In this document: one piece after another, positions 1 through 34,839 of the stretch
How the letters are laid out: every line of letters starts with the position of its first letter
Numbering within the stretch: position 1 is the stretch's first letter
NCBI GenBank assembly: GCA_030672285.1
Contig: DAOVGS010000044.1
Coordinates: forward strand, 1 to 34,839
Direction: 5' to 3'
Origin: Hadesarchaea archaeon
GTDB taxonomy: Archaea; Hadarchaeota; Hadarchaeia; Hadarchaeales; Hadarchaeaceae
Length of the DNA: 34,839 nucleotides
Translations under genes and position numbers: made by a program
The notes under the pieces: generated by a model
What the model was told of the DNA's origin: nothing
What the model saw: the letters and a program-made list of their open reading frames with translations, nothing else
The model's database searches: none

Positions 1-1
1 G

Positions 2-1096
2 GCCATTCCTGGCGAACCAGCGAAGAATTTCGTGGAGATATTAGAGAAGCTCTGGTGGAGATTGGATAACGCCCTGACCAAAGAAGATATCTATTACAGC
101 TCCTTGATTCCCCTGATCGAATGCGTAAGAAATGGAACTACTACAATTATTGACCACCATGAGAGCCAATCTTATCAGAAGGGAAGTTTGGAAGAAATTG
201 CTAGAGCAGTGGAGGAAGTTGGGATTCGTGGCTCCCTCTGCTTGGGAACATCTGACCGCTATGGAAGGGGGAAAGAGGGGCTGGAGGAAAATGAACGCTT
301 TCTTTCTCTCCTTAGTTCTCGACCATCCCAACTTCTGAAGGGGTTGGTTGGTCTACACGCTACATTTACGGTGAATGATGATACATTGGATAAGTCTGTT
401 AAACTGGCAAAAAAATACGGGGTTGGAATTCACGTTCACTGCGCTGAGGACAAGGCTGATGAAGATGAAAATTTGAAAAAATACAATATGCGAGTGGTTG
501 AGAGATTGAATTCACATGGAGCTCTGGGAGAAAAGTCCATCGCTGTTCACTGTGTTCACGTCGATGAAAAAGAGATAGATATTTTGAAAGCCACGGGGAC
601 CAACGTGGTTCACAACCCCGAATCAAATATGAACAATGCCGTGGGCTGTGCTGATGTCCTAGGAATGATGGGGAAGGGGATCGAGGTTGGCTTGGGCACC
701 GATGGAATGAGTTCAGATATGCTCTCTCAGATGAGATGTTCCTATCTCCTCCATCGCCACGTAAAAAAGGACCCCCGGGTTGCATTTCTGGAAGCACCTA
801 CAATGCTCCTGAACAACAATCCTAAAATTGTAAAGAGGGTCGCTGGCTGGAGAGTGGGGGAAATTGCAAAGGGTGCCTTGGCAGACATCATTTTAATTGA
901 TTACCTTCCCCCCACCATCTTAAATGAAAGCAACTTTCTTGGCCATCTGATCTTCGGTTTGGTTGATGCAACGATAGATACGACGATATGTAATGGAAAA
1001 ATTTTGATGCGAGATAAGAAATTGGTAGACTTGGACGAGAAATCTATCACCAAAAAGACTTCTCAATTGGCTTCGGAGCTTTGGAAACGTTTATAG
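2..1096 (+). CDS. SsnA-like amidohydrolase / chlorohydrolase-family aminohydrolase, 5'-truncated by window edge
   Basis: Frame is open from base 2 (AIPGEPAKNFVEILEKLWWRLDNALT...), so the listed GTG at 32 is probably internal. Motifs NGTTTIIDHH, HVHCAED, VHCVHVDEKE, HNPESNMNNAVG, GLGTDGMSSDM are typical of the ATZ/TRZ/SsnA amidohydrolase family. Confidence 0.85.
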   Translation, partial: AIPGEPAKNFVEILEKLWWRLDNALTKEDIYYSSLIPLIECVRNGTTTIIDHHESQSYQKGSLEEIARAVEEVGIRGSLCLGTSDRYGRGKEGLEENERFLSLLSSRPSQLLKGLVGLHATFTVNDDTLDKSVKLAKKYGVGIHVHCAEDKADEDENLKKYNMRVVERLNSHGALGEKSIAVHCVHVDEKEIDILKATGTNVVHNPESNMNNAVGCADVLGMMGKGIEVGLGTDGMSSDMLSQMRCSYLLHRHVKKDPRVAFLEAPTMLLNNNPKIVKRVAGWRVGEIAKGALADIILIDYLPPTILNESNFLGHLIFGLVDATIDTTICNGKILMRDKKLVDLDEKSITKKTSQLASELWKRL

Positions 1097-1100
1097 ATTT

Positions 1101-2189
1101 TTAGAACCGCACCGCCCTCGTCGGGCAAACCGAAACACACATCCCACATCCATAACACTTAACTGGGTCAATCCTTGCAATTTTTCTCACCACTTTAACC
1201 GCTTCGTAAACGCAGTACCGCTCGCAGAGCCCGCAGCCCGTGCATCTAGACGCTATGACCTCCGGTGGTTTGGCGGTAGTACGAAAAGGCTGCTCTGGCA
1301 GGTGGCGGAGCGCAATCCCCTTGAAATCCCCAATTGAGTTGTAACCCTTTGCGCGCATGAACTTGACCATTTCATCTGCCATGAGCCCGTAGATTTTGTA
1401 TCCTCGAACTATCGCCGCAGTTGAGAGTTGCACCGCCGAGGCCCCAGCCATAATGAACTCAACGGCGTCGCGCCCATTACTGATGCCGCCCACCCCGATG
1501 ACTGGTATCTTCACCGCACGGCAGATGTCGGCCACACACCGAACCGCGAGAGGCTTGATGGCGGGGCCCGAAAGCCAACCGTAGCCAGAAACGCTTCCCA
1601 GCATAGGCATCGTGTTTTCTATGTCGATTGCCAAGCCCGGCCCCAGCGTGTTTATCGCCACTATTCCATCCGCCCCCGCCTCTTCCACCGCTCGCGCGAA
1701 CTGGATCACGTCGAGCGCGTTCGGGCTGAGCTTCACGAACACCGGAATATCGACGACCTCTTTCGCCGCCTTCGTGGCTTCGGTCACCAGCGCCAGGTCC
1801 TTCCCGAGGTGATGCGTCGATAGTTCAAGGGCATTCACGCCAGCCGCTTTTATTTTCGGCGCAACCGCTCGAATTTCCTCGGCCTTGTAGCCCACGCTCG
1901 CTATCAACGGCAGTCCCGTCTTCTTCGCCTTCGCATACTCGTGGCGAAGCCATTGCTCGAGTGGCAAATCGCTCCAGAGCTCAGCGCTCAGGATGCTGTC
2001 CTTGACTTTCACCATGCTAGGACGCGGCACATGGGCTGGGGAAACGCTCACCGTCTTCGCGACCAACCCGCCAGCGCCTCCCTCAGCAGCTTTTACTAAT
2101 GCATCGCCATCGCGCACCGTCGGGCCAGCTGCGGGCAGAATGGGATTACGGAATTTTAAACCACATATCTCAACCGATAGGTCAACCAC
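1101..2189 (-). CDS. Dihydropyrimidine dehydrogenase PreA-like / dihydroorotate dehydrogenase-family protein with C-terminal 2x[4Fe-4S] ferredoxin domain
   Basis: DHOD TIM-barrel motifs (FRNPILPAAGPT, FVKLSPN, PVIGVGGISNGRDAVEFIMAGASAVQ) plus two clusters CTGCGLCERYC and CYGCGMCVSVCP. Confidence 0.85.
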   Translation of the reverse strand: MVDLSVEICGLKFRNPILPAAGPTVRDGDALVKAAEGGAGGLVAKTVSVSPAHVPRPSMVKVKDSILSAELWSDLPLEQWLRHEYAKAKKTGLPLIASVGYKAEEIRAVAPKIKAAGVNALELSTHHLGKDLALVTEATKAAKEVVDIPVFVKLSPNALDVIQFARAVEEAGADGIVAINTLGPGLAIDIENTMPMLGSVSGYGWLSGPAIKPLAVRCVADICRAVKIPVIGVGGISNGRDAVEFIMAGASAVQLSTAAIVRGYKIYGLMADEMVKFMRAKGYNSIGDFKGIALRHLPEQPFRTTAKPPEVIASRCTGCGLCERYCVYEAVKVVRKIARIDPVKCYGCGMCVSVCPTRAVRF

Positions 2190-2193
2190 ACCA

Positions 2194-3543
2194 TCACTTC
2201 CGCTTTATCGCCCCGAGCTTCTGCCAGAGCTTCTCCGCTGACTTCCGCGCCACCTTCACCGCCTCCGCCTCGTCAAGCGTCTGCATTTTTCGCTCGCGCA
2301 TCACGACCTTACCCCCGACGATGACTGTTTCGACATCATCGCCATCCACGGTGTTAACGACGTGCCCGACGACGCTTTCGGGACGCACGGGTGTAGGCGC
2401 GAGGGCTGGATTTATGATGATGATATCCGCGAGCTTCCCGGACTCAATCGAACCTAGCTCGTTCCCCAACCCGTAGAGTTCTGCTCCACGGATCGTTGCC
2501 ATCTCGAGCGCCTCCATGGGTGAGATCGCGCGGGGATCGCGGAGGGCGACCTTGTGCAACAGGAAGGCGGCACGCAGGTTCTCGAACCCATCGAAGATAT
2601 AACCATCATTGCCCAATCCCACGGGAATATCCATCAAAAGCATTTTTGCCACTGGCGCGACCCCAACCGCGTTGAGCATGTTACTCATTGGGTTGTGGGC
2701 AACCTTTGCTCCAGTCTTTTTGAGGATTGCCAACTCATCATCGTTGACGTGTACGCAATGAGCGAGCACGACATCCTGCGCGAGCAGCCTTTCATCATTC
2801 AGCCGCTCGATGGTGCGCTTGCCAAACCGCTCTAAACTGTGATAAAGGTCCGCCAGCCCCTCGGAGGCGTGGATGGTCACGGGCACTTTGTAGCGACTCG
2901 CGAGCTCTCGGACATAGTGGAAAAGCTCGTCCGAGACCGTGAAAGAAGCGTGGATGCTGAACATCCCCTGCACCCGGCGCATGCGCTCCTTCTTGACCTT
3001 CCGGATGAATCGCTCGTTCTCTTTGGTGCCCTTGGCCCCCTCGGCGTGGGTGCGACGCTCGGTCGCCTCAAACGCTATAATGCCCCGCATCCCTGATTGC
3101 TCGACCGCGGCAGCGATTCGATCCAGCACGCCGGTTATGGCGTTCGGACCCGAGAAAGTGTCGGCAAACATGGTTGTGCCCGTCTTGATGAACTCGAGGC
3201 AGGAAATCAGGGCACTCGCATACGCGTCCTCGCGGGTCATCACCTCGTCCATCGGCCACCAGACGCGCTGCAGAATCTGCGAGAAATCTGTTGGGGGCTC
3301 AATTTTCAAAGGGGCGCCGCGCAGGAGCATGCCGTAGAGATGGGTGTGTGAGCAAATCAGACCGGGCATGACGATTTTACCGCGGGCGTCGATGACCTCC
3401 TCCGGCTTGCTCTTGGTTTTCGCCTTGCCGCGTTTAACCGAGACGATGCGGCCATCCTCGACAGCGATAGAGCCATCAGCAATTATTCGACGATCTTTAT
3501 CCATCGTGACGACCAAACCATTCTTAATTAATAGGTCAACCAT
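2194..3543 (-). CDS. Amidohydrolase (MtaD/SAH-deaminase/chlorohydrolase-like)
   Basis: PGLICSHTHLYGMLLRG, TIHASEG, LAHCVHVNDDELAILKKTGAKVAHNPMSNMLNAVG, GLGNDG, SGKLADIIIIN. Homologous to the ORF at 2-1096. Confidence 0.85.
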   Translation of the reverse strand: MVDLLIKNGLVVTMDKDRRIIADGSIAVEDGRIVSVKRGKAKTKSKPEEVIDARGKIVMPGLICSHTHLYGMLLRGAPLKIEPPTDFSQILQRVWWPMDEVMTREDAYASALISCLEFIKTGTTMFADTFSGPNAITGVLDRIAAAVEQSGMRGIIAFEATERRTHAEGAKGTKENERFIRKVKKERMRRVQGMFSIHASFTVSDELFHYVRELASRYKVPVTIHASEGLADLYHSLERFGKRTIERLNDERLLAQDVVLAHCVHVNDDELAILKKTGAKVAHNPMSNMLNAVGVAPVAKMLLMDIPVGLGNDGYIFDGFENLRAAFLLHKVALRDPRAISPMEALEMATIRGAELYGLGNELGSIESGKLADIIIINPALAPTPVRPESVVGHVVNTVDGDDVETVIVGGKVVMRERKMQTLDEAEAVKVARKSAEKLWQKLGAIKRK

Positions 3544-3643
3544 TCAATCCCTAACAACAAAAACGTCAGCATACATTTAAGCTTTCGGTGCCCTAGCAAA
3601 CGCAAATAAACCCCCTAAATCACTTGGGTATGGTGAGGAGAAT

Positions 3644-3856
3644 ATGCCGGAATTTTCAGTGTCCACGATGGATCGACTCATTCGAAAAGCAGCCAAAGTC
3701 CGTGTGTCGCGCGGCGCCGCCCTCGAGCTCAGCGCAATCATCGAAGAATACGCGATCGAGCTCTCAAAGGAAGCGATAAAGCTAACTGAACATCGCGGCG
3801 CGAAAACCGTGAACGAAAGCGATATCCGTGCAGCTGCCCCAAGGATACGCACATGA
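3644..3856 (+). CDS. Archaeal histone-fold DNA-binding protein
   Basis: MDRLIRKAAKVRVSRGAALELSAIIEEYAIELSKEAIKLTEHRGAKTVNESDIRAA is a canonical archaeal histone fold; strong SD (ggtgaggag) upstream. Confidence 0.93.
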   Translation: MPEFSVSTMDRLIRKAAKVRVSRGAALELSAIIEEYAIELSKEAIKLTEHRGAKTVNESDIRAAAPRIRT

Positions 3857-3880
3857 CCTAATCTTGGCCCCGGTGATGTT

Positions 3881-5215
3881 TTGGCCGATTTAGTTATTCG
3901 AAATGGGCGCCTTGTTTTGCCCGAGGGAATCATCCGCGGAGAGCTCGCGGTCGAGAAAGGACGTATCCTCGAAATCGCCGCGAGCGGGCTACCCAAAGCC
4001 GATCGAGAAATCGATGCGAAAGAGAAAATTGTGATGCCCGGGGCCATCGACACCCACGTCCACCTTTACGATCGCCGTTACCTCTCCCGAGAGGATTTCA
4101 GAAACGGTAGCGCCGCGGCCGCAGTGGGAGGCGTCACCAGCGTAATCATGATGCCTCTCGATACTCCGATGCTGACGCCGAGAACGATAAAAAACATCAT
4201 CAAGCTCGGGCAGAAGGAGAGCCTCATAGATTTCGCCCTCCATGCGGGAAACATGACCACCGACTCGATTAAAAATATTCCTAAGCTCGCCTCGCTCGGC
4301 ATCAAATCATTCAAGGCATTCACATGTGCCCCCTATTGTATCAAAGACCCGATGTTAGGAGAGCTGATGACCGCGATAAAAAATGTTGATGGTATAGTAT
4401 TTGTCCACGCGGAGGACGACAAAGTTCTGCAGGAGCAAACCGAGCGGCTCCTCAAGGAAGGACGGAAGGATCCATTAGCCCATGCGGAATCGCGCCCGAA
4501 CGAGGCCGAAGAAAAAGCCGTTGACAAAGTAATCAAGCTCGCCAAGCGGGCCGGCTGTAAATTACACCTAGCCCACATCACGACACGCCAAGGCACCGAG
4601 CTCGTCAAAAAAGCGAAAGACAAGCGAATGCGGGTAACCGCCGAAACATCCCCGCACTACTTGTTTTTCACGCGAGAAGATATGCGAAGGTTAGGGCCGT
4701 ACCTTAAGGTGAACCCCGCGTTAAAGACGGGCGAGGACTGTGCGGCACTCTGGGATGCATTGGCCAAGGGGGTGATTGATATCGTCTCGACCGACCACGC
4801 CCCCGGTACCAAAGCGGAGAAGGAGATAGGATGGAAAAACATCTGGACGGCGCAAATCGGGATACCAGGTGTAGAAACCCTGCTGCCGCTCATGCTCGGC
4901 GAAGGCGTCACAAAGGGCAGGCTGACGCTCGAGAGGTTAGTCGATGCTCTATGCACTCGACCAGCGCAGATCTTCGGTCTTCACCCACGCAAGGGAGTCA
5001 TCCGTGAGGGCTCCGACGCCGACCTCGTGCTCGTGGACCTCAAAAAAGAGATGACGATAACGGCCGAGAAATTGCACTACAAAGTTGGCTGGACCCCATA
5101 CGAAGGGATGAGGGTTAAAGGGGCGCCAGTGATGACTATTTCACGAGGTATTGTAGTGGCTGAAGATGAGGATGTAATCGGAAACCCGGGACATGGGCAG
5201 TTCTTGACTAGATAG
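3881..5215 (+). CDS. Dihydroorotase / cyclic amidohydrolase (AllB/HyuA/PyrC superfamily)
   Basis: IDTHVHLYD (HxH), SFKAFT lysine region, FVHAEDD, SRPNEAEEKAV, ETSPHYLFF, STDHAPGTKAEKE, GLHPRKGVIREGSDADLVLVDL. TTG start preceded by ggtgat. Confidence 0.85.
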   Translation: MADLVIRNGRLVLPEGIIRGELAVEKGRILEIAASGLPKADREIDAKEKIVMPGAIDTHVHLYDRRYLSREDFRNGSAAAAVGGVTSVIMMPLDTPMLTPRTIKNIIKLGQKESLIDFALHAGNMTTDSIKNIPKLASLGIKSFKAFTCAPYCIKDPMLGELMTAIKNVDGIVFVHAEDDKVLQEQTERLLKEGRKDPLAHAESRPNEAEEKAVDKVIKLAKRAGCKLHLAHITTRQGTELVKKAKDKRMRVTAETSPHYLFFTREDMRRLGPYLKVNPALKTGEDCAALWDALAKGVIDIVSTDHAPGTKAEKEIGWKNIWTAQIGIPGVETLLPLMLGEGVTKGRLTLERLVDALCTRPAQIFGLHPRKGVIREGSDADLVLVDLKKEMTITAEKLHYKVGWTPYEGMRVKGAPVMTISRGIVVAEDEDVIGNPGHGQFLTR

Positions 5216-5369
5216 ATTCCAGCAAAACGTCAAGCGCCTTCCGCACAGCCTCGGACTCGTCCTTGAATTTTTTCTTCTCAATCAGCCCTTGTAGGCGCTC
5301 GCGCTGCTTCTTCGTCACGACCACGCGAAGCACGGCGTTCGGGTGCAACTCCTTTACTCCCTCTTTCAT
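5208..5369 (-). CDS. 53-aa ribbon-helix-helix-like small protein (not in ORF track)
   Basis: Translation MKEGVKELHPNAVLRVVVTKKQRERLQGLIEKKKFKDESEAVRKALDVLLESI. Its ATG overlaps the stop of the upstream acyl-CoA synthetase alpha gene as ATGA (5369-5366). 'FKDESEAVRKALDVLL' is RHH-like helix content. Confidence 0.7.
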   Translation of the reverse strand: MKEGVKELHPNAVLRVVVTKKQRERLQGLIEKKKFKDESEAVRKALDVLLESI

Positions 5370-6703
5370 CCCTCAACCCTCGCGCGAGTTTTCCCATAAG
5401 AACGAAGCGCACCCAACGCTCGAACAGCTTTCTGGGGCGAGTCGTAAACGGGAATATCCCTGCCCCTAAGTGCCTCCCGAACGAGGGTACAGTCCTCCCC
5501 TCCCATCACCACGCTGACGACTGGTTTGCCCTTCGACTTTTTCGCCGCCTCCGCTACCGCTTGAACATCTTCGGACTCAAGGAAACTCAACTTGAGCTCG
5601 TTCACCGCTACTGCACCATCCACGCTAGGATCTGAAAGCACTTGTTCGAGGATGAACTTGTACTGATCGCCCTTCGCGCCGATGCCCAAGTCCACCCAAT
5701 CCGCGATGTTGATATCTGGATATTTCCCGATGATCTTCTTCACGACCTTGTCGGAGAGCCTCGCCAACGCCAACCCCTCGCGGGAGATAGCATCCGCGAC
5801 CAAAACCGCCGGCCCGCCGACGTTGGTTACCACCGCCACCCGATCGCCATGCATGGGGGGCTGTTTCGCCAACGCATCCGCAACCCCCAGGAACTCCTCG
5901 ACATCGCCGACCTGAAGGGCTCCGACCTGCCTGAGGGAAGCAGCGAATATTTTATCTCGCTTGCCCTCACCCCGCGCTGTGTTCCCCTTCAGCACGGCGA
6001 CCGGCTTCTTCTTCACCGCTTCGCGAATTGACTTGAGAAACTTCCGCCCATCGCGAACGCTCTCCAGATAGATGCAAATTACTTTCGTTTCCTTGTCGCG
6101 CGTTAAATATTCGAGCAGGTCCGCCTCCGTGACATCGATACCATCGCCGGTCGATGCAAACTTGCTCACACCCACACCATAAAAACAGGCCCAATCGAGT
6201 ATTGCCGTTCCGACCGCGCCATCCTGCGAAATCACTGCGACGCCTCCGCGCGAGGGCATGAGCCCGCGCTCGAGCGTTGCACACAGGCCCCTCGCTGGGT
6301 TAATCGCCCCCGCCGTCGCGTTCGGGCCGAGCACGCAGACCTTTCGCTTGGTGGCCCCACGCGCAAGTTCTTCTCGCTGCTGTTGATCAAAACCCCCGGC
6401 GACCAAGACCATCGCCTTTACCTTCCGATCAAGCAGTTTTCGCCAATTCTTCATGACTAGCTTGGGGGGAAGCACCACCACTGCGAGGTCGCGCCCTTTG
6501 GGTACCAGGTTCAAATTTTTGATGGCGCCCTCAAGCTTCCCGCTCAGGTCTACAATGTGGGTCTTGCCCTTGAAGAAGCAAAGCATGTTGTGGACGAGCG
6601 AGTGAAAGAATGCCGGCGAAACGACACTCCTTCCTCCCCCATCGGAAGCACCTATAAGTACGACTGACTTCGGCTCGAAAATCGCCTTAACTTCGCCCGA
6701 CAT
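5366..6703 (-). CDS. Acetate/acyl-CoA ligase (ADP-forming) alpha-subunit homologue, divergent (phosphohistidine loop apparently missing)
   Basis: PKSVVLIGAS, LGPN, GGVAVISQDGAVGTAILDWA, VAVVTNVGGPAVLVADA match ACD alpha. The region expected to contain SHTGSLAGS reads LKGNTARGEGKRDKIFAASLRQVG. Confidence 0.85.
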   Translation of the reverse strand: MSGEVKAIFEPKSVVLIGASDGGGRSVVSPAFFHSLVHNMLCFFKGKTHIVDLSGKLEGAIKNLNLVPKGRDLAVVVLPPKLVMKNWRKLLDRKVKAMVLVAGGFDQQQREELARGATKRKVCVLGPNATAGAINPARGLCATLERGLMPSRGGVAVISQDGAVGTAILDWACFYGVGVSKFASTGDGIDVTEADLLEYLTRDKETKVICIYLESVRDGRKFLKSIREAVKKKPVAVLKGNTARGEGKRDKIFAASLRQVGALQVGDVEEFLGVADALAKQPPMHGDRVAVVTNVGGPAVLVADAISREGLALARLSDKVVKKIIGKYPDINIADWVDLGIGAKGDQYKFILEQVLSDPSVDGAVAVNELKLSFLESEDVQAVAEAAKKSKGKPVVSVVMGGEDCTLVREALRGRDIPVYDSPQKAVRALGALRSYGKTRARVEG

Positions 6704-7443
6704 TACTTGATCTCCCCGAGGATTATCCGGGCGTCGGCTACCACCGCGCCCTTTCCGTCGTCAAACGCGAAAATTGGGTTCAGGTCCATCTCAGTTATCT
6801 CAGGAAACTCGTGCACGAGCTGCCCGACCTTTTGGATGGTGTCGACGAGCGCGTTGACATCGGCCTGAGGCGCCCCCCGGATGCCCGCGAGCACTGGGTA
6901 GCCCTTGATCTCCTGAATCATCTCGCGCGCGTCCTCAGCGCTGAGCGGGGCTAGCCTGAAGCTGATGTCCTTGAGTACCTCGACCCATACGCCTCCCAGC
7001 CCGAACATCACCGTGGCGCCGAATGAGGGGTCCTGCAGGGCGCCCACGATCACCTCGCGGGCGGGGGGGAGGTATTCCTGGATTGTCACCCCTAGAATTT
7101 TCGCGTCCGGTTTGTATGTACGAACGTTATCGATTAGCTCGCCAAACGATTGTCTAAGCTCCAGTTCCGAGCTCAACCCCACTTTGATGCCCTTCGCCTC
7201 GCTCTTATGGATGATGTCAGGGGAGGTAATTTTCAGGACGATGGGGTAACGAACTTCTCGTGCGACCTTAACGGCCTCGCTCAGGTCGCTGGCGAACTCC
7301 GTCCGGTTCACCGGCACCCCCCATGCAGCAAGGACCTGCTTGGATTCGAACTCCATCAGCTCGCGTCTGCCGTCCTTGCGGATCGAGTTGAGGATTTCAG
7401 CCACTTTTTTCTTCGCTGCAACCAAGCCCATCACCGAGAACAA
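6703..7443 (-). CDS. Acetate/acyl-CoA ligase (ADP-forming) beta subunit (ATP-grasp)
   Basis: KITSPDIIHKSEAKGIKVGL, EYLPPAREVIVGALQDPSFGATVMFGLGGVWVEVLKDISFRLAPL, MDLNPIFAF are diagnostic ACD beta / ATP-grasp_5 motifs. Confidence 0.92.
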   Translation of the reverse strand: MFSVMGLVAAKKKVAEILNSIRKDGRRELMEFESKQVLAAWGVPVNRTEFASDLSEAVKVAREVRYPIVLKITSPDIIHKSEAKGIKVGLSSELELRQSFGELIDNVRTYKPDAKILGVTIQEYLPPAREVIVGALQDPSFGATVMFGLGGVWVEVLKDISFRLAPLSAEDAREMIQEIKGYPVLAGIRGAPQADVNALVDTIQKVGQLVHEFPEITEMDLNPIFAFDDGKGAVVADARIILGEIK

Positions 7444-7594
7444 GCTAAATTAAGGGCAAGTGTTATAAAGATTTTCCCCAAAATTACCGAAATTTGGGTA
7501 TTTTTAACTCTTTTAGCAAAAAGAGTCATTTATTCATACTTAAATCGTGAAATCGAAAATATACTTTTTAAAAACGAAAAATTAGGGATTTGGC

Positions 7595-8692
7595 TCACCG
7601 ATCTCTGTGGGGCCTTTCGTGCCTAAATGCTATGTTACAGGCTCCTTCTGTAGTTACCATGCACCCGCCCCTGGGTTTTTCCGGTGTACACGTCTTCCCA
7701 AAGAGTGGGCATTCTGGGGGGTAAATCAGTCCTTTCAAAACATCCCCGCACCTGCATCCCTTCGCGAAACCAACCATGCTTTCCACTTGAACATCAAATT
7801 TTGTGCGCGCATCATGCTTTTCGAACTCCCTCCTCAGCTGAAAAGCCGACCTTGGAATCACGGGGAAACCGCGCCACCGCTTGTCTACAACTTCAAACAC
7901 TTCGCTCATCTTCTCCTGCGCCACCACATTCCCTTCTGGGCGGACCGAGCGGGTGTACTCGATCTCCACCTCGCGCCTCCCTTCACGCAGCTGCTTCAAC
8001 AACATCCAGACCCCGAGTAGGACATCGATGGGCTCAAATCCCGCGATTACCTGCGGCACCCCATACTTTTTTGAGAGCGGTCCGTAGGGCTTGGAGCCGA
8101 TGATGGTCGAGACGTGACCTGGGCAGATGAACCCGTCGAGCGCGGTCTCCCCCGACGCGAGCAAAAATTCCATCGCTGGAGGGATTAAGCGGTGGCACAC
8201 GAGAAAGCTGAAGTTCTCGGGGGGCTCGCGAAGGATCTCGGCTGCGATCGTGGGGGCGGTCGTTTCAAATCCAACGGCCGCGTGGACGACCTCTCGTTCG
8301 GGATTTCGTCGCGCCATCTCGACCGCATCCGCTACACCGTAAACTATTTTGACATCCGCCCCATCAGTTCTCGCATTTTCCAGCGATGTTCGTGTTCCAG
8401 GAACCCGAAACATATCGCCGAAGGTGGTGATGAAATGACCCCGTTTAGCGAGCTCAATCGTCTCATCTATTTCCGCGGCGCTCGTCACACAAATGGGGCA
8501 GCCTGGACCGCTAATCACCTCGAGCCAATCGGGAAAAAGTGAGCGGAGGCCGAATTTTGTGATGGTTAGCTCGTGGCTCCCGCACACATGCATGAATTTT
8601 ACCCTACGATCTGGGTTGAGTCCTCGGATTTCTCGTAAAATTCGAATCGCCAACTTGCGATCCCTAAACTTCTCCAATAGCGCGCTCGCCAT
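7595..8692 (-). CDS. hypD: Hydrogenase expression/formation protein HypD
   Basis: FMHVCGSHELTITKFGLRSLFP, GPGCPICVT, HAAVGFETTAPT, CPGHVSTIIGSKPY, CRCGDVLKGLIYPPECPLFGKTCTP. Likely start MASALLEKF at 8692. Confidence 0.93.
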   Translation of the reverse strand: MASALLEKFRDRKLAIRILREIRGLNPDRRVKFMHVCGSHELTITKFGLRSLFPDWLEVISGPGCPICVTSAAEIDETIELAKRGHFITTFGDMFRVPGTRTSLENARTDGADVKIVYGVADAVEMARRNPEREVVHAAVGFETTAPTIAAEILREPPENFSFLVCHRLIPPAMEFLLASGETALDGFICPGHVSTIIGSKPYGPLSKKYGVPQVIAGFEPIDVLLGVWMLLKQLREGRREVEIEYTRSVRPEGNVVAQEKMSEVFEVVDKRWRGFPVIPRSAFQLRREFEKHDARTKFDVQVESMVGFAKGCRCGDVLKGLIYPPECPLFGKTCTPEKPRGGCMVTTEGACNIAFRHERPHRDR

Positions 8693-8749
8693 TTTTAAAG
8701 CCCAAAACACTTTTAACACACTGTATTACCTATAAGCATCGGTGAGCGG

Positions 8750-9406
8750 TTGAAAATTTTAGCGGTCGCCGACTTCCATGGTCTGCCTAGCGGCGAAAAA
8801 AATCTCTTGACATTTCTCGAACGCGGCTACGACTGCCTTGTGCTCATAGGTGACCTCACGAACTTCGGCCCAGCTAATCTGGCGGAAAGCATACTCGAGC
8901 GAATCAAGACGATGGGGGTGCCCACATTTGCGGTGCCAGGCAACTGCGACCCAAAACAGATCCTGCAAGTGCTCGAGAAGTATGGGGTCAACCTCCACGG
9001 CAAGTCTGAGCGGCTCGGCAATATCACGTTTGTCGGACTTGGGGGTTCAAACCTGACCCCATTCAATACCCCCTTTGAGCTCACCGAGGCGGAGATCCAA
9101 GAGGAACTTGCGGCGCTGACCTGTACCACCGACGCAAACTGGGTGTTGGTTACCCACGCCCCGCCGCACGGCACCAAGCTCGACCAGATCGCCGAAGGCA
9201 CCCATGTGGGAAGTAAAAGCATACGCAAGTTCATCGAGCAAAAGCAACCTCTCGTGGCGCTCTGCGGCCATGTGCACGAGGCCCGAAACACCGACAAGCT
9301 AGGGCGAACCCTCATGGTCAACCCCGGGCAGATAAGCAAGGGTTACGCCGCCGAGATAACGATAAACCGCGGCGATGAAATTCGGGCCAAACTGCTCGAG
9401 CTCTAG
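8750..9406 (+). CDS. Metallophosphoesterase (calcineurin-like)
   Basis: VADFHG, IGDLTNFG, VPGNCDP, THAPPHGTKLD, CGHVHE, NPGQ motifs. TTG start. Confidence 0.85.
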   Translation: MKILAVADFHGLPSGEKNLLTFLERGYDCLVLIGDLTNFGPANLAESILERIKTMGVPTFAVPGNCDPKQILQVLEKYGVNLHGKSERLGNITFVGLGGSNLTPFNTPFELTEAEIQEELAALTCTTDANWVLVTHAPPHGTKLDQIAEGTHVGSKSIRKFIEQKQPLVALCGHVHEARNTDKLGRTLMVNPGQISKGYAAEITINRGDEIRAKLLEL

Positions 9407-9417
9407 CGGTTACAAAG

Positions 9418-9620
9418 ATGATGAAACAAGTACTGAAAGTGAGATACTGCCCTCGTTGCGGTTCTTCGAGAGGCTCAAATGGGCTTCGGGCTTGCCTCAG
9501 CTCTGGTCTGTCTACGACTGTCAAGGGTGTGGATATAGGGGTTCGCTCATCATCGAGGACGGGAAGCTCGCGAGGAAAATTAGAAAGCAATGGTTGAAGG
9601 AACTGGAGGAGAAGGGCTAG
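9418..9620 (+). pseudogene. Small double zinc-knuckle protein, interrupted by an apparent -1 frameshift near 9463-9470
   Basis: Frame starting ATG 9418/9421 reads MKQVLKVRYCPRCGSS; the other frame continues ERLKWASGLPQLWSVYDCQGCGYRGSLIIEDGKLARKIRKQWLKELEEKG. Together they give a coherent CxxC...CxxC protein. Confidence 0.7.
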
Positions 9621-9937
9621 ACTGGCAGACGAAATACACTTTTGGTCCTTTTCGAAATTTCCGCCTGCACCCTTTCCCGTTCGGTCCCAGTGAACTCGTC
9701 TGCACCCAGCACCTCACCATACTTGTCTAGGTGGTATACCCTCAAGTTTCCACCACTGAAAACACAGATTACGTAGTGGGTTCCTTTTACCACCCACACC
9801 TTCAGGTCGGGCAATCTACCCTTTCTCATCACCTCCTTCATCTTCACCCTGCGCACATCGACGCGGTCTGCCCGTTTCTCTTTTAGCTCCCGCGTGGCGA
9901 AATCTCTGATGAATCTCAAAACAGATCTTGGCTCCAT
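9617..9937 (-). CDS. Hypothetical protein (106 aa)
   Basis: Complete ORF MEPRSVLRFIRDFATRELKEKRADRVDVRRVKM... in an otherwise empty interval; no family recognised. Confidence 0.6.
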   Translation of the reverse strand: MEPRSVLRFIRDFATRELKEKRADRVDVRRVKMKEVMRKGRLPDLKVWVVKGTHYVICVFSGGNLRVYHLDKYGEVLGADEFTGTERERVQAEISKRTKSVFRLPV

Positions 9938-9952
9938 AGCACACCCGTTGAA

Positions 9953-10999
9953 CTAAATTACTTCAGTCACGTGGGCTAACCGCTCCGCCGCGAGCCTGTT
10001 CAAGCCATCTCCTAACACGGTATAACGCTCAGGCCGGATGCGATGAGCAACGGTAAGCGCCTTGACGATGTATTTAGGGGAGATGCCGAGCTCCCTTGCG
10101 CTCGTCGGGCAACCGATCGTACGCAATGCGTCCCGGATCATCTGCCAGTCCTCCCCCTGTAGGTACGCCATCATGATCGCCCCGACACCGCATTGCTCGC
10201 CGTGAAGAGCTGGTTTTACGGCGAGTTGGTCGAGCGCGTGGCTGAAGATGTGCTCGGCGCCGCTCGCGGGCCTGCTACTCCCCGCGATTCCCATCGCCAC
10301 GCTGCTAGAAATCAATGCTTTCACGACCTTGCGTACGCTCTCCTCGGTGTGGCGGTGGATGAGCTCCGCGTTGTCCATCACAATCTTGGCGCTCAGGCGT
10401 GAAAGGGCCGCCGCGTACTCACTGAAAGGTTCGTTGAATAAACGGCGGGCGAGTTTCCAATCTTGCACGGCAGTAAAGTTCGCGACGAGATCTCCACAAC
10501 CTGCCGCGAGCAGGCGGTGGGGGGCGTGTTTGATGACGAGCGTGTCGGCGACAATCGCGATCGGGGGGTGGGTCTGAATCGATGTCGGCTTTCGTCCACC
10601 CTTGATCGATGCCCTAGAGGAGGCGATGCCATCATGAGAAGCGGCAGTGGGCACCGAGATGAAAGGCTTGCCCTCCTTAAACGAAGCCAACTTTGCCACA
10701 TCTATACACGTGCCACCCCCGACGCCCAGCAGAAAATCGAACTTGCCCCTGACGAGCTTACGCACCTTGGTGACGGTCGCCATATCGGCTTGTTTAACCA
10801 ACGAGCGCTTGACCTCAAAACCAGCACGCTCGAGCGAACGCTGGACCCCAGCCCCGACCAGTTTGAAAGTCGTGGTGTCGGCGACCATCAGGACGCATTT
10901 GCCAGGGCACAGGCGCTTGCAGACATCCGTGACCCGCGCGATCACGCGTGGGCCCATCCAGATCTCTCGAGGAAGCTCGATGCGTTTGGGTTCTTTCAT
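9953..10999 (-). CDS. egsA: sn-glycerol-1-phosphate dehydrogenase
   Basis: LPREIWMGPRV, GVGGGTCIDVAKLASF, SVPTAASHDGIASSRASI, SGAEHIFSHALD, HGEQCGVGAIMM match archaeal G1PDH. Confidence 0.92.
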   Translation of the reverse strand: MKEPKRIELPREIWMGPRVIARVTDVCKRLCPGKCVLMVADTTTFKLVGAGVQRSLERAGFEVKRSLVKQADMATVTKVRKLVRGKFDFLLGVGGGTCIDVAKLASFKEGKPFISVPTAASHDGIASSRASIKGGRKPTSIQTHPPIAIVADTLVIKHAPHRLLAAGCGDLVANFTAVQDWKLARRLFNEPFSEYAAALSRLSAKIVMDNAELIHRHTEESVRKVVKALISSSVAMGIAGSSRPASGAEHIFSHALDQLAVKPALHGEQCGVGAIMMAYLQGEDWQMIRDALRTIGCPTSARELGISPKYIVKALTVAHRIRPERYTVLGDGLNRLAAERLAHVTEVI

Positions 11000-11100
11000 G
11001 AGCCTACCAGCTCTTCTGTTGGCGATAAACTTTATATACAGATAATGCCAGCTCTCTATTGCTGCTTCTAGTGCAGCATCTTTTCAAGCGAGGTATATGC

Positions 11101-11724
11101 TTGGAGAAACCAAAGCTCAAACATCTCGAAGGCACGACAACCGTTGGGCTCGCGTGCAAGGACGGCGTGGTGTTCGCTACGGATACCCGGGCCACAATGG
11201 GCTACCTCGTGGCGAGCAAGCAGGCGCGAAAGGTGTTCAAGATAGCCGATTCCATCGGCGTCACCACCGCGGGAGGGGTCGCGGACACTCAGAGTTTGGT
11301 GAACATACTCCAGGTCGAGGCCGGGTATTATCTGATGCGCGAGGGAGTTCCCATGAACGTGCGAGCAAGTGCCAGGCTCGCTGCCAACATCCTCCACGCG
11401 TACAGCTTATTTCCCTACATCGCGAACCTGCTGGTCGGGGGTGCAGATATCTCCGGTTCCAAGCTGTTCTTCATCGACCTCGACGGCACCCTAACTGAGG
11501 AAACCATGATAGCCACGGGTTCGGGTTCGCCGGTTGCCTATGGTGTGCTCGAAACCGAGTTCAGGGAGGGCATGGGCATCGAGGAAGCCTTGCCCATCGC
11601 GATCAAGGCCGTGCGAACGGCGATGAAGCGCGACATCGCCACGGGCAACGAGATCATGGTCGCCACAATAACAAAGAAGGGATATCGAGAACTCTCGCCC
11701 GAAGAGATAAAAAAGTTGGCTTAG
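11101..11724 (+). CDS. psmB: Proteasome beta subunit (short propeptide)
   Basis: Propeptide LEKPKLKHLEG then mature TTTVGLACKDGVVFATDTRATMGYLVASKQARKVFKI, with Thr1, Asp17 and Lys33 in place. Likely TTG start at 11101. Confidence 0.92.
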   Translation: MEKPKLKHLEGTTTVGLACKDGVVFATDTRATMGYLVASKQARKVFKIADSIGVTTAGGVADTQSLVNILQVEAGYYLMREGVPMNVRASARLAANILHAYSLFPYIANLLVGGADISGSKLFFIDLDGTLTEETMIATGSGSPVAYGVLETEFREGMGIEEALPIAIKAVRTAMKRDIATGNEIMVATITKKGYRELSPEEIKKLA

Positions 11725-11749
11725 GCTAAACTGTTTGAAAGGTGGCCGC

Positions 11750-13657
11750 ATGGCTGCGGAAGAACTATTGAAGGAAATCAAACGAATTGTGCTAGAGGAA
11801 ACTCCCTTCGCCGGCGCGATCTCCGATATAGATTTCGAGGGGCCGAGGGTCGTGTTTTACTGCAAGAACCTTGACCTTCTTATGGAGAACGGTGAGGCGA
11901 TAAAAGAGCTCGCGCGCAAGATCCGGAAACGGATAATCCTCCGTCCAGACTCTGGGATTCTGACCGAGTCCGAAAAAGCTGAGAAGGACATCCGACGCCT
12001 CGTCCCCGCCGAGGCTGGGATAACCGATATAATTTTCAGCAAAAATGTGGGGGAGGTCACCATCGAGGCGCAGAAGCCCGGAATAGCCATAGGCAAGGGG
12101 GGCTCTCTGCTCCGCGAGATAATGCGGAAGATTAGCTGGACGCCCCGGGTGGTCCGGGCGCCGCCTATCAAGTCGGACATCGTGCGAAACATCCGCCTCT
12201 CGATGATCCAAGCGGGTGCCGAGCGACGCAACAACCTGCGGAAGATAGGTAGGCGGATCCACCGCGAGCACAAGGGCAAGGGCGACTGGATTCGCTTCAC
12301 GACCCTTGGGGGGTCGCGCGAAGTCGGACGCTCTTCGTTTTTGCTCCAAACCCCTGAAAGCCGTGTCATGTTCGACTGTGGTGTAAACGTCGCGTCCGAG
12401 GATCGGGCTTTTCCCCACCTAGAGGTCCCCGAGGTCAGGCTGCCCGAACTGGATGCGGTGATTCTCACCCACTCCCACCTAGACCACTGTGGGTTCATCC
12501 CCTATCTCTACAAGTACGGGTTCGAGGGTCCGGTCTACTGCACCCCTGCCACGCGCGACCTCGCCGTGCTCCTGCAGCTGGATTACGTGGACATAGCGGA
12601 GCGCGAGGATCGACCGCCCCCCTACAACAAGCGGGACGTCAACACTTTCATTCGCTACTGCATCCCGCTCGACTACGGCGAGGTCACCGACATCGCGCCT
12701 GACATCCGGATTACCCTCCACAACGCAGGGCACATCCTAGGTTCCTCCATCGTGCACGTCCACATCGGTGAGGGGCTCTACAACCTCGTGTACACGGGTG
12801 ATATGAAGTTCGACCGCACGCGTCTCTTCTCCCCTGCTGTCTGCACGTTCCCCCGCCTGGAGACTCTCGTCATGGACAGTACCTATGGGGGCGCTGAGGA
12901 CATCCAGCCCTTCCGCGCGGACGCCGAGAAAGAATTCATCCGGATCGTGACCGAGACCACGAAACGAGGGGGCAAAGTCGTCGTGCCGGCATTCGCGGTC
13001 GGGCGCGCGCAGGAAATAATGGTCCTGCTCGAGGACTGCAGGCGGAGGGGGATGCTCGATGGGATACCTGTTTACTTGGACGGGATGATATGGGAAGCGA
13101 CGGCTATCCACACGGCTCACCCCGAATACCTGTCTCAAGAGCTGCGGGAGCGGATATTCCGGGCAGATGAGAATCCATTCCTTTCCGAGCTCTTCAAGAG
13201 GGTGACTAGCCCCGAGCAGCGCGCGCAGGTGATCGACGGCGACCCGGCGGTGATCGTATCGACGGCGGGGATGATGGCTGGAGGGCCTGTGCTCGAGTAC
13301 TTCAAGACCCTTGCACCCGACCCTCGCAACACCCTTGTCTTCGTCGGGTACCAGTGTGAGGGCTCCCTCGGGCGACGCATCCAGAAGGGATGGCGCGAGG
13401 TCCCCCTGCGCAGCGAGAAGGGGAGGGTGGTGGAGGCAAAGGTTGACATGGAAATCCGAACGGTCGAGGGGTTCAGCGGGCACTCGGATCGGGCCCAGCT
13501 GCTGAACTACATGCGGAGGGCCTCACCCAGACCGCAGCGCATCATATGTGTCCACGGCGATGAGAACAATTGTATCGACTTGGCGAGCGCGCTGCACAAA
13601 CTTTTCAATGTCGAGACGAAGGCGCCCCGGAACTTGGAAACCCTCAGGCTTCACTAG
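11750..13657 (+). CDS. KH-domain beta-CASP metallo-beta-lactamase ribonuclease / transcription termination factor (FttA/aCPSF1)
   Basis: N-terminal KH region (IAIGKGGSLLREI), THSHLDHCGFIPYL, NAGHILGSS, TGDMKF, STYGG, VVVPAFAVGRAQE, FSGHSDRAQLL. Confidence 0.95.
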   Translation: MAAEELLKEIKRIVLEETPFAGAISDIDFEGPRVVFYCKNLDLLMENGEAIKELARKIRKRIILRPDSGILTESEKAEKDIRRLVPAEAGITDIIFSKNVGEVTIEAQKPGIAIGKGGSLLREIMRKISWTPRVVRAPPIKSDIVRNIRLSMIQAGAERRNNLRKIGRRIHREHKGKGDWIRFTTLGGSREVGRSSFLLQTPESRVMFDCGVNVASEDRAFPHLEVPEVRLPELDAVILTHSHLDHCGFIPYLYKYGFEGPVYCTPATRDLAVLLQLDYVDIAEREDRPPPYNKRDVNTFIRYCIPLDYGEVTDIAPDIRITLHNAGHILGSSIVHVHIGEGLYNLVYTGDMKFDRTRLFSPAVCTFPRLETLVMDSTYGGAEDIQPFRADAEKEFIRIVTETTKRGGKVVVPAFAVGRAQEIMVLLEDCRRRGMLDGIPVYLDGMIWEATAIHTAHPEYLSQELRERIFRADENPFLSELFKRVTSPEQRAQVIDGDPAVIVSTAGMMAGGPVLEYFKTLAPDPRNTLVFVGYQCEGSLGRRIQKGWREVPLRSEKGRVVEAKVDMEIRTVEGFSGHSDRAQLLNYMRRASPRPQRIICVHGDENNCIDLASALHKLFNVETKAPRNLETLRLH

Positions 13658-13695
13658 CGCGTCTTATTTACGACACCAAACGACGGGTGTCTTCC

Positions 13696-14274
13696 TCAAG
13701 CTGCACGCGTGCGGCTGGTCCGCCCAAGTGATGCCAACTCCCGTTTGGTCAGCTTGCGTTTCCTAGCCCGCTCGTTCACGATCGCGCTGTGCCCGAATGG
13801 GTCCATGAGAATCAGCCTAGCCCTGCGCTTCCCAGCGCACACCTCATCGAGCTTTTTGATCCTCGCTTTGCCTCGCCGGCGCCTGACAGCATCGATCCCC
13901 TCGATTGCCAGCTCTATCGCCTCCTTGACGCGACCGAGCACCCCCTCGACGTTCGACACGTAACCTTGGCTCGCCGGCCCTGGCTCTACGGTCACCCCGA
14001 GCTCTGGCAGCTTAATCGTTCCCGTACTCGACTTCACGACCCTGACCTTGAGGTCTTCCTCGGATGTAACTTGAAACTCGTAACGCAGCGGGGGGCGCTC
14101 GCCCAAACACATGACGTCCGCGTGCCTGAACTTGCAGCTGGTGCAGCTCGCGGAGGTCTGCATCATCTCGCCGAAATATGGAATGTAGTCGATCCTGCCC
14201 TTGACGCGAAAAGTGCCCTTGGCTCCACATATGGGACAACGCTCGATAGGGAGCAAAAACTCCCTCTTCGGCAT
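13696..14274 (-). CDS. ZPR1-type zinc finger protein
   Basis: CPICGAKGTFRVKGRIDYIPYFGEMMQTSASCTSCKFRHADVMCLGERPPLRYEFQV... GYVSNVEGVLGRV. Confidence 0.9.
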   Translation of the reverse strand: MPKREFLLPIERCPICGAKGTFRVKGRIDYIPYFGEMMQTSASCTSCKFRHADVMCLGERPPLRYEFQVTSEEDLKVRVVKSSTGTIKLPELGVTVEPGPASQGYVSNVEGVLGRVKEAIELAIEGIDAVRRRRGKARIKKLDEVCAGKRRARLILMDPFGHSAIVNERARKRKLTKRELASLGRTSRTRAA

Positions 14275-14289
14275 GAGTTCACCAAAAAG

Positions 14290-14673
14290 TTACGCGACGG
14301 CTTTTTTGAACTGGATGTTGATGAACCTGGGGGTGGCTATTACCTTTGACTCCGTCAGGCGGCCCACGTCCCCACCTATGGCCTGGCAAATCCCCTTCAG
14401 CTGGTCGATTGCCCGCTTGAGTTCACCGGGGTCTTGGTTCATGAGCGTGGTGATGTCGAGGATCATGATATTGCCAGCTCGGAGTTGGTCCGCGACCTCC
14501 TGGACGTCGACGAGGCTGTGAAGATCCATACTCTTGACGTAGATGGGCTCGAGCTCGCTGATGCCCCTCGGCCTGCCAACGACCTTTTCCTCAACCTCCA
14601 TTATCGGTACTTCCTCGACCGTCTCAGGCTTTACCTCGGACTTACTCCCTAACAGCCTTTTCAAGGATTTCAA
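14290..14673 (-). CDS. sepF: Cell division protein SepF (archaeal)
   Basis: YVKSMDLHSLVDVQEVADQLRAGNIMILDITTLMNQDPGELKRAIDQLKGICQAIGGDVGRLTESKVIATPRFINI. TTG start. Confidence 0.88.
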   Translation of the reverse strand: MKSLKRLLGSKSEVKPETVEEVPIMEVEEKVVGRPRGISELEPIYVKSMDLHSLVDVQEVADQLRAGNIMILDITTLMNQDPGELKRAIDQLKGICQAIGGDVGRLTESKVIATPRFINIQFKKAVA

Positions 14674-14712
14674 ACTATCACCCTAGCAAATGGTCGATGG
14701 CTTTCAAACTAT

Positions 14713-15198
14713 TTAACCCTTTGCTTGAAACCGCCACATTTCATCGCCGACGTGATGCAGGTTCTTAATCACCTTCCCCCTCGGGCCTCGCATCTCGGCC
14801 CCTGGCACGAGCGCTTGTCCAACCGCAATTGGCTTGCCGTGTCGTTCGTCCACGATCACCACACCCTCCCCTGGAGCGACTTCCCCGTCCGCGGAAACCA
14901 CCCCTGGGGCCATGACGTCAGCCCCGTTGGCGACATGAGGCACCGCTCCCATGTCAACGACCACGCGCTTTAACGGGATTCGATCGAGTGATTTTAGCGT
15001 CGGAAAAATCCCGCCGCTCAACCTGAACAAGAGCGCTTCGCCACCAGCTAAGATGATCTCCCTGCCCTCTTCCAGATCCAAGACCTCGATTGCTCCCTTC
15101 AAAAGTTCAGCAGTGGGCTCGCCAAACTTCTCGACGACTTCCCGTGTAAGTTGCTTGAGCAAAGCTTTTCGCGCGTGATAACGGCGCTTGGGTGGCAT
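14713..15198 (-). CDS. PUA-domain RNA-binding protein (MCT-1/Tma20-like archaeal family)
   Basis: Likely start [17 protein letters not shown] at 15198; [67 protein letters not shown]. Confidence 0.85.
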
Positions 15199-15256
15199 CA
15201 AACAAAAGTGGCTCGATAAGGTTAAATACGCAGCTAGCGAAGAGTTGATGATTTTC

Positions 15257-15481
15257 ATGGCGCAACGACCTCTCGATGTGCTCAACCGCGCCTTGGGGTC
15301 ATCGGTGATCGTGGGGCTTAAGGGCGGCCGGGAGCTCAGGGGAAAGCTGAGCGGCTTTGACGTGCACATCAATTTGGTGCTAGAGGATGCCGAGGAGATT
15401 CAAGGCGGAGAGGCGGCGAAGCGTTACGGGACGATGGTGATCCGGGGCGACTCGGTCGTCTTCATCTCGCCGGCTGGGTGA
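15257..15481 (+). CDS. Sm-like archaeal protein (LSm/SmAP)
   Basis: [48 protein letters not shown]...[16 protein letters not shown]. Confidence 0.93.
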
Positions 15482-15486
15482 GGGAA

Positions 15487-15672
15487 ATGGTCAAGGGTAC
15501 CCCATCGATGGGCAAGCGCCACAAGGTCGTACACATTCGTTGTCGACGCTGCGGGAGGCGAGCTTACCACGTCCAGCGGGGGGTCTGCGCGGCCTGCGGT
15601 TACGGGCGCTCGCGTCGCATCAAGCGCTACAACTGGAAGGTAAAAACTATTCAAGGGCTGCGGCTTCGTTAG
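15487..15672 (+). CDS. rpl37e: 50S ribosomal protein L37e
   Basis: [53 protein letters not shown]. Confidence 0.95.
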
Positions 15673-15737
15673 CTGATATCTGTCTAACGTTGGACAATCA
15701 CAAAATTTCTTAAGCTCATGCGACAACTTTTTTCGGT

Positions 15738-15815
15738 GGGCCGGTAGATCAGTCTGGTATGATCGTCCGCTTGGCATGCGGGAGGTCGCGGGTTCAAATC
15801 CCGCCCGGTCCACCA
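15738..15815 (+). tRNA. tRNA-Ala (anticodon GGC), CCA encoded
   Basis: Acceptor GGGCCGG/CCGGTCC with the G3:U70 alanine identity pair, D stem GATC/GATC, anticodon stem TCCGC/GCGGG with loop TTGGCAT, T arm GCGGG-TTCAAAT-CCCGC, ACCA end. TATA-like TTCTTAAGC ~25-30 nt upstream. Confidence 0.96.
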
Positions 15816-16023
15816 CTACTAAAATTTCAAGTTTGATCCACCTCCGCCGCTAAAAATTCTTTATCCGCTTCGGAGGAGAGAGGTCGGTGAAGGGGATATT
15901 TAAACTATTTAAAGTGTGAAAAGGTGCGCCTGCCGTTTTCGTCATCGAGCCTGAATACTTTCACTCACCTCTCCTCAAAAATCCCTTTAAGCGAGAAGCT
16001 GACAATTGTTCTGAGGCTGGATT

Positions 16024-18093
16024 ATGGAGCTAAATTTTGAACAAATGGTCCAAGAGATTCTAGCTCACGCGAAGATAAGCTACGACGAGATCATGCAACG
16101 CATCCGGCAGAAGCAGGACGAACTTAGCGGCTTCGTGACCCTCGAGGGCGCGGCCAACATCATTGGGCGAGAGCTGGGCGTCGTCTTCGAGAAGAAGGAA
16201 CCTGAAGTCCGAGCGCTGCGCATCGAGGATCTCATCCCAGGGATGTCCAAGGTTGACATCGTCGCTCGGGTCATCCGCATCTACGAACCGCGCGAGTTCC
16301 AGCGCCAGAGCGGCAAGGCCGGGCGCGTGGGAAGCCTGCTGCTCCAAGATAAAACCGGGCAAATCAGGATCGCGCTGTGGGACGACAAAACCTCGCTGAT
16401 CGAGGGGGACAAGGTCCGGAAGGGAGATGCCGTCCAAGTCAAAAACGCCTACGTGCGCCGTGGATTGAACAAGGGGGCCGAGCTCAGCCTTGGGATGCGA
16501 GGTTCCCTGCTCGTGAACCCAGACGACCCGCGCGTGTCGGACCTCCCGCCGCTTGTCGAAACGAAGGTCAGGGTTGCGGACCTCAAACTCGAGCTCGCTG
16601 AGGTGGACATCATCGGCAGGGTGGTGGCGACGAGTGACATAAGGGAATTTGAGCGCCCCGATGGAAGCACAGGCAAGGTCGCGAGCCTCATGCTCATGGA
16701 CTCGACAGGTCAGGTGCGGGTCTCCCTCTGGGACGAGCGGACAGACCTCGTGAAGGACCTCAAGCTGGGGACAGCGGTGAAGCTCGAAAACGCGTCGGTA
16801 CGGCCCGGGTTGAGAGATGGGCCTGAGCTCAGCTTGGGCTCGCGTGGGCGCCTGCTCCTGAATCCGTCCGAGGCAGAAGTGGCGGAGCTGCCCGAGCTGG
16901 TCGAGCGGTTGCTCAAGATAGAGGAGCTCGAGGCCAGCATGCCGACGGTCGACCTCGCGGCGAGGGTCAGGCGAAAGCTCCCGCTGCAGGAGTTCAAGCG
17001 GGACGATGGAAGGCCCGGGAAGGTCATCAGCGTAATCCTCGCGGACGAGACGGGCACCGTTCGCGCCTCCTTTTGGGACAGCGCGGCTGAGCTCGCGCAG
17101 AACCTACAGCAGAACGATGTCGTGCTCCTGCACAACGCCTACACGCGCACAGGCTTGGCCGGTAAACCAGAGGTACATGTCGGCAAGGTCGCTCGGGTTG
17201 AAGTAAACCCACCTGGCGTGACCATCGGGGCACTCGAGCCAAGCCGCATAAAAATCGGCGAACTCGAGCCGAACATGGACGCGCTCGAAGTAATCGGGAG
17301 GGTGATCGAGGTCACCCCCTCGCGTGAGTTCACCCGAGCCGATGGCAGCAAGGGAAAAGTCGCGTCCATAACTATTGGTGACCAAACGGGTGTGACGAGG
17401 ACATCGTTTTGGCACGAGCACGTGGATAGGGTGGCCAGCATCAAGGCTGGTGACGTCATCAGGCTCATCGACTGCTACAGTACGCTGGGCCTCTTTGGCC
17501 AGCCCGAACTCCATTTCGGCAAGCAGGGACAGCTCGAGCTAAATCCGGCCACAGGCGAAGAACTGCCGCCCGCGGACGTTATCAAGCTCGCCGCACCCGC
17601 ACCCGAACAGATAGGCATCGCCGACATCCAGAAGGAGGGGATGAGGGTTCAAGTCCGAGGAACCGTGATGCGAGTCTTCCACCGGCGCCCTGTATTCGAC
17701 ATCTGTCCCGACTGCGGACGAAGCCTCGGGAGCGTTGACACCAGCTTGATGTGCGAGGAGTGTGGGAAAATCGTGACCCCGGAACATCGTGTTGTGCTGA
17801 GCTTCGTGCTCGACGATGGCACCGACAACCTCCGAGTCGCCCTCTTCGGCAAGGTCGCGGAACGCTTGCTCGGCATGGGGGCACAACAGGTCTTCGAGCT
17901 ATTCAAGGGCACCCCTGACTTGGCCGAACTCTACGACAAGTTCAAGCTGGCCGGGCGGGAGCTCGTCCTCACGGGAACGACCCGCCACGACAAGTACTTC
18001 GATCAGCTCGAACTCCGGGTGAGCGACGTGCAGTTCCCCGAGCCGAAACAAGAGGCGCGGGCGCTGCTCAAAAAGATAAAAGAGGGAAAGTGA
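16024..18093 (+). CDS. Replication factor A (RPA-like), tandem OB folds with C-terminal zinc finger
   Basis: Four tandem repeats of the type VDIVARV...EFQR..GKVGSLLLQDKTGQIRIALWD, then an OB unit with CPDCGRSLG...CEECG. Confidence 0.9.
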   Translation: MELNFEQMVQEILAHAKISYDEIMQRIRQKQDELSGFVTLEGAANIIGRELGVVFEKKEPEVRALRIEDLIPGMSKVDIVARVIRIYEPREFQRQSGKAGRVGSLLLQDKTGQIRIALWDDKTSLIEGDKVRKGDAVQVKNAYVRRGLNKGAELSLGMRGSLLVNPDDPRVSDLPPLVETKVRVADLKLELAEVDIIGRVVATSDIREFERPDGSTGKVASLMLMDSTGQVRVSLWDERTDLVKDLKLGTAVKLENASVRPGLRDGPELSLGSRGRLLLNPSEAEVAELPELVERLLKIEELEASMPTVDLAARVRRKLPLQEFKRDDGRPGKVISVILADETGTVRASFWDSAAELAQNLQQNDVVLLHNAYTRTGLAGKPEVHVGKVARVEVNPPGVTIGALEPSRIKIGELEPNMDALEVIGRVIEVTPSREFTRADGSKGKVASITIGDQTGVTRTSFWHEHVDRVASIKAGDVIRLIDCYSTLGLFGQPELHFGKQGQLELNPATGEELPPADVIKLAAPAPEQIGIADIQKEGMRVQVRGTVMRVFHRRPVFDICPDCGRSLGSVDTSLMCEECGKIVTPEHRVVLSFVLDDGTDNLRVALFGKVAERLLGMGAQQVFELFKGTPDLAELYDKFKLAGRELVLTGTTRHDKYFDQLELRVSDVQFPEPKQEARALLKKIKEGK

Positions 18094-18114
18094 AGATATA
18101 ACGGGGGTTAGTTT

Positions 18115-19065
18115 TTGGCCGAGGAAGTGAAGCGCTCGATTGAAAGTTTGCCTGGAGTTGGCGAGGCGACCGCTGAGAAGCTTCGCGAAGCTGGATATCG
18201 GACGATCGAATCGATCGCCGTGGCCTCGGTAGCCGAGTTGCACGAAGCTGCCGAGATAGGCGAGGGACAAGCAAAAAAGATAATCGCCGTCGCTGGGGAG
18301 ATCGCGGAGTTCGGCGTCTTCGTTACCGCCGACAAGGTTCTCGAGCGTCGGGAAAAAATTGGATTGATAACCACGAGTAGCGAGCAGCTCGACACCCTGC
18401 TCGGCGGCGGGGTCGAGACCCAAGCCGTGACCGAGGTTTTCGGTGAATTTGGATCAGGAAAGACCCAGATAGCCCACCAGCTCTGCGTCAACGTCCAGCT
18501 GCCCCCGGAGCAGGGAGGGCTGGGAGCAAAGGCGATTTACATCGACACTGAAAATACATTCAGGCCCGAACGAATCCGAGACATGGCGGTCGGTCTCAAC
18601 CTCGACCCGATGAAGACCCTCCAGAACGTCCTTTACATAAGGTCGTACAACACCGACCAGCAGATCCTGATAGCTGAGAAGGCCGAGGAGAAGATTGAGG
18701 AGGAAAATGTACGCCTCATGGTGATCGATTCCCTTACCTCACACTTCCGGGCCGAGTACATTGGCCGGGGAGCTCTGGCCAACCGTCAGCAGAAGTTGAA
18801 CCGCCACCTCCTGACGCTCCATCGAACAGCCGATCTCCACGACCTAGCCATCTTCGTGACGAACCAGGTGATGGCGAGGCCCGACATTTTCTTTGGGGAT
18901 CCCACCCGACCGATCGGGGGACACGTGCTCGCCCACTCCGCCACGACTCGCGTCTACCTCCGAAAGTCCAAAGGCGGAAAGCGGATCGCGCGGATCTTCG
19001 ACAGCCCCAACCTGCCCGAGGCCGAGGCGGTCTTCATGATCACCGGGCAAGGGATAAGGGACTGA
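18115..19065 (+). CDS. radA: DNA repair and recombination protein RadA
   Basis: N-terminal HhH ([24 protein letters not shown]), Walker [56 protein letters not shown]. Confidence 0.97.
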
Positions 19066-19077
19066 GTCGGTGGGAAT

Positions 19078-19767
19078 TTGATCAGGTTTGTTGCTGTTGA
19101 TATCGACGGCACGCTGACGTTTAGAGATCGAAAACTTGATATCGCCGCCGTGGGTGCCCTTCGAAAGGCCGAGAGTTTGGGCCTGCCCGTGGTGCTCGCG
19201 ACGGGAAACGTGCTGGCATTCGCGGAAACCGCCGCGACCCTGCTCGGGGCCTCGGGGCCGCTAATAGCCGAGGACGGAGGGATCGTGTTCGATCCGTCCA
19301 GCAAGCGGGAGCACATGCTAGGTGACCGTGTCGATGCCGACCGCGGGCTGGCCGCGCTGGAGCGGGAATTCGGGCCCCTAGAGCAGACTCGGAGCTCTGC
19401 GGCACGCCTCACGGGCCTGACCCTAAAGCGCGCGATCAAAGCGGAGGCCGCTGAAGAGCTCTTCAGGCGTGAGGGGCTCGACTTGGCTGCCGTCGACTCG
19501 GGCTTCGCGATCCACCTCCGAAGCCCAAACGTGAACAAGGGGAACGCGCTCCGGAAGGTCGCCTCGCTCCTAAAGGTTTCGTTGGTCGAAGTGGCGGCCG
19601 TGGGGGATGGGCCGAACGACATCGAAATGTTGAAGGTTGCGGGGCTGAGCTTCGCGGTGGCGAACTCGGACGAAGCGGTGAAGCGCGTATGCACTTACGT
19701 GACCAAGGAGCCCCACGGGAAGGGCGTCGTGGAAGCCATTGAAAAAATTATCAGCCTGCGGGGCTAG
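19078..19767 (+). CDS. HAD-superfamily phosphoglycolate phosphatase (archaeal type)
   Basis: VAVDIDGTLTFRDRKLD, LATGNVL, NKGNALRKV, VAAVGDGPNDIEML. Confidence 0.88.
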   Translation: MIRFVAVDIDGTLTFRDRKLDIAAVGALRKAESLGLPVVLATGNVLAFAETAATLLGASGPLIAEDGGIVFDPSSKREHMLGDRVDADRGLAALEREFGPLEQTRSSAARLTGLTLKRAIKAEAAEELFRREGLDLAAVDSGFAIHLRSPNVNKGNALRKVASLLKVSLVEVAAVGDGPNDIEMLKVAGLSFAVANSDEAVKRVCTYVTKEPHGKGVVEAIEKIISLRG

Positions 19768-20470
19768 CCTTCACAAGCGTCGCCGCCAGCTTCTTGAACT
19801 CATGCGTGGCCGGCGAATGGGAGCGATAGGTGACCACCGGCTCCCCAAAAGCCGCGGAGTGCCTCACTTCCGAGTCCTCGGGGATGGTCGCGAGCACTGG
19901 GAGCTCAAGCGTCGATGCGATGTCGTCGCCCGGGATGTCAACACGCCTACCGGTGGCTCGGTTAACTATTACTCCCGTCAATTTCACACCCAACCGCTCC
20001 GCGACCATTTTAGTCTTGAGCGCGTTGGATAGGGAGGATATATCGGGCGTGACCACGAGGATTACCTCCTGCGCCATCGTGAGCGCCACGATTGCGTCCC
20101 GGTCCAGGCCCGATGGGGCATCGATCAACACGAATTTTGATTTCCTCGCCAGCCCCGAGACCACCTTCCTGAGGCGCTCGAGCCTTGCTCGCCGGATACC
20201 GTTGAGCGATATCCCAGATGGTACGACCCTCACGCCTTGGGGGCCATCATAAATCGCTTTCGAGAGCCTAGCCTCCCCCGCGAGCACATCGTGCAGAGTC
20301 GTCTTCTGCCCCTCCAGGCCGAGCATGAGGGCTAGGTTGGCCATCGTTATGTCTGCATCTAGGAGCACGACCTTCTGCCCCAGCTGGGCCATCGCCACCC
20401 CTAGGTTGACGACCACGGAGGTCTTGCCCGTGCCCCCCTTGCTCGACGCGAAAGTTATGATTCGGGTCAT
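19751..20470 (-). CDS. MinD/ParA-family ATPase
   Basis: Deviant Walker A ASSKGGTGKTSVVVNLG, VVLLDADITMANLALMLG, VLIDAPSGLDRDAI. Confidence 0.9.
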   Translation of the reverse strand: MTRIITFASSKGGTGKTSVVVNLGVAMAQLGQKVVLLDADITMANLALMLGLEGQKTTLHDVLAGEARLSKAIYDGPQGVRVVPSGISLNGIRRARLERLRKVVSGLARKSKFVLIDAPSGLDRDAIVALTMAQEVILVVTPDISSLSNALKTKMVAERLGVKLTGVIVNRATGRRVDIPGDDIASTLELPVLATIPEDSEVRHSAAFGEPVVTYRSHSPATHEFKKLAATLVKASPAG

Positions 20471-20564
20471 AGCACCAAAATAACTCGGTTCGCCGTCTTA
20501 AATTTGTGTGGTGTGGTCGGCGGGATTTAAACAAGCTTTGACCTCTATTCTTTTGGTGGCAGCG

Positions 20565-21251
20565 ATGAAAATTGGCTTGATAGCAGACCCCCACTCGAAC
20601 CTCGCAGCGCTCGAGGCCGTGCTCAAGGACATGCCACGCGTAGACCAACTCATCTGCGCTGGCGACTTGGTTGGTTATGCTGTCGAACCAAACGAGGTGG
20701 TGAAGTTGGCTAGGGCAAAGCGAATGCAAACGGTGATGGGGAACCACGATTACGCGGCCGTGACGCGAGATGTGCGGGGCTTCAACCCGCTCGCTGCCCA
20801 AGCGGCGCTCTGGACCGCCGAGCATCTACACAAGGAAAACCTCGAGTACCTGTCGAACCTCCCAACTCATCTTGAACTGACCTACGGAAAGCAAAGGCTG
20901 TACATGGTGCATGGGAGCCCCCGCGACCCGCTCAACGAGTACATCTTTCCAGATATCCCGAACCGCGTGCTCGCTGAGCTCGTCCGCGATCTGGATGCAG
21001 ACATCGTCATGCTCGGGCACACCCACACGCCGATGGAGCGTGTAATCTTTGGGAAACTCGTGATCAATCCCGGCGGTGTGGGGCAGCCGCGCGATCGCGA
21101 CCCCCGAGCTAGCTACGCGATCCTAAATTTGGGTGAGGAGGTAAAGACAAGCTTCCATAGGGTCGACTACGACGTGAAAATCACTGCCGAGAAAATAGAA
21201 ACCGCAGGATTGCCCAGCGAACTCGCGACGCGGTTGTTTTTTGGATGGTAG
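20565..21251 (+). CDS. Metallophosphoesterase (YfcE/MJ0936-like)
   Basis: MKIGLIADPHSNLAALEAVL, CAGDLVGY, VMGNHDYA, VHGSP, LGHTHTPM, INPGGVGQPRDRDP. Start at 20565. Confidence 0.88.
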   Translation: MKIGLIADPHSNLAALEAVLKDMPRVDQLICAGDLVGYAVEPNEVVKLARAKRMQTVMGNHDYAAVTRDVRGFNPLAAQAALWTAEHLHKENLEYLSNLPTHLELTYGKQRLYMVHGSPRDPLNEYIFPDIPNRVLAELVRDLDADIVMLGHTHTPMERVIFGKLVINPGGVGQPRDRDPRASYAILNLGEEVKTSFHRVDYDVKITAEKIETAGLPSELATRLFFGW

Positions 21252-21554
21252 TTACTCGGGGGTTGTCTCGGCCCCGGCTCCCGGCCGCGCCCTGAGCTGC
21301 TGAATTGCTAAAACGCGCTCGTTGACGACGATGAAATCGCGAATCGACATAACGGCGCTGAACGGGATCAGGGCGTTTCCGCTCGAGTCTCGGGGGACGT
21401 TCCCGAGCGCCTCCTTCGAGATGGGTCTGACCACGAGCGATTGAATCTTTCCATCCTTCTCGTCAAACAGGATGTCGTGGAGCCGTCCCACCTGCATACC
21501 CCTGTCCGAGATGACACCTATCGCTCGGAGCTTGCTAATCATAATCTGCGCCAA
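21252..21554 (-). CDS. PRC-barrel domain protein
   Basis: MISKLRAIGVISDRGMQVGRLHDILFDEKDGKIQSLVVRPI...IPFSAVMSIRDFIVVNE. Confidence 0.85.
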   Translation of the reverse strand: MAQIMISKLRAIGVISDRGMQVGRLHDILFDEKDGKIQSLVVRPISKEALGNVPRDSSGNALIPFSAVMSIRDFIVVNERVLAIQQLRARPGAGAETTPE

Positions 21555-21596
21555 GCTCTATCCTCCGCCCTAATTTGGAGTTCGTCCTTAAAAAGG

Positions 21597-23798
21597 TTAA
21601 TAGTGCATCCCTGTCGCTTCTTCCGCCACACGTTTGCTTTTTCTCTCCGTGAAAGTTTCATATGCCTTGACCATCTCTGGTGTCAGGGAGGGTTTGATGC
21701 CTTCCGTCGCCTCGCGGAAGTGTTGCATCCTAACTTCCTTACCCTTTATGTCCTTTCGCAGCACGAGCATCGCGGCCTCGCGGCAGAGGGCGGCGATGTC
21801 CGATCCCGCGTAGCCCCCGGTCTCTTTTGCTAACAATTTGAGATCAACATCCTTCCCAAGCGGCATGCCATTTGTGTGGATTTTGAGTATTTCTAAACGG
21901 GCTTTCTCGTCGGGGGCTGGAACCAGCACAAGCCTGTCAAAGCGCCCGGGGCGGAGCAGCGCCGGGTCTACTAGGTCGGGACGATTCGTCGCACCGATCA
22001 CGACAACATTTTTAAGTTTCTCCAACCCGTCGAGCTCGGTGAGCAGCTGACTTATCACTCGCTCGGTCACGTGGGCGTCCCCGAACCCGGAACCTCGCCG
22101 GGGCACGAGCGCGTCGATCTCGTCGAAGAAGATTATCGCGGGGGCTGCCATCTTTGCCTTGCGAAAGGTCTCGCGTACCCCCTTCTCCGACTCCCCGACC
22201 CATTTTGACAACAGCTCGGGACCCTTGATCGAGATGAAGTTCGCCTCGCTCTCGGTCGCCACGGCGCGCGCAAGCAAGGTCTTCCCCGTGCCGGGCGGGC
22301 CGTAGAGTAGGATGCCGTGTGGTGGCTCGATTCCAACGCGCTTGAAGGCATCCGGATACTTGATCGGCCACTCAACTGCTTCGATCAGTTCTTGCTTCGC
22401 GCGCTCCAGCCCACCGACATCTTCCCAATGCACATCCGGGATCTCGACCAAGACCTCACGCATAGCCGAGGGTTCCGCTATCTTCAGCGCGTTGTCGAAG
22501 TCTTCCTTCGTCACCTGAAGCTTCTCGAGCACCTCGGGCGGGATGAGTTTCTCCTCGAGCTTTATCTCGGGAAGAATCCGCCGCAGAGCGCTCATCGCGG
22601 CCTCTTTTACCAACGCCTCAAGGTCGGCGCCGACGAAGCCGTGCGTGATGTTCGCGTAGCGATCGAGGTCGATGTCCTTTGCGAGAGGCATCCCCCGGGT
22701 GTGAATCTGCAGGATCTCTTTGCGCCCGTCACGATCCGGCACGCCTAACTCTATCTCGCGGTCAAATCTCCCGGGGCGGCGAATCGCTGGGTCCAAAGCA
22801 TTGACGCGGTTAGTCGCGCCGATGACGATGACCTTCCCACGAGCTTTCAAACCATCGAGGGCGGTGCAGAGCGTCGCCACCACTCGCCGCTCGACCTCGC
22901 CCGTGACCTCCTCGCGCTTTGGGGCTATCGCGTCGAGCTCATCGATGAAAACGATCGAGGGGGCATTTTTCTCCGCATCCTCAAACACCTTCCGGAGTCG
23001 GGCCTCGCTCTCCCCGTACCACTTCGACATTATCTCCGGGCCCGCTATATCTATGAAGTGCGCTCCCGACTCGTTTGCCACAGCCTTCGCTATCAGGGTC
23101 TTTCCGGTGCCCGGTGGGCCATGCAATAAGACGCCCTTTGGGGGCTCTATCCCGAGGCGATCGAAGACCTCGGGGTGCTTCAGCGGGAGCTCGATCATCT
23201 CTCGGACGCGCTGGAGTTCCACCTTCAGCCCGCCGATGTCTTCGTAGGTAACGGCAGGCACCATGACTTTAGCTTCTTTGACCTCTACTGCCCGGGGCAA
23301 CACTTTGATGTCCGTGACCTCTGTCACGAGCACTATGCCTGATGGCGAAGTATCTGTTACAACGAATTTTATCTCCCCCAAACCGAAAAACGACATCAAC
23401 CCAGCCGAACTTATTACATCCCCTTTGGTCACTGGCTTGCCCAATAGGTCTATGCCCCCACCCATCATCTGCAGCATAACGTGGGGATCAGCTGGCGCGA
23501 TGGTAACGCTCCTCGCCTCTTTTACTTCAGTTTTTTGAACTGCTACCTTCTCACCAATCGACGTGCCAGCGTTGCGCCTAACCAAACCATCTATACGAAT
23601 GATATCTAAACCACGATCCTCGAGAAAACCGCTCATAACAATCGCGCCAGTGGAGCTAGAACCGGTTATCTTAACCAGGTCTCCTTGACTAAGACCAAAC
23701 TTTTTTGCAATTTGATCTGGCACCCGCGCTATACTTCGCCCAACATCGGGCTGATAGCGGTTCTCCGCGACTACAAGCTTCAGCTCCTTCTCAACCAT
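21597..23798 (-). CDS. CDC48/p97-type AAA+ ATPase (two AAA domains)
   Basis: Two Walker A motifs ([18 protein letters not shown] and [18 protein letters not shown]), [15 protein letters not shown] / [18 protein letters not shown] regions, N-domain. Likely start MVEKELKL at 23798. Confidence 0.96.
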
Positions 23799-23809
23799 CC
23801 TACCGCCCC

Positions 23810-24076
23810 TCAAATCTCGACCTCAAACCTATGCCAGACCAAGTGTTTGTTGAACTCCTTGAAAATCTTTTCGACCATCTTTGCGTACTCCTCCTCTATC
23901 AACAGGGTGCTCCGATTTATAAACTCCCAGACGTCATCCGGGATCTCGTCGAGGACCCCCGCTGAGTGGCTCCTGCCAGCCTTCGTCGGGTAATCGTACC
24001 CCCGAAGCGCCCGGTAGAAGAACGTCGCTGGCGAGCCTCGGGTCTTGACGTCCCAAACCAGCAGGATTTTTCGCAT
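23810..24076 (-). CDS. Conserved-looking hypothetical protein (88-91 aa) upstream of CDC48
   Basis: [88 protein letters not shown]; stop ~11 nt from the CDC48 start. ATG at 24076 (GTG at 24085 also possible). Confidence 0.65.
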
Positions 24077-24085
24077 ATTCTTCAC

Positions 24086-24103
24086 TTGTTATATATATAA
24101 CAA
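24086..24103. promoter_or_regulatory. 18-bp perfect palindrome TTGTTATATATATAACAA in a divergent intergenic region
   Basis: Directly readable; reverse complement is identical. Lies just upstream of the small ORF at 23810-24076. Confidence 0.6.
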
Positions 24104-24201
24104 ATATTCTTATTTAAACTTTGAGTGCGGCGCTCGAAAATCTGGCTCTCAAAAAGGTGAATAAATTTAAGGCCGAGGTACCAGCAAGGTGTGGAGTGAG
24201 C

Positions 24202-25404
24202 ATGAAGCTAGCGTTCATCGACTGCAGCATCTCGGGCATCTCGGGCGACATGCTAACAGCTGCGCTCATTGACGCGGGCGCTCCCCCAAGGAAAGTTAAA
24301 AAGGCGATGCTAAGGGCGGGTAAACTCTTCGGCGATATCGAGGTCGGGGTCAAGCGGGTTCGAGTGAACGAGATCAAGGCGACACGCATCGAGGTCGAGA
24401 CGGAGGACGAGGGAGGGCGAACCTACGTGGAAATCGTGAAGCGGCTCAGGCGGCTTCCCATGCCGTCGAAGGTTGGGGGTGCCGTGTTCGAAACGCTCAG
24501 AACTCTCGCCCGCGCTGAAGCTCGCGTGCACGGCAAGCGCCTCGAGCGGCTCGTGTTGCACGAGGTCGGGGCCGCAGATGCGATCGCGGATGTCGTGGGC
24601 TGCTGCACGGCCGCGAACGAACTCGGATTCTTCAAGCGTAAGGTGTTGGCAAGTGAGGTGGCGGTTGGAAAGGGAACTACCACCTTTGTCCACGGCAAGC
24701 TTCCCCTGCCCGCCCCCGCTACCCTCGAAATTCTCAGGGGGAAGCCGACTCGGGGGGTTGCATCCAAGACCGAGCTCACCACGCCCACCGGGGCCGCCCT
24801 GCTCGCCACGCTCGCCGATCAGTTCGTCGAGGCGTACCCGGCGATGCGCATCGACGCGGTTGGCTACGGCGCGGGTGCACGGCGACTCCCCTCGCCGAAC
24901 CTGGTGCGTGTGTGCTTGGGCGAGGCGAGCGGGCGCGGGCCCAAGCTCCAAGAGATCGCGGTGCTCGAGACGAACGTCGACAAGGTTTCGGGCGAGGTCA
25001 TCGGCTACACGCTCGAAAAACTGCTTGCGGAGGGCGCGCTGGATGCGAGCGCTACCCCTATTATTATGAAGAAGGGAAGGCCCGGATTTTTAATCAAGGT
25101 GCTCGCGAAACCCGGGGATGCCGAACGACTCGCGCGCGTGCTGATGCTGGAGACCGGGACGCTCGGGGTTCGGGTGCTGCCGTCGGTGCACCGCTATGCG
25201 CTCGAGCGTGAGGTCGTGCGGGTCGACCTGAGGCTAGCCGGGCGCAAATTTAAGCCGCGCGTGAAGGTGGCGCGAGAGAGGGGGAAGCTAGTCGGTTTTG
25301 CCGCGGAGTACGAGGACGCAAAGCAGATAGCCGAGCGAACTGGCATCGGGTTGCGCGAAGTTATCGGGCGCGTTGAAGAAATTGCTCGAAAGAAAGTCAG
25401 ATGA
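24202..25404 (+). CDS. larC: LarC-like nickel-insertion protein (DUF111)
   Basis: MKLAFIDCSISGISGDMLTAALIDAG, LVLHEVGAADAIADVVG, GKGTTTFVHGKLPLPAPATLEILRG, ELTTPTGAALLA, VDKVSGEVIGYTLEKLLAEGALD, SVHRYALERE. SD ggagtgag before the ATG. Confidence 0.92.
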   Translation: MKLAFIDCSISGISGDMLTAALIDAGAPPRKVKKAMLRAGKLFGDIEVGVKRVRVNEIKATRIEVETEDEGGRTYVEIVKRLRRLPMPSKVGGAVFETLRTLARAEARVHGKRLERLVLHEVGAADAIADVVGCCTAANELGFFKRKVLASEVAVGKGTTTFVHGKLPLPAPATLEILRGKPTRGVASKTELTTPTGAALLATLADQFVEAYPAMRIDAVGYGAGARRLPSPNLVRVCLGEASGRGPKLQEIAVLETNVDKVSGEVIGYTLEKLLAEGALDASATPIIMKKGRPGFLIKVLAKPGDAERLARVLMLETGTLGVRVLPSVHRYALEREVVRVDLRLAGRKFKPRVKVARERGKLVGFAAEYEDAKQIAERTGIGLREVIGRVEEIARKKVR

Positions 25405-25500
25405 TTCCGGCCACGCCCGGCAATCCCTACGGGTGGACGAGCTGATCATCGCGCCCATGACGAATATTCAACGTCACACATCAATGCACCCAACGTAAGA

Positions 25501-25563
25501 GATTTAAAAAAATAAAAAAATGGGCAGGGTATAACACGCTGCTTTTCCGGTGTTAGAGTGGTA
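25501..25563 (-). repeat. Copy 1 of hairpin + T-tract repeat (core 25527-25563)
   Basis: Core gggtataacacgctgcttttccggtgttagagtggta matches 28305-28341 at 33/37 positions. On the minus strand, TAACAC...GTGTTA hairpin then TTTTTTTATTTTTTT. Confidence 0.75.
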
Positions 25564-25677
25564 CCCTCCAGAACCTTTCCGGAAAATTTCAGACTGCTTC
25601 AGAATGCCCATGGTGCGGGGGAGGGGATTTTAAGCACCAATTTACCGGTAAAAATGAGACAGACATGCCACCAAAAT

Positions 25678-26913
25678 TTATCTCTTTCTAAGCATAAAGA
25701 CCAAGCCAATTGCAGCTGCGATCGCCACCACGCCCGCAACCACATACACAATGGGTATCCCCTCGGCTGGCGGCACTCCTTCTCCAGGCACCCTCGCGTA
25801 AAGTATCGCATACTCGCTCAGGCTCGTTATTTCTACGAAGACCTTGTTTGCCCCAGTGTCAACAGTTCCTCCTAGATTCTCCCAACTGCTGTCCATTTTC
25901 CTCCAAATCGCTAGATCCTCTTCCCTCCAGCCCGTTTGTAGATCAGCCTCGTCGTAGGGCAAAGTGATGATTGCCGGCAGGGCGAATGTCGTCCCAATTG
26001 GCCTAAGCTCGTAGGCTGAACCAACGATTGAATAGCCCGATGGCGGTGAAGGCGATACCGTCTCAACTGTAAATATAATGCTTTCCGAAAGTGCATTCGT
26101 GGGGACATCTAATCTCGCATTGTTGATTGTAATAGACCCGCCTGATGGCCCGATATTTGCGGCGGGCATTTCTGTAAATTCCTGCCAACCGCCGGGTATA
26201 ATAGTATTGTTTCTTATCACAACATTCTCGACATACCCAGAGGTATAGAGGGCACCATCGATAGTGTCACGAATGATGTTGTTTTCTACCAGTACATTGC
26301 TCGACGCAATGTAAATGCCCTTAATGTTACCATAGAGCTCGTTACCTACAATCTGAGCATAGGAAACCCCACCAAAGGAGCCCCCATATAGATTTATCCC
26401 ATAGAGGGAATCGGTAATTACGCAATTTTCAATAATTAAGACCCTTCCTGATTCAAAATTAAACCCTTGTCCAAAACCATATCCGGATCCGTGCAAGTCG
26501 CTATCCCGTATAATAACGGTTGAATTAGGGGCGGTATGAGTAAGAATACTCCAGTTCCACCTGGCCGCAGAAATTGTTGTCCTCTCAATCGTCAAGGTAG
26601 ATTCACCGCTCATCCAGATACTCGTATCAAAAAATTTGCTGTCTCGGATGGTAAGGAAACCGCCATCCAAGACCCTTATTATTCCAAACCAAGTTCCCCC
26701 CTCGATGACTTCTTGACCAGTAACTGTAAGGTCTATGAATTCCCCTGGCGGTAGTCCAGGTTCTACGGGGGGGGCATTTCGGGCACGGTCACTGACGACA
26801 CCGTTATCGGGCTCGAAAGAGGGTAACGATCCTCCCCTGCTGGTGGAACAGAAAAAGTTGTATCCCCTCCTTGATAAAGGCTCCAATAGTTGCCCTCCTC
26901 GTTCCAATCCCAC
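25678..26913 (-). CDS. C-terminal part of a right-handed beta-helix surface protein with C-terminal TM anchor; N-terminal portion of this ORF is likely out of frame
   Basis: Parallel beta-helix repeats (VLIENCVITDSLYGINLYGG, IYIASSNVLVENNIIRDT, VVIRNNTII) and C-terminal IPIVYVVAGVVAIAAAIGLVFMLRKR. Sequence makes sense from PPVEPGLPPGEFIDLTV (about 26772) onwards. Confidence 0.75.
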   Translation of the reverse strand: MGLERGGQLLEPLSRRGYNFFCSTSRGGSLPSFEPDNGVVSDRARNAPPVEPGLPPGEFIDLTVTGQEVIEGGTWFGIIRVLDGGFLTIRDSKFFDTSIWMSGESTLTIERTTISAARWNWSILTHTAPNSTVIIRDSDLHGSGYGFGQGFNFESGRVLIIENCVITDSLYGINLYGGSFGGVSYAQIVGNELYGNIKGIYIASSNVLVENNIIRDTIDGALYTSGYVENVVIRNNTIIPGGWQEFTEMPAANIGPSGGSITINNARLDVPTNALSESIIFTVETVSPSPPSGYSIVGSAYELRPIGTTFALPAIITLPYDEADLQTGWREEDLAIWRKMDSSWENLGGTVDTGANKVFVEITSLSEYAILYARVPGEGVPPAEGIPIVYVVAGVVAIAAAIGLVFMLRKR

Positions 26914-28058
26914 TGATTCTGACCCGTGTCATCGTAGGGGGATCCGATGAAGTTGTTGCCCCATATCTTATTTCCCGCTGAATCGTGAGCGATAATACTC
27001 CTTTCCCCTTCGATGTGATTGTTATTGATTTCGTTGTTGTCGGAGTGGTGAAAAAGAAAAACGCCATGCACACCAGCTAAAACACTATTTCCGTTAAGGA
27101 TATTGTTGCGGGAACCTGCGAGCAAGATTGCTTTGCCGTTCGGCGTTGTTATCTCGTTGTTAAGCAGACTGATATTATCAGCATGGTCGAGAAGCATGGC
27201 AATCGCGTACGGGTTTTCGCCTGCTGTAATTCGGTTATTTGCCACGATGTAGTTATAGGACCAAGTTAGTCCTATCCCTATCCACGCCCTGCTGATGTCA
27301 ATATCGTTTCCTACGATACGATTGCCTACGCTACTACTAAAACCCCAAATGACCACTTCCTGACTGTTATCCATGGTATTGTTCAAGATGGTGTTGTATG
27401 AGCCATCGATAGCAAGAGTAGTGTCAGTAGAGATGACATTACCCACAAGCTGATTGTGAGAAGAACCGATCCAGATGCCAATCACGTGCGACCACAAAGG
27501 TAATGTCGTCTCTTCCAGGAATACATTATAAGCAATAACATTATAGTCAGCCCCGGACCCTACATGCATGATTCTAGAATCCACATCCGTGGCGTAACAA
27601 AATAAGTTATTTTCAATGCGGTTGTAAGAGCTGAAGATTTCTATTATGGGCATCTCCCGCTCAGTGAAATAGCCGCTGTTTTGTATCGTGAGGTTGCTGA
27701 TGGTTACATTGTTTGCATTCACTCGGACTACAGTGGCTGATCTGTCGGTGTCAATTACGGTTGTATCCCTGTTTTCCCCAATAAGTGATATGGCTTTATC
27801 TACAACTAGCTGTTCATAGTACGTTCCTGAAGATACGAAGATGGTGTCCCTCGGATTTGCTGCGTTAATGGCTTCTTGTATTGTTGGGTAGTCTGTGGGA
27901 ACTCTAATGGTCGTTGGACTTGCTACTAGGGCAACTGATGGCAAACTTGAAGCCTGTTCTTTATGAACTTTGATCAGGAAGAAAGCGCCGATTCCCGCGA
28001 CGACAATGCATGCCGCCACTATTCCGACTATCGGGATTTTCACGTTCATTTCAATCAA
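26763..28058 (-). CDS. N-terminal part of NosD/beta-helix repeat surface protein with N-terminal TM/signal anchor
   Basis: IPIVGIVAACIVVAGIGAFFLI TM, IRVPTDYPTIQEAINAANPRDTIFVSSGTYYEQLVVDKAISLIGENRDTTVID (NosD-type start), repeated N-N-I beta-helix rungs, GNYWSLYQGGD...DRYPLSSPI. Confidence 0.85.
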   Translation of the reverse strand: MIEMNVKIPIVGIVAACIVVAGIGAFFLIKVHKEQASSLPSVALVASPTTIRVPTDYPTIQEAINAANPRDTIFVSSGTYYEQLVVDKAISLIGENRDTTVIDTDRSATVVRVNANNVTISNLTIQNSGYFTEREMPIIEIFSSYNRIENNLFCYATDVDSRIMHVGSGADYNVIAYNVFLEETTLPLWSHVIGIWIGSSHNQLVGNVISTDTTLAIDGSYNTILNNTMDNSQEVVIWGFSSSVGNRIVGNDIDISRAWIGIGLTWSYNYIVANNRITAGENPYAIAMLLDHADNISLLNNEITTPNGKAILLAGSRNNILNGNSVLAGVHGVFLFHHSDNNEINNNHIEGERSIIAHDSAGNKIWGNNFIGSPYDDTGQNQWDWNEEGNYWSLYQGGDTTFSVPPAGEDRYPLSSPITVSSVTVPEMPPP

Positions 28059-28143
28059 TTCTGCTTAGAGTGGCGTCATAAAAAAGGTTGGGTCGTTTAT
28101 TCACCTCAAAGAAAATAGTTCATCGAAAACTATAACCGCAAGG

Positions 28144-28199
28144 AGCTATGCTGACGAGGGAACTATCGCGATAGCATTCGTCTTAGCATTCGGCTTTTT
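28144..28199. promoter_or_regulatory. Extended imperfect inverted repeat with a 12-bp perfect palindrome (CTATCGCGATAG, 28163-28174), upstream of the beta-helix gene
   Basis: ATGCT-GACGA (28148-28157) versus TCGTCTTAGCAT (28178-28189), inner palindrome, and direct repeat TAGCATTCG at 28172-28180 and 28184-28192. Confidence 0.55.
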
Positions 28200-28283
28200 A
28201 CTAAATGCGCCAGCCATTTTTAACCTGTGGTGCGGGGGGGTTTGAACCCCCGAACCAAGACATCAATAAGCTTGTACTTCTTG

Positions 28284-28341
28284 GTCTTAAAACAAAAAAT
28301 AGTGGGGTATAACACGACGCTTTTTCGATGTTAGAGTGGTA
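28284..28341 (-). repeat. Copy 2 of hairpin + T-tract repeat (core 28305-28341)
   Basis: Core gggtataacacgacgctttttcgatgttagagtggta; on the minus strand TAACAT...GTGTTA followed by TTTTTTGTTTT, ~65 nt after the ubiA-like stop. Confidence 0.75.
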
Positions 28342-28406
28342 TTCGACACATCCCTTTCTCGCAGCGACGAATATTCGACATCCCGTTACTTCGGACGAGC
28401 TGATCA

Positions 28407-29231
28407 TCAAAGTTGGGCAAGCACGCCTGCCAAGAACGCGAGCAGCCCTAACCCCATCGCCATTTTGCACGCGAGCGATGCCCGCCCAGCAGCCTCGGGC
28501 TTCCGGCTCCGCACGATGACCACTGCCGCAACGATGAAAACTGCAACCGAAGAAGCTACAACTGCGAGGTACGGCCACCCAAAAATCCCGAGCACGTAGG
28601 GTAGGGGCGAGATGGCTACGGCGGCCCCTATGAAGCCTATTGCAAGCGCGGCCGCCTTGCCCGCACCGTAGCATAGCGGAAAAGTCCTAAACCCGAGCTT
28701 TTTGTCTCCCCGCATATCCTCGATTCCCTTGATGAGCTCCCGCCCGACCGTCGAGAGTGCCGCCATGATTGCTAGGATGCCAACCACTGAAATTTCCCCT
28801 ACCGCCAGACCGCCGAACAAAAACGTTGACCCGACCAAGTAACCGATTGTCAGGTTGCCAGCCAGACCGCGACGCTTGAGCTCTGCGGAATACGTGAAAA
28901 GGACCACCGAGTTCAAGAGGGCCAGCGCAAAGCATGGTGGGCTTATGAGGGTTGCCAGAACCACACCTGCCCCGAACAGGCAACCGGCAAGGATTACGGC
29001 CGTTCGCGCGCTCAGCCTGCCGGATGGTATCGGTCGGTGGGGACGGTTGATGGCGTCGATATCCCTATCAAAATAGTCGTTGACCGCGTTGCCCGCTCCG
29101 CTGATCAGGACTGCCGCTGCAAACGCCACCCCAGCCGCGTAAGGTAGTTCCCCACCACCCGCGACTACGGCCCCTATCAACACCGCCAAGCCCGCGAGCA
29201 AGCAGTTCAGGGGCCTGACGAGCTCGAACAT
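28407..29231 (-). CDS. UbiA-family prenyltransferase, probable digeranylgeranylglyceryl phosphate synthase
   Basis: ELVRPLNCLLAGLAVLIGA, GNAVNDYFDRDIDAINRPHRPIPSGRLS, GRELIKGIEDMRGDKKLGFRTFPLCYG. Probable ATG at 29231, ~30 nt from TATAAATT. Confidence 0.9.
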   Translation of the reverse strand: MFELVRPLNCLLAGLAVLIGAVVAGGGELPYAAGVAFAAAVLISGAGNAVNDYFDRDIDAINRPHRPIPSGRLSARTAVILAGCLFGAGVVLATLISPPCFALALLNSVVLFTYSAELKRRGLAGNLTIGYLVGSTFLFGGLAVGEISVVGILAIMAALSTVGRELIKGIEDMRGDKKLGFRTFPLCYGAGKAAALAIGFIGAAVAISPLPYVLGIFGWPYLAVVASSVAVFIVAAVVIVRSRKPEAAGRASLACKMAMGLGLLAFLAGVLAQL

Positions 29232-29339
29232 CGCTGGTAGGCGCGGCACCTATTCACCCTTATAAATTACTTTCGGTGACCTCTCTCCCCCAAAGCCGCT
29301 TAAATACTCCTCCAAACCTCTCAAGCGGAGGGTGAAGAA

Positions 29340-30530
29340 ATGGATGCGAGCGATGGGGTGAGGAACCCAGATGTGGAAAGGAGCGCAAGTGCAGCGTTAC
29401 CCCTCACCTCTCTCCCCAGAGAACAAGCTGGGTTCGAGAGTACGCTCGCGAACATAGCGGAGCGGATACGTGAACAAGAGGGGCAAAGGCGAAAAGTTGC
29501 GGGGGCGCTCGCTGGGCTAAGGGACGTAACTTTGGAAGGCGTGGAAGAAATTATCGAACCTTCCCTCGTGAAACTGATTGAGCAAGATGCGCTCACGAAC
29601 CTGACGGTGGCGGGCGTTGACGGTGGGATGCTTGAGCAGCAGCTCCATGGCCTCGACCTCATCCTCTTGCGGGCGGTTGTTGCGATATTTCACTACCGCG
29701 AAGCTGGGCTGGAGTGGGCCGAGTACTTCCCAAGCGAAATGCCATTCCCCCGCCTGATCGATGTCGCGGAGCCGCTGGATGCCAGAGAATTTGAGCTCCT
29801 TGCCGGAATGGAACGTCAGCTAACCGAACTCGAACTCGCGACCGAGACGATTCAAGCAAATGAAGTGAAACTCCTGTTACTGGATGGCTCTGTAGTGCCC
29901 CAGTACATCGATCGCTTCCCCCACAACCAAAGCTTGCTTGAGCGCTACCACAAGCTCATCAATGCGTATACGAAGCTTTACAAGACCTGCGCGGGGTCGG
30001 GAGCCCTCCTTGCTGGCGCGGTCAAGGACAGCCGGGGCGGGCGCTTCATCGACATCCTCAGGCGCAAAGTGCTCCCAAGCTTAGGTGGCCTCGGGCTCAA
30101 GCAAAAGGAGCTGGAGGTCCTCGAGCGCTCGCGGGACACCGTTCTCCTCGACCATGTGCTCGGGGTGGGGGAGCGAACCTTCACCTTCCGCTACGTCGAG
30201 AAGCCTGCAAGCTATGTACTTCGCGACCTCGGTGGGTGGGCGGCGAGGGTTTATGCATTTTACCTCAAGACCGTGCCATTTGACCGCCCGCTGCGCGTGG
30301 AGTTCGTCGATTTCGTGGGCGAACCTGCTGGAACCGCCGACCGCATCGCCTCGCTCATCTACGCACTTTCATCCCACCACGATGCCTTCGGCCTTCCCTC
30401 GGTGCTCATCGAGGCGGATGCGTGCGCCCGCTTGGTCGAGGAGGACTTGAGCATCGTGCGCGACAGCATTGCGGATCGCCTCGGGCCCTCGGCATTGCTC
30501 GACCTGAGGCGGCACCGGAGACCATTCTGA
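29340..30530 (+). CDS. nurA: NurA nuclease-domain protein
   Basis: VAGVDGGMLEQQLHGLDLILLRAVVAIFHY, LLLLDGSVVPQYIDRFP, YVLRDLGGWAARVYAFYLKTVPFDRPLRVEF, adjacent to HerA. Confidence 0.85.
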   Translation: MDASDGVRNPDVERSASAALPLTSLPREQAGFESTLANIAERIREQEGQRRKVAGALAGLRDVTLEGVEEIIEPSLVKLIEQDALTNLTVAGVDGGMLEQQLHGLDLILLRAVVAIFHYREAGLEWAEYFPSEMPFPRLIDVAEPLDAREFELLAGMERQLTELELATETIQANEVKLLLLDGSVVPQYIDRFPHNQSLLERYHKLINAYTKLYKTCAGSGALLAGAVKDSRGGRFIDILRRKVLPSLGGLGLKQKELEVLERSRDTVLLDHVLGVGERTFTFRYVEKPASYVLRDLGGWAARVYAFYLKTVPFDRPLRVEFVDFVGEPAGTADRIASLIYALSSHHDAFGLPSVLIEADACARLVEEDLSIVRDSIADRLGPSALLDLRRHRRPF

Positions 30531-30539
30531 GGTGAGCGA

Positions 30540-32057
30540 GTGGAGTTAGGGACCGTGGTCGCGACCGTGGATGGGCCCTCTCCGAGCAAGTTCACCTTCG
30601 TGGTCACCGAGAACGGATGCAGGATGCCGGTTCGACAGGGGCAGTTCGTGGAGGTTGAAACAGAGGAGGGTCTGGTGATCGCATTCGTCACCAACCTACT
30701 CAAAACTAACCGGTACTTCATGCGGGCTGAATCGGTCAAGGAATACGAGCGGGGAGGCAGGCCCCTGACGGCGATCTTTCCCGCCGACCGCTGGGAGTAC
30801 CTCATAGCCGAAGCCCAAGCGCTCGGGGTCCAGGGCGAAGGCGGGCTCGAGCGAACTACTTTCCCGCCATCACCTGGGCAAAAAGTGTGCGAAGCTAGGT
30901 CAGAGGCGCTAACACGCTTTCTAGGGTTAAATCCGGACGATGGGGTGGAGCTGGGCAAGCTCAAGCATCACGAGCTACCCGTGAAGCTCGACCTCACGAG
31001 GCTGTTGCGCAAACATGTGGCGGTGCTCGCGATGTCGGGAGCGGGCAAGTCTCACGGGGTGATGGTGATGATCGAGGAGCTACTCGACCGCTTACCCGAG
31101 CGTGGGCGGCCTGCGGTCGTCGTGGTGGACGTCCATGGCGAGTACGTTGGGTTGGCCGAAAGCTTCCCTGGTCGCGTGAGTATCGTCAAAGGGAGGGAAC
31201 TCAGGATAGGTGTGCCGAACCTGAGCTCGTATCAGTTCAAGGAGTTTATGTCCGACATGTCCGGGATGCAAGCGCGCGAGCTCCAGCGGGTGCTTGGTGA
31301 GCTTCGAGCCGAGATGCGGGCGGGCAAGGGGCCGTTCGGACTGGATGAGGTCATCTCGCGGATTGAGGGGGACGAGGACATTCATAAGCAGCTCCAGCAG
31401 GCTTTGCTCGGGTGGCTCTTCGACCTCCGCTCGCTCGGTGTCTTCGACCGCGCCGATCACCCGAACTGGGAAAAAGTGGTTGAACCAGGAAAGGCTGTGG
31501 TGGTCGACCTCAGCGATGTGGTCAGCTTGAGGAAGAAGCAGATGCTCGTGGCGTACGCTGCGCGGAGGCTGTTCAACGCACGCAAGCGTGGACGCGTGCC
31601 CCCGTTCGTGCTCTGCTTGGAGGAGGCCCATCAGTTTTGTCCGTCGAGCGAGTCCAAGCGTGCGGCGATTTCTAGGTCAATAATCGAAACGCTCGCTCGC
31701 GAGGGTCGCAAGTTTTACGCCTCGCTCGTGCTCATCTCCCAGCGCCCGGTGAGGCTCTCGACGACCGTGTTATCGCAGGCTAACACAAACGTCATCCTGC
31801 GGGTCACCAACCCCTATGACCTCGAGCACATCAAACAGTCTTCGGAGGCGATAACGGGGGAGGTCGCGGACATGATCTCCTCGCTGCCCGTGGGTGAGGC
31901 GTTGATTGTGGGTGAGGCCGTCAACCACCCAATCTTCGTGAAGGTTAGACGAAGGCGCTCGCGCGGGTCGGCGCACGGTGCCAGTTTGGAGGAGGTTGCG
32001 AAAGAATTTGAGCGGCGCAGCGGTCAAGGGCGCGAGGATGCGAAAGCGTTCATGTAA
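30540..32057 (+). CDS. herA: HerA-type ATPase (bipolar helicase/translocase)
   Basis: Walker A AMSGAGKSHGVMVMIEELL, VVVVDVHGEYVGL, FVLCLEEAHQFCP, LVLISQRPVRLSTTVLSQANTNVILRVTNPYDLEHIKQSSEAI. Confidence 0.92.
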   Translation: MELGTVVATVDGPSPSKFTFVVTENGCRMPVRQGQFVEVETEEGLVIAFVTNLLKTNRYFMRAESVKEYERGGRPLTAIFPADRWEYLIAEAQALGVQGEGGLERTTFPPSPGQKVCEARSEALTRFLGLNPDDGVELGKLKHHELPVKLDLTRLLRKHVAVLAMSGAGKSHGVMVMIEELLDRLPERGRPAVVVVDVHGEYVGLAESFPGRVSIVKGRELRIGVPNLSSYQFKEFMSDMSGMQARELQRVLGELRAEMRAGKGPFGLDEVISRIEGDEDIHKQLQQALLGWLFDLRSLGVFDRADHPNWEKVVEPGKAVVVDLSDVVSLRKKQMLVAYAARRLFNARKRGRVPPFVLCLEEAHQFCPSSESKRAAISRSIIETLAREGRKFYASLVLISQRPVRLSTTVLSQANTNVILRVTNPYDLEHIKQSSEAITGEVADMISSLPVGEALIVGEAVNHPIFVKVRRRRSRGSAHGASLEEVAKEFERRSGQGREDAKAFM

Positions 32058-32064
32058 GTTTGGG

Positions 32065-32238
32065 CTATTTCGAGAGCCTAATTGGCTTTTCAATCCAGCA
32101 TTCCGCAGGCAAGCCGTGGATGATGATTCTCTGATATCTGTGTGCACCTTTCGCTATCAAGATTGATTTGGTGCTCTTCCGGTACTCGCACCTGATCCTC
32201 TCGCCCACGATGCTGTCCCCAATGTCCCTGAGGATCAT
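32065..32238 (-). CDS. 57-aa small ORF coupled to an RHH gene (not in ORF track)
   Basis: Translation MILRDIGDSIVGERIRCEYRKSTKSILIAKGAHRYQRIIIHGLPAECWIEKPIRLSK. Its ATG overlaps the stop of the upstream RHH gene as ATGA (32238-32235). Confidence 0.6.
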   Translation of the reverse strand: MILRDIGDSIVGERIRCEYRKSTKSILIAKGAHRYQRIIIHGLPAECWIEKPIRLSK

Positions 32239-32561
32239 TTAACATCCTCAACTTTCTTTTCGCCCCAGAGCTCGCGGATGATGTCGGCTACTAATCCATA
32301 ATCTAGCCTCAGTTCATCAGCTATGTCGCTAGGGTATGCGACCTCTTTCTTCCGGAGATAATCTAATATCTCTCGCTTCGCCTTCTCCCTGGGCACGTCT
32401 CGCAACTTGATGATCTTCATCTCTCCGACCTCCTCGATGAAGCGCCTGATAGACTCCCTTATCACCTCGTTTCTCGAACGGTACCCCAACTTGGCGCGCA
32501 TGTTGTCAATCTTCCTTACTTCCTCAATCGGCAAGGAGATAGGGATGGTTGCCCGTTTCAT
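32235..32561 (-). CDS. Ribbon-helix-helix (CopG-like) regulator with C-terminal helical/wHTH-like extension
   Basis: MKRATIPISLPIEEVRKIDNMRAKLGYRSRNEVIRESIRRFIEE (RHH), then LRKKEVAYPSDIADELRLDYGLVADIIRELWGEKK. Start 32561, TATA-like TTTATACA upstream. Confidence 0.82.
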   Translation of the reverse strand: MKRATIPISLPIEEVRKIDNMRAKLGYRSRNEVIRESIRRFIEEVGEMKIIKLRDVPREKAKREILDYLRKKEVAYPSDIADELRLDYGLVADIIRELWGEKKVEDVK

Positions 32562-32639
32562 GGCATCAAAATCATTATTTGCATACGATTGTATAAAGCT
32601 TATGCTTCCCTCGACCATGCGCGTCTACCTCTGATTGTA

Positions 32640-33392
32640 TCAACTGCGTGGGTTCGCGACCAGCAGCAGCGCTCGCTCGCATAGCTCGCGCACGACCTCC
32701 GGCTGCAACACGTGCTGCCCGAGGTACTCGCGCAGGAGCGGCGTCAGATCCCATGTCACGTACCTGAAGCTCAGCCCTCCGGGATTTGCGCACGCTTGGC
32801 TCAGCTTTCGCACAGCCGTCGTCGTCGCCCGCAGACTATCACCGCGCTGTTTTCGAAGCTCGTCGACCAAGCCCTCGAACGCATGCCCGTCGTTCAAGTT
32901 TTTGTAGATGTAGCTACCCACATCGCCCGCCAGCTCGCGGTAGAGCTCGAGCGCCTCGCGGAGCGCTGACCAGTCGGAGTGCGCGTCGAGCTGCCAAAGG
33001 GTCCGCGCCCCCACGTGCTCCCGCAGGCGCTCGACGACTCCCTCATCGAAAGTCAGCAAGGGCAGCCGAATGTGCGCAGCCAGCATCAGGGCTCGCATGT
33101 CAGTGAGCGGGACATTTCGCTCCACCTCAAAAAGCAGGCGGCGCGATAGTTCATCGAGCAGCTCCGGCAGGTAGACGACGAGTAGCTCTCGGTCGCGAAC
33201 GAACTGGCTCACCAAGCTGTACCCAAGGGTCCTGCCCCGGACGGCGATCAGCTTGTCGCGCGCGAGCCAGCTGTAGGTTGCTGCAGGTAGATAGAGCTCA
33301 CCTCCATCCAGCAACTGCTGCGCCCGCTCGAAGCTAGCGCGGTCTACCAGCACGCTCACATCGCATATGGCTCCAAATCCCCGCGCTGTCAT
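32640..33392 (-). CDS. PIN-like domain protein with an uncharacterised C-terminal domain
   Basis: ICDVSVLVDRASFERAQQLLDGGELYLPAATYSWL...NVPLTDMRALMLAAHIRLPLLTFDEGVVERL follows PIN-fold acidic-residue spacing. Start at 33392 preceded by CTTATAAAG; the longer track ORF (to 33746) runs antisense through another gene. Confidence 0.65.
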   Translation of the reverse strand: MTARGFGAICDVSVLVDRASFERAQQLLDGGELYLPAATYSWLARDKLIAVRGRTLGYSLVSQFVRDRELLVVYLPELLDELSRRLLFEVERNVPLTDMRALMLAAHIRLPLLTFDEGVVERLREHVGARTLWQLDAHSDWSALREALELYRELAGDVGSYIYKNLNDGHAFEGLVDELRKQRGDSLRATTTAVRKLSQACANPGGLSFRYVTWDLTPLLREYLGQHVLQPEVVRELCERALLLVANPRS

Positions 33393-33491
33393 CCGTCCCG
33401 CCAAGCCTTTGCGCGGAGGTTCTTTATAAGGGAGAAAAATTACCCCATAGCAGAATTTTAAGCGCGAGTTGTGATACCAAGTTGGTAAATT

Positions 33492-33845
33492 ATGAGAAAA
33501 ATCAAGATAGTGTGCCGCGACTTTGAGGTCGAGGCTGAGCTGCTGGAAAAGCTGTGCCTCAATACCTGCGACGCAATTTGGAAAGCTTTGCCCTTCGATG
33601 CAGAAGTAGAAATCTGGAAGGAGGAGGTCTACTTCGAGATTTCGGTAAAGGTTCAACCAGAAAACCCAACGCCCAAAACTCAATCGGGTGATGTCTCCTA
33701 CTGGCCCCAAGGCCCGGGCTTCTGCATCTTCTTCGGCCGCTCGCAACCCGTCAGCCCCGTGAACACCTTCGCTCGGATAAAAAGTGGTGTTGAAAAATTT
33801 AGGGCCGCACGAACGGGGGATCGAATAACCGTGCGCCGAGCCTAA
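33492..33845 (+). CDS. Cyclophilin-like fold protein
   Basis: MRKIKIVCRDFEVEAELLEKLCLNTCDAIWKALPFDAEVEIWKEEVYFEI...GDVSYWPQGPGFCIFFGRSQPVSPVNTFARI is characteristic of the archaeal cyclophilin-like family. Confidence 0.82.
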   Translation: MRKIKIVCRDFEVEAELLEKLCLNTCDAIWKALPFDAEVEIWKEEVYFEISVKVQPENPTPKTQSGDVSYWPQGPGFCIFFGRSQPVSPVNTFARIKSGVEKFRAARTGDRITVRRA

Positions 33846-33848
33846 TGA

Positions 33849-34688
33849 TTAGAATATTTTCAAGTCGAGCACTACGTGGTAAACTCTAGTGGCGTAGGAG
33901 CGAATCGCCCTGCTCTCGAGCAACTCCACCTTCCTCCCCTTCGCGGCTGCGGCGGCACGAACGAACTCGAGTGAGGGCCTGAAAAGCTCGGGCTCCTTCC
34001 CGAAATCGTAGAAGTGCACCACGCCTCCCTCGGGCTTCAGCGCGAGCAATGCGACATCGAAGAACTCGCGTGCTAGCTCTGGAAGCGGCATGAGCACGCG
34101 GTCCGCCTTCCCCTTCAGGCGGGTTTCAACCACCTCTCGCGCGTCTCCCAAAATCAGCACCACACTATCACCGACCTTGTTGATGCGGATGTTCGTGCAC
34201 ATGTAGTTGAAGGCCGCCGGGTTCTTGTCGATCGAGTAAACACGCGAAGCTTGGCCGTGCTTGGCTATGACAACCGAGTAGCACCCCGCACCAGCGAACA
34301 AGTTTGTCACCGTTTCACCTGGTTTAACCAGCTGGGCGATGCGAAGACGTTCATGAGCCAGCCGAGGTGAGAAATACACCTTAGCAAGGTCGACCTTGAA
34401 GCTACATCCACTCTCGTGATACGTTGTTTCAGTTTCGGGCTCGCCTGCTATGACCTCTAACTCACGCGTCCGAAACTCGCCCCTCACCGCGCTCGTCTGG
34501 CGGAGGACCGTTCGGATGCGGCGATGGACCTGCATCAGGGCCTCGCCGATGAGGTGTTTTTTGGGGAGAAGCCCGTCAGGCAGCTTGACCACTGCAATAT
34601 TTCCAATGACGTCGAATGCCCGCCCTAGCTGCTTGAGCTCCTCGTCTGACAGTTGCCCCTTTAACGCCTCGCGCAGATTTCTTGGCAT
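33849..34688 (-). CDS. Trm5/Taw2-family class I SAM-dependent tRNA methyltransferase
   Basis: ELKQLGRAFDVIGNIAVVKLPDGLLPKKHLIGEAL, KVDLAKVYFSPRLAHERLRIAQLVKPGETVTNLFAGAGCYSVVIAKHG, YSIDKNPAAFNYMCTNIRINKV. Probable start MPRNLREALK. Confidence 0.87.
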   Translation of the reverse strand: MPRNLREALKGQLSDEELKQLGRAFDVIGNIAVVKLPDGLLPKKHLIGEALMQVHRRIRTVLRQTSAVRGEFRTRELEVIAGEPETETTYHESGCSFKVDLAKVYFSPRLAHERLRIAQLVKPGETVTNLFAGAGCYSVVIAKHGQASRVYSIDKNPAAFNYMCTNIRINKVGDSVVLILGDAREVVETRLKGKADRVLMPLPELAREFFDVALLALKPEGGVVHFYDFGKEPELFRPSLEFVRAAAAAKGRKVELLESRAIRSYATRVYHVVLDLKIF

Positions 34689-34734
34689 GCTTGCTCCCAA
34701 AACAATTTCGTGCCGAAGCAAAAGGTTTTAGGGG

Positions 34735-34839
34735 CTATAGCATTTCCCTGCGCTTCGCCAGCCAGATGCTCAGGATGAAGGGGACGATAAAGTATCCTAA
34801 CATTACAAAAAAGCTTGTAGTCGGATCCGGGTTCCTCGC
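34735..34839 (-). CDS. C-terminal fragment of a membrane protein, truncated by window edge
   Basis: Minus-strand reading ARNPDPTTSFFVMLGYFIVPFILSIWLAKRREML* ends in a hydrophobic TM-like segment. Confidence 0.5.
   Translation of the reverse strand, partial: ARNPDPTTSFFVMLGYFIVPFILSIWLAKRREML

Follow-up and report, generated by a model that had tools for sequence, protein, structure and literature searches.

A candidate new family of archaeal gene pairs encoding an RHH-wHTH protein and a 57-residue basic protein

A pair of overlapping genes in a Hadarchaeota MAG, encoding an RHH-wHTH protein and a 57-aa basic protein termed p57, is a candidate for a new family that recurs in several archaeal lineages. 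The window, meaning the whole stretch of DNA that was analysed (34,839 nucleotides), lies in contig 47 of a 0.96-Mb assembly (G000). Judged from its sequence, the pair may constitute a self-regulating, mobile, type II toxin-antitoxin-like system, a reading whose chance we place just short of even.

Organization of the locus

Three co-directional minus-strand genes had been described here in a first-pass annotation, the second and third overlapping as ATGA, and ORF reading confirmed both their positions and the overlap. The features of the region are as follows:

33392-32640 (32640..33392), minus strand: PIN-fold gene, 250 aa by ORF reading
32561-32235 (32235..32561), minus strand: RHH-wHTH gene, 108 aa, with RHH at about residues 5-45 and a winged-helix-like domain at about 58-104
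32238-32065 (32065..32238), minus strand: p57 gene, 57-aa basic protein, its ATG overlapping the RHH stop as ATGA
33422..33429, minus strand: TTATAAAG, a TATA-like box (consensus match only) of the PIN gene, situated between this gene and the divergent cyclophilin-like one
32577..32597, minus strand: TTTATACAATCGTATGCAAAT, TATA box and probable operator of the RHH-p57 cassette, with the dyad ATAC-N4-GTAT, from comparison of upstream regions
29340-32057, plus strand: NurA and HerA genes, convergent with the three minus-strand genes
33492-33845: cyclophilin-like gene, divergent from the PIN gene

The neighbours of the three-gene stretch also include a gene for a Trm5/TYW2-type methyltransferase. 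The HerA encoded at 30540-32057 is a divergent form that scores far below the NCBIfam archaeal HerA cut-offs.

p57 is a real gene paired with RHH-wHTH genes

In 394 archaeal genomes 23 copies of p57 were identified, comprising 15 copies in 11 Hadarchaeota genomes and 8 copies from other archaeal lineages. The latter were in 8 further genomes retrieved by a profile built from 13 Hadarchaeal copies, with linkage not a search criterion. All of these (23/23) lay directly 3' of an RHH-wHTH gene on the same strand, most commonly with an ATGA overlap, the partner matching its profile in the wHTH part only in one case (G275) and having a broken frame in another (G018). Two informative comparisons gave p57 dN/dS values of 0.115-0.125, a third being unusable with four changes only. 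Because p57 has homologs in many archaea and these dN/dS values, it is a real gene under purifying selection. A chance ORF was ruled out by the same two observations, and a Hadarchaea-only oddity by the copies in other lineages; structured RNA in place of protein genes was also discarded, with no Rfam match. Sequence identities of p57 and of the RHH protein diverged together (Mantel r 0.85), none of 5000 permutations being as high and the best of them reaching 0.55. Between the analysed DNA and locus L003, dS was 0.03 for p57, 0.26 for the RHH gene and 0.41 for the PIN gene; the sites are few, and the low p57 value possibly reflects local recombination or gene conversion.

The first-pass annotation recognised no family for p57, and this was borne out by searches of Pfam, NCBIfam, PHROGs, PADLOC and PDB sequences, none of which returned a match. 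Similarly, no paper describing the pair of RHH-wHTH and p57 was found in an open-access subset of the literature, where absence is not proof. p57 is a candidate founding member of an unnamed family whose members were seen only 3' of wHTH-bearing genes. The predicted structure, of low confidence (pLDDT 58), was all-beta, which is probably the fold of p57, and comparison by Foldseek gave no usable fold match (best E 1.6). RelE-like proteins and small SH3-like barrels were compared with p57 by eye, and any likeness was given no weight.

The RHH-wHTH protein

The earlier description of the 108-aa protein as RHH with a wHTH-like tail was upheld. The RHH domain is significant (PF01402, RHH_1, E 4.6e-8, above its cut-off), and the C-terminal wHTH, although it matches its family only weakly (HTH_24, E 0.02), aligns across relatives. 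The closest solved structure to the N-terminal RHH domain is NikR (2bj1, E 0.003). The likeness is confined to this domain, however, as the C-terminus is wHTH-like here and a metal-binding ACT-like domain in NikR, and NikR family models were far below cut-off for the 108-aa protein. Full-length RHH-wHTH matches were all accompanied by p57, save for a decayed copy in G015, and an interrupted copy in G362 still has a p57-like frame behind it. The RHH-wHTH protein is presumed to act as an autorepressor and as the antitoxin or partner of p57.

The PIN-fold gene and the RHH-p57 pair are very probably separate units

The first-pass annotation treated all three genes as a candidate unusual toxin-antitoxin or regulatory module and suggested that their joint conservation be checked. 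The RHH-p57 pair lies directly behind the PIN gene in three genomes: G000, which holds the analysed DNA, G008 (L003) and G007 (L005). Decayed versions follow the PIN gene in two others, namely G015 (L007), where the RHH half and p57 are lost, and G018 (L081, G018:C42), where the PIN gene carries an in-frame TAG, the RHH gene a 2-bp deletion and frameshift, and p57 is intact; the PIN and RHH defects of G018 represent either pseudogenes or MAG sequencing errors. In other relatives the genes occur apart, an outcome that the first-pass annotation had named as refuting its module. The PIN gene is present without RHH or p57 in at least seven genomes (G010, G013, G014, G016, G017, G019 and G021), with nothing recognisable in their place, and the RHH-p57 pair is present without this PIN gene in 19/23 copies (11/15 Hadarchaeal and 8/8 from other archaeal lineages). 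At G014:C35 (L006:6800-7350) a short ORF and a stretch resembling the 3' half of a tRNA take the place of the cassette between PIN and HerA, and ARAGORN found no whole tRNA that could serve as an insertion site between these genes. Direct reading of the window shows a 78-nt gap between the PIN and RHH genes and, in front of RHH, a TATA box of its own, so that the two genes are probably not one operon.

These data make it very probable that the PIN gene and the RHH-p57 pair are two separate units lying side by side. A three-gene module with PIN as toxin, RHH-wHTH as antitoxin and p57 as accessory would account for the common strand and adjacency in G000, G007 and G008, for the decayed versions in G018 and G015, and for the closeness of the PIN fold to VapC. 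It is, however, difficult to reconcile with either gene set occurring without the other, with the TATA box before RHH, and with a PIN gene limited to one family when RHH-p57 is spread over several archaeal lineages. Such a VapBC-like module is highly improbable, being largely refuted by the distribution of the genes, and the earlier suggestion of an unusual toxin-antitoxin or regulatory unit survives for RHH and p57 but not for the three genes together.

In VapBC systems the PIN toxin is ~130 aa long, carries four conserved acidic residues and is encoded directly after a co-inherited antitoxin. The present locus is similar in that PIN-fold and RHH proteins adjoin. It differs in that the PIN gene is upstream of the RHH gene, has its own promoter and is found without the RHH gene; in that its product is 250 aa long, with an extra ~110-aa domain and no evident helix-2 glutamate; and in that the RHH protein is paired with p57 rather than with PIN. 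The departure from classical VapBC noted earlier, with PIN first and much larger, was correctly identified.

The PIN-fold protein

The Pfam match of the 250-aa protein to PIN was below cut-off (E 0.14). An AlphaFold model (pLDDT 70, pTM 0.73) matched AF1683 and VapC structures in Foldseek with probability up to 1.00, a best E of 1.6e-3 (none passing E 1e-3) and TM by target of about 0.48-0.62. These results support a PIN topology for residues about 1-138 in the predicted structure, in agreement with the first reading of the protein as PIN-like. In alignment D11, D98 and D115 fall on PIN catalytic positions, D115 not being kept in one relative, whilst the usual helix-2 glutamate was not evident in the alignment, the AlphaFold model being weak at this point (residues 37-60). 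The product is probably a nucleic-acid-acting PIN-fold protein, in which only three of the customary four acidic residues can be made out. The postulated extra C-terminal domain was modelled as a mixed helical domain (~110 aa, residues about 140-250) without known relative among PDB sequences or in Foldseek. Sequence search gave no solved relative of the PIN protein. Membership of a known defence system was rejected for all three genes, as PADLOC gave no match for PIN, RHH or p57.

The PIN gene was found in 14/27 genomes of the order, and a profile search of the 394 archaeal genomes placed it only in one Hadarchaeota family, with one weak match elsewhere. At the loci read it adjoins the cyclophilin-like gene and mostly HerA too, its usual site being between the cyclophilin-like gene and HerA-NurA. 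It is apparently an old, lineage-specific, vertically inherited gene with its own promoter.

Mobility of the RHH-p57 cassette

Reading of neighbouring proteins placed Hadarchaeal copies away from the PIN gene beside aromatic-amino-acid (aro/trp) genes in G014, G005, G013 and G008, with other p57 sites beside primase PriS (G018), topoisomerase VI (G016) and hypF (G018); a copy on contig 41 of G000 is near a different PIN_3 protein. Some genomes contain 2-3 RHH-p57 copies. The pair in G116, probably cultured Ferroglobus placidus, is 68% (RHH) and 78% (p57) identical to the contig-11 pair of G018, which is itself 37% (RHH) and 33% (p57) identical to the pair of the analysed DNA; HerA of the analysed DNA and its best G116 match share 33% identity only. 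Several copies per genome, unrelated sites, close copies in distant lineages and decaying copies together form a pattern that fits a mobile, laterally spreading cassette.

The scattered copies, and a small basic protein encoded behind an RHH regulator, would also suit a pair left behind or carried by an archaeal virus or other mobile element, the RHH protein then acting like an anti-CRISPR-associated regulator of a small effector, p57. An IMG/VR contig (L199:3-360, IMGVR_UViG_3300048057_000129) carries a wHTH tail and a 64-aa p57-like gene adjoining apparent HK97-type portal, protease and capsid genes, but near position 400 its G+C jumps to 0.66 from a value of about 0.5, and the contig may be chimeric. 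Furthermore, p57 was absent from 50,697 phage records and 72,556 plasmid records, and no integrase or viral genes were recognised around the chromosomal copies examined. With one doubtful viral contig set against these records, phage or plasmid carriage was rejected, and we consider origin as viral or mobile-element cargo improbable.

Promoter and candidate operator of the pair

Regions upstream of RHH genes share a TATA box with ATAC/GTAT words after or overlapping it. These form an ATAC-N4-GTAT dyad in the pair type of the analysed DNA and three direct repeats, of ~10 and 9 bp spacing, in the contig-41, G015 and G116 types. Across 16 upstream regions 43 such words were observed against 18 expected, and 0/2000 shuffles gave above 32, an enrichment to which the TATA box itself contributes and in which related rows are non-independent. 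The G315 upstream region had no ATAC/GTAT enrichment. With up to 3 mismatches allowed, the 32577-32597 operator occurred only once in its genome. The ATAC/GTAT repeats over the TATA box are probably an operator for autorepression.

Possible function as a toxin-antitoxin-like pair

In the preferred reading as a toxin-antitoxin-like pair, the RHH domain of the first product would bind the ATAC/GTAT repeats that cover its own TATA box, thereby repressing the RHH-p57 pair. The C-terminal wHTH would hold p57, encoded by the second, overlapping gene, as the constant wHTH-p57 pairing suggests; p57 would be a small basic effector, kept silent while bound, and its target would probably be RNA or the translation machinery. 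Two features of type II systems are present, namely small, co-directional and often overlapping paired genes (all 23 copies, ATGA being common) and a patchy distribution with horizontal mobility. The short, overlapping genes, one of them encoding an RHH protein, fit properties of the kind by which new type II systems were predicted (PMC2701414). Gene order, overlap, an RHH regulator, a candidate operator of its own, mobility and decay are all consistent with a toxin-antitoxin pair, a reading we hold tentatively and almost in balance. Against it stand the intact p57 beside a frameshifted RHH gene in G018, unless that frameshift is a sequencing error, the absence of p57 from the phage and plasmid records, the share of the TATA box in the ATAC enrichment, the low-confidence p57 model lacking a fold match, and related wHTH partners that have transmembrane or coiled-coil N-termini and sometimes two p57-like genes. 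No known toxin matched p57 in any library searched (Pfam, NCBIfam, PHROGs, PADLOC).

The pair resembles type II pairs that have an RHH antitoxin, of the RelBE, ParDE, VapBC and BrnTA kinds, in its small co-directional overlapping genes with the RHH product first, its promoter repeats and its patchy, mobile distribution. It differs from them in that the antitoxin-like protein has a wHTH, where theirs have a short disordered tail, and in that p57 falls within none of the known families of toxins. The AbiE antitoxin also has a winged-helix part. AbiE (AbiEi/AbiEii) is described as a two-gene system in which a two-domain antitoxin autoregulates on inverted repeats (PMC7319586). Two genes, a two-domain antitoxin-like first product and promoter repeats, here a candidate operator, are common to both; AbiEii, however, is a nucleotidyltransferase-like toxin and p57 a 57-aa protein.

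A wider wHTH-p57 family

The RHH-wHTH profile search also retrieved proteins sharing the wHTH part only, and behind several of these a p57-like protein of 55-75 aa is encoded. The N-termini of these wHTH proteins look transmembrane (G220), coiled-coil (G226, G268, G225) or short (G206). A wider p57 profile gave 30 copies in 25/394 genomes, the last (G365) being weak, and 30/30 were behind a wHTH-bearing gene; this set was partly gathered through linkage, so that pairing is tested without bias by the 23 copies alone. Because p57 pairing persists behind wHTH genes with differing N-termini, the constant element, at the level of sequence, is wHTH plus p57.

This constancy beneath a varying N-terminal domain would also be expected of an autoregulated, non-toxic pair in which p57 is a small partner of the wHTH domain, be it a co-repressor or a subunit that binds nucleic acid or modulates the protein, and in which one wHTH-p57 core has been combined with various N-terminal input domains. 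Tandem duplication of p57-like genes (L158, L163), the intact p57 next to a broken RHH gene in G018 and the failure to find a toxin fold point the same way. A very patchy distribution, with repeated movement and decay at unrelated loci, would however be unusual for a housekeeping regulator, and the operator was seen solely at its own locus with no wider regulon apparent. We regard the non-toxic pair as a serious possibility, though with the weight of evidence leaning away from it; a co-regulator role for p57 is almost as likely as a toxin role. A little more speculative still is the proposal that wHTH-p57 is the core of an undescribed, many-lineage archaeal system with an exchangeable N-terminus (RHH, membrane or coiled-coil), in which p57 would represent a new family, its members being very small toxins or effectors that bind nucleic acids.

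Genes the size of p57 easily go unannotated, and p57 is absent from the family libraries searched, yet it recurs strictly paired with wHTH in several archaeal lineages. Were p57 a toxin, its size would be very small and its fold possibly new for type II pairs; otherwise it would represent a new class of partner for archaeal transcription regulators. The copy in G116 offers a tractable source of the pair.

Individual loci of the wider set vary in organization. At L159:3731-4402 (G220) the wHTH is fused to an N-terminus resembling several membrane helices and is followed by a 62-aa p57-like gene. L158:3724-5170 (G226) and L163:3-1061 (G268) each encode an uncharacterised 213-aa protein (truncated in L163), a coiled-coil-wHTH protein and two tandem p57-like genes. 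At L157:1745-2577 and L156:2639-3717 (G225) a further gene stands ahead of the wHTH gene: the one in L157 has a weak match to DUF3467 (E 1.4e-4, under cut-off), and the one that precedes the wHTH/p57-like pair in L156 looks similar to it.
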